From NCBI GenBank assembly GCA_028707495.1, contig JAQWAS010000001.1, forward strand, positions 112,382 through 159,733: a DNA stretch of 47,352 nucleotides, given 5' to 3'. A program made the translations under genes and the position numbers. Shown here piece after piece: positions 1 through 47,352 of the stretch. Every line of letters begins with the position of its first letter. Within the stretch, counting starts at the first letter, position 1. Under the pieces are notes generated by a model. It saw only the letters and a program-made list of their open reading frames with translations, was not told the DNA's origin and did not search any database. The stretch is from Patescibacteria group bacterium (GTDB lineage Bacteria; Patescibacteriota; Patescibacteriia; UBA2591; JAQWAS01).

Positions 1-4
1 CAAT

Positions 5-484
5 ATGACGAATCAACAATTTTCCAGTGAAACTTTATATGTTTCCAAAGAGATTTTAGAAAAATTTAGAGAAGAATTAGAAGATCGTAAAACCAACAAG
101 CGTCAAGAAATTGCTCAACACATCAGTGAGGCAAAAGAACTTGGCGATTTATCAGAAAACGCCGAATATAGTCAGGCTAAGGACGAACAAGCTTTTAACG
201 AGGGTAGAATTATTGAATTAGAGAATATTATTAGTAAGGCTAAAGTGGCTTCAAGTCATATTGGCTCAAAAACAGTTAGAGTAGGATCAACGGTCTCAGC
301 TAAAGTTAATGATAGTATAAAAGACTACACCTTGGTTGGTTTAAATGAGGCCGATCCAATTAATAATAAAATTTCTAATCAATCGCCATTGGGACAAGCT
401 TTGATGGATAGAATGGCCGGAGATAGTGGTACTTTTAAAGCTCCCAACGGTGAAGTTAGTTTTAAAATTTTAAAAATCAAATAA
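5..484 (+). CDS. greA: Transcription elongation factor GreA
   Basis: GreA binds the secondary channel of RNA polymerase and stimulates cleavage of backtracked transcripts. The 159-residue length matches the family (about 158). The N-terminal coiled-coil half (residues ~10-80) carries the signature GDLSENAEY at ~47-55, with the acidic tip D and E that coordinate the catalytic metal. The C-terminal half is the FKBP-like domain, ending in the usual SFKILKI. The ATG at 5 gives the normal N-terminus with the YVSKEILEKFREEL helix. lysS begins 9 bases after the stop, so the two are probably co-transcribed. No Shine-Dalgarno site can be judged at the window edge. Confidence 0.95.
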   Translation: MTNQQFSSETLYVSKEILEKFREELEDRKTNKRQEIAQHISEAKELGDLSENAEYSQAKDEQAFNEGRIIELENIISKAKVASSHIGSKTVRVGSTVSAKVNDSIKDYTLVGLNEADPINNKISNQSPLGQALMDRMAGDSGTFKAPNGEVSFKILKIK

Positions 485-493
485 CTACGTTTT

Positions 494-1999
494 ATGTCTC
501 AAGAATTAGAAAAAAACGAATACCAAATTCGAAGAGAAAAATTAGATGATTTGAAACAATTTCAAGCTGATCTTTATCCGGCTCGGGCAAAAAAAACTTG
601 TTCTATCGATCAGCTTAAAATTAATTTTAAGATTTGGTTTAAAAAAAATAAATCAATTAATTTAGTTGGTCGAATTAAAACTAAGCGCGAGCATGGTAAT
701 TTAACTTTTGTAAATTTAGAAGATTTAGGTGGTCAGTTTCAATTAGCTTTTTCTAAAAAAGATATTGGAACAGAAAAATATAAAAATTTTGTTAAACTTA
801 TCGACATAGCTGATTTTATTCAAGTTACTGGCACTTTATTTACTACTCATCAAGGTGAACCAACTTTAATGGTTAAAAAGTGGCAACTTTTGTCAAAAGC
901 CTTACGACCGTTGCCTGAAAAATGGCATGGCTTAAAAGATCAAGAATTGCGTTATCGTCAGCGTTATGTTGATTTAATTATCAATCAAGATGTGCGCGAA
1001 TTGTTTATTAAAAAAAGTCAATTTATTCAGAATATCCGTCAATTTTTAATTGACCAAAAATTTTTAGAAGTTGAAACGCCAACTTTAGAGGCTGTGCCTG
1101 GTGGCGCTGAGGCCGAACCCTTTATTACCCATCATAATACTTTAGATATTGATTTATATTTACGCATTTCATTAGAATTGCATTTAAAGCGCTTAATGGT
1201 GGGTGGCTATGAAAAAGTTTTTGAAATTGGTAAAGTTTTTCGCAACGAGGGCATGAGTCAACAACACTTGCAAGAGTTTACTTTAATGGAATTTTATTGG
1301 GCTTATGCCGATTGGCAGGATTTAATGCAATTAACGCAAAAAATGTACGCTCAAGTAATTAAACAAACTTTTAGTAAATTAAAATTTAATTATCAAGGCA
1401 CACAAATTGACTTTAAAGCTCCTTGGCAAAAAATTAATTATATTGAGATTTTTAAAAAGAAAACCGGTGTTGATTTAGAAAAACCAGATGCAACTGAAAA
1501 ATTATTTAATTTTTTAAAAACCAAAGATAAAAAGGTTTTTGATGAATTTAAAAAATTACAAGGTCAAGACATAAATCAGCTTGGTCGAGTAATCGATACT
1601 GTTTATAAACATCATATTCGTCCTGAAATAGTTCAACCGACTTTTTTATATCATCATCCGGTGGCAGTTTCACCTTTAGCTAAAAGGGATCCTGAATATC
1701 CACAACGCACTCAAAGATTTCAAATTCTAGTTTTGGGCGCAGAGGTGGGTAATGGCTATTCTGAATTGAATGACCCAATTGATCAACAACAACGTTTTGA
1801 ACAACAAGTTAAAATGCGCGATCTTGGCGATAAAGAAGCCCAAATGATGGATCAAGATTTTATTCGAGCTTTAGAACATGGTATGCCGCCAACCGGAGGA
1901 TTTGGTATGGGTATTGATAGATTGTTTATGTATTTAACTGATCAACCATCAGTGCGTGATATTGTCTTATTTCCAACAATGCGACCTGAAAAAGAATAA
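494..1999 (+). CDS. lysS: Lysyl-tRNA synthetase, class II
   Basis: Charges tRNA-Lys with lysine in the cytoplasm. The protein has 501 residues, a normal length. It shows an N-terminal OB-fold anticodon-binding domain (~55-140, with VGRIKTKREHG and NLEDLGGQFQL), then the class II catalytic core. Motif 1 lies around VETPTLEAVPGGAEAEPF, motif 2 is FRNEG near residue 250, and motif 3 is GFGMGIDRL near 475, followed by the family C-terminus DIVLFPTMRPE. There is no ribosome binding site before the ATG. The gene follows greA by 9 bases; downstream lies a palindromic repeat and then an orphan gene with its own promoter. Confidence 0.97.
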   Translation: MSQELEKNEYQIRREKLDDLKQFQADLYPARAKKTCSIDQLKINFKIWFKKNKSINLVGRIKTKREHGNLTFVNLEDLGGQFQLAFSKKDIGTEKYKNFVKLIDIADFIQVTGTLFTTHQGEPTLMVKKWQLLSKALRPLPEKWHGLKDQELRYRQRYVDLIINQDVRELFIKKSQFIQNIRQFLIDQKFLEVETPTLEAVPGGAEAEPFITHHNTLDIDLYLRISLELHLKRLMVGGYEKVFEIGKVFRNEGMSQQHLQEFTLMEFYWAYADWQDLMQLTQKMYAQVIKQTFSKLKFNYQGTQIDFKAPWQKINYIEIFKKKTGVDLEKPDATEKLFNFLKTKDKKVFDEFKKLQGQDINQLGRVIDTVYKHHIRPEIVQPTFLYHHPVAVSPLAKRDPEYPQRTQRFQILVLGAEVGNGYSELNDPIDQQQRFEQQVKMRDLGDKEAQMMDQDFIRALEHGMPPTGGFGMGIDRLFMYLTDQPSVRDIVLFPTMRPEKE

Positions 2000-2011
2000 A
2001 ACTTTTTTAGT

Positions 2012-2155
2012 CGTCATTCCTGGCTTGACCAGGAATCTAGGGTTAAGAACGATTATCTTTATCTTAAAATATGTGCTGTTTTTATAAACAAAAATTTATT
2101 TAAATCAAAGTTTATACTAATCAACACTGGATCCCCAATCAAGTTGGGGATGACG
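2012..2155. repeat. Miniature palindromic element A1 (144 bp)
   Basis: Starts with CGTCAT and ends with ATGACG. Each end forms its own hairpin: CCTGG-cttga-CCAGG on the left and CCCCAA-tcaag-TTGGGG on the right. The core between them is AT-rich. The left arm, ending in GGAATCTAGGGTT, matches the right arm of the element at 5064-5156 in inverted orientation, so the two are copies of one family. The flanks, both T-rich, are not an exact duplication. It may also act as the 3' end structure of the greA-lysS transcript. Confidence 0.8.
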
Positions 2156-2195
2156 TTTTGTATAAAGCCCAGTCCAGGCCTTTTTCATTTTAAGC

Positions 2196-2224
2196 TTGAC
2201 AAAAATTAAACCAAGAGTTAGGAT
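2196..2224 (+). promoter_or_regulatory. Sigma-70 promoter of the orphan gene at 2264
   Basis: TTGACA at 2196-2201, a 17-bp spacer, then TAGGAT at 2219-2224. The predicted start lies near 2231. An AAGGAGGA ribosome site follows at 2253-2260, just before the GTG start at 2264. Confidence 0.75.
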
Positions 2225-2263
2225 ATAGCATTGAACATTACAATTTAATTTTAAGGAGGAAGA

Positions 2264-2728
2264 GTGTTAACGATTATCAACTTTATCTGTACTTCTGGCG
2301 ACGGGAAGCAAAAATATCCCTTTGCGTTGATTTTAGACTGCAAGATATGTGGTTTAATGCCAGACGATATAGAGAATATTAAAGAGCGTATTCGCTATAA
2401 CTTGAGATTAAGTCCTGAATCTCTGAAAAAGGTTTTAGAACGAACTGGTGTAAATAACCTTGATCAACTTTGTATTTCTGATGTTGATTTACAATACGCT
2501 GGTTCATCACCAATTATTGTCGAAAATACGATAATAATCCAAGGAGACGAAATGGCAAAAAAGTCAACAAGAATCGACACAAAAGACATATTAAGAGGAT
2601 CGGAACACGATCCAATCGGTGGGCCCGAGTTTACTCCTCCAACGGCAGATGAGTTCGCTGATAAATTTGCAAAAATAGTTCCAGCGAGAAAAAAGCTTTA
2701 TAAAAACCTTATTCCCTCAGAAGAATAA
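2264..2728 (+). CDS. Orphan protein of unknown function, 154 aa, GTG start
   Basis: I do not recognise the family. The GTG at 2264 is preceded by AAGGAGGA, so the start is well supported. The protein is soluble, with no signal peptide or membrane segment. It has two parts: residues ~1-95, with two cysteines in DCKICG, and a basic and proline-containing tail from residue 97. A second in-frame start (ATG 2552) has its own strong ribosome site, so a 58-residue shorter product may also be made. The gene is a self-contained unit with its own promoter (2196-2224) and terminator (2746-2769). Its codons look less AT-biased than those of its neighbours. A 15-base direct repeat, GGCCTTTTTCATTTT, flanks it at 2177-2191 and 2761-2775, which suggests acquisition as a cassette. 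Confidence 0.75.
   Translation: MLTIINFICTSGDGKQKYPFALILDCKICGLMPDDIENIKERIRYNLRLSPESLKKVLERTGVNNLDQLCISDVDLQYAGSSPIIVENTIIIQGDEMAKKSTRIDTKDILRGSEHDPIGGPEFTPPTADEFADKFAKIVPARKKLYKNLIPSEE
2541..2554 (+). promoter_or_regulatory. Internal ribosome binding site with in-frame ATG
   Basis: AAGGAG at 2541-2546, five bases, then ATG at 2552-2554, in frame with the gene at 2264 (codon 97). Translation from here gives a 58-residue protein starting MAKKSTRIDT. In this window such strong sites are otherwise seen only at gene starts. Confidence 0.5.
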
Positions 2729-2745
2729 TAAATTCACTAAATATC

Positions 2746-2770
2746 AAGGCCCGGCTTCCGGGCCTTTTTC
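2746..2770 (+). terminator. Rho-independent terminator of the orphan gene
   Basis: Perfect 9-bp stem AAGGCCCGG (2746-2754) and CCGGGCCTT (2758-2766) around a 3-base loop, running into TTTTTC. It lies 18 bases after the stop codon at 2728. Confidence 0.9.
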
Positions 2771-2793
2771 ATTTTGAAAAATTTTAGAATATG

Positions 2794-2802
2794 TGCTATA
2801 AT
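2794..2802 (+). promoter_or_regulatory. Extended -10 promoter, apparently leaderless
   Basis: TGC followed by a perfect TATAAT (2797-2802). The ATG of the HD-domain gene is at 2810, only 7 bases after the -10 box, so transcription would begin at or next to the start codon. No clear -35 box is seen. Confidence 0.65.
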
Positions 2803-2809
2803 AAAATAT

Positions 2810-3364
2810 ATGAACAGACAAGAAGCTTTACAGTTTTTACAACAAAATTTAACTAATCAAAATTTGATTAAACATTCTTTAGCCGTGGAAGCGGTGATGT
2901 TTGATTTAGCTAAATATTTTAATGAAAATTCTGACAGTTGGGCATTAGCTGGTTTATTACATGACATTGATTATGAGCAAACCAAAGATAACCCAGCACA
3001 GCATAGTTTGATTGGAGCTGAAATGTTAGATGAGCAGGGGATAGACCCAGAAATTATTCAAGCAGTTAAAACCCACAATGAGATGCACGGCATTGAACCA
3101 CAAAGCTTAATGGCTAAGGCTTTATATTGTTCCGATCCAATTACGGGCCTAATTGTTGCTTCGGCTCTAGTTTTGCCTGATAAAAAAATTGGTAATTTAA
3201 ATACTTCTTCAGTTATTAAACGTTTTAATGAGCCACGTTTTGCGGCTGGCGCTAATCGTCAAATTATAGGTAAATGTAAAGAATTATTAGATTTAGATTT
3301 GGAAAAATTTGTTGATATTAGCTTAAAAGCCATGCAAAAAATTAATCAAGATTTGGGTTTATAA
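2810..3364 (+). CDS. HD-domain protein (predicted metal-dependent phosphohydrolase)
   Basis: A 184-residue HD-domain hydrolase. The metal ligands are the first His in KHSLAVE, the HD pair in GLLHDIDYE, and later His residues in QHSLIGAE and KTHNEMHG. This is the small stand-alone type often annotated 'HDIG/HD domain protein'; the substrate cannot be read from the sequence. An upstream in-frame ATG at 2774 exists but lies in the terminator tail of the previous gene. The ATG at 2810 fits the TATAAT at 2797-2802 and the family N-terminus MNRQEAL. serS follows after 29 bases, possibly as one transcript. Confidence 0.85.
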   Translation: MNRQEALQFLQQNLTNQNLIKHSLAVEAVMFDLAKYFNENSDSWALAGLLHDIDYEQTKDNPAQHSLIGAEMLDEQGIDPEIIQAVKTHNEMHGIEPQSLMAKALYCSDPITGLIVASALVLPDKKIGNLNTSSVIKRFNEPRFAAGANRQIIGKCKELLDLDLEKFVDISLKAMQKINQDLGL

Positions 3365-3393
3365 TTTTATTTATAATTTTAAATTAATTTTTT

Positions 3394-4662
3394 ATGTTAG
3401 ACATAAAATACATCCGAGAAAATCCGGATGAAATTAAAACAGCTTGTCAAAACAAGCGCGTTAAAGTTGATATTGATCGTTTATTGGAACTAGATAAAAA
3501 AAGACGTGAAGTGATTCAAGAGATTGAACAACGTAAAGCTCAACAAAACCAATTTTCTAAAGATATTATTAAATTAACTTCAGAAGAAAAAGAAATTAAA
3601 ATAGCTGAAATGAAAAAATTGGTTGAAGAAATTAATAGCTATAAAAAAGAATTAGACTGGATTGAACCTGAATATGATAAATTAATAGATTTAATTCCAA
3701 ATTCGCCACTAGATGATGTTAAAATCGGTACGAGTGAAAAAGATAATCAGATTATCAAACATGAAGGCGATATGCCTAAATTTGATTTTAAACCCAAAGA
3801 TTATTTAGACTTAAATGAAGACTTAGATTTAATTGATACTATCCAAGCTAGTCATGTGTCTGGCGCTAGATTTAGTTATTTGAAAAACGAAGCTGTACTT
3901 TTAGAAATGGCCTTGTATCAATTAATTTTAGAAATTTTAATTCCAGAGGGTTTTGTGCCTATTATTCCGCCAGTGATGGTTAAAAAAGATATTATGCAAG
4001 CTATGGGTTATTATACTCGTGGCGCTGACGAGATTTTTCATTTAACTAAAGATGACTTGTATTTAATTGGTACTTCAGAACAGGCCCTGGGACCGTTGCA
4101 TTTAGATCAAATTTTAGATCAAGAAGCATTACCCAAACGTTATTTAGGTTTTTCACCGTGTTTTCGTCGTGAAGCTGGGAGTTATGGTAAAGATGTGCGT
4201 GGGATTTTACGGGTTCATCAGTTTGATAAAGCTGAAATGTTTTCTTTTACTACGCCAGAAAAGTCCAGAAGCGAACATAAATTTTTGTTAAGCATGGAAG
4301 AAAAATTGATGCAAAAATTAAAATTACCATATCGTGTTATTCATATGTGTACAGCTGATTTGGGTGATCCGGCTGCCGATAAATATGACATTGAAACTTG
4401 GTTGCCCGGTCAGAATGAATATCGCGAAACACATTCGACCAGCAATTGTACTGATTTTCAAGCTCGACGTTTAAACGTGCGTTTTAGATCAAAAGAAGAT
4501 GGCAATACGCAATTTGTACATACTTTAAACGGGACAGCTTTGGCCATTGGCCGAATTTTGATTGCCATTATGGAAAACTATCAGACCGCTGATGGGGAAA
4601 TTAAAGTCCCCGAAGTTCTTCGAAAATATATGGGCGGAATGGAAATAATAAAGAGAAAATAA
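3394..4662 (+). CDS. serS: Seryl-tRNA synthetase
   Basis: Charges tRNA-Ser (and tRNA-Sec where present). At 422 residues it has normal length. Residues ~1-105 form the long antiparallel coiled-coil arm that contacts the tRNA variable loop, starting MLDIKYIRENPDEIK. The class II core follows: HVSGARFSYL, motif 2 in FSPCFRREAGSYGKDVRG, and motif 3 near the end in NGTALAIGRILIAIMENYQ. The C-terminus (VPEVLRKYMGG) is typical. The ATG is not preceded by a ribosome site. The gene converges with the small minus-strand gene at 4718-4978. Confidence 0.97.
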   Translation: MLDIKYIRENPDEIKTACQNKRVKVDIDRLLELDKKRREVIQEIEQRKAQQNQFSKDIIKLTSEEKEIKIAEMKKLVEEINSYKKELDWIEPEYDKLIDLIPNSPLDDVKIGTSEKDNQIIKHEGDMPKFDFKPKDYLDLNEDLDLIDTIQASHVSGARFSYLKNEAVLLEMALYQLILEILIPEGFVPIIPPVMVKKDIMQAMGYYTRGADEIFHLTKDDLYLIGTSEQALGPLHLDQILDQEALPKRYLGFSPCFRREAGSYGKDVRGILRVHQFDKAEMFSFTTPEKSRSEHKFLLSMEEKLMQKLKLPYRVIHMCTADLGDPAADKYDIETWLPGQNEYRETHSTSNCTDFQARRLNVRFRSKEDGNTQFVHTLNGTALAIGRILIAIMENYQTADGEIKVPEVLRKYMGGMEIIKRK

Positions 4663-4686
4663 AAAAGCCGGGATTTCTTCCGGCTT
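4659..4686 (-). terminator. Terminator of the minus-strand gene at 4718
   Basis: Stem AAGCCGG (4665-4671) with CCGGCTT (4680-4686) and an 8-base loop. The run of A at 4659-4664 becomes a U tract on the minus strand. There is no T run on the plus side, so serS is not clearly terminated here. Confidence 0.7.
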
Positions 4687-4717
4687 AAAACAGTCTGAGG
4701 CTTTAATTCGTAAGCGA

Positions 4718-4978
4718 TTAGGAAGTATATTGGACAACTATTTCTTTGTCGATCATAACTAAATCGCCATGTACTCCATAATAACCTACATGTACGGCAG
4801 GATGAGGATCCTTAATGGATCTGCGTCCCCGATAATAAAGTCTGTATGCTCGTTTTTTAATAGCCTTTTCCGCCTTTGCTATTTTTTCTTTGCCTGCGTC
4901 CACAGACATAAGATGAGCTAGTTTAATTACTAGGTCGTTGATTTTTTTGTCTACACTCTGTTCGGGATTTTTTTTCAT
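4718..4978 (-). CDS. Small basic orphan protein, 86 aa
   Basis: I do not recognise this family. The protein is soluble and rich in Lys and Arg. The first half is predicted helical (DKKINDLVIKLAHLMS, then a KEKIAKAEKAIKKRAYR helix). The second half is compact and rich in Gly, His and Tyr (HPAVHVGYYGVHGDL). A small nucleic-acid-binding role is possible from the charge, but that is a guess. The ATG at 4978 has AAGGA six bases upstream. It is an independent unit with its own promoter at 5021-5049 and terminator at 4659-4686. Confidence 0.75.
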   Translation of the reverse strand: MKKNPEQSVDKKINDLVIKLAHLMSVDAGKEKIAKAEKAIKKRAYRLYYRGRRSIKDPHPAVHVGYYGVHGDLVMIDKEIVVQYTS

Positions 4979-5020
4979 TTTTTTTCCTTGGGTTTATGTT
5001 AAAAAAGATCAATTAGTATT

Positions 5021-5049
5021 ATCTTAGTGCTTATTTTAAAACATGTCAA
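5021..5049 (-). promoter_or_regulatory. Sigma-70 promoter of the 86-aa gene
   Basis: On the minus strand, TTGACA at 5049-5044, a 17-bp spacer and TAAGAT at 5026-5021. Confidence 0.75.
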
Positions 5050-5055
5050 GTCAAT

Positions 5056-5164
5056 ATTAAAATCGTCATCCCTGCGAAAGCGGGGATCCAGGAATTATAT
5101 TCAATAAACAATTATTTCATTTAAACCCTAGATTCCTGGTCAGGCCAGAAATGACGATTAAAAT
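5056..5164. repeat. Miniature palindromic element A2 with 8-bp target duplication
   Basis: The element spans 5064-5156 (93 bp), from CGTCAT to ATGACG. It is bounded by perfect 8-bp direct repeats ATTAAAAT at 5056-5063 and 5157-5164. Its right arm, read in reverse complement, closely matches the left arm of the element at 2012, including GGAATCTAGGGTT. Its left arm forms the hairpin CCCTGC-gaaa-GCGGGG. It separates the divergent 86-aa gene and alr. Confidence 0.85.
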
Positions 5165-5171
5165 TTTTATT

Positions 5172-6314
5172 ATGTCAAACCAACATTTCACTTGGGTAGA
5201 AATTTCTAAATCTGCCCTAAAACACAATATTCAACAATATAAAAAAGTCTTATCTAAATCAACCCAAATTATGGCCGTAGTTAAAAGTAATGCCTATGGT
5301 CATGGAATGGTTGAAACAGCCAAATTAGCCATTAAATATGGAGCCAAATGGTTAGCCACGGTTAATTTAGATGAAGCTTTAGAATTACGCCAAGCTGGAA
5401 TTAAAAGTCCGGTTTTAGTTTTGAGCTATTATCAATTAGATAAAAAATTGATTAAACAAGCTATTCAACAAAATATTAGTTTAGTGGTTTATTCTGTCGA
5501 GCAATTAAAATTTTTAAATCAAGTTAGTCTGGAATTAAAAAAATCAGCCCAGGTACATTTAAAAATAGATACCGGCACTACGCGTTTAGGAATTTTAGTT
5601 GATCATGGTTTAGACTTTATTAAACAAGCGTTTAAATTTAAAAATTTAAAAATTCAAGGTTTGTTTTCACACTTTGCGGCTTCGGAAGAAAATCAGCAAT
5701 TTACACAACAACAATTAGATAAATTTAAAAATTTAATTCAACAAATCGAAAAATTAAATTTAGATATTTCTCTGAAGCATTTTTCTTGCAGTGCGGCCGC
5801 TTTAGTTAAAACAGAAAGTAATTTTGATTTAATGCGCTTAGGAATCGGTATGTATGGTTTGTGGCCGTCAGAATTAACCCAAAAAATTGTTCAAAAAAAA
5901 TATCCTAATTTTAATTTAAAGCCAGCTTTGTCATTATGTACGCGTATTATTCAAATTAAAACTGTTCCAAAAGGTACTCGTATCGGTTATGGTTGTACTT
6001 ACAAAACTGCCAAATCAATCCAAGTAGCGATTTTACCAATTGGTTATTGGGAGGGGTTTGATCGACACTTATCTAACAAAAATAGAGTAATCATAAAAGA
6101 TAAGTTTTGTCAAGTATTGGGTCGCGTATGTATGAATTTAATTATGGTTGACGTAACCGGTATTAAAAATTTAAAAGCAGGGGAGCGGGCGATATTAATT
6201 GGCCGACAAGGCGATAAACGCATTACGGCTGATGATTGGGCAAAAAAAATAGGGACAATTAATTATGAGGTTGTAACTCGTATTAATCCAAATTTACCAC
6301 GGATTTATGTTTAA
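5172..6314 (+). CDS. alr: Alanine racemase
   Basis: PLP enzyme that converts L-alanine to D-alanine for peptidoglycan. The PLP lysine lies in the motif AVVKSNAYGHG, the catalytic tyrosine in RIGYGCTYKT, and the conserved LGRVCMNLIMVDVT block is present. From the ATG at 5172 the protein has 380 residues, normal for the family. An ATG at 5151 is in frame but is formed by the end of the repeat element, so 5172 (MSNQHFTWVEI) is preferred. The stop overlaps the ftsQ start by 8 bases, which couples D-Ala supply to a division gene. Confidence 0.96.
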   Translation: MSNQHFTWVEISKSALKHNIQQYKKVLSKSTQIMAVVKSNAYGHGMVETAKLAIKYGAKWLATVNLDEALELRQAGIKSPVLVLSYYQLDKKLIKQAIQQNISLVVYSVEQLKFLNQVSLELKKSAQVHLKIDTGTTRLGILVDHGLDFIKQAFKFKNLKIQGLFSHFAASEENQQFTQQQLDKFKNLIQQIEKLNLDISLKHFSCSAAALVKTESNFDLMRLGIGMYGLWPSELTQKIVQKKYPNFNLKPALSLCTRIIQIKTVPKGTRIGYGCTYKTAKSIQVAILPIGYWEGFDRHLSNKNRVIIKDKFCQVLGRVCMNLIMVDVTGIKNLKAGERAILIGRQGDKRITADDWAKKIGTINYEVVTRINPNLPRIYV

Positions 6315-7347
6315 AAAAAAACATTCAATTAAATATGTTAAAAAATTAAAATATACGCCATCGCCAGTTAGTCGGCCAGATCCAGAAGCTCGAGCCTCAG
6401 ATCGTTTAACTCAAAAACAGCGTCATTTGCGTCGTCGTAAATTTATTCAAATTAGCATTATTTTGGGCATTATTTTTTTAATTTATATTTTATTTTTTTC
6501 ACCTATTTTTAAAATTAAAAAAATTCAGATTGAACGACCAGAGCAAGTTGAATATAATTCTAGTGATGAAGAAATTTATCATTTAATTGAAATGCAAACT
6601 TATAAATTTCGTTGGTTATTTTTTTCACAAAGAAATTTATTAGTTTTATCTAAGAAAAAATTGATTCAAAATATAGCGAGTTCAATAGAAATAAATCAAG
6701 TAAAAATAAGTAAGAAATTTTTTTCACGACATTTAAAAATAGTTATTCACGAAAAACAACCCGCTATTAATTTAATTTGCCAGGGTAAATATTATTTATT
6801 TTCTAATGATGGTCACGTGATTCAAGAAATTGACATGACGCAAATTAATTTAAATTTACCTCAAGTTTATTATCAACCAGAAATTAATGAACCACTTAAG
6901 GAAGAGCCTCTGCTTGAAGAAAATAATTCAGATGGGGTAGAGATCATGTTAGACGAAACAGGGGTCTTGGCGGGCCAAAATGAGCCCCAAAATGAAGATT
7001 TAAGTAACGTAGAGACGGAAAATCAAATTCAAACGTTTGAAACGGTTAATATGGAAGAAATTGTGATTGATTCTCAAATTATTAAATTCATTTACGAATT
7101 TAGTCAATCATTTGATCAACAGATTATATGTTGTCAGATAGATTCTTGGCAAATTAATCAACCCAATCCGACAACTTTAACTCTAGCGGTTTCGGAAGGT
7201 TGGCAAATCTACACAGATCCACAATTGAATCCAAATTTACAATTAAGAAATCTAAGTCTGGTTCTAGACAATAAAATTAATTCAGATGAACGTTTAAAAT
7301 TAGAATATATTGATTTACGGTTCGGAGATCGAGTTTATTATAAATAA
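6307..7347 (+). CDS. ftsQ: Cell division protein FtsQ/DivIB-like
   Basis: Bitopic division protein that bridges the cytoplasmic and outer parts of the divisome. The first 45 residues are basic and cytoplasmic. A membrane segment spans ~47-65 (FIQISIILGIIFLIYILFF), followed by a POTRA-like domain (~68-150) with the block KKIQIERP and then the beta domain. Unusual is an acidic, low-complexity insert of about 55 residues (~193-250) rich in Glu, Asn and Asp. The ATG at 6307 overlaps the end of alr. The sequence is divergent, so the call rests on topology, the POTRA pattern and context. Confidence 0.8.
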   Translation: MFKKKHSIKYVKKLKYTPSPVSRPDPEARASDRLTQKQRHLRRRKFIQISIILGIIFLIYILFFSPIFKIKKIQIERPEQVEYNSSDEEIYHLIEMQTYKFRWLFFSQRNLLVLSKKKLIQNIASSIEINQVKISKKFFSRHLKIVIHEKQPAINLICQGKYYLFSNDGHVIQEIDMTQINLNLPQVYYQPEINEPLKEEPLLEENNSDGVEIMLDETGVLAGQNEPQNEDLSNVETENQIQTFETVNMEEIVIDSQIIKFIYEFSQSFDQQIICCQIDSWQINQPNPTTLTLAVSEGWQIYTDPQLNPNLQLRNLSLVLDNKINSDERLKLEYIDLRFGDRVYYK

Positions 7348-7374
7348 TAATTAACAATTAACAATTTTTAAAAT

Positions 7375-7596
7375 ATGGAAACATTATCAGTTTTAACACC
7401 AGCGCAGTTGATAATTTTATTATTGATTTTAATGTGGTCAATGGTCTGGAAAGGTTTGGCTTTGTGGCGCTCAGCTAGAAATAATCATCAAGTTTGGTTT
7501 GTGATTTTATTATTGGTGAATACAGTTGGTATTTTAGAGATTATTTATTTAATTTTAATAGATAAACAGCACGCTAAGGTTATCGAGCAGGCTTAA
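7375..7596 (+). CDS. DUF5652-like two-helix membrane protein, 73 aa
   Basis: Two membrane segments (residues ~11-31 and ~41-62) are linked by the motif WKGLALWRSARN and followed by NTVGILEIIYL. This pattern is recalled as that of the DUF5652 family, common in Patescibacteria; function unknown. It follows ftsQ by 27 bases and ends before a bidirectional terminator, so it is likely the last gene of an alr-ftsQ operon. Confidence 0.75.
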   Translation: METLSVLTPAQLIILLLILMWSMVWKGLALWRSARNNHQVWFVILLLVNTVGILEIIYLILIDKQHAKVIEQA

Positions 7597-7702
7597 AAGT
7601 TTATATTTAAGTATAATATAGTGTCGTAAAAGAAATATTGTGCGACGCATAGTATATTTTAAAATTACTACTTCTCTTCTGATTTATCTATACAAAGATA
7701 CA

Positions 7703-7729
7703 AAAAGACGGATTAAGCTTCCGTCTTTT
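7703..7729. terminator. Bidirectional terminator between convergent genes
   Basis: Perfect 10-bp stem AAAAGACGGA (7703-7712) with TCCGTCTTTT (7720-7729) and a 7-base loop. It serves the plus operon ending at 7596 and the minus gene ending at 7756. Confidence 0.85.
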
Positions 7730-7755
7730 AAAATTATATCTTGATGGTATAAAAA

Positions 7756-8991
7756 CTATGGCAAATAATCCAAAGGATTAACCGGAATGCCATTTAAGCG
7801 CACTTCAAAATGTAAATGTGGTCCAGTTGACATACTACCTGCGCCAGGTGTACCCGGCATACCACCAGTTAAACCAATAATTTGTCCCTTAGTGACATAA
7901 GTGTCTTCGGTTACAAATATTTTACTGACATGGCCATAGACGGTTGAAATTTGATCATTGTGTACAACCATAATATAAGAATAACCCATACCAGCGTCTT
8001 TAGCCCGAGCAATATAGCCAGAAGCTGGTGCATGAATAGCCGTGCCTTGCGAAGCTCTTAAATCAACGCCCGAATGTTCCCCTATCCACTTTCTAAATGG
8101 ATAATCAGTATCATGAAAATAACAAGTAATTTTTTTCAATGGAATTGGCCAATCTAAAAAAACATCTTTATCACCTTGCCAACTTTCTTGACGAGAAAGT
8201 TTGTCACGAATAGCACTTTCAATATTAGCAATATTACTTTCAGCAGCCTGTCTTTCTCTTTGTAACTCAGCTAACATGGATTGGAATTTTTTTTCTGAAC
8301 TTTGAGTTTCGGTTAATAAAACTTGTTGATAATTTTGTTGACCGTTTAGGGCTGATTTTTCATCTTCGTTTTCTTCTTTAAGTTTACTTAATTCTTGTTT
8401 TTTATTTTCCAGCTCACTTTTTTGGACTTGCAAACCCTGTTGGATAATTTTCATTTTAGATAAAGTTTTTTGTAATTCGCGCTGAATATCTTCGGTATAT
8501 TTTAACTGATTAAAAAAATCAGCCAAAGATTGGTTTAATAATAAGATTTCTAAAGGATTTTTTTGGCTTTTTTGATAAATAAAACGGATAAGTTCAGCTA
8601 TTTTTTGTTGATGATCGGTTATTTCTTGCTCTTTTTTTTCTATTTGTAAGGTGATATTTTGAATTTGCAGGTTAGCTTCTTCAATTTCGATTCTTAGCTG
8701 TTGAATTTTTAATTGTCGATCACTAATTTGATTCTCTAAAATAGAAATTTGACTTCTTAGTGACAAGGCTTTTTGTTGCTCAGCTTTAACCTTTTTTTGA
8801 TATTCTTCACGTTGTTTTTCAATTGCTTGAATTTCTTTTTGTCTTTCAGCTATTTCTTGGTTTAAATCGTCCACCGTATAACCTTCATAAGCGGCTTGAA
8901 CAAAAAGCAAATCACGACTACAAAAAGCCGTGAGACAAAAAATCAAAGTTAAAATTAAAAAATATTTTTTATTTTTGTTTAAATTTTGCAT
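7756..8991 (-). CDS. M23 family murein hydrolase with coiled-coil (EnvC/PcsB-like)
   Basis: Secreted peptidoglycan hydrolase or hydrolase activator, 411 residues. It has a signal peptide (~1-33, ending FVQAAYE), a long double coiled coil (~37-265) rich in Gln, Glu, Lys and Ile, and a C-terminal LytM domain (~290-411). The zinc ligands are present: HSGVDLRA (H and D) and HLHFEVRL (HxH), with VYGHVSK between them, so the domain looks catalytically competent. The layout matches EnvC and PcsB, which act at the septum. Its promoter overlaps the 3' end of gltX, with a -10 box nine bases before the ATG. Confidence 0.93.
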   Translation of the reverse strand: MQNLNKNKKYFLILTLIFCLTAFCSRDLLFVQAAYEGYTVDDLNQEIAERQKEIQAIEKQREEYQKKVKAEQQKALSLRSQISILENQISDRQLKIQQLRIEIEEANLQIQNITLQIEKKEQEITDHQQKIAELIRFIYQKSQKNPLEILLLNQSLADFFNQLKYTEDIQRELQKTLSKMKIIQQGLQVQKSELENKKQELSKLKEENEDEKSALNGQQNYQQVLLTETQSSEKKFQSMLAELQRERQAAESNIANIESAIRDKLSRQESWQGDKDVFLDWPIPLKKITCYFHDTDYPFRKWIGEHSGVDLRASQGTAIHAPASGYIARAKDAGMGYSYIMVVHNDQISTVYGHVSKIFVTEDTYVTKGQIIGLTGGMPGTPGAGSMSTGPHLHFEVRLNGIPVNPLDYLP

Positions 8992-9000
8992 AATAAATCT

Positions 9001-9029
9001 ATTATACTACTTACCTATTTTTCAAGCAA
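9001..9029 (-). promoter_or_regulatory. Promoter of the M23 gene, very short leader
   Basis: Minus strand TTGCTT (9029-9024), 17 bp, perfect TATAAT (9006-9001). The ATG is at 8991, so the leader would be only a few bases. The -35 box lies inside the end of gltX. Confidence 0.6.
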
Positions 9030-10511
9030 TTTTATAGCTGATACTATTCTCTTTAAAGATTCTTTTTTGCCCAACACTTCCGCTATTTCAAATGGCCCCG
9101 GTGAATTTTGCTCTCCACTCAGGGCGACACGCATTGGCCACAAAACATCACCGACTCCCCTATCTTGAGCCATGGGCATGAGAATTTTTTCTAAATTTTC
9201 TTTATTAAAATTAGTTGAATCAATTTTTTCTACAGAATCTTTTATTATTGACAAATTATTTAAAGTATGCTCTCTATCTGATTTTTTCCAAATTAACAAA
9301 TCTGATTGATAATTCAACTTATCTTTAAAAAAGAAATGAGTTAAGTCAATTATCTCATCTAGATGTTTTAATCTTTCTTGTTCGAGTTTAACAATTTTTT
9401 GAAGATAATTTAAATTAACATCTTTTTCTGATTTAATTAATTTTGACTGAATTAAATATGGCAAACATTTTTGAGTTAAATCCTTGATGTCCATTTGGCG
9501 AAGATAAGAACCATTTAGCCAGTTTAATTTATCTAGATTAAAAATTGCTCCAGATTTATTGATTTTTTCAATTTTAAATTCTTGAATTAATTCTTTCAAA
9601 GAAAAAATTTCTTGATCATCGCCCGGATTCCAACCTAACAAAGCTACAAAATTAATTAAAGCTTCAGGTAAATATCCTTTATTTTGATAATCATTGACCG
9701 CCACATCTCCTTGGCGTTTACTAAGTTTTGATTTATCAGAATTTAATAATAAAGGTAGATGAGCAAATTGAGGAATTTCCCAGTCAAAATATTTATAAAG
9801 TTGGATATGTTTGGGTGTGCTAGAAATCCATTCTTCACCGCGCACAATATGAGTTATTTTCATTAAATGATCATCAACCACTACGGCTAAATGATAGGTC
9901 GGAAAGCCATCAGATTTAATTAAAACTTGATCATCAACTAGCTCATTCTTAAAGCTAACCTTTCCACGAATTAAGTCCAAAAATGACGTTTCTCCTGCTT
10001 TGGGCATCTTGAGGCGTATAACATGCTTTTCGCCGTTTAGAACCCGTTTTTTGGCTTCCTCAGGGCTAATATTCAAGCAACAACCGTCATAACCGGTTGG
10101 AATTTTGTTTTTTTGTTGCTCTTGTCTGAGTTTATCTAATCTTTCTTGGGTACAAAAACAATAATAAGCACAACCTTTGTCAATTAATTCTTGAACGTAT
10201 TTTTGATAAATTTCTAATCGTTCTGATTGAATATAGGGACCATTGTCGCCAGCTTGAACGATTTTATTATTTTTATCTAATTTAACGCCCTCGTCGGGAA
10301 TTATACCAGCCCAATATAAAGATTGTAAAATATTAACTGTGCCGTCTTTAACTAAACGTTCTTGATCGGTATCTTCAATGCGTAAAATAAAATCACCGTT
10401 ATTTTGTTTAGCAATTAAATAAGAATACAAAGCTGTTCTTAATCCTCCAACATGAAGATAACCAGTCGGACTGGGTGCAAAACGAGTTCGGATTTTAGGT
10501 TGGGATGGCAT
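9015..10511 (-). CDS. gltX: Glutamyl-tRNA synthetase
   Basis: Class I synthetase charging tRNA-Glu. The HIGH-type signature lies in APSPTGYLHVGGLRTALYS, followed by LRIEDTDQER. The KMSKS loop is KLSKRQGDV near residue 265, and the C-terminal anticodon-binding helical region completes 498 residues, normal for the family. In bacteria lacking GlnRS this enzyme also mischarges tRNA-Gln for GatCAB; whether that holds here cannot be seen. The gene lies 29 bases after the membrane protein at 10541 and may share its transcript. Confidence 0.97.
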   Translation of the reverse strand: MPSQPKIRTRFAPSPTGYLHVGGLRTALYSYLIAKQNNGDFILRIEDTDQERLVKDGTVNILQSLYWAGIIPDEGVKLDKNNKIVQAGDNGPYIQSERLEIYQKYVQELIDKGCAYYCFCTQERLDKLRQEQQKNKIPTGYDGCCLNISPEEAKKRVLNGEKHVIRLKMPKAGETSFLDLIRGKVSFKNELVDDQVLIKSDGFPTYHLAVVVDDHLMKITHIVRGEEWISSTPKHIQLYKYFDWEIPQFAHLPLLLNSDKSKLSKRQGDVAVNDYQNKGYLPEALINFVALLGWNPGDDQEIFSLKELIQEFKIEKINKSGAIFNLDKLNWLNGSYLRQMDIKDLTQKCLPYLIQSKLIKSEKDVNLNYLQKIVKLEQERLKHLDEIIDLTHFFFKDKLNYQSDLLIWKKSDREHTLNNLSIIKDSVEKIDSTNFNKENLEKILMPMAQDRGVGDVLWPMRVALSGEQNSPGPFEIAEVLGKKESLKRIVSAIKLLEK

Positions 10512-10540
10512 AATTTTTTATGAAAAATCAAATTTTTAAT

Positions 10541-11314
10541 TTAAAATATAAGTAAATTAATCCAATTAAATTTATCAACTAGTTTATCTAAAGTTTCTAC
10601 TGGGATAATATTAAAAATAATTACAATACAACCAACTAAAATAAATAAAAAAAGAATAGATAATTTAATGGTCATTTTTTTTATTTCTATTTTTTTATTT
10701 TGTTGTTCCTCTTTTATAAATGATTCTAAATTATCAATTTTTTCTCCAAGAGAAAGATGTTGTCTGTCTTCAATTTTTTTAATCTCTACTCCTTTATTTT
10801 TAAAACGATAAAAACCGTAACCTAAGGCAATAACAAATATTAATAATTCTAGTAAAAAATATATATTACCTTTCCATAATTTAAACCAAAATATAGCTAC
10901 TACACTACCTATTAGATAAAAAGCTAAGATAAATTGATTTGTTTCAATGTTTTGTTTTTCTTCTTGGATTTTATTTAAAATAGACTTTTCTTTTTCATTT
11001 ATTTTTATCAAACTTGAACCACAATAGGGACAAGTTTCTATTTCTTTCGAATTGATTTTTATTCTTACTAATTTATTACATCTAGGGCAAAAACGTTGGG
11101 TATGTTTTTTATGATCATAAATATAGGCTATTACAGTAAAACCAAGAAAGAAATAAAGAATGGTTTCTATTGTTTTAGCATTTTCTTCTGAGAAAATTAT
11201 AATAATTTTTATTTTTTCAGGATTTTTTATTAACAATAAAAGAACAAAAATGAAAATAGAGCAAAATAAGATTAAACCATAAAAAGCTATTTTTTCTTCT
11301 AATTTTTTATTCAT
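10541..11314 (-). CDS. Membrane protein with zinc ribbon, unknown function
   Basis: 257 residues with five predicted membrane segments: about 12-31, 48-66, 128-146, 150-168 and 215-238. Between segments 2 and 3 is a zinc ribbon with two knuckles, CPRCNK and CPYCGS. Two charged helical stretches (around KEKSILNKIQEEKQN and GEKIDNLESFIKEEQQ) would face the cytoplasm. No family is recognised. It starts three bases after the stop of the glycosyltransferase gene, so the two are translated from one mRNA. A role with that enzyme is possible, but only from context. Confidence 0.7.
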   Translation of the reverse strand: MNKKLEEKIAFYGLILFCSIFIFVLLLLIKNPEKIKIIIIFSEENAKTIETILYFFLGFTVIAYIYDHKKHTQRFCPRCNKLVRIKINSKEIETCPYCGSSLIKINEKEKSILNKIQEEKQNIETNQFILAFYLIGSVVAIFWFKLWKGNIYFLLELLIFVIALGYGFYRFKNKGVEIKKIEDRQHLSLGEKIDNLESFIKEEQQNKKIEIKKMTIKLSILFLFILVGCIVIIFNIIPVETLDKLVDKFNWINLLIF

Positions 11315-11317
11315 ATA

Positions 11318-12205
11318 CTATTTTGAACTTTCAATTCTTTGCCAAATTTCAGCAAAGTTTTTCTTTTTTATTTTTAAATCAACAAGAATTAAAATCCATA
11401 AGTATATTCTAGCTAAAAATAGCAAAAGAGTCCAACTAAATTCTTTTAAATTTTTAGGGAAAGAAAATAACAATTTAAAACCGTGCCAGGCTTCATTAAA
11501 AAATCCACGCATATTGCTCTTAAATTTTTCTTGATTAATTTTTTGTTTGGCACCGCCAGCACTGCGTTTTTTTTGTTTAACCCAATCAGAAAAAGTATTT
11601 GGATATTTTACCCTAACTTTAGCTTCGGGCCGATAAACTATTTGATAACCAGCTTGCCAAATTTTTTGTGAAATATAAATATCATCGGATAAAACATTTT
11701 CTGGAATTTCATTAACAACTTTATTTCTAATTGCATAAAGATATCCTGAACAATCTAAATATTTATTTTGTTGTGATAATTTTAAACGTCTTTGATGAGC
11801 AGCATTAACTAACCAGTGCGACCAATAACCTAACATAGTTTTACGATCAGAAATTGAAGTCGGTTGACCACAAACTGCGCCTATTTTGGGATTATTAAAT
11901 TCTTGAACTAATTTTTCTAAACCGTTTGATTCAACTACCACATCGCCATCTGTCAAAATTAAAATGTCGCCCTGGACTTTTCCAAAAGCTAAATTCAAAG
12001 CTGAAGGTTTACCTAAACCCTGATCTTGAATAAATTTAACTTGCGGATATTTAATACTAAATTTATTCACCACTTCTCTACTCTCTTCATCTGGTGCAAC
12101 TACTAAAATTTCAAATGCCTGATTAATTTTTTTATTTAAAATAACCCGTAGGGTTTGTTCTAAGGTTTTTGACTCTCGATAGGTTGTAATAATAATTGAG
12201 ATCAT
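11318..12205 (-). CDS. Glycosyltransferase family 2
   Basis: GT-A fold enzyme transferring a nucleotide-activated sugar, likely at the inner face of the membrane. The N-terminus ISIIITTYRE is the typical GT2 start. The metal-binding DxD-type motif is LTDGDVVVE near residue 90, and LSDDIYISQKIWQAG resembles the acceptor-side ED motif. Residues ~255-275 (TLLLFLARIYLWILILVDL) form a C-terminal membrane segment. At 295 residues it is compact. Substrate is unknown; no polysaccharide cluster surrounds it. It is first in an operon with the zinc-ribbon membrane protein and perhaps gltX. Confidence 0.9.
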   Translation of the reverse strand: MISIIITTYRESKTLEQTLRVILNKKINQAFEILVVAPDEESREVVNKFSIKYPQVKFIQDQGLGKPSALNLAFGKVQGDILILTDGDVVVESNGLEKLVQEFNNPKIGAVCGQPTSISDRKTMLGYWSHWLVNAAHQRRLKLSQQNKYLDCSGYLYAIRNKVVNEIPENVLSDDIYISQKIWQAGYQIVYRPEAKVRVKYPNTFSDWVKQKKRSAGGAKQKINQEKFKSNMRGFFNEAWHGFKLLFSFPKNLKEFSWTLLLFLARIYLWILILVDLKIKKKNFAEIWQRIESSK

Positions 12206-12220
12206 ATTAGGATTATTTTT

Positions 12221-12229
12221 ATTATATCA
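12221..12229 (-). promoter_or_regulatory. Extended -10 promoter of the GT2 operon
   Basis: Minus strand TGA followed by a perfect TATAAT (12226-12221); the ATG is 15 bases further at 12205. No convincing -35 box. No ribosome site in the short leader. Confidence 0.55.
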
Positions 12230-12253
12230 CGCTTTTGAAAAATAAAGAATAAA

Positions 12254-12278
12254 TTTTGGCAGGTCGCACCTGCCAAAA
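12254..12278. repeat. Perfect 11-bp palindrome
   Basis: TTTTGGCAGGT (12254-12264), loop CGC, ACCTGCCAAAA (12268-12278). It has no clear T run on either side, so it is not a standard terminator. It lies between the divergent GT2 and clpB promoters. It could be an operator or a barrier between the two transcription units. Confidence 0.5.
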
Positions 12279-12308
12279 CTGCCCAAAATAAATTAACTTG
12301 TCAACTGG

Positions 12309-12336
12309 TTGACACTTTTTTTAGCTATGCTACAAT
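12309..12336 (+). promoter_or_regulatory. clpB promoter
   Basis: TTGACA (12309-12314), 16-bp spacer, TACAAT (12331-12336) preceded by TGC, an extended -10. The predicted start near 12343 falls inside the CIRCE operator that follows. Confidence 0.85.
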
Positions 12337-12340
12337 AAAA

Positions 12341-12367
12341 TTAGCACTCTATTATAGAGACTGCTAA
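12341..12367 (+). promoter_or_regulatory. CIRCE operator (HrcA binding site) upstream of clpB
   Basis: TTAGCACTC, nine bases, GACTGCTAA. This is the consensus TTAGCACTC-N9-GAGTGCTAA with one mismatch (C at 12361). It overlaps the predicted transcription start of clpB, the position expected for HrcA repression. The hrcA gene itself is not in the window. Confidence 0.92.
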
Positions 12368-12398
12368 ATAATAATTTATAATTTAAACTTAAAAATAT

Positions 12399-15026
12399 AT
12401 GCCTAATTTTGGTAATTTTACTTTAAAATCTCAAGAGGCGTTGCAAAATGCCCAAGAATTGGCTTTAAACAAAAAACAACCCGCGGTTGATGCCTCTCAC
12501 CTACTCTACGCCTTACTTGAACAAAACGATGGAGTGGTTTTAGCTGTTTTAAAAAAATTAGAAGTCGATGTTTTAAAATTAAAAAAAGATATCGAAAATG
12601 AAATTAATAAATTACCTCAAATCGATAAGCCAGCGCCTGGGCCAATGGGTGGAATTTACGTGACTAATGAATTAAGACAGGTTTTAATTCAGGCTGAAAA
12701 AGAAGCTGATCAACTCAAAGACGAATATGTTAGCACAGAACATTTTCTACTGGCAATTTTAGAAATTAATACTTTTTTAAAAAAGACTCTAAATGATTAT
12801 CAAGTTGAACGCGAAAAGGTTTTACAAGTTTTAGCATCAGTACGGGGTTCGGAAAAAATTACCGATGACGAACCAGAACAAAAATATCAAGTACTTGAAA
12901 AATATACTCAAAATTTAACTCAAAAGGCTCGTGAAAAAAAATTAGATCCAGTCATTGGGCGAGGCGAAGAAATTCGTCGCGTAATTCAAGTTTTATCACG
13001 CCGGACTAAAAATAATCCAGTTTTAATTGGTGAGGCTGGGACAGGTAAAACCGCCATTGTCGAAGGCTTAGCTCAAAGAATTGTTGATGGTGATGTACCC
13101 GAAACTTTAAAAAATAAAGAAGTTATTACTTTAGATTTGGGAGCTATTATTGCTGGAACTAAATTCCGTGGCGAGTTTGAAAATCGTTTTAAAGCTATTT
13201 TAAAAACTATTAAAAAATCTGACGGAAAAATAATTTTATTTATCGATGAAATGCATACCCTAGTTGGCGCTGGATCAATTGAAGGCGCTTTAGACGCTTC
13301 AAATATGATCAAACCAGCCTTAGCGCGCGGAGAACTTCATTGTGTTGGTGCTACGACGTTAAAAGAATATCAAAAGTATATTGAAAAAGATCAAGCCCTA
13401 GAAAGACGTTTTATGCCAGTTTATGTGAGTGAACCCACTACCGAAGAAAGCATTGCTATTTTACGTGGTATTAAAGAAAAATACGAATTACACCATGGTG
13501 TTCAAATTACCGACGATGCTTTAATTAGCGCCGTTAAATTAGCTACACGTTACATTACTGACAGATTTTTACCAGACAAAGCTGTAGATTTAATTGATGA
13601 AGCCGCCTCAGCTTTGAGATTAGAAATTGAAAGCGAACCTGAAGAATTAGATAAATTAAGTCGTGAGATTAGACAATTAAAAATTGCCATCGAAGCTTTA
13701 AAAAAAGAAAAAGTTAAAAAAATGGATACGCGTTTTAAAAAAATTAGTCGTGAATTAGCCAATAAAAAAGAAATCATGAAAGAATTGGAATTGCGTTGGC
13801 AAAAAGAGAAACAAATTATTGAAGAGATTAAGGCCGATAAAAAAGAGTTGGAAAAATTAAGCGATGAGGCCGAGATTGCCGAACGCCAGGCAGATTTGGA
13901 AAAAGTTGCTGAAATTAAATATGATCGTATTCCTAAGTTGGAAGATAAAACTAAAACCAACGAACGTAAATTAAATAAAATTCAGGATCGTATTATTCGT
14001 GAAAAAGTGACTGAAGAAAATATTGCCGAAGTAGTTTCGCGTTGGACCGGCATTCCAGTGGCCAGAATGCTTGAAGATGAAACCAAAAAATTAGCCCACA
14101 TGGAAGATGAATTACATCAACGCATAGTTGATCAAAATGAAGCTGTGACGGCAATTTCTAACGCTATTCGACGTTCTCGAGCCGGTATTGCCGAGCACAA
14201 CAAACCGATTGGTTCATTTATCTTTATGGGACCAACTGGTGTCGGTAAAACAGAATTAGCCAAGGTTCTGGCTGAATTTATTTTTAATGATGATGGCGCT
14301 TTAGTCCGTCTAGATATGTCTGAATACATGGAACGCCATACGGTTTCTAAAATTATCGGTTCGCCTCCGGGTTATATTGGCTACGACGAAGGTGGTCAAT
14401 TAACAGAAAAAATTCGTCGCCGGCCCTATGCAGTTATTTTACTTGATGAAATCGAAAAGGCTCATCCAGATGTTTTTAATGTTCTATTGCAAATTTTAGA
14501 TGATGGTCAATTAACCGATGCCAAGGGACGCAAGGTTAATTTTAAAAACACTATCATTATCATGACGTCAAATATCGGTAGTGAATATTTTAAAGATTTA
14601 GCTCAAAAAGCCAGCTTGGGTTTTGATTTAGATAAAAACCTAAAAAGTCAAGAAGAAAGCATTAAAGAAAAAATATTAAAAGAACTGCGAGATAATTTTA
14701 AGCCTGAATTTTTAAATCGTATTGATGAAATAATCGTTTTTAAACCTTTACTAAAAGATTCTATTCGACAAATCGTTGATTTTCAATTAAAACAGGTTGA
14801 AGAAAGATTGAAAGATAACGAGATTAAAATTAAAATTAGTAAAAAAGCTAAAGACCATCTAGTTGAAAAAGGCTTTGATCCGCTTTATGGCGCCCGACCC
14901 TTAAAACGAATTATCCAAAGTTTAATTTTAAATCCTTTAGCCATGGAAATTATTGAGGGAAAAATTAAAACCGGTAGTAGCGTGTTTATTGATTTTGATA
15001 GAGATAATATTAAATTTAAAATTTAA
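12399..15026 (+). CDS. clpB: Chaperone disaggregase ClpB
   Basis: Hexameric AAA+ disaggregase that rescues aggregated proteins with DnaK. The 875-residue protein has an N-terminal Clp repeat domain (~1-150), NBD1 with Walker A GEAGTGKT (211-218) and Walker [11 protein letters not shown], a coiled-coil middle domain (~400-545) and NBD2 with Walker A GPTGVGKT, Walker [11 protein letters not shown] and arginine finger FLNRIDE. The middle domain marks ClpB rather than ClpA or ClpC. It is controlled by a strong promoter and CIRCE. The leader of ~55 bases has no ribosome binding site. The gene is monocistronic, ending at a terminator. Confidence 0.97.
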
Positions 15027-15040
15027 AAATAATATAAAAT

Positions 15041-15074
15041 AAAAAAGACTAATCGTTTGCGACCAGTCTTTTTT
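15041..15074. terminator. Bidirectional terminator between clpB and the PrsW gene
   Basis: AAAAAAGACT (15041-15050) pairs with AGTCTTTTTT (15065-15074); the inner part TCG-tttg-CGA extends it with two mismatches. A and T runs on opposite sides fit both convergent genes. Confidence 0.8.
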
Positions 15075-15088
15075 AATTTTAGAAAAAT

Positions 15089-15844
15089 TTAAGTTGGACG
15101 TTGTTTTTTTTGCATAACCCACTCTCGAGAATCAGCCAATAATTGACGATATTTTTCAATACCTTTCAATTTTTGAATCATAAAAAACAATATTATAAAC
15201 AAGCCCATAGCTAAAATAAGAACACCACTGAAAGAATAAAAGGTTTTTTCTTGATAGGAAAAAAAATTATAAACAGTATGAAGCAAAATGACAACTAACA
15301 GTGCCTTAAGTTCCAAAAATCTTTTGGTTAAAAATTTAAATTTCTTTAAACCTAAATAATAACCAATTATGCCAGTCAATAAAGCGTGCAATAAAGTTGC
15401 GCTAGCAAAACGAGTAAAAATAACGTCTGTCCCCTGATAAATTAAATTAAAGATATTTTCGGCTGTAGCAAATCCCAAACCAATTGTAATACCATAAATT
15501 ATACCATCAATAGTTTCGTCGAAGTCTTCACGCTCATAAACATAATATTTTAACACTAAAAATTTACCTAATTCTTCCAAAAAGGCAAAACTTAAAATAA
15601 AAACTTTTAAATCAACATTGAGTAGTTGACGACCAAAAACCAAATTAACATGAAAAATAACTACACACCAGATAGCTCCCAAGATAAAAGAAAAAAATAA
15701 TAAACTTAGCGGTTCGGGTTTGCGACGATCGTGGTAGCGAAAATACCATAACCAAAATAATGGCGGGACTAAAACTGCTCCCACGAAAACAACATAATAC
15801 GCAATTTGATTGATTGTTTGTGTTTCAATGTTAAACATGCACAT
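15089..15844 (-). CDS. PrsW-type intramembrane metalloprotease
   Basis: Multi-pass membrane protease of the PrsW/CAAX-protease superfamily, 251 residues with about seven or eight membrane segments. The active-site motifs are visible: FLEELGKFLVLK (EExxK), GFATAENIFN (ExxxN type), ATLLHALLTGIIGYYLG and LLHTVYNFF. In Bacillus PrsW cleaves the anti-sigma factor RsiW; the substrate here is unknown. Two ATGs lie six bases apart (15844 and 15838), and either may be used. It lies just downstream of the giant surface protein gene on the same strand, with a strong hairpin between them. Processing of that protein is a possibility, not shown. Confidence 0.88.
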   Translation of the reverse strand: MCMFNIETQTINQIAYYVVFVGAVLVPPLFWLWYFRYHDRRKPEPLSLLFFSFILGAIWCVVIFHVNLVFGRQLLNVDLKVFILSFAFLEELGKFLVLKYYVYEREDFDETIDGIIYGITIGLGFATAENIFNLIYQGTDVIFTRFASATLLHALLTGIIGYYLGLKKFKFLTKRFLELKALLVVILLHTVYNFFSYQEKTFYSFSGVLILAMGLFIILFFMIQKLKGIEKYRQLLADSREWVMQKKQRPT

Positions 15845-15846
15845 TT

Positions 15847-15891
15847 GATAAACGTCGGACTGAGATAGCCCGACGTTTATCTTTTTATTTT
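15847..15891 (+). terminator. Strong hairpin with T tract on the plus strand
   Basis: Perfect 12-bp stem GATAAACGTCGG (15847-15858) with CCGACGTTTATC (15870-15881), 11-base loop, followed on + by TTTTTATTTT. It looks like a plus-strand terminator, yet the genes on both sides are on the minus strand. On the minus strand it has no U tract and ends two bases before the first ATG of the PrsW gene, where it could affect translation. Confidence 0.6.
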
Positions 15892-15922
15892 AAGTTTGAT
15901 TTTTAACAGGACTATCGGTTGA

Positions 15923-18900
15923 TTAAATAGCTTCCTTGGGTTTTTTAGTTAATTGCCAAACCAAGAAAACCATCACTACGATAATTGCAGATGCCCAAGC
16001 AATAGCGCGCGTAATTTCAACTTCTTCTTTAGCTTCGACTGCTGGTAAAATAGAAGAAATAACACGCCGAGCCTTACGCGTAACAATTATATTGTTAGTT
16101 TCATCGTTTTCTTTTTGACGTTGTTCTTGAATTAAGGCTAATTCTTCTACATTTTCAGCTGGTACAATGCGATAACCAATATCAAAATTTTCCATGATTT
16201 CGCCTTCGCCTAATGGGACAAATAAAGGTTCGTTATTGGTAGTTAAGGCATAATTTTCTGGCAATGATCCCCTATCAATGTAGATAATATAATAAGCACT
16301 TGGCAATTCATCAAAGGAATAAACACCATCTTGGTTGACTGTTTGAGTTAACAATAATTCATCTTTACTAAAATTCAAGTTAGTGTCACGATCTAAATCA
16401 ACATATAATTTAACCGTAATATCCTTAATTCCTGTTTCTTCTGAATTGAATTTTCCATCTTGATTAGTATCCATGAAAATCATTCCTCCAATTCTACCCA
16501 AGGGAGTTTCTTCGGCTGGAGCATCATTTTTACGGCCAACAATGCCATAGAGTCCATCAACTTCAGCTGTCCAACCTTGGTAGTAATAATACGCATCATC
16601 TTCTGAGCTTTTAACGGTAGTGATTTTTTCCCAACTTCCCGGTGAATGATAAACATAATGATAGAATTTAACACTTTCGGGATTAATATCATTTTCACTT
16701 AACCAAGATTTGGCTACACTAAACTCTAAAACAGCTTCTTCAATATTTTCATCATTTAAATCGTTTAAGGTGATATTGAAATATTTATAAACTACTTCAT
16801 TATCTTTAGCGACTGATTCAATTTCGGCTGGTTTTTGAGTTTCTGAAGCAATCAAGTTAGACGTGTCGAAACTGTTAGATTTTAATTCCAAAGAAATTTT
16901 AGCTAGACCAGTTTCTTTGGCTGGAATAAATTCTAATTGAGTTGGTCCGGTTGCTTCTTCTAAAACAACATCGGTATCGTCACCACCAATTTCTTCTGTT
17001 TGAACAATTGGTGTGCCAGAATATTGATTAGTATCAGTTGAAACATTGCCAGTAATATCATAGGGCCTAAAGGTGTAATAGTAAATTGTATCAGCTGTTA
17101 AATCAACATCAGTATATGATTCAGCACCTTCAACTTTAATAATTGGAGTTGCGGGAATTTGAGCTAAAGTAGTGCTACGATAAATTTCAACGCCCTTTAA
17201 ATCATCGTCAGTTGGATTCGTCCAGGTTAATAACAAGCTAGTGCCGTCATTGTTGTCTGGATTAATAATTTCAACCTGAGTGACAGCTTCTGGCGCAGTT
17301 TCATCGGCTACTAATGATCGTCTACCGGTCGCTGAATAAGTTTCAACTGTATATGAGCTAGAATAAACATTCCCAGCGCCATCATAACCTTCAGTAGTTA
17401 CAGTTGAATGTAATTCTGTGGTATCCCATTCACAAGTGAAAGGCGCGGTTGTGTCTTCACAAATTTGAACATCATCAACATACCACACAACCTTTTCCAT
17501 ATCAGAAACATTGTCAGTCAAAGCAGTATCATCCTCTAAGTTGGAGTACAAATCAACCTTTTCGCCAATTGGAATACGCAAACTATCAATAGCATCTTCT
17601 TGATAGAATTTTTCATCTACTTCTTTACGATAAATTTTGAATGGCTTATTAAACCCTTGTGGCGGTTTGGGTGGACGCGTATCTTTATAAACCGTTAATT
17701 GCGTATATTCATCACTATCTGTTGATTGACCTAGAGTATCTTCGGCAGCCACATAAATAATGTATTTACCATCAGGTTTGTCTGCATTATCTAATCCTAA
17801 AACTTCTTTAACATCAATCTCCTTTTCAACGCTTGTACTAATTCCATTATTTAATTCATAATCTACCCAATCTAGCATACTTCCATCTTCTGTCTGCATT
17901 TTGAATTTCATTTTTTGAATATTTTGAGAACCCTGAGCTTCAAATTTCAATTTAAATTCGTCATCAAATTTTTGGAATTGATTGGTTAATGCTTGGTTAA
18001 TAGAGATTTTAGGTGGCTGAGGTGTTGCTTCTAAGGTTAATGGATATTCGTAAGGATTAATATTTGTTGCGCCCTCAAAAATAACTGCTTCACCCAATGA
18101 TACTTCGTTAAAACCTTGCATTTTTAAGAACGGTTCCATAGCCACTTGATCAAAAGTGTAAGCCGTTAATCCAATATTAACCGCTGTATTTTCTCCGGCA
18201 GTCACATTTATGCTTTGGCTTTGAGTTGCATAACCCTTAGCGTCAACTATTATCTTGTATTCTCCGGCTGGCCAATAATCCAAGAGTTGACCAGCTTGAT
18301 ATATAGGTAATGAAATTTGACCAATACGTTTATTTAAAATTGTAACATTGGAAAAAACAGTAGAACCATTCTCATCAACAATATTAAATATCATACCCCC
18401 CATTTGGGTTAAATCTGTAGAAGCGCTAGCGAGATCTTTAGCCAAAGCTTTGGGTGTTTGATTTTCAGCTAGTTCTTGAAATTTAACCTGCAAACCATTT
18501 TTAAGTTTTTCTAAAACGTTTGAACTGACTGGAGCTATCACATTCAACTGACTACGAGATTTGAGATATGTGGTTCCATCACCATTTGGGTCTAAAATTT
18601 GAGCTTTTAACTCATAAGGCACAATCGGTGTGGTTCCATAGATTTTATCATTATTATAGGTCTGAATCTTAAATGAAAAATGATATAAAGTATTAATTCC
18701 ATCACTCTCTTTGGTAATAGCTAATGGTACTGATTGCTGAACAGATTCAGCTTTCAATGGAAAGGGTTTTAAATAGGTAACAATATCTGCCCCCGTAAAA
18801 TCACCTAGCAAGGAAAATTGATCGCTTAATTGGTGTTGATAGGCTTCTGTTGGTCCAATCACCCTAGCTTGATAAGTTGTTCCTGTATTAACTGTAATTG

Positions 18901-21244
18901 TATAAAAACCCTGGCTATCGGTCTTGGTAGCACCTATATAATCGCCAGTTGCCACATCGGGTGACCAAATTTCAACTTTCGCGCTATCAACTGGTCTGTC
19001 ATAGGCGTCAAAACAAGTCACTTGTCCACTTAAGGTAATCGGCGTAACTTTTTTAGTTACGGTAATTTGAATAATTTCACCGTCAGCAATATTTTCAGTT
19101 GTGCCAGAAATAGTTACATTACCACCCTTAATAATATCACTAACAGTTGGAATGGTAATGGTGGGAGTTAAAATTTGAGCTGATTTTTCTAGAAGAAAAA
19201 TATTGGTAGCAGTTCCTCCATCAACAATTTTAACTGAAACTGGATCGGAATCCTTGTAACCAGTAGCAGTAACATAAACAGAATAAGTTCCAACCGGAGC
19301 AGTTGGAAGAATTAAAGAACCATTTGCATCGGTAGTAAGATCGGGATTTAATGATCCATTAATATAAAATTTTGCGCCCATGATTGGATTTCCGACTTCC
19401 TTCTCTTTAACCATTACTTCCCATGCGTTCTTGTCGGCTGCTTGAACTGAATAAATATTTAAAAATTTATTTATTAAATTATTAAATAAATTATCAATTG
19501 TCGCAAAAATCAAACTACCCTTTTTAGGCGCCTCCGCTGGACTCAAAGTAAAATTCCAAGTTTTAAGTTGACCTTTTTCAGTTATATTTATTGACACGGG
19601 ATCACTAGTCGCATAACCAGAAGCACTAGCAGATACATCATACGTGCCAAGTTCCAATTTTATTGCATATTTACCCGTTGCATCCGTAGAAGCTAAATTA
19701 GACATACCAGTTAAAACATTGGTATAACTAATAGGTGCCCCTCCAATTAGTGCGCCGGTATTTATATCAGTCACTGTGCCAGATAGTGTCCCAGTGTCCG
19801 TAGGAACGACTTCTACTGGCACTAAACTAAAATCTTGGGTTGTGGTTCCGCCTTTAGTAATAGTAACTTGAACTGGATCGCTAGTGGTATAACCATTGGC
19901 ACTTGCTTGTAGCAAATGATCACCGACCGTTAATAAGAGACTGTACGTGTCAACCTTTATTCTAGCACTCTCAGCCGTTAATGTTTCTGTAATTTGTGCT
20001 CCATCAATTGGCGCGAGAGTCACAGAATCATAAACCGAACCTGTTAATGTCCCCTTCGGAGCCGTAGGTGTTAAGTTGAAATCCTGAACAACGGGAGTTT
20101 TTTCGCTAATAGTTACTGGCACTTCGGCGCTTCTATCAAAACCATCTGCTGAAGCACTTAACATATAATCACCCTCAGGCAGAGATGCAGAATAACTGCC
20201 AACGGTAGTCGTTGCTGTTGTACCTCCCTCTCCAGTTACTGGATTGGCATATAGTATTGAAGCCCCAGCAATTGGCTTACCCGTGGCGCCATTTGTGACT
20301 GTGCCAGATAATGAACCATAGACTATTGGCGTTAAACTAAAATCTTGAACAACAGGAGTTTTTTTGCTAATAGTTACGGGTACTTTGGCGCTTTTATCAA
20401 AGCCATCTGCTGAAGCAGTTAACATATAATCACCCTCGGGCAGAGATGCAGAATAACTGCCAACGGGAGTCGTTACTGTTGTACTGCCTTCTCCATTTGC
20501 TATATTCCTATATTGTATTAAAGCCCCAGCAATCGGTTCACCCGTTTCACTATTTGTTACTGTGCCAGATAATGAACCGGTTGAAGCAGATTCGGTTAAT
20601 TCAACTAAAACAGTTGCCGTAGCGCCAACTATAATTTTAGGTACTGCTCCTTTTTTATCATAACCATCTTTTGAAAAAGTTAAACCAAATGAATCACACG
20701 CCTTGGTAAAAGAAAAATTACCACTGTCGTCGGTGGTGGCTTGAGAAATAAAATTTGCATTTTTATCATTTAAATTAACGATTACTCCACTGATTGGATT
20801 ACCATTGTTGTCAATAACTAGTCCTTCAATACTACCATAGCCACAAGCACTCTCTACTGGTACGTTACCTCCACCCAAACAACAATATCCCTCAGAAAAA
20901 ACATCACTTCCACAACCACACTTCGCAATAATCGTTGAATCAGCGGTACAAACATCTACAATATCAAACTCAGTTGTGGTGGTTGTGTCACCATAAGTTG
21001 CCGTGACCGTGTATGTCCCAGTCGTCGCACTATCTGCCCCTAAATCGACAGTAAAGGCATTACTACTTACAGTTGCTTCAACTGGTGTAGAAACCGGAAT
21101 TTGATGAGTCGGTGGAATTTCAGGTCCGGCCTGAGGATGCCATAAAACTTGGTATCCAATAATTAAAACTATTACCGCTAGACAGACCACGCCCAGGGTA
21201 AAAAAGAATGTTTTTTTAGACATAGGTTCACTTTTTATTAACAT
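15923..21244 (-). CDS. Giant multidomain surface protein, 1773 aa
   Basis: Probable cell-surface protein with a membrane segment at each end (~11-34 and ~1749-1763). After the N-terminal anchor come an Ig-like stretch (~55-97) and a Cys-rich patch (99-134, CGCGSDVFSEGYCC). Six or so carboxypeptidase-regulatory/CnaB-like repeats follow (~137-220, 222-306, 310-393, 398-478, 484-568, 606-690), with another at ~739-820. A fibronectin type III domain (~1316-1410), a PGF-pre-PGF-like domain (~1430-1573) and an SdrD B-like domain with MDTNQDGKFN (~1583-1693) complete it. No enzyme motif is seen, so adhesion or a surface-layer role is inferred. The ATG at 21244 is used here; 21223 (MSKKTFFF) is an equally good start. 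The repeats at 222-393 are nearly identical in DNA. Confidence 0.88.
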   Translation of the reverse strand: MLIKSEPMSKKTFFFTLGVVCLAVIVLIIGYQVLWHPQAGPEIPPTHQIPVSTPVEATVSSNAFTVDLGADSATTGTYTVTATYGDTTTTTEFDIVDVCTADSTIIAKCGCGSDVFSEGYCCLGGGNVPVESACGYGSIEGLVIDNNGNPISGVIVNLNDKNANFISQATTDDSGNFSFTKACDSFGLTFSKDGYDKKGAVPKIIVGATATVLVELTESASTGSLSGTVTNSETGEPIAGALIQYRNIANGEGSTTVTTPVGSYSASLPEGDYMLTASADGFDKSAKVPVTISKKTPVVQDFSLTPIVYGSLSGTVTNGATGKPIAGASILYANPVTGEGGTTATTTVGSYSASLPEGDYMLSASADGFDRSAEVPVTISEKTPVVQDFNLTPTAPKGTLTGSVYDSVTLAPIDGAQITETLTAESARIKVDTYSLLLTVGDHLLQASANGYTTSDPVQVTITKGGTTTQDFSLVPVEVVPTDTGTLSGTVTDINTGALIGGAPISYTNVLTGMSNLASTDATGKYAIKLELGTYDVSASASGYATSDPVSINITEKGQLKTWNFTLSPAEAPKKGSLIFATIDNLFNNLINKFLNIYSVQAADKNAWEVMVKEKEVGNPIMGAKFYINGSLNPDLTTDANGSLILPTAPVGTYSVYVTATGYKDSDPVSVKIVDGGTATNIFLLEKSAQILTPTITIPTVSDIIKGGNVTISGTTENIADGEIIQITVTKKVTPITLSGQVTCFDAYDRPVDSAKVEIWSPDVATGDYIGATKTDSQGFYTITVNTGTTYQARVIGPTEAYQHQLSDQFSLLGDFTGADIVTYLKPFPLKAESVQQSVPLAITKESDGINTLYHFSFKIQTYNNDKIYGTTPIVPYELKAQILDPNGDGTTYLKSRSQLNVIAPVSSNVLEKLKNGLQVKFQELAENQTPKALAKDLASASTDLTQMGGMIFNIVDENGSTVFSNVTILNKRIGQISLPIYQAGQLLDYWPAGEYKIIVDAKGYATQSQSINVTAGENTAVNIGLTAYTFDQVAMEPFLKMQGFNEVSLGEAVIFEGATNINPYEYPLTLEATPQPPKISINQALTNQFQKFDDEFKLKFEAQGSQNIQKMKFKMQTEDGSMLDWVDYELNNGISTSVEKEIDVKEVLGLDNADKPDGKYIIYVAAEDTLGQSTDSDEYTQLTVYKDTRPPKPPQGFNKPFKIYRKEVDEKFYQEDAIDSLRIPIGEKVDLYSNLEDDTALTDNVSDMEKVVWYVDDVQICEDTTAPFTCEWDTTELHSTVTTEGYDGAGNVYSSSYTVETYSATGRRSLVADETAPEAVTQVEIINPDNNDGTSLLLTWTNPTDDDLKGVEIYRSTTLAQIPATPIIKVEGAESYTDVDLTADTIYYYTFRPYDITGNVSTDTNQYSGTPIVQTEEIGGDDTDVVLEEATGPTQLEFIPAKETGLAKISLELKSNSFDTSNLIASETQKPAEIESVAKDNEVVYKYFNITLNDLNDENIEEAVLEFSVAKSWLSENDINPESVKFYHYVYHSPGSWEKITTVKSSEDDAYYYYQGWTAEVDGLYGIVGRKNDAPAEETPLGRIGGMIFMDTNQDGKFNSEETGIKDITVKLYVDLDRDTNLNFSKDELLLTQTVNQDGVYSFDELPSAYYIIYIDRGSLPENYALTTNNEPLFVPLGEGEIMENFDIGYRIVPAENVEELALIQEQRQKENDETNNIIVTRKARRVISSILPAVEAKEEVEITRAIAWASAIIVVMVFLVWQLTKKPKEAI
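20070..20580 (-). repeat. Recent in-gene tandem duplication, ~261-bp period
   Basis: Two copies at about 20070-20317 and 20331-20580 encode the 87-residue units starting GSLSGTVTN. They share long stretches of identical DNA, for example the part coding SYSASLPEGDYML. Other repeats of the same protein are far more diverged. Confidence 0.85.
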
Positions 21245-21283
21245 AGTTTTTTAAATTATATTTTATATTTATTTTTATATTTT

Positions 21284-21383
21284 TTAAAAAAATAAAAACT
21301 CAAAAAAATTATTCAATTAATTTTAAAAAAATTAAATCGAGGCATTTTGAGTTTATGAAATTTATTTTGATTATTTTTAGTAT
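21284..21383 (-). ncRNA. Possible small RNA or attenuated leader (~100 nt)
   Basis: Candidate only. A minus-strand promoter (21390-21418) is followed after ~85-100 bases by an inverted repeat, AAACTCAAAA/TTTTGAGTTT (21345-21354 with 21296-21305), with a long AT-rich loop. The 3' arm runs into a T-rich tract on the minus strand, like a terminator. No ORF lies within. The unit sits upstream of the giant surface protein gene, so it could also be a leader with attenuation. Confidence 0.3.
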
Positions 21384-21389
21384 TATAAA

Positions 21390-21418
21390 ATTATACAACA
21401 AAAATTATAATTCTCCAA
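21390..21418 (-). promoter_or_regulatory. Minus-strand promoter in the gene-free region
   Basis: TTGGAG (21418-21413), 17-bp spacer, perfect TATAAT (21395-21390). The next CDS start on this strand is 21244. Confidence 0.45.
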
Positions 21419-21427
21419 ACCTGAATG

Positions 21428-21436
21428 TGTGGATAA
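21428..21436 (-). other. Single consensus DnaA box
   Basis: The minus strand reads TTATCCACA, the exact DnaA-box consensus. No second box, DnaA gene or dnaN lies nearby, so this is not called an origin. Confidence 0.4.
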
Positions 21437-21469
21437 GTTTTTTAAAATGAATATTCTTAATTTTTAGTG

Positions 21470-21613
21470 TCATTGCGACCCGCCGATTTGGCTTGAAAAC
21501 AATCTCGTACAGTATAGCGTCATTGCGAGCGTAGCGAAGCAATCTCGTATAGTGCTTTAATCTACGAGATTGCCACGGTCGTCCGCCGAGTCGGCGGACT
21601 CCCTCGCAATGAC
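21470..21613. repeat. Palindromic element B1, one full and one partial copy
   Basis: A full copy at 21520-21613 is bounded by GTCATTGCGAG and CTCGCAATGAC. It contains two more hairpins: GCAATCTCGTA with TACGAGATTGC, and GTCCGCCGA with TCGGCGGAC. A partial copy (21470-21519) with the same left end lies directly before it. The right arm, from GATTGCCACGGTCGTC onward, is shared with the element at 44470-44593. The rest of the stretch 21245-21683 holds only the features listed here and AT-rich sequence. Confidence 0.85.
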
Positions 21614-21623
21614 ACGCAAAAAA

Positions 21624-21652
21624 TTGTGAATCATCAAATAAAATGTTATACT
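21624..21652 (+). promoter_or_regulatory. Promoter of the lysozyme-like gene
   Basis: TTGTGA (21624-21629), 17 bp, TATACT (21647-21652) with an upstream TGT, an extended -10. The ATG is at 21684. Confidence 0.6.
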
Positions 21653-21683
21653 AATAAAATATAATTTATTACAACAAAACAAC

Positions 21684-23066
21684 ATGCAAAAAATATCAAA
21701 ACGCATTTTAATTTTAACTCTAATCACAATTCAAATTGTTGCTTTTTTAATTCCATCCTTAACTCAAGCAAGCGATTTTAATCCCGATTATATTATTTCA
21801 GATTTAGACTTGATTGACTTTGACACCATGTCATCAGAAAATATTCAAAAATTTTTAGAAAATAAAAATAGTAGTTTACAAAATTATTATACTCAAGACG
21901 TTGACGGCAAAATAAAATTAGCTTCTGAAATTATTTATAATGCGAGTCAATTAAATGCTATTAATCCAAAAGCTTTGTTGGTTTTATTACAAAAAGAACA
22001 AAGCCTAGTTGAAAATCCCAACCCAACCCAATACAATTATGATTGGGCAATGGGCTGGCACAGACCCGATGGTTCAAACCCTAATGATCCTGCTTTACAA
22101 AAATACAAAGGTTTTGCCAATCAAGTTGATGGTGCAGCGGGTTTATTGCGTTGGTATATTGATAATTATCCAACCTCTTGGTTGAAAATAATTGGTCAAA
22201 GTTATAACATTGACGGTTATACAATTACCCCTTCAAATTTAGCCACTGTCTGTTTGTATAATTACACTCCCCACTATCACGGCAATTATAATTTTTGGAA
22301 AATTTGGCAACGCTGGTATGTTAAAAATTATCCCGACGGATCACTCTTACAAGTTGTAGGTGAACCGGGTGTATGGTTAATTCGCAATGGTCAACGCCAT
22401 GCCTTTTTGTCACGTACAGCTTTCTATGCTAGTTACAGTTCAGGCAAAATTTTAAGTGTTTCATCAAGTGATATTGAAAAATATGACATCGGTTATCCGA
22501 TTAAATTTCCGCGCTATTCACTTTTACGATCACCTCAAGGCACGGTTTATTTAATCACTGATGAAAACATTCTTCGTGGTTTTGACTCTCAAGAATCTTT
22601 CAGAATGATGGGTTTTCACCCCGAGGAAATTATTGATGTCACCGAAGAAGATCTAGCTTTATATTCACAAGGCAAACCGATTACCATTAAAAGCGTTTAC
22701 CCCAATGGAACTTTATTGCAAGATCGACAAACCGGTGGCGTTTATTATGTTAAAGACGCTATCAAATATCCCATTATTGATCGATCAATTTTAGATATTA
22801 ATTTTCCCAACCGTAAAGTTATTTCCGCTAGCGAAGGTGAATTAGACAAATATAAATATGGCGGTTTATTAAAAATTAATGATGGTGAATTGGTTAAATC
22901 AACAGACAGTTCAGCGGTTTATGTAATTGCCCGTGGTCGTAAAAACCCAATTTTATCAGGCCAAGTTTTTAAAGAAATGGGTTATAAATGGGAAAATATT
23001 TCAACGGTGCCACAAAAGGTTTTAGACTTACACGACAATGGCGAAATAATTAAAACCGTTAATTAA
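21684..23066 (+). CDS. Secreted lysozyme-like protein with C-terminal surface repeats
   Basis: 460 residues with a signal peptide (~1-29, ending LTQASDF). The N-terminal domain (~33-205) resembles a lysozyme-like domain recalled from actinobacterial and CPR surface proteins. It has the block INPKALLVLLQKEQSLV, whose Glu may be catalytic, then the sequences DWAMGWHRPDG and GFANQVDGAAGLLRWYI. From ~215 to the end are four repeats of about 60 residues with the pattern DGSLLQ...VWLIRNGQRHAF...Y. These are likely binding modules. Cell-wall cleavage or attachment is inferred. No ribosome site precedes the ATG. Confidence 0.75.
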   Translation: MQKISKRILILTLITIQIVAFLIPSLTQASDFNPDYIISDLDLIDFDTMSSENIQKFLENKNSSLQNYYTQDVDGKIKLASEIIYNASQLNAINPKALLVLLQKEQSLVENPNPTQYNYDWAMGWHRPDGSNPNDPALQKYKGFANQVDGAAGLLRWYIDNYPTSWLKIIGQSYNIDGYTITPSNLATVCLYNYTPHYHGNYNFWKIWQRWYVKNYPDGSLLQVVGEPGVWLIRNGQRHAFLSRTAFYASYSSGKILSVSSSDIEKYDIGYPIKFPRYSLLRSPQGTVYLITDENILRGFDSQESFRMMGFHPEEIIDVTEEDLALYSQGKPITIKSVYPNGTLLQDRQTGGVYYVKDAIKYPIIDRSILDINFPNRKVISASEGELDKYKYGGLLKINDGELVKSTDSSAVYVIARGRKNPILSGQVFKEMGYKWENISTVPQKVLDLHDNGEIIKTVN

Positions 23067-23092
23067 ATAATTTATAAATTAAATATAAATTC

Positions 23093-23893
23093 ATGGCTCT
23101 AGTTTTTTCAGCCGTTACCCCCCATCCCCCAATTTCAATCCCAGAGATTGGTAAAGATAATATTAATCAGATTAAATCTACCATCGAAGCGTTTAAAAAA
23201 TTAAACCGCCAATTAATTGATTTACAGCCAGAAATTATTTTAACCATTTCACCTCATGGCTTGATTTGCGAAAAAGCTTTTAATTTGAGTTTAGCTCAAA
23301 AATATTTTGTAAATTTTCAAGAATTTGGCGATTTCGTAACTCAACTTGAATTTGATGGTAATTTTGAATTTATTCATCAAATTAAAAATAGCCTAGTTGA
23401 TTCAAGTAAAGATTTGCCCTTGATTTTAAATTATCAATCGCAACTTGATTATGGCACTAGCATCCCACTCTATTATTTAACTTTAAAAATAAAAAACTTT
23501 TCTATTTTACCTATAAATATATCTTTGTTGAATCATGCTATGCATTTTAAATTTGGCCAAGCCATGGGTCGACAAATTAATTTATCAACTCTCAAAATAG
23601 CTGTAATTGCTTCTGGTGAACTAGCCCATACTTTGACCCAAGATTCTCCGGCCGGTTACAACGAAAAGGGACAAATTTTTGATGATAAACTAATTAAGTA
23701 TTTAAAAAAGAAAGAAGTTGATAAAATAATTAATTTAGATACTACCCTGGTTGAGGAAGCTAATCAGTGTGGTTTAAAACCATTTTTAATTCTTTTGGGA
23801 ATTTTAGATGGTATCAATTACCAACCAGAAGTTTTATCTTACGAAGGACCATTGGGGGTTGGTTATTTAATGATGAATTTTAAACTAGAATAA
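23093..23893 (+). CDS. Class III extradiol dioxygenase-like (LigB family) protein
   Basis: 266 residues. The start, SAVTPHPPISIPEIG, and the later TISPHG match the LigB-like domain found N-terminal to AMMECR1 (ED_3B type). Possible metal ligands are His11 and His55. The conserved ASGELAHTLT and DSPAGYNEKG blocks near residue 180 are present. The AMMECR1 domain usually fused to it is absent. The family has no established reaction; it is related to Memo, so dioxygenase activity should not be assumed. It lies 26 bases after the lysozyme-like gene, perhaps as one transcript. Confidence 0.82.
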   Translation: MALVFSAVTPHPPISIPEIGKDNINQIKSTIEAFKKLNRQLIDLQPEIILTISPHGLICEKAFNLSLAQKYFVNFQEFGDFVTQLEFDGNFEFIHQIKNSLVDSSKDLPLILNYQSQLDYGTSIPLYYLTLKIKNFSILPINISLLNHAMHFKFGQAMGRQINLSTLKIAVIASGELAHTLTQDSPAGYNEKGQIFDDKLIKYLKKKEVDKIINLDTTLVEEANQCGLKPFLILLGILDGINYQPEVLSYEGPLGVGYLMMNFKLE

Positions 23894-23899
23894 AAATAT

Positions 23900-23928
23900 T
23901 TGACTAAAATAAAAGTTTTTGCTATAAT
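23900..23928 (+). promoter_or_regulatory. Promoter of the GGDEF-fmt operon
   Basis: TTGACT (23900-23905), exact 17-bp spacer, TATAAT (23923-23928). The first gene starts at 23959. Confidence 0.8.
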
Positions 23929-23958
23929 AAATAAAATTAAATATTAACTTTAAAAAAT

Positions 23959-24186
23959 ATGGAACAACAACAAGCCAATCAAATTTTTGATGATATTTTA
24001 TCATCAACGGTTATGAGCACGACTCTAAACTATTCTGACAAAATTAAAATCATAGAAGCTTTATGGCAATTAATCAAAAATTCAAATTTACAAATAGAAT
24101 TTGAAAATTATTTACAAGAACAACAACAATCTAAATCACAATATACATTGGAGGGAATTAAATTAATTTTAGAATTTAAACAATAA
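23959..24186 (+). CDS. Small acidic helical protein, 75 aa
   Basis: No family is recognised. The sequence is predicted to be mostly helical, soluble and Gln-rich, with no cysteine. Its stop is four bases before the GGDEF gene and it follows a consensus promoter by 30 bases, so it is the first gene of this operon. A regulatory partner of the cyclase is possible, from position only. Confidence 0.65.
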   Translation: MEQQQANQIFDDILSSTVMSTTLNYSDKIKIIEALWQLIKNSNLQIEFENYLQEQQQSKSQYTLEGIKLILEFKQ

Positions 24187-24190
24187 ATAT

Positions 24191-25255
24191 ATGGATCAAG
24201 AAAACTTTCATTCATTATCTCCTGAGGATATGGGTTTATTGGATAACTCAAAAAATTCATCAGAGCGAAAACCGGAGAATGAAATAGAACAAGATAGTGT
24301 TAAAGATCATATAGGTAAAGCTTTATTAGAAAAAAGAATGGCTATTGAAAAAAGGATGCAGGAAAAAATTAAAGAAGCTTTAGCAAAATTAGAACCCGAA
24401 GAAAAAAGATTTTTAGAACCATTTATTGAATATTTTGATATTTCTACTAATACAGAAATTAGATATAAAATTAAATCTGAATTAAATCTTTCTGAAAGCA
24501 AGGTGACCGATTTATTACCCGAGGATTTTTTAGATAAAGATGAAATACAAAACATTGAACGGGGTTTAGAATTTTCTACTTTAATGGACAAAATTGTTAA
24601 AGTAAATTTTTTTTCTCCGGAGCGTAAAATGGAATCAATAAAAATACTAGCCTTATTGAGTGATCAAAAAAATGAAATTTTAAAATTATTTAAAGATAAA
24701 GATCCTTTAACTGGTTTGCGGAATCGGCAAGGCTGTGAAGAAATAATGGAACGTGAAATCGAAGATGCCAAACGCAAAAATGAAACCTTTGTCATTACTT
24801 TTATTGACAGTAATGATTTCGGCAAGGTTAATAATACTTATGGACATGATTTTGGTGATATGGTTTTGACCACCCAGGCCAATCTTTTTATAAAAAATAC
24901 CCGATCATCAGATACGGTCATTCGTTATGGCGGAGATGAATTTTTGATAATTTTTCATGACATGACTATAGAAGATGCTAAAAAAAGAATGGAAGATTTA
25001 TTCGCAGATATGGAAAAAACAGAATTGACAACCCCGGGCGACAAAACTTATCAACCAACCATTTCGTGTGGTTTGGCCGAATTCCATCCCACAGACACTC
25101 AAGAAACTATAATTAAAAGAGCAGACCAACAAATGTATGAGGCTAAGACGATAAAAAACCGAGAAGTCGAGCAGGGTATTCCCCACAGAAACATCCTTTA
25201 TTACGATAATAATTTTGTCTCTGATGAGTCAAAAATAAATACTCAAGCCGCTTAA
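24191..25255 (+). CDS. GGDEF-domain diguanylate cyclase
   Basis: Predicted to make cyclic di-GMP from two GTP. The 354-residue soluble protein has a charged helical N-terminal region (~1-165) with no recognised sensor domain, then a GGDEF domain (~168-335). The active motif GGDEF is intact at 247-251. The inhibitory site RSSD (238-241) lies exactly five residues before it, so feedback inhibition is likely. The guanine-binding NNTYGHDFGD block is present. The usual DxD-F-K run is altered to FIDSNDFGK, keeping the first Asp. No c-di-GMP effector or EAL domain is seen in the window. Confidence 0.92.
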   Translation: MDQENFHSLSPEDMGLLDNSKNSSERKPENEIEQDSVKDHIGKALLEKRMAIEKRMQEKIKEALAKLEPEEKRFLEPFIEYFDISTNTEIRYKIKSELNLSESKVTDLLPEDFLDKDEIQNIERGLEFSTLMDKIVKVNFFSPERKMESIKILALLSDQKNEILKLFKDKDPLTGLRNRQGCEEIMEREIEDAKRKNETFVITFIDSNDFGKVNNTYGHDFGDMVLTTQANLFIKNTRSSDTVIRYGGDEFLIIFHDMTIEDAKKRMEDLFADMEKTELTTPGDKTYQPTISCGLAEFHPTDTQETIIKRADQQMYEAKTIKNREVEQGIPHRNILYYDNNFVSDESKINTQAA

Positions 25256-25259
25256 ATCT

Positions 25260-25709
25260 ATGCCAACTAAATTAACTCCAGAACAAAAACAAGAGCAAGA
25301 AACTGACATTCAACAAGTGGTGAATCATTATTTTATGAGTAAGGGTTTAAGTTTGGAAAAAATAAAACAAGATGCCAGGCAAAAAAAAATAATCTATTCG
25401 CGCCATGTTCGTCCAGCCAAAGAATTAATTGCACTAGCTGGATCAATCAACCAAGCTAAACAAGCGATTACCAAGGTAGCCGCTTGGGCTAAATCACGCA
25501 ATTTAGATTATAGTATTGAAACTGTTTTTAAAAAATGGCTAGAATTAGATCAACTCAAACCTAAAGAAAGAGTTAAAAAACCATTTTATGATGGTTATCC
25601 CCTAGTTTGGAGCCAAACCAAATTAAAATGGTTTGTGATTATGCCTGATGGTGATTGGAAGGAATTTGCAGGTAAAGAAGAAGAAATTGAATGGCAACTC
25701 GATAAATAG
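25260..25709 (+). CDS. Conserved-looking basic protein of unknown function, 149 aa
   Basis: No family is assigned. It is soluble and highly charged. Residues ~15-100 are helical with a basic patch (KIKQDARQKKIIYSRHVRP), resembling a small nucleic-acid-binding fold, and a C-terminal beta part has aromatic residues (YPLVWSQTKLKWFVIMPDGDW). It sits 4 bases after the GGDEF gene and 7 bases before fmt, so it is co-transcribed with both. Confidence 0.65.
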   Translation: MPTKLTPEQKQEQETDIQQVVNHYFMSKGLSLEKIKQDARQKKIIYSRHVRPAKELIALAGSINQAKQAITKVAAWAKSRNLDYSIETVFKKWLELDQLKPKERVKKPFYDGYPLVWSQTKLKWFVIMPDGDWKEFAGKEEEIEWQLDK

Positions 25710-25716
25710 TTTTTTT

Positions 25717-26652
25717 ATGAAAAAATATTCAACCATTTTTATTGGCACATCGGAATTTAGTTTACCAAGTTTAGAAAAATTAATTCAAACCGATTTTATT
25801 GATTTAAAATTAGTTATTACTCAACCTGACAAGCCAGTGGGTCGTAAAAAAATTATAACTCCTCCGCCAGTTAAAGTTTTAGCTGAAAAAAATCATTTAT
25901 CTATTTTACAACCAATAAAAATTAAAGATTGCTTAAACGAAATTAAAAACATCAAACCAGATTTAATTATTTTGGTTTCTTATGGTCAAATTATTCCTCA
26001 AACCATTTTAGATATTCCTAAGTTTGGTTGCTTAAATATTCATCCTTCTTTATTGCCTAAATATCGAGGTGCATCCCCTATTCAAACGGCCATTTTAAAT
26101 AACGAAAAACAAACCGGTGTGACTTTAATGTTAATGGATGCACAAATGGATCATGGTCCAATTTTAAGTCAAAAAAAATACCAAGTTTTAGAATCAGACA
26201 ATTATTTAATTTTATCCGACAAATTGGCTAATTTAGGAGCTGAATTATTAATAGAAACATTACCAAATTATTTAGAAAACAAAATTCAGCCTCAATTACA
26301 AAATCATTCTCAAGCTACCTATACTCAGATTTTAACCAAGCAAGATGGACAAATAGATTGGTGTAATTCAGCTCAACAAATTCACCAACAAATTAAGGCC
26401 TTAAATCCCTGGCCTGGCACTTGGACAAAATGGAATCAATCAACTTTAAAAATTTTAGCCACCGAAATCACGCCGGATCAATTTTCAACGCCAGGTTTAA
26501 TTTTCAAAAAAAATAGCTACCTCTGCGTAGCCTGTCAAAAAAATAGTTTAATTGTTCATCAAATTCAACTGGAGGGTAAGAAATCAAACTCTGGTTCAGC
26601 TTTTTTAGCTGGCCATCAAGATATTCTCAACCAACAATTCGAAAGAGGTTAA
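25717..26652 (+). CDS. fmt: Methionyl-tRNA formyltransferase
   Basis: Formylates initiator Met-tRNA using 10-formyl-THF. 311 residues, normal length. The N-terminal Rossmann domain starts IFIGTSEFSLPSLEKL. The catalytic Asn-His-Asp set lies in CLNIHPSLLPKYRGASPIQ and LMLMDAQMDHGPIL. The C-terminal tRNA-binding domain starts near residue 205 with QILTKQDGQIDW. A longer reading from 25648 would overlap the previous gene; the ATG at 25717 (MKKYSTIFIGT) gives the family N-terminus. Confidence 0.96.
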   Translation: MKKYSTIFIGTSEFSLPSLEKLIQTDFIDLKLVITQPDKPVGRKKIITPPPVKVLAEKNHLSILQPIKIKDCLNEIKNIKPDLIILVSYGQIIPQTILDIPKFGCLNIHPSLLPKYRGASPIQTAILNNEKQTGVTLMLMDAQMDHGPILSQKKYQVLESDNYLILSDKLANLGAELLIETLPNYLENKIQPQLQNHSQATYTQILTKQDGQIDWCNSAQQIHQQIKALNPWPGTWTKWNQSTLKILATEITPDQFSTPGLIFKKNSYLCVACQKNSLIVHQIQLEGKKSNSGSAFLAGHQDILNQQFERG

Positions 26653-26653
26653 A

Positions 26654-26797
26654 ATGAAAAAAATTTCTCAGCTCATTCACACTATCAAAACCATGCCGTC
26701 AAAAATCAAAAATATTTTCATTGTTCTTTTAATTTTCGACGTAATTGGCGTTTCGGCGCTGATTGTTCTCTTTTACCTTAAAAATCGCAGCTCTTAG
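26654..26797 (+). CDS. Single-span membrane peptide, 47 aa
   Basis: Starts one base after the fmt stop, with AGAGG a few bases upstream. It reads MKKISQLIHT, a basic stretch, then one hydrophobic segment (~21-42, IFIVLLIFDVIGVSALIVLF), then a basic end NRSS. The topology would put the N-terminus in the cytoplasm. The stop codon lies inside a terminator hairpin, so this is the last gene of the operon. No family is known. Confidence 0.65.
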   Translation: MKKISQLIHTIKTMPSKIKNIFIVLLIFDVIGVSALIVLFYLKNRSS

Positions 26798-26808
26798 TCT
26801 GCGGTTTT
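26781..26808. terminator. Terminator after the fmt operon
   Basis: 10-bp stem AAAATCGCAG (26781-26790) with CTGCGGTTTT (26799-26808), one G-T pair and an 8-base loop. It overlaps the end of the 47-aa gene, and the U tract on the minus strand also suits the gene at 26826. Confidence 0.75.
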
Positions 26809-26825
26809 AAATTTTGATTTAATTT

Positions 26826-26996
26826 CTATTTTAAATTTTTAAGTTTTTCTTCCAATTTTCTAATTTCTTCTTTAATCAGAACTATCTCTCCAGCCTCTAC
26901 CTGACCATGTTCAAGTCTGTACTGGCGATTATTAATTTCTTCTTGAATTTCTTGATGTAAATTTTGAGGAGAAAAATCTCTTCTTTCTAAATCCAT
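26826..26996 (-). CDS. Small coiled-coil protein, 56 aa
   Basis: Charged helical protein with a C-terminal coiled coil (VLIKEEIRKLEEKLKNLK). An upstream TTG at 27029 could extend it by 11 residues, but that part overlaps the opposite promoter, so the ATG at 26996 (MDLERRDF) is preferred. No ribosome site is seen. No family is recognised; it may bind another protein through the coiled coil. Confidence 0.5.
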   Translation of the reverse strand: MDLERRDFSPQNLHQEIQEEINNRQYRLEHGQVEAGEIVLIKEEIRKLEEKLKNLK

Positions 26997-27022
26997 ATTT
27001 TTAAATAATTTAATTGTTAGTC

Positions 27023-27051
27023 TTGACAAATAATTAATTTAAGTTTATCAT
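27023..27051 (+). promoter_or_regulatory. Sigma-70 promoter of the gene at 27104
   Basis: TTGACA (27023-27028), exact 17-bp spacer, TATCAT (27046-27051). Confidence 0.8.
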
Positions 27052-27103
27052 ATATTAATAATAAAATCAAAGTTTATCAATCGTTAAATTTAAAGGAGGA
27101 AAT

Positions 27104-27367
27104 TTGACAACCCCTGCTGAAGTCAGACAAGATAAACAAGGTTGGTATTATGTTGTGCTTAATAATATCGACAAAGATCAAGTCTTGGGAAAAATTATTC
27201 CCAAAATAAAACTTGAGTTAATGGTTGAAATTATCGTTTATTCATTAAGCGATGTTGATGGCTTAAAGTTAGCAAATCCCGAATCAATAATTCTGGGTTC
27301 TGATTATTTCGACAACCAGCCAGATCATGCCCAACAAATAGCTGATTTCATTAATACCAAGTTCTAA
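27104..27367 (+). CDS. Small orphan protein, 87 aa, TTG start
   Basis: The TTG at 27104 follows the strong site AAAGGAGGA at 27092-27100, which decides the start. The protein is soluble and acidic, an alpha-beta mix with several hydrophobic strands (WYYVVLNNI, LMVEIIVYSL). No family is recognised. It has its own consensus promoter and terminator, like the other orphan genes in this window. Confidence 0.75.
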   Translation: MTTPAEVRQDKQGWYYVVLNNIDKDQVLGKIIPKIKLELMVEIIVYSLSDVDGLKLANPESIILGSDYFDNQPDHAQQIADFINTKF

Positions 27368-27373
27368 CGCAAG

Positions 27374-27397
27374 ACGTCCGGTTTAAAACCCGGACGT
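27374..27397 (+). terminator. Hairpin ending the 87-aa gene
   Basis: ACGTCCGG (27374-27381) with CCGGACGT (27390-27397), followed by a loose T-rich tract. It abuts the murC stop on the other strand. Confidence 0.65.
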
Positions 27398-28753
27398 TCA
27401 AATTTTTAATTTATAAATATCACCGGCACCAATAATTAAAACTACATCATTTTTTTCAACTTGTTGCTGTAAAAAATCCTCAATCTTTTTAAACGAATCA
27501 ATGTATTGAACATGCGGATTATATTTATAAATAGCCTTAACTAAATTTTGAGGATTAACTTTTTTTTCATGACCACGTGCTTCATAAATTGGCGCTAAAA
27601 TTATTTCATCAGCCAAATTAAAGGCTTGGCTAAATTCTTTAAATAAATATTGCGTACGACTATTTAAATGCGGTTGAAAAACTGTCCAAATTTTTCTATT
27701 AGGATATTTAACTTTAACTGCCGATAAGGTCGCTTTAATTTCAGTTGGATGATGAGCATAATCATCAATAACCACTATCCCCTGTTTTTTATTTTTTGTT
27801 CGAATATCAAAGCGTCGCCAGGTGCCCTTAAAACTATTTAAAACGGTTTGAATTTCCTTATTGGTCACGCCCACTCCCTTAGCAAAACTAATAGCTGCTA
27901 AAATATTATAAATATTGTGTTGACCAGATAAATGAGTTTTAAATTGACCAAGACTTTTTTTATTTTTAATAACCTTAAATTGACTATATTGTGATTTTAA
28001 ATTGATTTCTGACGCTGAATAATCGGCTGATTTTTTTAAACCATAACTAATTTGATGGCGCGAAATATTTTTAAGAATTAAACTTAAATTTTTATCATCC
28101 TGATTAGCAACAATCAACCCGCCTCGAGGTAATTTATTTAAATATTTTTTAAATGTTTGTTTAAGATTAGTTAAAGTTTTATAAAAATCTAAATGATCGG
28201 CTTCTAGATTAGTTAAAACAATAATATCTGGCTCTAAATCTAAAAAAGCCTGACGATGTTCACAAGCCTCAACTATTAAATAATCACTCTGACCCAAACG
28301 GGCATTGCCTTTAAATTCTTTAACTTGACTACCCACAATCACAGTTGGATCAAAACCAGCTTGAGCAAAAATCAAACCAATTAAAGCCGTGGTGGTGGTT
28401 TTTCCGTGAGTTCCCGATATCGCAATAGTTATTTTATCTCGACTTAACAAACCCAAAAATTGAGAATATCTCAAAGTCGGAATGTTTAATTTTTTGGCTT
28501 TTTTCAATTCAGAATTATTTTTATCAATGGCAGTGGTATAAACAACCAAATCTGTTTTGATAGATAAATTTGAGTCTTTGTGCCCAATATAAATTTTAGC
28601 GCCCAATTTTTTTAATCCATCTGTAATTAAAGATTTTTCTCGATCCGAACCGCTAATTTGTTTATTCTGTTTCAACATTAATCTAGCGACAGCGCTCATG
28701 CCAATACCGCCGATCCCAATTAAGTAAATTTTTTTAATTTGGTTTAGATTCAT
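27398..28753 (-). CDS. murC: UDP-N-acetylmuramate-L-alanine ligase
   Basis: Adds L-Ala to UDP-MurNAc, the first peptide step of peptidoglycan. 451 residues. The N-terminal Rossmann motif is GIGGIGMSAVARL, the ATP loop is ISGTHGKTTTT near residue 112, and the ligase domains follow with VEACEHRQAF and DDYAHHPTEI. The ATG overlaps the murG stop by four bases (ATGA), so translation is coupled. It is last in the murD-ftsW-murG-murC operon. Confidence 0.97.
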   Translation of the reverse strand: MNLNQIKKIYLIGIGGIGMSAVARLMLKQNKQISGSDREKSLITDGLKKLGAKIYIGHKDSNLSIKTDLVVYTTAIDKNNSELKKAKKLNIPTLRYSQFLGLLSRDKITIAISGTHGKTTTTALIGLIFAQAGFDPTVIVGSQVKEFKGNARLGQSDYLIVEACEHRQAFLDLEPDIIVLTNLEADHLDFYKTLTNLKQTFKKYLNKLPRGGLIVANQDDKNLSLILKNISRHQISYGLKKSADYSASEINLKSQYSQFKVIKNKKSLGQFKTHLSGQHNIYNILAAISFAKGVGVTNKEIQTVLNSFKGTWRRFDIRTKNKKQGIVVIDDYAHHPTEIKATLSAVKVKYPNRKIWTVFQPHLNSRTQYLFKEFSQAFNLADEIILAPIYEARGHEKKVNPQNLVKAIYKYNPHVQYIDSFKKIEDFLQQQVEKNDVVLIIGAGDIYKLKI

Positions 28754-29805
28754 ATTAATTTTAAAATTTCATTTACAATTAATTTTTCAGCTTGGGGCTT
28801 AATGAGCTGACTAATATTTTTTTTATATTTTAACTGACGATTTTTATCTTGTAATAAATTTTTAATTTCATTAATTAAAATCTGCGGAGTTAAATTATTT
28901 TGATTTAAAATTAAACCAGCCTGGTTGTCAGCTAAAATTTGTGCATTATCTTCTTGATGAGATTGTGGCATTGGAATCATAATAGTAATTTTTTGTAAAA
29001 CCGATAATTCTGTTAAGCTTGATAAACCTGCCCGACTAATTACTATATCAGCTACCGCATAGGCATCGCCCATTTTTTCTTTTAAAAATTCATAACTCTG
29101 ATAGTTGTTAAATTTATTTTTAAAATCTATTTTTTTATCTTTGCCAGTTAAATGAATTACCTGACAAAACTGAGTTAATTCTGGTAAAGACTGAACAATA
29201 ATTTTATTCAAATCTAAAGCGCCTGTTCCCCCGCCCATTATTAATAAAACTGGTAAATTCTTATTTAATTTTAAAGTTTCTAAAGCTTTATTTTTATCAA
29301 CATTTAATAAAGCTTGTCTTACTGGATTGCCAGTCCAGACGCTTTTATTTGGAAAATCCAGCAAAGATTTTTTAAAAGTAACTGTAATTTTATCTGCCCA
29401 TGGCGACATCAATTTATTAGCTAAACCCGGACGCACATCTTGCTGATGAATTAAGCTTGGTACTCCCATTAGCTTAGCTGTCCAAATTAATGGTACACTT
29501 ACAAAAGACCCGGCCGACAAAACTATATCTGGTTTAAATTTAGCTATAATAAAAACGCTTTGGCAAATAGCGATTAAAAATAAAAAAGGCGCTAATAAAT
29601 TTTGCCAACTAAAATAACGACGCCACTTGGCACTTATCATGCCCTGGTATTTTATATCGCTTAGCATATCCTTTTCTGGTTGACCTTTTAATGTCCCAAT
29701 AAATAAAAATTCAGCCTGTAAATTTCTGCTTTGCAATTCTTCTTTAATTGAAATTAATGGCGAAACAGAACCAGCCGTTCCCCCACCACTTAATAAAATA
29801 CGCAT
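28750..29805 (-). CDS. murG: UDP-GlcNAc:undecaprenyl-PP-MurNAc-pentapeptide GlcNAc transferase
   Basis: Converts lipid I to lipid II at the inner face of the membrane. 351 residues, GT-B fold. The N-terminal glycine loop is GGGTAGSVSPLIS, the acceptor site contains HQQDVRPGLANK, and the C-terminal GMGGGTGAL-like region is LIMGGGTGALDLN. The UDP-GlcNAc site includes ISRAGLSSLTEL. It overlaps murC by four bases and starts two bases after the ftsW stop. Confidence 0.97.
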   Translation of the reverse strand: MRILLSGGGTAGSVSPLISIKEELQSRNLQAEFLFIGTLKGQPEKDMLSDIKYQGMISAKWRRYFSWQNLLAPFLFLIAICQSVFIIAKFKPDIVLSAGSFVSVPLIWTAKLMGVPSLIHQQDVRPGLANKLMSPWADKITVTFKKSLLDFPNKSVWTGNPVRQALLNVDKNKALETLKLNKNLPVLLIMGGGTGALDLNKIIVQSLPELTQFCQVIHLTGKDKKIDFKNKFNNYQSYEFLKEKMGDAYAVADIVISRAGLSSLTELSVLQKITIMIPMPQSHQEDNAQILADNQAGLILNQNNLTPQILINEIKNLLQDKNRQLKYKKNISQLIKPQAEKLIVNEILKLI

Positions 29806-29807
29806 AT

Positions 29808-30920
29808 TTAACGAGTTGTATAACGCGACATATTAAATAATAAGCCTAAACTTGCCAATAAAACCATTAAAGCCGAACCGCCATGGCTTATAAATGGCAA
29901 AGGTAAACCAGTTAGGGGCATTAAACTTAACATTGCCATTATATTAGCAAAAGCTTGAAAAATAATCCAGCTAGCAACGCCAATAGCTGTTAACTGACAA
30001 AATTTATCAGGAGCATATTGGGCTATTTTTAAAATACGTAAAGTTAAAAAAATAAATAAAACTACAATTAAAATTGTTAAAATGAAACCCAACTCTTCTC
30101 CAATAATTGCAAAAATTGAATCACCAATCACTTCTGGAAGATAAATAAATTTTTGCCTTGAATGTCCCAAGCCCACGCCCAAAATACCACCAGAACCAAT
30201 TCCAATGAGGGCTTGATTAATGTGATAACCAATGCCCTGGGGATCTAAAGATGGATTTAAAAAAACCAAAAAGCGCTGTATTCGATATGGAGCTATTAAA
30301 ATTAAACTGCCCAAAGAAACTATTCCTGCCGAAACAATTCCTATTACGTGACTTATTTTAGCTCCAGCAGTGAAATAAAGGCTTAAAGCAATTAAAATTA
30401 TAATACTCAAAGTACCAATATCTGGTTGAGCGATAATTAATCCAGAAACTAAAACTAGAATAATTATAAAAGGCAAAAATCCTTGTTTAAAGTTACTAAT
30501 ACCCTTGCCAATTTTTTCAAACCAAGCAGATAAATATAAAATTAAAGTTAATTTTAACAATTCCGATGGTTGAAAAGATAATTCGCCCAAACTTAACCAA
30601 CTTTTAGCATTCACGTTTTCTGGTCTTAAACTGGGTACAAAAAGTATTAATAATAATAAAACCAAAGTAAACATTAAAAACAAAAATGAATTTTTGCGAA
30701 AAAAATCGTATTTAATTTTATAACAGATAAAAAATAAAATTAAGCCCGGCAAAAGACCGTTTAAAATTTGATGTTTTAGATAAAAATAACCATCACCAAA
30801 TTTTTGGTAAGCGATAACAGTGCTAGCTGAACATAACATCACAATTCCAACTATCACTAAAATAGCGCTAATAATAATTAAAGTATAATCGGGATTATGT
30901 TGATATTTTTTAGCTATCAT
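29808..30920 (-). CDS. ftsW: SEDS peptidoglycan glycosyltransferase FtsW
   Basis: Polymerises lipid II at the division site. 370 residues with about ten membrane segments. The SEDS signatures are seen: NAKSWLSLGELSFQPSE near residue 100, GIGSGGILGVGLGHSRQK and PFISHGGSALM near the C-terminus. The position between murD and murG, as in classical dcw clusters, supports FtsW over RodA. The start overlaps the murD stop by four bases. Its cognate class B PBP is not in the window. Confidence 0.95.
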   Translation of the reverse strand: MIAKKYQHNPDYTLIIISAILVIVGIVMLCSASTVIAYQKFGDGYFYLKHQILNGLLPGLILFFICYKIKYDFFRKNSFLFLMFTLVLLLLILFVPSLRPENVNAKSWLSLGELSFQPSELLKLTLILYLSAWFEKIGKGISNFKQGFLPFIIILVLVSGLIIAQPDIGTLSIIILIALSLYFTAGAKISHVIGIVSAGIVSLGSLILIAPYRIQRFLVFLNPSLDPQGIGYHINQALIGIGSGGILGVGLGHSRQKFIYLPEVIGDSIFAIIGEELGFILTILIVVLFIFLTLRILKIAQYAPDKFCQLTAIGVASWIIFQAFANIMAMLSLMPLTGLPLPFISHGGSALMVLLASLGLLFNMSRYTTR

Positions 30921-32230
30921 TTTAAATTTTTAACTATTTTTTTAAATTGTCGACCACGATCAAATTCATTTATAAACATACCAAAACTAGCACAGGCAGG
31001 TGAAAATAAAATTATATTTCCGACTTGACTTAATTCTTGAGCCTTTAAAACAGCTGATTTTAAATTAGTATATTGATTATTAATAAGATTTTTAGGTAAA
31101 AATTTTTTCATTCTATCTGTGCCGGTTCCTTCAAGTAATATAATTTTTTTTACGTGTTTTTTAATCATTGGTGTGATTTTACTAAAAGATAATTGTTTAT
31201 CAGCCCCGCCGGTAATTAAAACGATATTTTTATTTTTACCCAAAGCTTGCAATCCTGAAATTAAAGCTTCAGGAGTTGTCGCGGTAGTATCGTTATAATA
31301 ATCTACTTTTTTAAAAGTTCTTATTTTTTCTAGTCTATCCGGTACACCCTTAAAATTTGTTACAACTTGTTTAATAATTTTTAAAGGAATGTGCATATTT
31401 TGAGCTACCTGTATGGCTACAGCGATATTTTCTAAATTATGTTGACCTTGAATTTTAAAAGACCAACTTTTTGGTACATTTTTATAACTAAAAAATTTAA
31501 TTCGACTTTTGGTTTCTTTTTGAAATTTTTTAGTATAATTATTGTCTTGATTTAAAAATAAAAAATCTTGAGCGCCTTGATATTGATAAATTGCTTTTTT
31601 ATCAGCAACGTATTTTTCCATACTACCTTGATAATAATTTAAATGATCTGGATAAATATTGGTTATTACACTTAAGTGCGGACTAATTTTTGAGGTATGC
31701 CAACCCTGTAATTGCCACGAAGATAATTCCATAACCACAATCGAATGTTGAGAAATTTTATTAATCAAAGGCAAAGTAGCCGTATCAACAATATTACCAG
31801 CTAAATAAATATTTTTTTTAAAATATTTTTTAAGAATTTCATAGATCAAAGTCGAAGTTGTTGTTTTTCCGCGCGTACCAGTTACGCCGATGATCAATCC
31901 TTGAAAATTTTTAGCAAACAAGGATTCGTCCATTTCAATTGGAATTTTATGTTTTTGAGCTATTTTAAAATAAAAAGAATTTAACGGCACACTCGGACCT
32001 CGTATAATTAAATCTTGTTTTTTAAAGTCTTCGGGATTGTGTTTCCCTAGGACATATTTAATTTTATATTTTTTTAATTTATCAATTGAAGGTTGTAATT
32101 CTTTTTTTGTTTTTAAATCAGTTACCGTAACTTGCGCACCTTGTTGTGCAAAAAAACGAGCATCTCTCCAACCTCGCCCCAACAAACCTAAACCAACAAT
32201 TAAAACCTTTTTATTTTTATAATCTAACAT
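30917..32230 (-). CDS. murD: UDP-N-acetylmuramoylalanine-D-glutamate ligase
   Basis: Adds D-Glu to UDP-MurNAc-Ala. 437 residues. The N-terminal Rossmann motif is LIVGLGLLGRGW, the ATP loop is GVTGTRGKTTTS near residue 118, and the C-terminal domain has ITGGADKQLSF and FSPACASFGMF, the MurD signature. The first gene of the dcw-type operon; a TATAAT-like box lies in the AT-rich leader, and no ribosome site is seen. Confidence 0.97.
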   Translation of the reverse strand: MLDYKNKKVLIVGLGLLGRGWRDARFFAQQGAQVTVTDLKTKKELQPSIDKLKKYKIKYVLGKHNPEDFKKQDLIIRGPSVPLNSFYFKIAQKHKIPIEMDESLFAKNFQGLIIGVTGTRGKTTTSTLIYEILKKYFKKNIYLAGNIVDTATLPLINKISQHSIVVMELSSWQLQGWHTSKISPHLSVITNIYPDHLNYYQGSMEKYVADKKAIYQYQGAQDFLFLNQDNNYTKKFQKETKSRIKFFSYKNVPKSWSFKIQGQHNLENIAVAIQVAQNMHIPLKIIKQVVTNFKGVPDRLEKIRTFKKVDYYNDTTATTPEALISGLQALGKNKNIVLITGGADKQLSFSKITPMIKKHVKKIILLEGTGTDRMKKFLPKNLINNQYTNLKSAVLKAQELSQVGNIILFSPACASFGMFINEFDRGRQFKKIVKNLK

Positions 32231-32290
32231 TTATTTATTTTAAATATGGATTAATTATATTTTAACTTTTTTTAAATTAAAAGACAAATA

Positions 32291-32313
32291 AAAAAGGGGG
32301 CTTAAAACCCCCT
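32291..32313 (-). terminator. Terminator overlapping the stop of the 272-aa gene
   Basis: Stem AGGGGG (32295-32300) with CCCCCT (32308-32313), 7-base loop; A run at 32290-32295 gives the U tract on the minus strand. The stop codon is part of the stem. Confidence 0.8.
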
Positions 32314-33130
32314 AAAGATTAATGGCCATTAAGACCAAGCTGACCTCTGGATAATTTTGACCATTATAATTATAATGAACAGCTTTATAGTTGATGCCTA
32401 GACAAATCGGCACTGATGGAGAAATAATTCTGGTTCTGGCGTGGACAACAAACTCATACTGCGGTTTGTAATGTTTTGATGAAATAATTGTCCAGTCTAA
32501 GCCCAGACTCCAACCAGTTTTATACTGAGTAAAAAAATCACTACTCAAAGTGTGACGCCACGAATAATGCACAATCGTGCCACTATCGGGAATTTCATAC
32601 TCATCCATAATAGTAGTTGATTTGAAGCCTACGGCTACAAATTTGTTTATTTTGTAACTAGTGGCACTACTCAAATAAAATCGACGTTGGCTTTCTCGTA
32701 ATCCTTCGAAAGAACTTAAGTCCACGAAGGGTACCGTGGGAATATCAACTGGTACAAACTTAATATCTCCACGCGCTTCAATCATCCAATAAATTCTAGC
32801 TGATTCTATGTCCGAGGTGTCAACTAACATTATTGGTGAAATAAACCGTGTTGCGATCTGTAATTCTTCGATCGGCGTTTCGTTGGAAATATTTTCTCCG
32901 TTATGACGACTATCGACGAAATTAACAAAGTTAACCTCAATTAAACCGGCCTGACCATAAGCAACCAAGGTTAAACCAGCGTTTAATCGATATTGATCTC
33001 TACCCTTCTCTAAGTTTAAAATGTTGTATTCTAGATGCCCTTCAGTACCATCAAATATTTCACGATGAACGGTTGGCTCATAAGCTAGAATTACACCAAC
33101 GAGACCGATTAACCAGATTAAACATTTCAT
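32312..33130 (-). CDS. Secreted beta-rich protein, unknown function
   Basis: 272 residues. A short signal peptide (~1-16, MKCLIWLIGLVGVILA) is followed by ~255 residues of alternating hydrophobic and polar residues, as in beta strands, with many Tyr and Ser and few long helices. This pattern resembles an outer-membrane beta barrel, surprising for a presumed single-membrane CPR cell, or a secreted beta-sandwich. No family is recognised. The ATG follows AGGAGG at 33137-33142. It has its own promoter (33177-33205) and terminator. Confidence 0.75.
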   Translation of the reverse strand: MKCLIWLIGLVGVILAYEPTVHREIFDGTEGHLEYNILNLEKGRDQYRLNAGLTLVAYGQAGLIEVNFVNFVDSRHNGENISNETPIEELQIATRFISPIMLVDTSDIESARIYWMIEARGDIKFVPVDIPTVPFVDLSSFEGLRESQRRFYLSSATSYKINKFVAVGFKSTTIMDEYEIPDSGTIVHYSWRHTLSSDFFTQYKTGWSLGLDWTIISSKHYKPQYEFVVHARTRIISPSVPICLGINYKAVHYNYNGQNYPEVSLVLMAINL

Positions 33131-33176
33131 TATTATCCTCCTAAATTTTAAAGTGCATTAATTAACTTCTATTTCT

Positions 33177-33205
33177 ATCCTATCTTAAATGTTTTATTTT
33201 GTAAA
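33177..33205 (-). promoter_or_regulatory. Promoter of the 272-aa gene
   Basis: Minus strand TTTACA (33205-33200), 17 bp, TAGGAT (33182-33177). The -10 box TAGGAT is the same as in the promoter at 2196. Confidence 0.65.
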
Positions 33206-33206
33206 G

Positions 33207-33231
33207 AAAAAGGAGCTCAATTAAGAACTCC
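33207..33231 (-). terminator. Terminator of the 76-aa gene
   Basis: Stem GGAGCTC (33212-33218) with GAACTCC (33225-33231), one G-T pair, 6-base loop, A run at 33207-33211 giving a U tract on the minus strand. It ends one base from the -35 box of the next promoter. Confidence 0.8.
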
Positions 33232-33241
33232 CCCATGATGA

Positions 33242-33472
33242 CTACTTAAAATCGTAGCCGAAGAACCGAATTCGATTCTTCTTAAAAAAGAACGGGATGT
33301 ATCCCCAAAGACCGAAAATTCCAATCTTCCAAATTATTGGAACAACCGACCAAGAACTTTCCGTTATTGAGGCAGCCAGAAGCCACAGGAAAAGAGCTCC
33401 GAAGCTAATAACCCCAAATATGGCTCCCAAAAGGCACACAAACAGGAAATAGTCGAAAAATTTGGCATTCAT
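33242..33472 (-). CDS. Small membrane protein, 76 aa
   Basis: Two membrane segments (~8-34, and ~44-62) and a basic, aromatic C-terminus (FFKKNRIRFFGYDFK). No family is recognised. The ATG at 33472 has GGAGG six bases upstream. It has its own promoter and terminator. Its codon choice is less AT-rich than the neighbours. Confidence 0.75.
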   Translation of the reverse strand: MNAKFFDYFLFVCLLGAIFGVISFGALFLWLLAASITESSWSVVPIIWKIGIFGLWGYIPFFFKKNRIRFFGYDFK

Positions 33473-33524
33473 GTCTTTCCTCCATTCTTAAAATAAATTT
33501 ATAATGTACAATAATACTAATTAT

Positions 33525-33553
33525 ATATTAACATAAGTTTAATTTAATGTCAA
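33525..33553 (-). promoter_or_regulatory. Sigma-70 promoter of the 76-aa gene
   Basis: Minus strand TTGACA (33553-33548), 17 bp, TAATAT (33530-33525) with an upstream TGT. Confidence 0.75.
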
Positions 33554-33559
33554 GAATAG

Positions 33560-34246
33560 TTATCCCCTTTTCAACCTAGCTTGAATTTGCGAACTTCTTA
33601 ATTCTCTCAAAGCGTCTTTGGCAATCCATTGACTACTTTTATAGGGTTGTTTTAAAATTTTTTCTGCTGTCTGAATAGCTAAATAATTCAGTTCTAAATT
33701 ACGCTTACCGGTTTGACGTAAAGCCCAATTAACTGCTTTTTTAACAAAATTGCGCTCATCTTTAGCTTCTTGTTGAATAATTTTTAAAAATGGTAAAAAC
33801 TTTTTATTTTCAGCTTTTTTGTCATGCACAGCCAAGCTCGCCATCAAAGCAAAGCCGGCTCGTTTCTCAAACTCTGTTTCTAATTTCGACCACTCATTTG
33901 CTTTTTGAAAGGCTATTGAAGTTTTACTAAAAAGATTCATACAACACTGATCACAAATATCCCAAGAATTAAAACCATTAATCCACGTATCCATTTGTTT
34001 AGAATTAACCATACTCGGGTCATCAATAATTGAAGCTAAAATACGGGCTTCATGAATTTTTGTTTGCCAAAGTTTTTGAGCCAGATTATGATCTCGTCCA
34101 ATTTCTTTAGCAATTTTCCTAACCTCGGGCATACTTACGCCTAGAGCATATTTTACATTAATTCCAAATCTGGCCATGCCTTGACGATTTTTTTGACTAG
34201 AAACTTTTTTTAATTTAGCAATAATTTTATCAGTCTGATTTTTCAT
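33560..34246 (-). CDS. AlkD-like DNA alkylation repair glycosylase
   Basis: HEAT-like repeat protein, 228 residues, a normal length for the AlkD/ALK family that removes alkylated purines. Conserved parts are YALGVSMPEVRKIAKEIG near the N-terminus, FNSWDICDQCC (with the Trp and Asp of the active groove) and FVKKAVNWALRQTGKRN (with the conserved Arg). Its start overlaps the end of the endonuclease V-like gene by 17 bases, so two repair genes are translated together. Confidence 0.92.
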   Translation of the reverse strand: MKNQTDKIIAKLKKVSSQKNRQGMARFGINVKYALGVSMPEVRKIAKEIGRDHNLAQKLWQTKIHEARILASIIDDPSMVNSKQMDTWINGFNSWDICDQCCMNLFSKTSIAFQKANEWSKLETEFEKRAGFALMASLAVHDKKAENKKFLPFLKIIQQEAKDERNFVKKAVNWALRQTGKRNLELNYLAIQTAEKILKQPYKSSQWIAKDALRELRSSQIQARLKRG

Positions 34247-34580
34247 TTTTATAAATAAAACACGGACAAGGTTTATTTTTTAAAATATTTTTTTGCTTGG
34301 TAAGACTATCTATTTTTTTATCTTGAATTGATTTTCCTTTGGCCAATTTTTTATCTAAAAATGAATAATGCTTATATCCCCTGTTTTCTATCTCTTTAAC
34401 TAATTCGGCATGTCTTAAATAAAGCGCTTTTAATTTTCCTTCCCATCTTTTTGTTTCTGGGTGCTGACTATAACCTATTTTTTTATTATTAATAATTGAC
34501 CAAATTGCATGCAATTCTCTGTGCTCTCCCAATAAATGTTGACGACATAATTTTTTAGGAGAAATATCCCAAATGCGCAT
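34230..34580 (-). CDS. T4 endonuclease V-like pyrimidine dimer DNA glycosylase
   Basis: 116 residues. The start MRIWDISPKKLCRQHLLGEHREL matches the Pyr_excise pattern in which a Glu within the QHLxxExREL block is the catalytic acid (Glu23 in T4 endonuclease V). The rest is helical and basic, with a C-terminal Cys pair (PCPCF) of unclear use. These enzymes cut at UV dimers. It is paired with the AlkD-like gene. The call rests on the N-terminal motif, so a related but different function is possible. Confidence 0.7.
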   Translation of the reverse strand: MRIWDISPKKLCRQHLLGEHRELHAIWSIINNKKIGYSQHPETKRWEGKLKALYLRHAELVKEIENRGYKHYSFLDKKLAKGKSIQDKKIDSLTKQKNILKNKPCPCFIYKNEKSD

Positions 34581-34581
34581 A

Positions 34582-35055
34582 TTATTTATTTAAGCTCCAA
34601 ATCATATAAGCTAAATATGTCGCAAAAATAACCCAACCAGCATAGGGCATTAACAAAATCGAAGATAAAATCTGTTTGCGCCAATTTAAAATAATTATCA
34701 ACAAAGTGCTAATTTCTAAAATTATCATTTCTATAATCGCCACAAAAATTAAGCCCTGATAGAAAAACAACCATGACCATAAAACATTTAAAACTGCATT
34801 TAAAATTAAAACGATAATTATGATTTTAAACTTTTTGTCGTGGACGGTTTTATTCCAAATTAATAATGTAGCTATAGCACTTAAAATAAAAATGATTGTC
34901 CAAACCATACCAATAAAACTGCCTGGTGGCGTAAAGCTCGGTAATTTTAAAGTGTTATACCAGTCCATACCAGAACTAGTAAAATAACTCCCCACAACCG
35001 AAACCAAGACGACAACTAATGGAATTAAAATGTAATTTAGTTTTATTTTTTTCAT
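34582..35055 (-). CDS. TspO/MBR family membrane protein
   Basis: 157 residues, five membrane segments. The family motifs are present: WYNTLKLPSFTPPG in the first loop, then VWTIIFILSA, VLNVLWSWLFF and MPYAGWVIFATYLAYMIW. TspO binds porphyrins and related ligands. The ATG at 35055 (MKKIKLN) is preferred; an earlier one at 35088 would overlap the MazG gene. No porphyrin pathway gene is in the window, so the ligand is unknown. Confidence 0.9.
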   Translation of the reverse strand: MKKIKLNYILIPLVVVLVSVVGSYFTSSGMDWYNTLKLPSFTPPGSFIGMVWTIIFILSAIATLLIWNKTVHDKKFKIIIIVLILNAVLNVLWSWLFFYQGLIFVAIIEMIILEISTLLIIILNWRKQILSSILLMPYAGWVIFATYLAYMIWSLNK

Positions 35056-35071
35056 ATTTTTAAAATTATTT

Positions 35072-35401
35072 TTAACGATTGTCTCCACTACCTTTAATTT
35101 TATTTCTTTCTAGGCGTGAAAAAAGTTTTTTTAAATTTAACTCAGCCACCTCTTGCATTGATAAATTTAATTCAGTACAAACTTGAGCTATATACCACAA
35201 AACATCACCTAATTCTTTTTTGATTTCTTCTCTTTTTTCTAAAGTAATTTTACTATCGTCATCGCGAATGACTTTTTTAATCTTTTCAGCTACCTCGCCA
35301 GCCTCACCGACTAAACCTAAAGTTGGGTAAACAAAATTATTGTTTAAATTGGGATAAAGCGCTGTTTTACGGCTTTTTTCTTGATATTCTTTAAAATCCA
35401 T
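35072..35401 (-). CDS. MazG-like nucleotide pyrophosphohydrolase
   Basis: Small (109 residues) all-helical NTP pyrophosphohydrolase that clears non-canonical or excess nucleoside triphosphates. The metal-binding pattern ExxE...ExxD is seen in GLVGEAGEVAEKIKK and KELGDVLWYIA. It starts four bases after the membrane protein at 35406, and the TspO gene follows after 16 bases. Confidence 0.92.
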   Translation of the reverse strand: MDFKEYQEKSRKTALYPNLNNNFVYPTLGLVGEAGEVAEKIKKVIRDDDSKITLEKREEIKKELGDVLWYIAQVCTELNLSMQEVAELNLKKLFSRLERNKIKGSGDNR

Positions 35402-35405
35402 ATTT

Positions 35406-35633
35406 TTATTTTTTTTTAAAAATTTTATTATATAATTTTACAAAATCAATTTTGTCGGCGAAAATTTCACCGATAACTGCAAAAGGAATGGCAATCACAA
35501 CTACAATCCAAATTGCTCGACAATCAATAGTTTCGCCAGTTACCAATTTAACGGCTAATAAATCTTCAATCACACCAACTACGATACCAAAAATTAAAAA
35601 TTCAAACATGACTTCAATTTTTTTAGGGTTCAT
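35406..35633 (-). CDS. Small membrane protein, 75 aa
   Basis: Two membrane segments (~9-28 and ~40-60) separated by a short polar loop, with a basic C-terminus. No function is known. A second in-frame ATG (MFEFL, codon 9, at 35609) is also possible. Located between the exonuclease and MazG in a tight minus-strand run. Confidence 0.6.
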   Translation of the reverse strand: MNPKKIEVMFEFLIFGIVVGVIEDLLAVKLVTGETIDCRAIWIVVVIAIPFAVIGEIFADKIDFVKLYNKIFKKK

Positions 35634-35650
35634 ATATTTTAAAAATTATT

Positions 35651-36364
35651 TTAATCTAAATTTAAATATTCTTGCCAATAATTATATAAAGCTTGGGTAG
35701 CTTTTAAATCTCCAACATTATATTTAGCAATATCTAAGTATTGCTTTTGATCAAACAATTCTTTGACATCATCGCCAGTCACCCCTTGAGCTTTGGGACT
35801 AGGAATACCAAAAGCCCGACAAACAATATGCAAGTTGGGTTTTTTATGAACTGCGCTGTAAAAAATTAATTGATCCATCAAATCTATATGTTTGGCATTG
35901 TTTTTTTGATAATTTAAATAACGATTATACATCAAATCTTTACTAGCTTTAATTTTATGAATAGCCGAACGAATCATCAGAAAGGGCACATCAAAACCAC
36001 GACCATTAAAAGACACGAAATTGTCATATTTTTTTACCCCTTGCCAAAAATGTTCTAACATTTCAGCCTCGCTCATACTTTTAAAACTCATCCCCCCTTC
36101 TTCAAAACTTGAATTTGAATTGTCTGGATTTTGATAATAAACCACTCCTTTATTTTTTCCATGATCCAATACGCCAATTGCTACAATTTCCCCAGTAAAT
36201 GGCGAAAAGCCTAAACCATTTTTAATATCTTCCAAACGCTTTTCATATTCATCATGAGTAATTGATTCGCGCTCAATCCAACGCGTTAAAGCATGTTGAG
36301 TAGTCTCATCTAAATCGTTAAAATTTTCTCCTATGGTTTCAATATCAAAAATTAATGTTGACAT
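35651..36364 (-). CDS. DEDD-family 3'-5' exonuclease (PolB-exonuclease-like)
   Basis: 237 residues, RNase H-like fold. The catalytic acids are seen as IFDIET (DxE) near residue 5, FNGRGFDVPFL near 120, and the last motif around KYNVGDLKATQAL. This matches stand-alone exonucleases of the PolB-like group. Nucleic acid substrate is unknown. It starts 27 bases after the IMPDH-family gene and leads the row of small genes with TspO and MazG. Confidence 0.87.
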   Translation of the reverse strand: MSTLIFDIETIGENFNDLDETTQHALTRWIERESITHDEYEKRLEDIKNGLGFSPFTGEIVAIGVLDHGKNKGVVYYQNPDNSNSSFEEGGMSFKSMSEAEMLEHFWQGVKKYDNFVSFNGRGFDVPFLMIRSAIHKIKASKDLMYNRYLNYQKNNAKHIDLMDQLIFYSAVHKKPNLHIVCRAFGIPSPKAQGVTGDDVKELFDQKQYLDIAKYNVGDLKATQALYNYWQEYLNLD

Positions 36365-36391
36365 AAAATGGACTTAAAAATTTAATAAAAT

Positions 36392-37426
36392 TTAAATTTT
36401 ACTTTCTATTTGACCAGCAAAGGTAATAGCTTTAAGTTGAGCCTTGTTTTTAAATTCCTCCATATTTTGCGCGCCAGCATAAGACATGGCTGATTGTAAA
36501 TTTTCTTTAATTTTAATTAAAATATATTTTACTTTGCCTCGAAATGGTACAGTTTGTGTCATGCCTTCAATAAATTTAACCTTTTGACCGTTAGAATTTT
36601 TTGATTCACCACTCGCCGAGCCAGCATAAACTTTATAAAATTTACCATCTGGATCTTGATAAACATTGCCTGGCGTTTCTGAAGTCCCAGCGATTATCCA
36701 ACCAATCATAACCGCATCGGCATAAACTAAGCATTTACTAATGTCACCAGTATATTTAATTCCGCCGTCGCCAATTAATTTTAAATTTAAATTTTGTTCA
36801 TCGCTCACTTCACGAATTTCTTTTAAAGCCTGAATTTGCGGTACACCCACGCCGACATTGCGACGAGTTTGACACATCGAACCAGGCCCAATTCCAACTT
36901 TAATAATGTCTGCTCCCCAATTATGTAAATCTAAAGCACCCTGAAGCGTAGCTATATTGCCAGCGATTAAAATCACATCCGCATATTTATTTTTTACAAA
37001 CTCAATCATTTCTTTGACTAAAATATGATGACCATGAGCAACGTCAATACAAAATAAACGCGCGCCAACTTGATAAAGTTTTTCAAATCTTTCTCGGCTT
37101 TCTTCATTGACTCCAATTGAAACGCCAATTTTATATATTAATTCGGCTGGCAAAATTTGTTGCTCCCGTTGAATTAATTCTAAACTTTCTTTAAATTCTT
37201 CCACCCCCTCTTCAATTGAATTAAAACGATGTAAAATTCCTAATCCGCCATATTTAGCCATAATAGCTACCATTTTAGGTCCGGTGACGTGTTTCATGTT
37301 GGCGGAAATCAAGGGCAAAGATAATTTAAATTTACCCAAATCAGAAGTCGGATCACAGAGTGAACGTGATTTAATCTCTGAATAATTCGGCTGAATTAAA
37401 ACGTCAGAAAAGCTCCAAGCATCCAT
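36392..37426 (-). CDS. IMP dehydrogenase / GMP reductase family enzyme
   Basis: 344 residues, TIM barrel, without CBS domains. The active-site loop GIGPGSMCQTRRNVGVGVPQ carries the catalytic Cys (Cys185) and the Thr two residues after it. VGIGPG and LIGDGGIKYTGD are the phosphate-binding parts. The length and the C-terminal MTQTVPFRGKV fit GMP reductase, but a CBS-free IMPDH cannot be excluded. The Q after the catalytic Cys is uncommon. It either makes GMP from IMP or recycles GMP. Confidence 0.88.
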   Translation of the reverse strand: MDAWSFSDVLIQPNYSEIKSRSLCDPTSDLGKFKLSLPLISANMKHVTGPKMVAIMAKYGGLGILHRFNSIEEGVEEFKESLELIQREQQILPAELIYKIGVSIGVNEESRERFEKLYQVGARLFCIDVAHGHHILVKEMIEFVKNKYADVILIAGNIATLQGALDLHNWGADIIKVGIGPGSMCQTRRNVGVGVPQIQALKEIREVSDEQNLNLKLIGDGGIKYTGDISKCLVYADAVMIGWIIAGTSETPGNVYQDPDGKFYKVYAGSASGESKNSNGQKVKFIEGMTQTVPFRGKVKYILIKIKENLQSAMSYAGAQNMEEFKNKAQLKAITFAGQIESKI

Positions 37427-37477
37427 ATTGTTTTGAATTTAAATATTGATTAAAAAAAACTTTAAATATTTTATAAA

Positions 37478-38524
37478 TTAAAACGTTTTATCAATTAAAA
37501 ACAGAATAATACCTAAAACCGCACCCACACCCGAAATTAACCAAAACCGCATTACAACTTTTGGTTCTGGCCAACCCTTAGCTTCAAAATGATGATGGAC
37601 TGGTGCAGAAATAAAAATTTTTTTATGTCGAATTTTGCGAGAAATGATTTGAATAATAACAGATAAAGATTCACTCACAAAAATCATCCCAATAATAACT
37701 AATAACAAAGATTCATTTGTAAATAAAGCAATTAAAGCTAAAGTTGTTCCTAAGGACATAGAACCGGTATCGCCCATAAAAAACCTAGCCGGATAAATAT
37801 TAAACCATAAAAAAGCCAACAACGCACCGATAATAATTCCACACAAAACCGCTAAATCAAATCTTCCTTGCATAAAACTGATTACTCCATAAGCGCCGAA
37901 AGAAGTTAATAATATACCACCAGCCAAACCATCCAAACCATCAGTTAAATTAACTGAATGCGAAGTTGCGGCCACAACCAACATGAAAAACGGTATAAAC
38001 CACCAGCCAATTTCAAAATTACCAATCAAGGGAACATGAACAATACTCCAGTCTAATTTAAAATAAAACCATAAAGCACCCACCAAACCGATTAAACCGT
38101 ATAAAATCCATTTATAACGCATACGTAAGCCACCACCATTAGCTCCCTGGCCACGAATATTTAATAAATCATCCACTAAACCAATTATCGCAGCGAAAAT
38201 TAAACCAGCTAGTGGTAACCACGTTTCCGAACGATTAATAAAATTTAATTGATCAAATATTTGCCAATGAGTAAATTTTGATAATAGCCACAGAATTAAA
38301 GCCAAACCAGCTGTTGTCCCCCAAATTAAAATTCCGCCCATCGTCGGCGTACCAGCTTTAACAGCGTGCATTTGAGAATAGATGGGGCTATCTTTGCTCT
38401 GACGAATTTTCTTGCCTAAACGATTTTTATATAAAAAATTAGTCAACAATGGCGCCCAAATCACTCCGATAATTGTAGCTGAAACGGTTAAAATAAAGAT
38501 TCTTAAAATTTCCCAATTAATCAT
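37478..38524 (-). CDS. mraY: Phospho-N-acetylmuramoyl-pentapeptide transferase
   Basis: Makes lipid I by joining UDP-MurNAc-pentapeptide to undecaprenyl phosphate. 348 residues with ten membrane segments. The Mg-binding motif is DDLLNIRGQGANGGG, followed by NLTDGLDGLAGG, FMGDTGSMSLG and HHHFEAKGW near the end. It is separated from the murD-ftsW-murG-murC operon by ~5 kb of unrelated genes. The start lies four bases before the small membrane gene at 38529. Confidence 0.97.
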   Translation of the reverse strand: MINWEILRIFILTVSATIIGVIWAPLLTNFLYKNRLGKKIRQSKDSPIYSQMHAVKAGTPTMGGILIWGTTAGLALILWLLSKFTHWQIFDQLNFINRSETWLPLAGLIFAAIIGLVDDLLNIRGQGANGGGLRMRYKWILYGLIGLVGALWFYFKLDWSIVHVPLIGNFEIGWWFIPFFMLVVAATSHSVNLTDGLDGLAGGILLTSFGAYGVISFMQGRFDLAVLCGIIIGALLAFLWFNIYPARFFMGDTGSMSLGTTLALIALFTNESLLLVIIGMIFVSESLSVIIQIISRKIRHKKIFISAPVHHHFEAKGWPEPKVVMRFWLISGVGAVLGIILFLIDKTF

Positions 38525-38528
38525 ATTT

Positions 38529-38909
38529 TTATAAATTAATAATAAAAATAATTATAATTAAACTTAAAATCTGAATAAGAATTGTAGTTGCTACTAAAAA
38601 ATAAGCAACTAATTTTTCTTTTTTAAATAAAATATAAGCTAAGATATAATTAATAACCAAAAAAAATAAAGCAATGCCCGGAATTTTAAATAATTCTTGC
38701 CAATAACCAATAATGTCTACTCCAAAATAAACATTGTAATGCAGAGGAATAAATTCGATTACTCGACGCTGAGTTAAATAAATCGTTATCCAAATAATTA
38801 AATTTGAAAATAAACTACTAAAAAAAATCCACACCGCGAAATGGTCGTGCCAAAAATAACTTTGTCTAAAGCGCCTAAGGCCTTGTTGTAATTTAGATAG
38901 CCAAGACAT
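38529..38909 (-). CDS. Membrane protein of unknown function, 126 aa
   Basis: Three membrane segments (~25-46, ~77-95 and ~100-124) and a basic N-terminus. The loop after the first segment reads EFIPLHYNVYFGVDIIG, a motif I associate with CPR membrane proteins without a known role. It lies four bases before mraY and may be co-translated with it, which suggests a wall- or lipid-related role. This is an inference from position only. Confidence 0.65.
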   Translation of the reverse strand: MSWLSKLQQGLRRFRQSYFWHDHFAVWIFFSSLFSNLIIWITIYLTQRRVIEFIPLHYNVYFGVDIIGYWQELFKIPGIALFFLVINYILAYILFKKEKLVAYFLVATTILIQILSLIIIIFIINL

Positions 38910-38934
38910 TTGTTTATTATATCTTTTTTAAAAA

Positions 38935-39777
38935 TTAAAGTCCAACCACAATCATAACTGGTTGACCTTGTTTAATTTCTTCAACTTTTAAATCACCATC
39001 TCCTCCGCTTAGCACGTTGTGTACACTTGAAATTAAATTTTGATATTGATATTTAAAACCAGCCCCGCGCCGAGTTCCAGGATCATTGGTAATAAATTCA
39101 TCTTCATCCCAACCACGAATAACTAACATATGATAAATCGGCCCTTCACCCGAAAAATACGGATTAGATAAGTCCCGTCCCGAACTAGGAATAATAATTA
39201 ATTTTCCTTGATAAAGTTGTTGCTTAATGTTTTCAACATTAATATTAAAATCTAATTCAGCTGAAAGATTAAAATATTTTTCTAAAGTTTCAACCACTTC
39301 TTGAGCTGTAGTGTGCTGATAATAACCAAAATAATCTTGTTGCCATTTAACTATTTTTTTTATTTCATCGTCCATGATTTCTGGCGTTAAATTTTGTTGC
39401 TTAAAATACTTAGCAACCATAATCATACTCGCTTCTTCACAAGCTTCTTGATATGGTAAATCCCAATCTGCCATTGGCGCTTGCGAAACAAAAGTCACTG
39501 GTAATTCAAAATCTTCTGGAAAATTTAATTCCTCTTCACTTTTTTGTTCTTTTATTTCTATATTTTCTTGTTTTTCGGTTTCTATGTTCTCTTGCTTTTC
39601 CGTTTCTAAATTTATCTGTTTTTCTGCTCGCATATTTTTCTGTTCCTTTACAATCTCTAACGGCTCCGTAAAGCTAAAATTAGCCTCATTTTGGGGTTTT
39701 TGTAGTTTAAAATAGATCAACACCTCTATAACTAAAAAAATGGCTAAAATAAGTAAAATTTTAATTTTAATCGACAT
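38935..39777 (-). CDS. C39-like membrane-anchored peptidase
   Basis: 280 residues. A membrane anchor (~6-24) is followed by a charged linker with repeated KQENIE units (~52-80), then a papain-like C39 domain (~90-280). The catalytic Cys is in YQEACEEASMIM, the His in YHMLVIRGWDED and the third residue in ITNDPGTRRGAG. The domain type occurs in secreted peptidases and bacteriocin-export proteases; substrate unknown. The low-complexity linker likely spans part of the cell wall. Confidence 0.85.
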   Translation of the reverse strand: MSIKIKILLILAIFLVIEVLIYFKLQKPQNEANFSFTEPLEIVKEQKNMRAEKQINLETEKQENIETEKQENIEIKEQKSEEELNFPEDFELPVTFVSQAPMADWDLPYQEACEEASMIMVAKYFKQQNLTPEIMDDEIKKIVKWQQDYFGYYQHTTAQEVVETLEKYFNLSAELDFNINVENIKQQLYQGKLIIIPSSGRDLSNPYFSGEGPIYHMLVIRGWDEDEFITNDPGTRRGAGFKYQYQNLISSVHNVLSGGDGDLKVEEIKQGQPVMIVVGL

Positions 39778-39813
39778 AAATTAACTCTACCCTATTTTAA
39801 TTTAAAAATCAAC

Positions 39814-39842
39814 TTGACATGTTTTTTAATATACTTTAAACT
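39814..39842 (+). promoter_or_regulatory. rpmA promoter
   Basis: TTGACA (39814-39819), exact 17-bp spacer, TAAACT (39837-39842). The ATG is at 39891. Confidence 0.7.
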
Positions 39843-39890
39843 AAAATATAAGATTTAAATTTTTCATTTTTATTTTTTAATTTTACACAT

Positions 39891-40181
39891 ATGGCACATA
39901 AGAAAGCTGGTGGCTCTACTAGGCTGGGTCGCGATTCAAATGCTCAACGCTTAGGCGTAAAAATTTATGGTGGTCAATTTGCTAAACAAGGCGCCATTAT
40001 TATTCGTCAACGCGGCACCAAATTTCATTCAGGTAAAAACGTTAAACGTGGTAATGATGACACCCTATTTGCTACTCAGGCAGGTATTGTTGAATTTATC
40101 AAAAGAAAAAAGAAAAAATACGATGGCAGTTTAAAATTAATTACCCTAGTCAACATTAATCCAGTCGCTGATAAAAAATAA
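39891..40181 (+). CDS. rpmA: 50S ribosomal protein L27
   Basis: Ribosomal protein at the peptidyl transferase centre. 96 residues. The N-terminus [20 protein letters not shown] is the family signature; the N-terminal extension that some Firmicutes cleave off is absent. The leader of ~40 bases is AT-rich with no Shine-Dalgarno site. rplU is not adjacent here. Confidence 0.96.
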
Positions 40182-40195
40182 TTATATTTTTAATA

Positions 40196-40230
40196 ACAAA
40201 AAGACAGACTCAAATCTGTCTTTTTGTTTT
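40196..40230. terminator. Bidirectional terminator after rpmA
   Basis: Perfect 13-bp stem from 40196-40208 to 40215-40227, 6-base loop ctcaaa, then T-rich sequence. It also ends the minus-strand operon whose last gene stops at 40240. Confidence 0.9.
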
Positions 40231-40239
40231 TGTTATAAA

Positions 40240-40404
40240 TTAAACCGTCAAAGCCGCAATGACAATCCTTAAAAAACTTACCAATAAAAGCAAACCTGAG
40301 ATAACATAAATAATCGACAAAACCACATTCACAATTTTAACCAAAGCATTGGTTTTTGTCTGAGTAACGGTTGTTGTTTGATTTTTGATTTCTTTTTCTG
40401 ACAT
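40240..40404 (-). CDS. YggT-like mini membrane protein, 54 aa
   Basis: Reads MSEKEIKNQTTTVTQTKTNA, then two hydrophobic stretches (~22-38 and ~40-54, VNVVLSIIYVISGLLLLV). The helix pattern resembles one half of the YggT family, common in CPR genomes. It follows the Clp gene by nine bases and runs into the rpmA terminator, so it is the last gene of that operon. The family call is tentative. Confidence 0.6.
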   Translation of the reverse strand: MSEKEIKNQTTTVTQTKTNALVKIVNVVLSIIYVISGLLLLVSFLRIVIAALTV

Positions 40405-40413
40405 ATTTTTAAA

Positions 40414-41379
40414 TTAAATTTCACCTGAACCCTGTTCAATGTCCATCCATTCTCGAAAAACACTCCTAACCTCTTCAGCTGTCACTTTTAAATTTTGGGC
40501 TTCTTTGCCTTGCTGTTCGGCATCAACTTTATAAAGTTTAACTTTGGAAGCGGCTTCGTCAATTAAATCAATGGCTTTATCAGGAAAATAACGGTTCTTT
40601 AAATACTTAGTACCCAATTCAATGGCTTCTCGTATAGCCTCTTCGGTAATTTCTACTTTATGAAATTCTTCATATCTAGATTTTAATCCATTTAAAATTT
40701 CTAAAGTTTCTTCGGGGGATGGTTCTTTAATATAAACTGGCTGAAAACGCCTTTCCAAAGCTGAATCTTTTTTAATACTCCGAAAATATTCTTTAAAAGT
40801 TGAAGCACCAATCACTTGTAAATCTCCGCGAGCCAAGAGTGGCTTTAAAATATCGGCCGCTCCCAAACCGCCCTCAGAACCACCAGTATTAGCTAAAATA
40901 TGCAACTCATCAATAAATAAAATAATTTGGCGTTGAGAAGCTTCAATTTCTTTTAAAACTGCCTTAATTCTTTCTTCAAATTCACCTCGATATTTAGTCC
41001 CCGACATTAAAGCCCCCAAATCTAACGAAATAACCCTTTTACCAATTAATTGAATTGGTACTTGACGCTTAACAATTTTTTGAGCTAAACCTTCAACAAT
41101 GGCCGTCTTACCGACACCAGCTTTACCAATTAAAACGGGATTGTTTTTGGTACGGCGAGATAAAATTTGAGTCACCCGACGGATCTCTTCGGTGCGATTA
41201 ATAATTGGATCCATTTTGGCTTGTTGAGCCGACTGAGTTAAATCAACCGAATAACGACTCAAAACACCACTTTGACTTTTGCTGGTTGAAAATATTTTTG
41301 TTCCTGATTTTTTGATTAAATAATAAATCGTCAAAGACAAAAATAAAACCAGGGCAAAAATTAATATATAAGTATCCAT
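40414..41379 (-). CDS. Membrane-anchored single-domain Clp AAA+ ATPase
   Basis: 321 residues. A membrane segment (~4-22) and short linker lead into a complete NBD1 of the ClpA/ClpB/ClpC type: Walker A GKAGVGKT (85-92), Walker B IILFIDEL (152-159), sensor GASTFKEY and arginine finger ERRF. The protein ends 18 residues into the junction helix (VTAEEVRSVFREWMDIE) where other Clp proteins begin NBD2. There is no N domain, middle domain, NBD2 or ClpP-binding loop. Clean domain boundaries argue against random truncation. It could remodel membrane or division proteins; neighbours are FtsB and a PH-domain protein. Confidence 0.88.
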   Translation of the reverse strand: MDTYILIFALVLFLSLTIYYLIKKSGTKIFSTSKSQSGVLSRYSVDLTQSAQQAKMDPIINRTEEIRRVTQILSRRTKNNPVLIGKAGVGKTAIVEGLAQKIVKRQVPIQLIGKRVISLDLGALMSGTKYRGEFEERIKAVLKEIEASQRQIILFIDELHILANTGGSEGGLGAADILKPLLARGDLQVIGASTFKEYFRSIKKDSALERRFQPVYIKEPSPEETLEILNGLKSRYEEFHKVEITEEAIREAIELGTKYLKNRYFPDKAIDLIDEAASKVKLYKVDAEQQGKEAQNLKVTAEEVRSVFREWMDIEQGSGEI

Positions 41380-41385
41380 ATTTTT

Positions 41386-41394
41386 ATTATAACA
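41386..41394 (-). promoter_or_regulatory. Leaderless-type extended -10 promoter
   Basis: Minus strand TGT followed by a perfect TATAAT (41391-41386). The ATG of the Clp-like gene starts only six bases further (41379), where transcription should begin. Confidence 0.6.
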
Positions 41395-41417
41395 TAAAAT
41401 TAATGTTAATAAAAATG

Positions 41418-41822
41418 TTAGTTAAAAAAATAATGCCACCATTTCAAACAATTTTTAGACACCGATAGTTCATCTTCTGAAGAGTTCTCAAATTGATCGG
41501 GCGTGTTGGGATTATCTAAGATAACAACCACTTGTTCACCCGGTTTTTGCATACCCAATTTTAAACGGCTTTCACGTTCACCGAATTCATCGCTGTCTAA
41601 ATATTGAATTAGCTTATTTAGTTCTAAATTTTCTTGTTCGATTGCCAAGGCTTGATTTTCCAAATTTTTAATTTCATGATTGACTTGCTGACTTCTAAAA
41701 ACGGTTTTAATAGTTGAATAAAAAACTAATGAAAAAATAATTAGCAAAACAAGTAGTGACCATTTTGAACTCCAAAGATATCTAAAAGACGATTGACGAT
41801 TGTAAAATTTAAATCTCTTCAT
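41418..41822 (-). CDS. FtsB/DivIC-type division protein
   Basis: Bitopic membrane protein of 134 residues. A basic N-terminus and membrane segment (~19-38) are followed by a coiled coil (~45-72, NHEIKNLENQALAIEQENLEL) and a segment with the family's ESRLKLGMQKPGEQVVV. Such proteins join FtsL and FtsQ in the divisome, and an FtsQ-like gene is at 6307. It overlaps the PH-domain gene upstream by 14 bases. Confidence 0.87.
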   Translation of the reverse strand: MKRFKFYNRQSSFRYLWSSKWSLLVLLIIFSLVFYSTIKTVFRSQQVNHEIKNLENQALAIEQENLELNKLIQYLDSDEFGERESRLKLGMQKPGEQVVVILDNPNTPDQFENSSEDELSVSKNCLKWWHYFFN

Positions 41823-42459
41823 CGTTTTGATCGGTTTGATTAATAATTTTTTCTAAATTATCTTTACCTAGACTAATTTTTAAACTGCGAATGACTTTAT
41901 AAATTTCCTGCAAAGGTGTATTATTTAAAATGTCCTCAGCAGTTAATAATTTTTTTTCGATAGCTTGACGAGCTTGACGTTGTTCTTGACAAATTTGCGA
42001 AATTAAATTTTGATCAATTTTGGGTTTAGCGATGTTTTGAATAGTAATTTTTTTATTTGGTAAAATCTGAACGTTAATATCGCCATACTGAAACAGGGTT
42101 CTAAAAATACCTTTAACTTGATAATCCACGTCACTAATTTTATCATAATCAACCTCTACGACCTGACGATGGAATAAACCCTGTTGCATTAAATTAATCA
42201 CTCTAAAATTAGTAATAATTAACTCACTAAAAAACCAACTCACGTAAATTCTAAGAATTAAAATAAAACCAATCATAATCATTGCAACAAACAGGGCAAT
42301 TCCCCATGTGCCTTTTTGAAAAAGTGGATACATGAAAAAAAATCCCCCCAGTAACAATAAAATGGCAATTAAAATTGACCAAGTAAAAGTCAGGGGGTGT
42401 GGATGAGCGGACTTTAAAATATTTTCATTTTCACGTAAAATATGATTAGGCTTAAACAT
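41809..42459 (-). CDS. Bacterial PH-domain (bPH2) membrane protein
   Basis: 216 residues. Two membrane segments (~25-45 and ~52-75) lead into a bPH2 (YdbS/DUF304-like) domain, starting ELIITNFRVINLMQQGLFHRQ and containing EVDYDKISDVDYQVKGIF. The last ~60 residues are a charged helical tail. Function is unknown; such domains are thought to bind proteins or lipids at the membrane. First gene of the operon with FtsB, the Clp fragment and the YggT-like peptide. Confidence 0.83.
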   Translation of the reverse strand: MFKPNHILRENENILKSAHPHPLTFTWSILIAILLLLGGFFFMYPLFQKGTWGIALFVAMIMIGFILILRIYVSWFFSELIITNFRVINLMQQGLFHRQVVEVDYDKISDVDYQVKGIFRTLFQYGDINVQILPNKKITIQNIAKPKIDQNLISQICQEQRQARQAIEKKLLTAEDILNNTPLQEIYKVIRSLKISLGKDNLEKIINQTDQNDEEI

Positions 42460-42465
42460 AATTTT

Positions 42466-42573
42466 ATGGCTAAGAAAAATAAATTAAAAATTATTTACAT
42501 TTTAATAATCGCCTTTTCAGCTTTAATTCTAGTTTTATTAGGTATTTATCCTTTACTTGAAATTATCTTTTAA
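42466..42573 (+). CDS. Possible 35-aa membrane peptide
   Basis: ORF MAKKNKLKIIYILIIAFSAL followed by more hydrophobic residues and ending LLEIIF. Basic start plus one membrane helix is the normal shape of small membrane peptides. It lies on the plus strand in the gap between two minus-strand genes and overlaps the end of lepA by 11 bases. No ribosome site is visible. It could be a chance ORF. Confidence 0.35.
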   Translation: MAKKNKLKIIYILIIAFSALILVLLGIYPLLEIIF

Positions 42574-44395
42574 ACATAGCTAAATAAGCTTCTGGCGGAA
42601 TATTAACTCTACCCATTTGGCGCATTTTTTGTTTGCCTTTTTTCTGTTTAGCTAAAAGTTTTCTTTTACGTGTCACGTCGCCACCATACAACTTAGCCGT
42701 GACATCTTTACGCATTGGAGCAATTCTCTCAGAAGCAATAATTTTTCCACCACCCTTATCGTCACTATTAATAACTGCCTGAATTTTAATTTCAAACATC
42801 TGGCGTGGAATATTATTTTTTAAAGATTGAACTATTTGTCGTGCTTCTTGAAAACTAGAATCTTTATAAATTAAAGCTGACAAAGCTGGCATTTTTTCTT
42901 CAGAAATTAAAATGTCAAGTTTAATAATTTCAGTTGATCGATAATTATTAAATTCATAATTTAAAGAAGCATAACCCGACGAGACACTTTTTAGTTTATC
43001 ATAAAAATCACGAATAAGCGAATTTAAGGGCAAATCATAATGTAAAATTACTCGACGTTGGTAGGTAGTTTTAACTTGATGATCCAAATATTCTGTTGAG
43101 ATATATTCACCATTTTTATTAGTAACTAATTCCATAATTGGACCTAAATATTTTTCTGGTGTAATAATATCCACTTTCATCCAGGGTTCTTGAACTGACT
43201 CAACCTTGGTTGGTTCTGGCATTTCCTGTGGCCGATGAACTAAAAGCTGTTGGCCATTTTTTAATTTAACATGATAAGCGACTGAAGGCGTAGTAATAAT
43301 TACTTTTAAATTATATTCTCGCTTTAAACGTTCTTGAATAATTTCTAGATGCAATAAGCCTAAAAAACCACACGAAAAACCATGACCCAAGGCCTGGGAA
43401 TAATCCGGTTCAAAAGTTAAGGCCGCATCATTGAGCTGTAATTTTTCTAAACTTTCACGCAATTTATTAAAATTACTTCCTTCACTTAAATAAATCCCAG
43501 CAAAAACCATCGGCTTGACTTCTTTATATCCAGGCAAGGCTTCAACTTTTATTTTAGGATTAACAACGGTATCACCAACTCGACAATGCTGACTAATTTT
43601 TAAGCCGGTTGCTAAATAACCAATTTCGCCTACACTTAATTCTGTAACTTTTTTAAGTTTAGGATTAAAAATACCGGTTTCTAAAACTTCCGCCTCTTGT
43701 TGTGATGCCATCATTAAAATTTTATCTTCTGATTTTATTTGTCCATCAACAACTCGAATATAAGCCATCACCCCCTTATATTCGTCAAAATGTGAATCAA
43801 AAATCAAAGCCTTGAATGGCTTATTAATTTCACCCTGAGGCGGTGGAACCTGCTTAATAACTTCTTTTAAAATTTGTTCTACCCCCTGACCAGTCTTGGC
43901 TGAAACCAAGAGAATGTCTTCTTTTTTAATTGATAATAAGTTCATAATTTCTTGTTGTGTACCTTCCACGTCAGCATTGGGTAAATCAATTTTATTAATG
44001 ACTGGAATAATAGTTAAATCCTGCTCTAAAGCTAAATATAAATTTGACAAAGTTTGAGCCTGAATACCCTGGACAGCATCGACTAATAAAATCGCACCTT
44101 CAACCGCTGCCAAGGAACGCGAAACTTCATAATTAAAATCCACATGTCCGGGCGTGTCAATTAAATTTAATTCATATTCTTGATCGCCTAATTTATATTT
44201 CATCCTGACTGGCTGTAATTTAATGGTAATCCCCTTTTCTCTTTCTAAATCCATTTGATCTAAAATCTGCTCTTTCATGTCTCTTTGTGAAACAGTTTGC
44301 GTCAATTCCAAAAAACAATCAGCTAAGGTTGACTTGCCATGATCGATATGCGCAATTATACAGAAATTGCGAATGTGGTTAGTTGTATTTGACAT
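42563..44395 (-). CDS. lepA: Elongation factor 4 (LepA)
   Basis: Ribosomal GTPase that back-translocates or aids assembly. 610 residues, normal. G1 is AHIDHGKST, G2 REKGITIK, G3 DTPGHVDF, G4 NKIDLPNAD. Domains II and III follow, then the LepA-specific C-terminal domain with ERIAPMRKDVTAKLYGGD and the closing RQMGRVNIPPEAYLA. The ATG at 44395 has no ribosome site. The gene is followed by the bPH operon on the same strand after ~100 bases. Confidence 0.97.
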   Translation of the reverse strand: MSNTTNHIRNFCIIAHIDHGKSTLADCFLELTQTVSQRDMKEQILDQMDLEREKGITIKLQPVRMKYKLGDQEYELNLIDTPGHVDFNYEVSRSLAAVEGAILLVDAVQGIQAQTLSNLYLALEQDLTIIPVINKIDLPNADVEGTQQEIMNLLSIKKEDILLVSAKTGQGVEQILKEVIKQVPPPQGEINKPFKALIFDSHFDEYKGVMAYIRVVDGQIKSEDKILMMASQQEAEVLETGIFNPKLKKVTELSVGEIGYLATGLKISQHCRVGDTVVNPKIKVEALPGYKEVKPMVFAGIYLSEGSNFNKLRESLEKLQLNDAALTFEPDYSQALGHGFSCGFLGLLHLEIIQERLKREYNLKVIITTPSVAYHVKLKNGQQLLVHRPQEMPEPTKVESVQEPWMKVDIITPEKYLGPIMELVTNKNGEYISTEYLDHQVKTTYQRRVILHYDLPLNSLIRDFYDKLKSVSSGYASLNYEFNNYRSTEIIKLDILISEEKMPALSALIYKDSSFQEARQIVQSLKNNIPRQMFEIKIQAVINSDDKGGGKIIASERIAPMRKDVTAKLYGGDVTRKRKLLAKQKKGKQKMRQMGRVNIPPEAYLAMFKR

Positions 44396-44422
44396 GGATT
44401 AAAAATTTTTAATATTATTCTG

Positions 44423-44593
44423 GAACGAATCCGCCAGCCGGCGGACGTGGCAATCTTCGTCTCTAGAGTGTCATTGCGAGCCCCGACAAAGGAAGGGCGT
44501 GGCAATCCCGCAAATCAACACCTCGTGCGCCAATTTAGGGGATTGCCACGGTCGTCATCCGCCGAATCGGCGGATTGACTCCCTCGCAATGAC
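44423..44593. repeat. Palindromic element B2, full copy plus flanking fragment
   Basis: A full copy at 44470-44593 is bounded by GTCATTGCGAG and CTCGCAATGAC. Internal stems are GTGGCAATCCC with GGGATTGCCAC and TCCGCCGA with TCGGCGGA. Its right part matches the element at 21520-21613. A fragment (44423-44469) with its own TCCGCC/GGCGGA stem and a GTGGCAATC segment lies directly before it, as in B1. It occupies most of the 282-bp gap between the divergent lepA and the gene at 44678. Confidence 0.85.
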
Positions 44594-44601
44594 GCTAGGT
44601 C

Positions 44602-44630
44602 TTAACATGGATTAAAATGTGTGCTAAGAT
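44602..44630 (+). promoter_or_regulatory. Promoter of the 93-aa gene
   Basis: TTAACA (44602-44607), exact 17-bp spacer, TAAGAT (44625-44630) preceded by TGC. The -35 box starts nine bases after the repeat element. Confidence 0.7.
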
Positions 44631-44677
44631 AAAATATAATTTAACGTTCTTTTAAAATCTTAATATCTGGAGGAAAA

Positions 44678-44959
44678 ATGAAAAACATTGGTTTTTTTAA
44701 CATCGTCATTGTTGCCGTTGAAATAACATTCTATCTTATTTTTTTAATTTCTTATTTTATTTCAACGTCCAAGAATGCCGCAAAAAATAAAAAAGGTGTT
44801 ATTGATTTTTACTCAGGTGTTATTTGTTTAAGCATACCCTTCTTTATTCCAAGTACTCCCTTAGGATTAAAAATTGTCATGTGGCTTTTTGCTCTTCAGG
44901 GATTTTATGATGCCATCAACGACAAATACTTCCTAACGGGTAAAACAACAGAAAAATAA
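44678..44959 (+). CDS. Small membrane protein, 93 aa
   Basis: Three hydrophobic segments (~6-28, ~43-56 and ~61-76) and polar ends. The start is set by GGAGG at 44669-44673, five bases before the ATG. No family is recognised. It is another self-contained orphan unit with promoter and terminator, placed beside a palindromic repeat. Confidence 0.75.
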   Translation: MKNIGFFNIVIVAVEITFYLIFLISYFISTSKNAAKNKKGVIDFYSGVICLSIPFFIPSTPLGLKIVMWLFALQGFYDAINDKYFLTGKTTEK

Positions 44960-44970
44960 AAAATTTTTCA

Positions 44971-45009
44971 AAAGCTTCGCCATAAAATCAGGTGGAGCTT
45001 TTTTATTTT
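44971..45009 (+). terminator. Terminator of the 93-aa gene
   Basis: 11-bp stem from 44971-44981 to 44991-45001 with two G-T pairs and a 9-base loop, followed by a T-rich tract to 45010. Confidence 0.85.
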
Positions 45010-45036
45010 TCAAAAATCCAAGAATCAATCCAACCA

Positions 45037-45090
45037 CCCCTCTTTCCCCTTCCTGAACTAAATCCAGGACAGGCTCTTACTAAGGAGGGG
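45037..45090. repeat. Small palindromic element (family C)
   Basis: Outer stem CCCCTC (45037-45042) with GAGGGG (45085-45090) encloses an inner stem TCCTG (45051-45055) with CAGGA (45065-45069). It lies between the convergent 93-aa gene and murJ. Only one copy is seen in the window. Confidence 0.5.
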
Positions 45091-45111
45091 AGAAAAAATT
45101 CTCAGCCTTAA

Positions 45112-46698
45112 TTATCTCCTCAAAAATCTACCTAACCTACTATTAAAAATCTTTTTAATCGCATCAACTTCCTCCATTTTAAAAGCTAAAGCTAAAGAAA
45201 GAAATACTCCACAACCCACACCACCGGCAATCAAAAATTGTAAAAATACACCGTGAAATCTTTGCATATCAACTACCTCACCTAAAATATTTTTAGTTAA
45301 TTGTAAAAAAATACCTGAAATTAAACTAATAACTATAATACGCAAAAACGACCAGCAAATCTTCTTTTCATCTAGCCATTTAAATCTAGTTCTTAAAATC
45401 AAAAATAAAATTGTCATATTTAAAATACTACCAATTGAAAAAGCCAAAGCTAAACCAGGCACACCCATAATTTTTCCCAAATATAAACCTAAACCAATAT
45501 TAATGGCGACTGAAATCAAACTACTCAAAACCGGTGTTTTGGTGTCTTTTAAAGCATAAAACGAGCGCGCCAATAACGGAATTAAAGATTGAGCAAATAA
45601 AGACAAACTAAACCAACCTAAAGTTTTTAAAGTCAAAACTGTATCCTGCCAATCAAATTCACCTGCCCCTAAAACGATTCTAACTACTTGAGCGCGTAAT
45701 AAAAAAATAAAAATTGAAGCGGGAATAATTAAAAATAAAATACGTCTTAAAGTTACGGAAAAATTTATTACAAATTCTTGCTCTTTATTTTGGCTGATAT
45801 TTTCTGATAAATATGGAAAACAGGCTACAGCCAAAGGAATAGCTAAAATACCAATTGGCATGTGTTGCAAGTTATTAGCTAAATTGAAAACCGCCACACT
45901 CCCCACGGCTAAAGTTGAAGCAATGATAGTAATAATTAATTGGTTAACTTGATTAATAGCTAAACCAAAAGTCCGTGGCAACATTAAAACGGCAATTTTT
46001 TTAACACCAGAGTGACGCCAATTCAAAACAGGTTGCCAATGCCAACCAGTTTTAAACACCGCTGGTAATTGAATTATTAAATGTAACAACGAACCCACAA
46101 CCACACCCCAAGCCAAACCGATTGGTCCAAATTTGGGTACTAAAAAAATAATACCCAGAATAATACCTAAATTATACATCACTGGAGCCAAGGAATAGGC
46201 TAAGAATTTTTTGAAAGAATTTAAAATACTAGAAACAACATTACTTAATCCAAAAAAAACAATACTTAGCAACATAATACGCGTTAATTCGGCTGTGGCC
46301 AACTGCTTGTCGGACGAAAAACCAGGCGCCACCAAATAACCAATTAATGGTCGGGCTAAAATAAATAAAATTATTCCTAAAATTGTTAAAAAAACAAAAA
46401 TTAAATTCATAATCGAATTGGCAATTTTAAAAGCTTCGTCCTTATCTTTTTGCCAATAATCGATAAAAACCGGAATAAAAGCAGCTGCTAAGGCACCCAA
46501 AACCAATGTATTAAAAATTAAATCTGGCAAACGGAAAGCAGCATAATAAGTATCTAAGACATCACCAGCTCCAAAATTAACCGCCAACAAACGATCACGC
46601 AATAAACCGAGTAATTTACTGATAACAGAAAAAACAGCAATAATCATCGCTCCGCCGGCGACTGTTTTACCAACTCTATCTTCAAAAAATTTCTTCAT
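45112..46698 (-). CDS. murJ: Lipid II flippase MurJ
   Basis: Flips lipid II across the membrane. 528 residues with about fourteen membrane segments (MATE-like fold). The N-terminal block SKLLGLLRDRLLAVNFGAGD and the later DTYYAAFRLPDLIFN are family signatures. LARSFYALKDTKTPV is in the middle region. With mraY, murG and ftsW this completes the lipid II path in the window. It has a TATAAT-like AT-rich leader and no ribosome site. Confidence 0.96.
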   Translation of the reverse strand: MKKFFEDRVGKTVAGGAMIIAVFSVISKLLGLLRDRLLAVNFGAGDVLDTYYAAFRLPDLIFNTLVLGALAAAFIPVFIDYWQKDKDEAFKIANSIMNLIFVFLTILGIILFILARPLIGYLVAPGFSSDKQLATAELTRIMLLSIVFFGLSNVVSSILNSFKKFLAYSLAPVMYNLGIILGIIFLVPKFGPIGLAWGVVVGSLLHLIIQLPAVFKTGWHWQPVLNWRHSGVKKIAVLMLPRTFGLAINQVNQLIITIIASTLAVGSVAVFNLANNLQHMPIGILAIPLAVACFPYLSENISQNKEQEFVINFSVTLRRILFLIIPASIFIFLLRAQVVRIVLGAGEFDWQDTVLTLKTLGWFSLSLFAQSLIPLLARSFYALKDTKTPVLSSLISVAINIGLGLYLGKIMGVPGLALAFSIGSILNMTILFLILRTRFKWLDEKKICWSFLRIIVISLISGIFLQLTKNILGEVVDMQRFHGVFLQFLIAGGVGCGVFLSLALAFKMEEVDAIKKIFNSRLGRFLRR

Positions 46699-46771
46699 GT
46701 CTTTTATAAAAAATTAAATTATATAATTATATTTTACTCTTTTTTATTTTAAAAATCAATTCTAAAAGTTA

Positions 46772-46799
46772 AAACCCCGATTGTTGCCAACTGGGGTTT
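46772..46799 (-). terminator. Terminator of the 116-aa gene
   Basis: AAACCCC (46772-46778) pairs with GGGGTTT (46793-46799), 14-base loop, with a T-rich run on the minus side. Confidence 0.6.
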
Positions 46800-46800
46800 G

Positions 46801-47151
46801 TTAATTGAAGGTAAAAAAAATAATTTTGCCTTTTTGTTCGACAAGATTATACTTGATAAAATAATATGTTTCATTCTTAACCCTGCCCCAAAAAGCCCAA
46901 TGGGCGAAAAGATTATGTTGAGTTGAAAAATCAAGCTGGACTATATATTCTTCTAAGGTTAAATTATGTTTTTGATTATCAACCTCAATCTTAAATACTA
47001 TAGCCACATCCGTGTGTTTCATAGCTACAAACGGATATTGCTCGTTTTCTGGTTGCATATCTACGGCTTCCTGCTGAATAATTCTAACTCGGCTAAAATC
47101 TATTTCCTTGGGTCCATCAATCACCGGATACCATTTTAATAGTTCAAGCAT
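46801..47151 (-). CDS. Orphan soluble protein, 116 aa
   Basis: No family is recognised. It has no signal or membrane segment and is predicted mixed alpha-beta with aromatic strands (FAHWAFWGRV, YYFIKYNLV). The ATG at 47151 follows AGGAGGGG, so the start is clear. It has a consensus promoter at 47189-47217, three bases from a probable insertion sequence, and a terminator at 46772-46799. Same layout as the other orphan genes. Confidence 0.75.
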   Translation of the reverse strand: MLELLKWYPVIDGPKEIDFSRVRIIQQEAVDMQPENEQYPFVAMKHTDVAIVFKIEVDNQKHNLTLEEYIVQLDFSTQHNLFAHWAFWGRVKNETYYFIKYNLVEQKGKIIFFTFN

Positions 47152-47188
47152 CTCCCCTCCTGTTATATAAAAAGAACTTTTTTGTTTA

Positions 47189-47217
47189 AGTTTAATCTAT
47201 TTTTTAATTTTTGTCAA
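47189..47217 (-). promoter_or_regulatory. Sigma-70 promoter of the 116-aa gene
   Basis: Minus strand TTGACA (47217-47212), 17-bp spacer, TAAACT (47194-47189). Confidence 0.75.
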
Positions 47218-47219
47218 TA

Positions 47220-47352
47220 TTAAAGGGGTGCATTCTACTCCGAAGTGAAACATCAAGACAACTTAAAGGGGCACACGTTTTCAAGTAAAATGATTATTGA
47301 GCAATCAATAATTAACTTGATAAACAATATGCCCTACAAACATTTTACCTTA
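47220..47352 (+). mobile_element. Left end of a probable IS30-family insertion sequence
   Basis: Starts near 47220 and runs past the window edge. The segment holds two copies of TTAAAGGGG (47220-47228 and 47263-47271), and between them GTGCATTCTACTCCGAAGTG, a probable terminal-repeat region. It then enters a transposase start at 47329. The exact end is uncertain, since the right end is outside the window. Confidence 0.6.
47329..47352 (+). CDS. IS30-family transposase, N-terminal fragment
   Basis: Only the first eight codons (MPYKHFTL) lie in the window. This matches the IS30 transposase N-terminus (Y-K/S-H-x-T/S-L/x-E-E-R), which starts the helix-turn-helix region. The gene continues to the right. 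Confidence 0.6.

Follow-up and report, generated by a model that had tools for sequence, protein, structure and literature searches.

A gene-less CGTC-tagged REP dimer in a Patescibacteria genome and related units that enclose a GIY-YIG nuclease gene

The window, a 47,352-nucleotide stretch from a Patescibacteria genome, contains a 93-bp palindromic element (5064-5156) that starts with CGTCAT, ends with ATGACG and carries a hairpin at either end. Perfect copies of ATTAAAAT abut it on both sides, and direct reading together with a palindrome scan confirmed the letters. A sequence-only reading had taken it for a miniature mobile element with an intact 8-bp target duplication, a view that corresponds to a classical MITE of a DDE transposase.

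A dispersed family of CGTC-tagged REP dimers

CGTC-tagged REPs (Di Nocera, De Gregorio and Rocco 2013, PMC3733652), which include dRS3 of Neisseria and RPE-4/6 of Rickettsia, are composed of a CGTC or TGTC tag, an 8-9-bp stem starting with AT, a 4-5-nt loop and a CCA tail, and occur in intergenic DNA, mostly as head-to-head dimers. That survey listed them from Proteobacteria, Chlorobi, Bacteroidetes, Spirochaetes and Thermotogae, and reported them without a dedicated transposase.

The elements described here share the tag, stem, loop, tail, head-to-head pairing and intergenic position. They have a terminal unpaired CGTC (or TGTC/CCTC) tag, an 8-9-bp stem with AT in its first positions (with one mismatch in each focal arm), a 4-5-nt loop and a CCA-like tail, and the genome has them in several copies, mostly paired with the tags outward. 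As single-stranded DNA, 5056-5164 folds better than 200 of 200 shuffles (z -3.8). By its sequence the focal element is thus assigned to this known class as a gene-less, non-autonomous member, with its hairpins head to head and CGTC outermost. The proposal that CGTCAT/ATGACG termini and terminal hairpins define the family is supported by consistent CGTC/TGTC ends and hairpins. The present elements differ from those of the 2013 survey in that the same arms also bracket a GIY-YIG gene, and in that Patescibacteria lie outside the phyla listed there.

Table 1 REP features in the window
Feature	Position	Strand	Basis
Focal element: head-to-head dimer of CGTC-tagged REPs, 93 bp, without a gene	5064..5156	.	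reading, palindrome scan, alignment
REP arm CGTC-ATCCCTGC-GAAA-GCGGGGAT; 8-bp stem with one mismatch, 4-nt loop, CCA tail	5064..5087	+	palindrome scan; Di Nocera 2013 format
REP arm CGTC-ATTTCTGG-CCTGA-CCAGGAAT; 8-bp stem with one mismatch, 5-nt loop, CTA tail	5132..5156	-	palindrome scan
Left ATTAAAAT flank, claimed target duplication; other copies without a match	5056..5063	.	direct reading
Right ATTAAAAT flank, claimed target duplication; other copies without a match	5157..5164	.	direct reading
Second head-to-head REP dimer, 144 bp, related to the host ~140-bp family; without abutting direct repeat	2012..2155	.	palindrome scan, flank statistics, alignment
REP arm CGTC-ATTCCTGG-CTTGA-CCAGGAAT	2012..2036	+	palindrome scan
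REP arm CGTC-ATCCCCAA-CTTGA-TTGGGGAT	2131..2155	-	palindrome scan

The host genome (857 kb in 19 contigs) holds 9 strict CGTC REP matches, further TGTC versions and at least 7 related dimers, mostly of ~140 bp, at separate sites. BLAST with one 142-bp host copy returned others at E 5e-29 and 5e-23; the copies lie at C7:4551-4692, C2:57454-57595 and C3:22057-22196, with more degenerate ones near 69.9 and 111.8 kb of contig C3. Both C3:45314-45453 and the window dimer at 2012-2155 align with the ~140-bp copies through the interior. Because related copies with a shared interior stand at separate sites, the dimer family is dispersed in this genome.

The dimer at 2012-2155 had been described as a sister of the focal copy with matching arms in inverted orientation. 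One arm does match in that orientation (2005-2044 against 5124-5163, 93%), but alignment revealed little in common beyond it, and ~50 bp of the interior is missing from the focal copy, which has the arms of the family. The earlier claim that a non-coding element has transposed stands as far as a dispersed, non-coding mobile family is concerned, but not with the 8-bp duplication as its evidence.

CGTC REPs were present in 3 of 26 genomes of the order and in 118 of 381 of the class. Searches of the genus and family for relatives with an empty site at the focal copy matched the host genome only. E. coli searched with a typical dimer, and phages and plasmids searched with the window arm, gave no match.

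REP arms on both sides of a GIY-YIG gene

The family has fixed ends, and its arms are the same whether or not a gene lies between them. At C3:63070-63497 (L354:71-498) of the host genome, adjoining a tRNA-like sequence, the head-to-head REP arms enclose a complete 98-codon ORF. A second such unit lies on C1 at about 14293-14719 (L385), and its protein is 95% identical to that of the C3 copy. High similarity between the two units stops within ~10 bp of the REP arms, and their surroundings are unrelated. The sequence-only reading had suggested a search for a transposase that shares the terminal repeats. In the host genome such ends were found on the GIY-YIG gene and on no Y1 (RAYT) gene.

By sequence, the product of the ORF is a GIY-YIG nuclease (Pfam PF01541, E 9e-16), with Slx1-like UPF0213 proteins as the nearest solved structures (1ywl, E 8e-5); NCBIfam assigns it no family. 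In 106 sequences, the catalytic-type residues Y10, Y21, R31, H35 and E68 show conservation of at least 99%, consistent with a GIY-YIG domain. Prokaryotic Slx1-like GIY-YIG nucleases were described in 2006 as minimal proteins with largely vertical inheritance, and eukaryotic Slx1 is a structure-specific nuclease (PMC1564403 and its references). The present protein resembles the prokaryotic members (UPF0213; PDB 1ywl, 1zg2) as a predicted minimal single-domain GIY-YIG protein, but is multi-copy and REP-bracketed.

Two further observations were made in the host genome. At L342:1868-2134 (C3), the 5' part of an apparent tRNA gene occurs twice, with a divergent GIY-YIG ORF between the two copies; one tRNA-like copy is broken by a palindrome, and the arrangement may reflect a homing-like insertion. 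L001, L009 and L337 contain further types of GTCAT-headed palindrome (TGTCATGCTGAACTTG... and GTCATTGCGAG...), and the GTCATTGCGAG... type also flanks a GIY-YIG gene.

A protein search of 381 genomes of the class gave 283 positives, with 12 copies in the host. From these, 90 GIY-YIG loci were chosen by protein only, as the best-scoring matches, a choice that favours the subclade of the query. A locus counted as bracketed if a GTCAT-headed hairpin stood within 300 bp on each side, the pair facing head to head, with a strict hairpin definition. Bracketing was observed in 42 of the 90 loci, compared with 2 of 580 random anchors in the same loci (Fisher p 7e-39). A hairpin on at least one side was present in 67 loci, and under the strict definition 23 had no detected arm on either side. 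The bracketed units measure 354-576 bp, most of them below 430, with a median of about 380 bp. Arm similarity was 0.79 within one unit and 0.63 between units (permutation p < 0.0005).

A close GIY-YIG homologue (E <= 1e-20) was present in 15/15 REP-rich and in 14/32 REP-free genomes of the class (p 2e-4), the latter being REP-free by one REP pattern only (CGTCATNCC...). Stretches of other genomes selected by their REPs also contained a GIY-YIG gene. Scoring from the REP side was limited to 4 head-to-head pairs 250-1000 bp apart, which is too few; the script found the gene in 1, and L287, scored negative, holds one as well.

In records of a plasmid collection, some of which are chromosomes, inspection by eye revealed GIY-YIG genes between head-to-head GTC hairpins of local type in Azospirillum, N. 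gonorrhoeae (beside dRS3), Aeromonas, two Shinella, Rhizobium sp. CIAT894, Neorhizobium, Sinorhizobium meliloti, Sphingobium, Novosphingobium and one viral contig. Related GTCAT palindromes surround the gene in Planktothrix and Spirosoma; bracketing was unclear in Photobacterium and absent in R. tumorigenes. The viral contigs searched contained only two relatives. The REP - GIY-YIG - REP arrangement is thus also found in Proteobacteria, a cyanobacterium and Spirosoma. In the open-licence literature, with subscription journals largely outside the search, no report of a link between CGTC REPs and GIY-YIG was found. The class of the focal element was already known, and what is new here is the bracketing of a GIY-YIG gene by its arms.

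In A. lipoferum, a GIY-YIG unit lies between sufB and sufC; A. ramasamyi, A. oryzae, B510 and A. thermophilum lack the unit, sufB-sufC being present without it in other Azospirillum species, and a gene-less Azospirillum dimer is missing from three relatives. The junctions at these empty sites are not clean. At one gene-less site the insert, at ~140 bp, is longer than the REP dimer and has CTGA at both ends, so that its junctions are ambiguous. From presence/absence and copy number we infer that the REP units are mobile.

Candidate enzymes for the spread of the units

In our main reading, the gene-less focal element is a CGTC REP dimer, REP - GIY-YIG - REP units are its relatives, and the nuclease would spread both; we put its probability at about two in three. 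The association described above makes the Slx1-like GIY-YIG nuclease a testable candidate for the enzyme that spreads CGTC REPs, association not being proof of a role in mobility. The nuclease may recognise or nick REPs folded as a hairpin or cruciform, or else palindromic target sites. A copy would then be produced by repair or replication synthesis, not by DDE cut-and-paste, and the unit placed at a new site. The nuclease would spread REP-ended units in cis and could mobilise dimers without a gene, the focal one among them, in trans.

With less confidence, we lean towards a broader proposal, in which CGTC-tagged REPs throughout bacteria have small Slx1-like GIY-YIG endonucleases as their dedicated mobilising enzymes. 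The units would make up a class of mobile elements of ~380 bp, in the order hairpin - GIY-YIG - hairpin; its non-autonomous members would be the gene-less dimers, and it would spread without target duplication, possibly into palindromes. CGTC REPs, among them Neisseria dRS3 and the Rickettsia RPEs, are widespread, and in the 2013 survey they lacked a dedicated transposase. A regular unit, which a search by protein alone brought out and which recurs in several phyla, points to one small enzyme as the candidate. If the nuclease has this role, it would give the RAYT/REPIN system a counterpart based on a nuclease.

Homing enzymes are known among the GIY-YIG nucleases, which lends some weight to an alternative that we regard as unlikely though still the best of the rivals: the gene would be cargo, or a further parasite aimed at palindromes, and the CGTC REPs would owe their spread to another enzyme. 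Other palindromes in the host fit this alternative, namely short CCGCC...GGCGG palindromes inside REP loops (L343, L353) and others near tRNA genes, as does the central position of Azospirillum REP dimers in unrelated larger repeats. Against it, the unit is regular over several phyla, with a narrow length range and similar arms placed head to head, a result that repeated independent insertion would hardly give. The nested positions in Azospirillum and in the host REP loops are also expected if palindromes are the targets of REP units, a notion for which they are suggestive only.

Less probable still is that the dimers are REPINs and that a Y1 (IS200/IS605-like) RAYT mobilises them, as has been suggested for GTAG REPs. 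The logic is the same, since REPIN/RAYT systems (REPtrons) also consist of head-to-head hairpin pairs without duplication, in gene-less copies beside enzyme-carrying ones, and the host has one RAYT-like ORF with an HUH-like motif (L228:1958-2698, C13). However, no CGTC REPs surround this ORF within the examined stretch, the tag is CGTC and not GTAG, and the gene between the arms encodes a GIY-YIG nuclease in place of a Y1 HUH transposase; no RAYT gene flanked by the same REP was found, and Di Nocera 2013 (PMC3733652) likewise found no RAYT flanked by CGTC units. Y1 genes are missing in 5 of the 15 REP-rich genomes, two of which (G161, G287) are rated 100% complete, and their occurrence in 10/15 REP-rich and 18/32 REP-free genomes of the class reveals no association (p 0.54). 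For this lack of association with REP number, RAYT/Y1 was rejected as the obvious enzyme. The L228 ORF, the sole RAYT-like one in the host, contains GC-rich palindromes in frame, one of which is GTAG followed by GCGAAAGC..., resembling a GTAG REP lodged within the ORF.

No regular target duplication at the insertions

Dimers were gathered irrespective of their flanks and scored for abutting direct repeats of at least 4 bp. Such a repeat was observed in 1 of 44 dimers from the class of the host, the one being the focal copy, in none of 104 dimers from diverse other bacteria and in none of 14 from Azospirillum; the remaining copies of the host genome had none by eye. Flank identity at length 8 averaged 0.225 in the diverse dimers, below the background of 0.25, and there is therefore no signal of eroded duplications. 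The gene-carrying units also lack a regular abutting repeat, with a 10-bp repeat in 1 of 42 and one of exactly 8 bp in 0 of 42.

The 8-bp target duplication, proposed from the sequence alone for the focal copy, is rejected as a family trait by these flank statistics, being missing from the other copies in the host genome, from its class, from diverse bacteria and from the gene-carrying copies as a group. Copies without flanking 8-bp repeats, which the proposal itself had named as contrary evidence, were looked for and are what was found. At the focal copy, an exact abutting 8-bp repeat has a chance per site of 2.5e-4 (shuffled flanks) to 6e-4 (AT-rich window positions), the focal site being one among several. 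It is thus improbable by chance, yet finds no support in any other copy, and may be a coincidence at an AT-rich site or the product of a one-off microhomology event.

This perfect repeat is what speaks for a classical MITE of a DDE transposase, a reading that the 43 other class dimers, the flank identity at background level and the gene-carrying units make very improbable. MITEs of DDE insertion sequences are similarly short, non-coding and dispersed, with inverted terminal repeats, but have a fixed-length target duplication in several copies, which the CGTC family lacks, and the gene found with the ends of this family is GIY-YIG. Least probable of all is that the REPs serve the host as regulatory or terminator hairpins of the GIY-YIG transcript and are not mobile ends: their closeness to the gene, often within 25-60 bp, would suit such a role, but dimers of this kind also occur dispersed without a gene, the arms stand head to head on both sides, and the unit is missing at orthologous sites in relatives.

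Other palindromes occur alongside the REPs. The larger repeats with central REP dimers on A. lipoferum plasmids (L190, L192, L193, L201; L197, L199) have inverted ends of ~20 bp and themselves lie inside other palindromes, giving nested palindromes. In the host genome, CCGCC(3-7)GGCGG forms a second palindrome family, with 27 matches compared with 1 for the reversed pattern. Its sites include window positions 21582, 44430 and 44558, L343:153 and L353, and two lie inside loops of CGTC/TGTC REPs.
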